Shown: positions 1 to 6,648 of the stretch, piece by piece
How the letters are laid out: every line of letters starts with the position of its first letter
Numbering within the stretch: position 1 is the stretch's first letter
Assembly: GCA_016180645.1 (NCBI GenBank)
Contig: JACPAV010000046.1
Location: 1 to 6,648 of the forward strand
Reading direction: 5' to 3'
Source of the DNA: Nitrospirota bacterium
GTDB lineage: Bacteria; JACPQY01
Length of the DNA stretch: 6,648 nucleotides
Translations under genes and position numbers: made by a program
The notes under the pieces: model-generated
Told to the model about the DNA's origin: nothing
Seen by the model: the letters and a program-made list of their open reading frames with translations, nothing else
Databases searched by the model: none

Positions 1-38
1 GGATGGGAAGGTATCTTCAGCCACCGCTCAAGCGATTC

Positions 39-97
39 GTAGGGGAGCATCTTCAGATGCTCCCTCTTGTCGGGAGGGTCTGAAGACCCTCCCCTAC
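39..97. repeat. REPIN-like inverted pair, copy 1
   Basis: GTAG (39-42) is followed by a perfect 10-bp stem GGGAGCATCT / AGATGCTCCC (43-52 with 55-64, loop TC). A 7-base spacer TCTTGTC follows. Then comes a second perfect stem GGGAGGGTCT / AGACCCTCCC (72-81 with 84-93, loop GA) and CTAC (94-97), the reverse complement of GTAG. The second palindrome read on the minus strand matches the first except for three arm positions and their partners (CAT/ATG against GGT/ACC). This layout, two head-to-head palindromes each led by GTAG, is known for REP sequences mobilised by REP-associated tyrosine transposases (RAYTs). The assignment to that class is by architecture only, since no RAYT gene lies in the window. 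Confidence 0.75.
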
Positions 98-170
98 GCA
101 TAATGACCAACACAAACCTTTCAAAAAATGGCAAGAGTCGAGTTTAGAGCCTCTGACAGAATGCCGATTC

Positions 171-196
171 GTAGGGGAGCATTTTCAGATGCTCCC
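171..196 (+). repeat. Single REP-like palindrome, copy 2
   Basis: GTAG (171-174) is followed by the stem GGGAGCATTT / AGATGCTCCC (175-184 with 187-196, loop TC). It differs from copy 1 by one C-to-T change, leaving a T opposite G, which would still pair as a G-U wobble in RNA. The second, inverted palindrome is missing. After CTCTTGTC the sequence becomes CTTGCCTCC and then restarts as copy 3. It is therefore an unpaired REP-like element, probably left by an unequal recombination or deletion event inside the array. Confidence 0.7.
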
Positions 197-214
197 TCTT
201 GTCCTTGCCTCCTC

Positions 215-273
215 GTAGGGGAGCACCTTCAGGTGCTCCCTCTTGTCGGGAGGGTCTGAAGACCCTCCCCTAC
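215..273. repeat. REPIN-like inverted pair, copy 3
   Basis: Same build as copy 1: GTAG (215-218), stem GGGAGCACCT / AGGTGCTCCC (219-228 with 231-240), spacer TCTTGTC, stem GGGAGGGTCT / AGACCCTCCC (248-257 with 260-269), then CTAC (270-273). In the first stem a T-A pair of copy 1 has become C-G, both partners changing together. The second stem is identical to copy 1. Confidence 0.75.
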
Positions 274-346
274 GCATCATGACCAACACAAACCTTTCAA
301 AGAATGGCAAAAGTCGAGCTTAGAGCCTCTGACAGAATGCCGATTC

Positions 347-405
347 GTAGGGGAGCACCTTCAGGTGCTCCCTCTTGTCGGGAGGGTCTGAAGACCCTCC
401 CCTAC
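347..405. repeat. REPIN-like inverted pair, copy 4
   Basis: GTAG (347-350), stem GGGAGCACCT / AGGTGCTCCC (351-360 with 363-372), spacer TCTTGTC, stem GGGAGGGTCT / AGACCCTCCC (380-389 with 392-401), then CTAC (402-405). It is identical to copy 3 over this span. It is the copy nearest to the 3' end of the FkbM gene, 58 bp from its stop codon, and may form strong hairpins in any read-through transcript of that gene. Confidence 0.75.
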
Positions 406-463
406 GCATCATGACCAACGTAAACCTTTCGAAGAATGGCAAAAGTCGAGCTGAGGTATCCCG

Positions 464-1342
464 TCAGGATCGCGTGCAGAAGAGATTCACCTTCCACGAT
501 GGGTCTGACCGGCGAAGCATGTCCGAGCTGAGCGGCCCGAGAGAGCGCGACTCGTCATTGATGGCTTGAATCGAGAAGCCCAGTTCGCGGATTTGCCGCA
601 CGAACGCGTCCGGTGGAGTGCCGCCGCTTCGCAGCAACACGGGAGCAAGCTCCAACAAGAGGACCAAGTCGCGATTCCGGCTCAATGTTTTTTTCATTCC
701 CTTGAGCGCGTACGGTTCATGGCCTTCGATGTCCATCTTGATGACATCAACCTTTTCGGAACCGATCTCGTCGTCCAGGGCGACGCATTCGACCTTAAGT
801 TCTCCCTTCGTTCGGATGTCAGGGTGCGGATACAACCCGTGTGAGTGCGAGCCCTCGGAAAGCAGGATGGATGCCGTGCCCGACTCCTCTCCCACGGCTT
901 TGGGCACAATCGTTACGATTCCACCGCACTCATGCAGGTCGATGTTGCGCCGCAGGACCGTGAGATTGGTGGGGACCGGCTCGAAGGCAAGCACTCTTCC
1001 CTCCGCACCCGTCTTCCGGGCCGCGAGGACCGAGAAGTAACCGAACTGAGCGCCGACATCAACCACCCGGGCGCCGCGCCGGACGCTCTCCGTGAAAAGC
1101 TGCGCGGTGAACGGCTCGTACGGTTTCGAATGATAGGCGTCGAAGTCGGCCGTGTCCGCGTAGACGTACAGGGGAACTTCGCCCACGCGGGTGAGAATGA
1201 GGCTGTCGCGCGCCAGGAGCCGCAAGAGGACCGATCGACCCCTCCGTTTGAGAATCCGCACGATTCTTGAGCGTCCCAACAGCGTCTTGTTCAAAGAGAG
1301 GTTCAGCGCCTTGGCGGACTGGAGAATGCGCCCTCTGACCAT
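464..1342 (-). CDS. FkbM-family SAM-dependent methyltransferase
   Basis: Predicted 292-residue cytoplasmic methyltransferase using S-adenosylmethionine, probably an O-methyltransferase. The Rossmann motif I is VVDVGAQFGYFSVLAA (about residues 93-108). The acidic strand-2 motif is VLAFEPVPTNL (117-127), and the family hallmark VDVIKMDIEGHE is at 198-209. Together these are the FkbM pattern. The basic N-terminus (about residues 1-45) shows no signal peptide or clear membrane segment. The ATG at 1342 is preferred: the frame stays open to 1552, but that extension is low-complexity, Arg/Pro-rich, and runs antisense over the neighbouring gene. No Shine-Dalgarno lies before this ATG, but a promoter-like pair sits just upstream. 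The gene is divergent from the GT-C/methyltransferase genes and its stop is 11 bp from the REP array. FkbM enzymes methylate varied substrates, often glycans or secondary metabolites. The neighbours favour a glycan, but the substrate is not identifiable. Confidence 0.88.
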   Translation of the reverse strand: MVRGRILQSAKALNLSLNKTLLGRSRIVRILKRRGRSVLLRLLARDSLILTRVGEVPLYVYADTADFDAYHSKPYEPFTAQLFTESVRRGARVVDVGAQFGYFSVLAARKTGAEGRVLAFEPVPTNLTVLRRNIDLHECGGIVTIVPKAVGEESGTASILLSEGSHSHGLYPHPDIRTKGELKVECVALDDEIGSEKVDVIKMDIEGHEPYALKGMKKTLSRNRDLVLLLELAPVLLRSGGTPPDAFVRQIRELGFSIQAINDESRSLGPLSSDMLRRSDPSWKVNLFCTRS

Positions 1343-1348
1343 TCGCGC

Positions 1349-1377
1349 AAGATAGCCTACCGAACGACGGGGTTCAA
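1349..1377 (-). promoter_or_regulatory. Candidate sigma70-like promoter of the FkbM gene, possibly leaderless
   Basis: On the minus strand, TTGAAC (1377-1372, four of six matches to TTGACA) and TATCTT (1354-1349, four of six to TATAAT) are separated by exactly 17 bp. The -10-like box ends six bases before the ATG at 1342, so transcription would start at or within a base or two of the start codon. That fits the lack of a ribosome binding site. Both hexamers are imperfect, so this is an inference from spacing and position. Confidence 0.4.
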
Positions 1378-1385
1378 CAGTCCCC

Positions 1386-1390
1386 GGAGG
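1386..1390 (+). promoter_or_regulatory. Shine-Dalgarno GGAGG deciding the start of the PA14/GT-C gene
   Basis: GGAGG lies five bases before the GTG at 1396, an ideal spacing. It overlaps too closely to serve the GTG at 1390. It also forms the 3' edge of a small potential hairpin, CGGGG (1368-1372) with CCCCG (1382-1386), whose last base is the first base of the GGAGG. Confidence 0.5.
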
Positions 1391-1395
1391 TGGAC

Positions 1396-3579
1396 GTGGA
1401 ATATCGGACTTGCTACAAGGTCCCGATGCGGTCGCTTCGGAACGTGATGGCCCCGGGTAGTGTCGAGAGCCCGGCAGGCGGCAGAGGCCTCGGTTCTTCC
1501 ACGGCGACGAGGGCCGGAGCCGTCGATGGGCTCGTCCAACTGCTGGCCGCACTCGTTCTCACCTGGCCCCTCGCGCCTCACCTCTTCGATCGCCTTGGAG
1601 GGAACGCTGGTGATCCCCTGCAAACGCTCTGGTCTTGGTGGTGGCTGCACGATGCCATCATGTCGTTGAAGAATCCCTTCTTTTCGGACCACGTGTACCA
1701 TCCCCAGGGGGCGACGCTGATCTTCCAAACATTCGACCTCCCAAGCGCGGCGATCGCCTTCCCGTTTTGGGGGGTGCTGCCTCCTGTAGCGATTTACAAC
1801 GTCGCGGTTCTCTTTGCGTTCATTCTGACCGGGTATGGGATGGTGCGGCTGCTCCGCGAGCTTGGAGTGGACCGGTTCACCGCGCATGGCATGGCGATCC
1901 TTTTCTCCGCCACGCCCTACCACATGGCGCACGCCATGGGCCACCAACAGCTGGTCAACATGGGCTGGATCCCGCTCTTCCTCGTGCGCGCGCACCGGCT
2001 GCTCGCAGGGCGCGGGACGCTTCGCGACGGCGTGTGGGGCGGATTCCACCTGGCTCTGGCCACCCTGGCAAGCTGGTACCACCTCCTGTTCGTCATGGTG
2101 TTGATCCCCTTTCTCGCTCTCCACGCACTGATCGCCCATCGCCGTACGGTGGCGACCGGACGTCTTTGGGGACGGCTCGTGTCGCTCGGGGTCATCTTCC
2201 TCGCGTTGGCGGGTCCGCTCCTGCGGGCGGTGATGATCGAGCGGAACAAGGAGCCCGTTGAGGGCGCCCACGATTCGGCCGAATACTCCGCCGATCTGGA
2301 GGCTTTCTTCATCCCGAATGAAATCCAAGCGTGGTCCCGATGGACAGGGGCGAAGGCGCGGCAATGGACGGGGAACAAGGCGGAAACCGCTGTGTACACA
2401 GGGTACGTTGTCCTGACCGGCGCAATCGCCGGGATCGTCCTCGGGGGGGGGGCAGCGCGGGTCTATGGCTTGGCGGGTCTTGCGGCGGCCGTCCTCTCAA
2501 TGGGTCCCTACCTGCAAATCGGCGGCGAGATCCACCGCGACGTTCGAATGCCCTACCTGATGCTGGAACGGCTCCTGCCTCCCATTCAGTTCATGGGCGT
2601 TCCCTCCCGGCTCGGGTACGTCATGTACCTGGGGCTCCTCGTCTCCATGGGCCTCGGCTTGACCCGGCTGTGGGAGAAGCGGATCCGATCCGGCCAAAAT
2701 CGGAAAGCGTTCGTTTTGGGCATCGGCGTGTTCTCTGTGGTGCTCCTCGAATACGCCCCGCGGCAGATTCGGACCACCCGTCTCCAGGTCCCGGCGCCAA
2801 TGCGGGAATGGGCCCAGGATACGGATTCATACGCCGTGTTGGACCTATCCGACCCTTACTTGATGTTGTGGCATGCCATGCATCACCGCAAACCCATCGT
2901 CGGAGGCAATCTCTCGCGAACGCCCGAGCGATTGAGCGGCTGGTACAACGCCCTGGAGATGGTTCAGGCCACCGACCATCCGACGCCGAGGCCCGCGCCG
3001 ATCTTCACGCGCATCGATCCGGACGTTTCCTTCGATTGGGGCGACGGTTCGCCGGACCCGCGGTTGGAGCCGGATGGGTTCCGCATCGAGTGGTCGGGCT
3101 ACCTCAAAGTACCCGCCGGCGGAAACTGGATCTTTCACGTGGCCTCCGACGACAGCGCCTCGCTTTGGATCGACGAGAAACTCATCGTGGAGATCCCCGG
3201 TGTTCACCCCTTGGAATGGAAGTCCGGTCGGGTGCGCCTCGAAAAAGGGCGTCACCCGATCCGCCTCAACTACGAGGAAGGCACGGGCAAGGCCGGCGTG
3301 ATTCTCCAGTGGGAATGGCCGGGCATCGGCCGACTGGACATTCCGGCTGAAGCCTTGACCACCGATGATGGCAAGCCCGGCCTCGAAGGCACCTACTCCA
3401 AGTTCGTGGCAGGATGCGGCAGGGATCCCCAAGGCATCCTCCGGCAATTGAGAGACTTGCAGGTCCGATATGTCGTGACCCGCGATGGCGGCGACGACAC
3501 CTGCGTTGCGACGGACCTCGGAATGGAGAAGACCTACGAAGGAGAAGGAGTCCGCATCCACCGCGTCGGCTCGCCTTGA
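1396..3579 (+). CDS. Multi-pass GT-C-like membrane protein with embedded PA14 domain
   Basis: About 727 residues. Residues 45 to 452 hold roughly ten hydrophobic segments (for example 45-61, 129-150, 214-245, 260-280, 332-373, 406-424, 437-452). The first loop contains GDPLQTLWSWWW and then NPFFSDHVYHPQGATL, a pattern of large GT-C-type membrane glycosyltransferases. A non-membrane C-terminal part follows: YAVLDLSDP and HHRKPIVGGNLSR (about 479-508), then a PA14 domain (about 535-653) with RIDPDVSFDWGDGSPDP, WSGYL, SDDSASLWIDEKLIVEI and IPAEAL. The end, LRDLQVRYVVTRDG (about 684-698), is again typical of the membrane-protein family. PA14 domains are beta-barrels that often bind carbohydrate, and it probably lies outside the membrane. 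GTG 1396 is chosen for its GGAGG; GTG 1390, ATG 1426 or ATG 1447 are alternatives. It probably handles a lipid-linked sugar, but catalysis is unproven and the acceptor unknown. Confidence 0.85.
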   Translation: MEYRTCYKVPMRSLRNVMAPGSVESPAGGRGLGSSTATRAGAVDGLVQLLAALVLTWPLAPHLFDRLGGNAGDPLQTLWSWWWLHDAIMSLKNPFFSDHVYHPQGATLIFQTFDLPSAAIAFPFWGVLPPVAIYNVAVLFAFILTGYGMVRLLRELGVDRFTAHGMAILFSATPYHMAHAMGHQQLVNMGWIPLFLVRAHRLLAGRGTLRDGVWGGFHLALATLASWYHLLFVMVLIPFLALHALIAHRRTVATGRLWGRLVSLGVIFLALAGPLLRAVMIERNKEPVEGAHDSAEYSADLEAFFIPNEIQAWSRWTGAKARQWTGNKAETAVYTGYVVLTGAIAGIVLGGGAARVYGLAGLAAAVLSMGPYLQIGGEIHRDVRMPYLMLERLLPPIQFMGVPSRLGYVMYLGLLVSMGLGLTRLWEKRIRSGQNRKAFVLGIGVFSVVLLEYAPRQIRTTRLQVPAPMREWAQDTDSYAVLDLSDPYLMLWHAMHHRKPIVGGNLSRTPERLSGWYNALEMVQATDHPTPRPAPIFTRIDPDVSFDWGDGSPDPRLEPDGFRIEWSGYLKVPAGGNWIFHVASDDSASLWIDEKLIVEIPGVHPLEWKSGRVRLEKGRHPIRLNYEEGTGKAGVILQWEWPGIGRLDIPAEALTTDDGKPGLEGTYSKFVAGCGRDPQGILRQLRDLQVRYVVTRDGGDDTCVATDLGMEKTYEGEGVRIHRVGSP
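2443..2452 (+). repeat. Run of ten G inside the PA14/GT-C gene
   Basis: Ten consecutive G encode Gly-Gly-Gly plus the first base of an Ala codon, at about residues 350-353 in a membrane segment (IVLGGGAARV). As written the tract is in frame, since the PA14 domain downstream is intact. Homopolymer G tracts of this length are slippage-prone in replication and in sequencing. One extra G would shift reading into a frame that stays open until a stop at 3348-3350, which would destroy the PA14 domain. Confidence 0.95.
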
Positions 3580-3605
3580 ACCGTGAAAGCCCATGCGCCG
3601 GCTGT

Positions 3606-3634
3606 TTGTAAGCACCGGGAAGGTGGAGTAGATT
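3606..3634 (+). promoter_or_regulatory. Weak candidate promoter before the methyltransferase-GT pair
   Basis: TTGTAA (3606-3611) and TAGATT (3629-3634) are 17 bp apart, each with four of six consensus matches, in the 83-bp gap after the PA14/GT-C gene. It would give a leader of about 20 bases before the ATG at 3663. Such matches occur by chance, so read-through from the upstream gene is an equal alternative. Confidence 0.22.
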
Positions 3635-3662
3635 TCCCGACAAGAACGAGCCGCCACTCCTC

Positions 3663-4334
3663 ATGGACGCCACCAAACAAATCCGTGATTTTTTCGAGGA
3701 GGTCTCGCCCGATTTCGCTGGAAGTATCCACCCGTATGCCGCGCGAAGGCGGGGTGAGGCGCTCAGCCTTCATGCGAAGGGAGACATCCTGGAAGTCGGC
3801 TGCGGATCGGGGGCTGTCACCACCCACCTCGCTCGCAAAGGGAGGGTCGTGGCGGGCGATGTGGCACACGGCATGGTTCGGCAGACGTGCGCGTCGCTCC
3901 GCGTTCCCGGCGTGGTCTTCGACGGGTGCGCCTTTCCCTTCCGCGACCATTCCTTCGATACAGTGGCCTGCGCCGAGGCGATCTACTATCTGAACCGGCC
4001 TCTGGATCTCATACGGGAAGCCCATAGGATTCTGCGGCCCGGCGGCCTCCTGGCCCTGACGTGTATGGTCGGGTTCTGGCAGCGGGTGGATCGAACAAGA
4101 ATCCGTCTTGGGCGCCTTGGCCTGTGGATTGGGTCGGAGGTCCCTCCGCTTCCAAACATCCTGCCGCAGCATGAGGTGAAGAGGGGAATAGTGGAACTTG
4201 GTTTTGCACTCCAAGAAAGTCGGCCGATGATCCTGTTTCCTTCCGATCGTCTCGACGGCCTTAACCGGTGGTTGGAGAGGACTCCGCTCGGCCGAGGTGC
4301 TATTTTCTGGGTATTGACCGGTGAGAAAAGATAG
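3663..4334 (+). CDS. Class I SAM-dependent methyltransferase (Methyltransf_11 type)
   Basis: A 223-residue soluble protein. Motif I is ILEVGCGSGAVTTHLA (about residues 42-57), the SAM-binding glycine loop. The acidic residue after strand 2 is in VVAGDVAHGM (62-71), motif II/III is FPFRDHSFDTVACAEAIYYL (91-110), and HRILRPGGLLALT (121-133) is the post-motif III typical of UbiE/Methyltransf_11 enzymes. It has no signal peptide or membrane segment, so it should act in the cytoplasm. The ATG at 3663 has only a weak ribosome-binding context, but the N-terminus (IRDFFEEVSPDFAG) looks like a normal family start. It lies 83 bp after the PA14/GT-C gene and overlaps the next glycosyltransferase by 14 bp, so the two are probably translated together. 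The substrate is unknown; a sugar, a lipid carrier or a quinone-like compound are all possible, and the context favours a glycan or lipid intermediate. Confidence 0.88.
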   Translation: MDATKQIRDFFEEVSPDFAGSIHPYAARRRGEALSLHAKGDILEVGCGSGAVTTHLARKGRVVAGDVAHGMVRQTCASLRVPGVVFDGCAFPFRDHSFDTVACAEAIYYLNRPLDLIREAHRILRPGGLLALTCMVGFWQRVDRTRIRLGRLGLWIGSEVPPLPNILPQHEVKRGIVELGFALQESRPMILFPSDRLDGLNRWLERTPLGRGAIFWVLTGEKR

Positions 4335-6318
4335 GGCTTCCTCCATCCGTTTTCTGGCTCTTGCGTGGCTTGGCCTCGTGATCGCCGCGGGGAGCATCTG
4401 GATCGTGCTGGACAATTCGGGACCCGCGGCATGGGATCAGAGTCGCCACGCTCGCAACGCCCTGGCCATGCTCGACATCCTCCGCGATGCGGGAGGCCGG
4501 CATTCGCTATTCGACTTCCTTTACTACTACGATTTCTACCCGCCCCTGAGCTACCTCCCAACGGTTCTCTTTCACCTGATTTTCGGACGGGAATACGACG
4601 TTGCGTGCTTCTCCACTCTTCTGTTCTGGATACCGCTTCTATTCCTATCAACCGTTGCCGTCGGACGCCGGCTCATGGGCGCTCGCGCGGGCTGGCTGGC
4701 GGGATCCGCGATCCTTTGCCTTCCCAGCGTCGTAGCCCTGTCAAAAGACTACCTCACCGACCTCCAGACCGGTGCAATGACTTCGGTGGCGATGTGGGGG
4801 CTATTGCGGTCGAATCTTCTGTTGACCCCCCGCAGATCTCGTGTGGTGCAAGCCGGATTGATCCTTGGGGCCTGCATGTTGACGAAGTGGTCCATGCCCG
4901 CCTTCCTGGCCGGCCCCGTCCTGATCGCTTCGATCCGAGGGCTGAGAAGACAGCCTGCCCGATTCATCGGGAATGCAATGCTGGCCGGCGGGATCGCGGC
5001 CTTGATGGTCTTACCTTGGTATTTTCCGAATCGGCGCGACATCGTCCGCGCTCTCTTCTTCTCCGTGGAATACGGCGGGGATTTGGGCTACCCGGACCCT
5101 CTCTCACTGTCATCGTTCCTGTGGTATGCCCGCGCTCTTGTGGAATCGCACCTCACCCTGCCGGTCGTCATCCTGTTTGCCGGCGGCATGGCGGTTCTTG
5201 CGAAGCGGCGGAAGCCGGTTCTTGTGCTCTTGCTGCTGAGCCTGAGCCTGTCGTGGCTCGTGCTCACGGTCATGCGAAACAAGGAAGCACGATTTGCGAT
5301 GGCTTTCCTTCCCTACGTCTGCTGGGTGATCGCGGGCACCCTGTCGCGACCAAAGCAGAGGACTGGAGTCTGGGTCGCCGGAGTTCTGGCTGCTGTGGGT
5401 GTTTTTTCTCTTTCGGGAGTCCTGTTTCGCCTGCCGGTCCTCCCCGAGCGGGTAGGCGGTGGATTCTACACACTGCTGAATCAGGAGCCGTACTGGTGGT
5501 CACAACCTCCAGCGGCCGTTGCGCCTGACCCCGCGAAAGAGGCCGAGCAACTGTTTCGAAGTCTCTGGACATGCCTGCGGCCAAGGGAACATCCCCAAGC
5601 AGGGGTAGTGGATGTACGGCTTGATCACACGAGAATCGATCCCTACAGGATCGACTACTACGCCGTTCTCAACCATAGGGCGGTAAGGGTTCTGATCGGA
5701 CCGGATGCCCCCTTCTTGGACAGCAGGGGCTGGCCGCCGGCGGGCCCGGGGGGTGCGGAATTTGTGATCGTCCCCGGGCGCGATACTGAGGTTGAGGATT
5801 ATCAGCCTTTGGCTCTACTCCATAATCCAGGAGGGATCCTCGGTGGGGATGTGAAGTTGATGAATTCAACTCAGGTGTTAGGGGACTCGAAATCGCCGCG
5901 CGTCGCGGCCTTGTTTGCCGATCCTGAATACAATAATGCCGCGTGCCTCCTCTCTTCCCGAATTATTGAGACCGCCGTGTCAATGGGCGGGCGTTCGGGC
6001 CTCCAATTGGAGTGGATGGTCGGCTCCCGTGGGGTGGGACACCGCTTTGAGTATGTGCGCCAAGTTCAGGCCAATGGCCCGTCGCCCTTTCGCCTTGAAT
6101 GGATCGGCCCCTCGACATGGGCGACCGGCGAGCGCAAGACGGAAACGGTCCAACTTCAACTACCCGATTCCATCACGCCCGGAGACTACGATCTGGTGCT
6201 ATCCCTGCTTAGACGACCCAAGAGACACGACGAGAAACCGCTCCCAACCCGCTTGGTCGTGATCGGTAAGTTGGCGGAGAGTTCAGCCGTCCCCCTGGGT
6301 CGGATCCGAATCCGATAG
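4321..6318 (+). CDS. GT39/ArnT-like GT-C membrane glycosyltransferase
   Basis: A 665-residue integral membrane protein of the PMT/ArnT-like GT-C fold, expected to move sugar from a polyprenyl-phosphate donor. The first membrane helix is about residues 9-30. The following loop has WDQSRHARNAL (38-48), where Asp39 sits at the usual position of the catalytic Asp of the family. YPPLSYLP (73-80) matches the conserved loop-1 motif. Further helices lie near 95-115, 122-140, 150-165, 176-205, 217-233, 278-294, 299-317, 325-340 and 348-368. The MRNKEARFAMAFLP motif (318-331) resembles the conserved Asn-Lys-Glu-x-Arg-Phe segment of these proteins. Residues after about 375 are not membrane-spanning and end in a probable beta-rich domain (about 555-650, VQLQLPDSITPGDYDLVLSLL). 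The start is fixed: GTG 4321 is preceded in frame by TGA at 4315-4317. It has no Shine-Dalgarno and overlaps the preceding methyltransferase by 14 bp, which suggests translational coupling. Confidence 0.88.
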   Translation: MRKDRASSIRFLALAWLGLVIAAGSIWIVLDNSGPAAWDQSRHARNALAMLDILRDAGGRHSLFDFLYYYDFYPPLSYLPTVLFHLIFGREYDVACFSTLLFWIPLLFLSTVAVGRRLMGARAGWLAGSAILCLPSVVALSKDYLTDLQTGAMTSVAMWGLLRSNLLLTPRRSRVVQAGLILGACMLTKWSMPAFLAGPVLIASIRGLRRQPARFIGNAMLAGGIAALMVLPWYFPNRRDIVRALFFSVEYGGDLGYPDPLSLSSFLWYARALVESHLTLPVVILFAGGMAVLAKRRKPVLVLLLLSLSLSWLVLTVMRNKEARFAMAFLPYVCWVIAGTLSRPKQRTGVWVAGVLAAVGVFSLSGVLFRLPVLPERVGGGFYTLLNQEPYWWSQPPAAVAPDPAKEAEQLFRSLWTCLRPREHPQAGVVDVRLDHTRIDPYRIDYYAVLNHRAVRVLIGPDAPFLDSRGWPPAGPGGAEFVIVPGRDTEVEDYQPLALLHNPGGILGGDVKLMNSTQVLGDSKSPRVAALFADPEYNNAACLLSSRIIETAVSMGGRSGLQLEWMVGSRGVGHRFEYVRQVQANGPSPFRLEWIGPSTWATGERKTETVQLQLPDSITPGDYDLVLSLLRRPKRHDEKPLPTRLVVIGKLAESSAVPLGRIRIR

Positions 6319-6409
6319 TGGCCGAGTTTCAGTGTTCGAGCCGGTGAGTCAAACGCGGCTTGAATGAGAATATGCGGCGGCCTCCCGATGGATCCAGCGT
6401 CTTGAAAAA
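6319..6409. other. Intergenic stretch, no gene seen
   Basis: No convincing reading frame or ribosome binding site. The only structure noticed is AGCCG (6339-6343) with CGGCT (6356-6360), a five-pair stem with a 12-base loop and no T-tract, too weak to call a terminator. Codons in the frame of the Uma2 remnant extend back to a TGA at 6365-6367, but residues before about 6410 do not resemble that family. Confidence 0.6.
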
Positions 6410-6556
6410 GGTCGGGAGAGGATTATTGAAGAGAAGTACGTTCGCGGAGCGCCCGATTTGGTGGTTGAGGTTCGCTCACCGACACACCTGGACCGGGATC
6501 GGGTAGTCAAGAAGAAGCTGTATCACAAGTTCGGCTTGAAGGAGTATTGTGTTCTG
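6410..6556 (+). pseudogene. Remnant of a Uma2-family (DUF820) nuclease-like gene
   Basis: One frame reads GRERIIEEKYVRGAPDLVVE, then VRSPTHLDRDRVVKKKLYHK, then FGLKEYCVL. This closely follows the core of Uma2/DUF820 proteins, where a GAPDLVVEVLSP-like strand with Asp and Glu of the PD-(D/E)XK nuclease fold is followed by D-R-x-x-K-x-x-x-Y and G-x-K-E-Y. Uma2 proteins are usually about 180-200 residues. Only about 49 are recognisable here, with no start codon or N-terminal half, and similarity stops after EYCVL where the family normally has EYWIVDP. The frame stays open to the window end but the later residues (SRSLCPRSPWGKW) do not match. It is therefore a fragment cut at both ends, not a working gene. 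The family is common in cyanobacteria, Chloroflexota and other environmental bacteria and its function is poorly known. Confidence 0.72.
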
Positions 6557-6648
6557 TCCCGGAGCTTATGTCCCAGGTCCCCCTGGGGTAAATGGGTTAC
6601 AGTTTTCGGTCCCATGGGAGGTCATTTCATGGCCTCTGGCAATCATAG
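6555..6648. mobile_element. Possible insertion-sequence end breaking the Uma2 remnant
   Basis: Right where Uma2 similarity ends, TGTCCC occurs at 6555-6560 and again at 6569-6574. Further GTCCC copies are at 6577-6581 and 6609-6613. There is also an inverted repeat CCAGG (6573-6577) with CCTGG (6582-6586), and the palindrome CCCATGGG (6611-6618). Short repeated motifs at an end, followed by a non-coding leader, are a common design of transposase-binding termini, for example in IS481 and IS21 relatives. No transposase is visible before the window ends, so the call rests on the abrupt junction and the repeats only. Confidence 0.28.

Follow-up and report, generated by a model that had tools for sequence, protein, structure and literature searches.

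A tandem array of GTAG-led palindromes, very probably REPINs served by a single RAYT gene, and the carriage of many REPINs in MITE-like elements

The array of short palindromes near the start of the window (the whole stretch of DNA that was analysed, 6,648 bp, which is all of contig C46 in a host draft genome of 4.72 Mb in 65 contigs) is very probably a tandem of REPINs, here opposed pairs of GTAG-led palindromes from the REP superfamily, belonging to a system in which the RAYT (a Y1 tyrosine transposase of HUH type) is encoded once, on contig C5, and many of the REPINs are carried within MITE-like elements. The RAYT-REPIN system itself is known; what is new is that REPINs are embedded in MITE-like elements. 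The literature was searched for REPs inside MITEs that have target duplications, with no relevant result. REPIN/RAYT biology is known mainly from Proteobacteria, and here the same system is found in a poorly sampled lineage.

Seven 26-bp palindromes lie at 39-405 of the window, four forward and three reverse, each consisting of GTAG, a 9-bp arm, a 4-nt loop and a second 9-bp arm (GTAG-GGGAG-NNN-C-TTCA-G-NNN-CTCCC). They form three head-to-head pairs, with the spacer TCTTGTC, and one lone forward copy. The GTAG-led head-to-head pairs described in an earlier note on this DNA are therefore real, and its statement that each full unit is an opposed pair holds for all three of them, but in the second unit (171-240) the inverted partner has been lost, and another forward palindrome comes 18 bp further on. 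The inner-arm triplets are those that the note had read (CAT/ATG at 39 and 171, CAC/GTG at 215 and 347, GGT/ACC in all inverted partners), and the centre that it had called fixed, CTTCAG, is constant except in the palindrome at 171, which has TTTCAG. Tandem alternation of opposite REPs, as in BIME-2, is thus present at 39-405, with one unit without its inverted partner. An Rfam search of the window gave no match.

From 98 to 451, three B right ends alternate with two A left ends, and a TTA joins each of the first two B right ends to the A left end that follows. The first A left end leads into the lone L palindrome and a REPIN, the second into a REPIN alone, and TGA follows the last B right end, so that there is one TNA trinucleotide at each boundary (Table 1; elements A and B, and the L and R palindrome types, are described below). 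The spacers of the array are explained by the embedding of REPINs in MITE-like elements, the ends of which constitute the spacers. The region thus remains a REPIN array, but its tandem character is due mainly to these REPIN-carrying elements, which the earlier note had missed. Window positions 1-38 are identical to the final bases of contig C4, which has a B terminal repeat at C4:245237; the first 41 bases of C46 are the last 41 of C4, on which the B left arm of REPIN 1 would begin, and a C4-C46 join inside a repeat is plausible from the overlap. The length of the array may be inexact because the draft assembly breaks at these repeats. Many contigs start or end inside these elements (e.g., C3:1, C13:1, C16:132187, C21:109787 and C24:136076), and the repeats therefore limit assembly.

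Table 1. Features of the palindrome array in the window.
Feature	Positions	Strand	Basis
Palindromes	39-64(+), 72-97(-), 171-196(+), 215-240(+), 248-273(-), 347-372(+), 380-405(-)		
Element-B left arm, end part (GGATGGGAAGG...CGATTC)	1..38	+	Last 41 bases of C4 equal first 41 of C46; arm also present in other B copies
REPIN 1: L palindrome 39-64 (CAT), spacer TCTTGTC, R palindrome 72-97 (GGT)	39..97	+	
Element-B right end; terminal repeat CTCGACTCTTGCCATTTTT on - strand at 124-142	98..143	-	
TNA junction: TTA that joins the B right end to the A left end	144..146	.	Sequence; TNA context of A and B ends
Element-A left terminal repeat GAGCCTCTGACAGAATGC and CGATTC	147..170	+	
Lone L palindrome 171-196 (CAT arm, one C-to-T change) and 18-bp spacer; inverted partner missing	171..214	+	
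REPIN 2: L palindrome 215-240 (CAC), spacer, R palindrome 248-273 (GGT)	215..273	+	
Element-B right end	274..319	-	Terminal-repeat match C46:300-318
TTA trinucleotide (TNA junction)	320..322	.	Sequence; TNA context of A and B ends
Element-A left terminal repeat and CGATTC	323..346	+	Terminal-repeat match C46:322-340
REPIN 3: L palindrome 347-372 (CAC), spacer, R palindrome 380-405 (GGT)	347..405	+	
Element-B right end, outer end of array; then TGA-G (452-455)	406..451	-	Terminal-repeat match C46:432-450

The palindrome has 387 copies in the 4.7-Mb host genome at three or fewer mismatches, versus 8 for the reversed-pattern control. Within 1.43 Mb, 150 of 6,135 GTAG tetramers stand directly before a hairpin, versus 2-27 for eight control tetramers, some of which are commoner than GTAG. 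The 9-bp stems are perfect in 278 of the 303 listed copies, from a search that permitted at most one mismatch. According to our own simple codon-usage gene finder, applied to contigs C2-C6 (coding density 82-88%), 95 of 105 palindromes are located outside predicted genes, where convergent gaps are favoured (32 of 91 palindromes vs 92 of 465 gaps) and divergent gaps are under-used (16 of 91 palindromes vs 120 of 465 gaps). Copy number, intergenic bias and a cognate RAYT on C5 support the interpretation as REPINs and RAYT offered in the earlier note. It is highly improbable that the palindromes are instead functional RNA or DNA signals, such as terminators of convergent genes, and not mobile: their intergenic placement and enrichment in convergent gaps agree with such a function, as does the position of the window copy beside the 3' end of an FkbM-type methyltransferase gene (464-1552, - strand), but the GTAG head, conserved spacers, hundreds of near-identical copies, linkage to a RAYT and nesting in MITE-like elements would not be expected of terminators alone. 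A terminator role is possible as a by-product.

Seven genes of the host genome match the Pfam family Y1_Tnp, of which the sole gene near these palindromes (C5:35020-35499, - strand) encodes a protein of 159 aa. Twelve palindromes lie within about 800 bp of it, on both sides, mostly in complete REPINs, and these are bare REPINs without A ends. The protein matches NCBIfam NF047646 (REP-associated tyrosine transposase) with 100.4 bits (cut-off 80), and among PDB structures it matches E. coli TnpA-REP (4er8) best. An H-x-H motif (PDHLHLLL) and the segment YIWENPV, which should hold the catalytic tyrosine, are kept in this RAYT and in the two nearest RAYTs found, which belong to other phyla (a Desulfobacterales genome and a Stahlbacteria genome) and are flanked by inverted GTAGGGG hairpins of a sequence other than that of the host palindrome. 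Judged by sequence, the C5 gene and its flanking palindromes have the arrangement of a REPtron. The six other Y1 genes were ruled out as movers, none having these palindromes nearby.

When the search pattern specifies the outer arms and leaves the inner ones open, the inner triplets are complementary in 260 of 269 copies, where chance would give about 1/64. Among 38 distinct palindromes the covariation score is 0.406, with shuffles scoring 0.146 and slid pairings no higher than 0.08; the 97.7% of pairing cells that are paired in this set is an inflated figure, the 38 palindromes having been picked partly by pairing, and the unconstrained 260 of 269 is the fair one. Five of the nine pairs have changed on both sides, and nearly all of these changes concern the three inner-arm pairs or columns 8 and 23, which pair with each other. 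The compensatory change that the earlier note had seen in the window is thus strong genome-wide, but the arms in the window reflect inherited subfamilies. The CAC arm occurs in 13 sampled copies, and since this subfamily mostly shares one triplet arrangement (the remainder being derivatives of it), the CAC copies of the window are best read as inherited; that the two of them represent independent compensatory events was rejected, both being members of the 13-copy subfamily. Independent two-sided changes appear genome-wide only, where several would be needed to connect the arm types. Selection for pairing and hairpin-templated mutation or correction are both possible, each fitting the covariation data, and the fact that each REPIN has kept two arm types argues against strong conversion between paired palindromes.

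By inner arm, palindromes are classed as L (CAN: CAT, CAG, CAC and the like) or R (GNN: GGT, GGC, GAC, GAT), and 112 of 115 head-to-head pairs join an L to an R palindrome, with a spacer of mostly 7 or 5 bp. The complete pairs that were read in a related genome, G001, are likewise L plus R (just one comparison genome is from the same family, all others sharing the domain only). This heterotypy is a shared property, not a novelty, because Y and Z REPs are combined in the BIMEs of E. coli, whose RAYT gene is flanked by both types (PMC2817692). When folded as DNA, identical palindromes form one hairpin of -32.1 kcal/mol, and the window REPINs have a long form (-21.1 kcal/mol) and a two-hairpin form (-20.2 kcal/mol) that are close, which suggests that heterotypy may weaken the single long hairpin, so that two small hairpins can compete with it. 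Same-orientation R palindromes occur in tandem runs of up to five or six, with 14-20-bp spacing, at C13:88710-88950 and C16:96150-96350.

The 73-bp spacer between REPINs recurs elsewhere, with 47 matches among the candidates scored, and alignment of flanks revealed two larger elements, A and B, for which the named ends are GAGCCTCTAACAGAATGC and GCTCGACTTTTGCCATT. Element A (GAGCCTCTAACAGAATGC-CGATTC-REPIN-GCATTCTGTTAGAGGCTC) is non-coding, has 18-bp terminal inverted repeats as its ends and is typically 103 bp long in search coordinates; there are 51 complete copies in the sampled 2.37 Mb, and the REPIN inside is nearly always in the same position and orientation. Element B has GCTCGACTTTTGCCATTTTT ends; a complete REPIN-bearing copy is 185 bp long, and no REPIN was found inside copies of 179 bp. 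The terminal-repeat patterns occur 110 (A) and 61 (B) times, with no occurrence in reversed controls. On contigs C2-C6, read almost whole, 22 of 45 REPIN clusters adjoin A or B ends and 23 do not.

The target of element A is CTNAG with duplication of TNA: 16 of 51 copies have the same 3-mer on both flanks, versus 7.5 expected (permutation p=0.00025), as do 13 of 20 when only TNA/TNA pairs are considered (p=0.0036). The ends of B have the same CTNAG context. At C7:80745, the flanks of an A copy, when joined through a single TTA, give the sequence that another repeat has in its uninterrupted copies, a paralogous empty site; this was the one convincing paralogous site in a search with joined flanks, in which most matches were the loci themselves. 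It is very unlikely that the TNA match is due to symmetry of the target without duplication, the A ends having spread with REPINs through recombination of repeats. CTNAG is symmetric from both sides, which would place TNA at both ends, and 35 of 51 A elements are without an identical 3-bp duplication, for which decay or recombination is therefore needed if duplication occurred; but the middle base agrees at both ends above permutation in those 13 of 20 pairs, and the flanks are unique sequence in most copies. With its terminal inverted repeats, lack of coding sequence, length within 70-300 bp and target duplication, element A has the sequence characteristics of a MITE, and its insertion marks point to DDE-type transposition, unlike that of IS200/IS605, the enzymes of which do not make larger target duplications (PMC2817692).

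Another explanation, which is unlikely, dispenses with a second transposase: the RAYT would move the entire 103-bp element, the outer inverted repeats being an extended REPIN (cf. TIRtrons). RAYT genes with long flanking inverted repeats unrelated to GTAG are described (PMC3733652), the fixed place of the REPIN in nearly all A elements would fit, and the two DDE transposase families that were searched for, PF01609 and PF13586, are absent from the genome. Against it stand the 3-bp duplication within CTNAG and the empty site with one TTA, which an IS200/IS605 enzyme would not be expected to produce, as well as the bare REPINs that flank the RAYT gene itself, and element B, which has other ends with the same target and also exists in REPIN-free copies. 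No autonomous element with A ends was seen in the sampled 2.37 Mb. When longer elements that have CTNAG at their ends and inverted repeats that match were sought, the exact matches proved to lie within REPINs; two spans of 1.9 and 2.1 kb have separate A elements as their borders. Some CAG/GAC REPINs are surrounded by TGCGTCCGGAAA ends, but a further MITE-like family with these ends is not claimed, as its copies are few and do not clearly exceed the control (25 vs 16).

The preferred explanation, that of a RAYT-REPIN system with REPINs carried in MITE-like elements, can be extended to two modes of spread, RAYT/HUH transposition for bare REPINs and DDE transposition for MITEs with REPIN cargo that regenerate CTNAG and so build arrays by serial insertion; we consider this extension to have about an even chance of being correct. 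The RAYT would recognise single-stranded GTAG hairpins and copy REPINs to new sites, and only copies with intact hairpins would act as sources, so that the arms stay complementary. The MITE-like elements, with their DDE-type insertion marks, apparently amplified REPINs by a second route. Each insertion would leave CTNAG at both ends, so that elements could land end to end, and either end-to-end insertion or recombination between REPINs of different MITEs might yield tandem chimeras; those whose left end is that of A and whose right end is that of B may have arisen by recombination in the common REPIN core. The single-TNA boundaries could reflect insertion at a regenerated CTNAG or amplification of one composite. 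These considerations suggest that REPIN copy number need not mirror RAYT activity alone, and regenerated CTNAG together with recombination in the REPIN core offers a concrete possible route to BIME-2-like arrays.

The GTAG REPINs and REPtrons of Pseudomonas and Stenotrophomonas (PMC3116915, PMC2817692, PMC3733652) resemble the host's REPINs in their GTAG head, in short perfect palindromes arranged as head-to-head doublets, in the presence of hundreds of intergenic copies, in the single RAYT gene flanked by the same palindromes and in co-changing arms, but differ from them in palindrome sequence (here GTAGGGG... with a TTCA loop), in host lineage, in the strict two-type pairing found here and in the location here of about half of the clusters inside MITE-like elements. 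The E. coli BIME (Y and Z, with TnpA-REP/yafM) shares the two opposed palindrome types, the tandem arrays and the RAYT gene flanked by both (PMC2817692). The REPs of E. coli are long and require a stem bulge (PMC8266576); the host palindromes, with stems of 9 bp that are mostly perfect, do not have the long bulged stem of this type (group 2) and resemble the short perfect REPs of group 3. Bacterial MITEs are likewise non-coding elements of 103 to about 185 bp with terminal inverted repeats, a short target duplication and many copies; unlike them, the elements described here have a REPIN in fixed orientation as their interior, no autonomous partner that was found, and two families, A and B, with unrelated ends and a common CTNAG target and cargo.

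At C2:136690-136810 of the host genome (G000), an A-like element has a different GTAG palindrome family (GTAGCCGCGGGCTTCAGCCCGCG) replacing the usual REPIN, and a further repeated hairpin (GAGGCTAAGCCTCGATAG...CTATCGAGGCTTAGCCTC) is an insertion site of A elements (on C12, C16, C35, C3 and C40). Contig C68 of G001 (L229) resembles the host in its CAT/GGT REPINs and in having ends of types A and B, an exception in that genome, and may be a recent transfer or a mis-binned contig; in another G001 REPIN (L232), CAT is paired with a different partner (GTAGGGGCGGGTCC...). The rest of the window encodes the FkbM-family methyltransferase, a large protein (1390-3579, + strand) that carries a PA14 domain at its C-terminus, a class-I methyltransferase (3663-4334, + strand) and a 665-aa protein without a Pfam match (4321-6318, + strand), and the genes at 464-6318 are perhaps a surface-glycan cluster.
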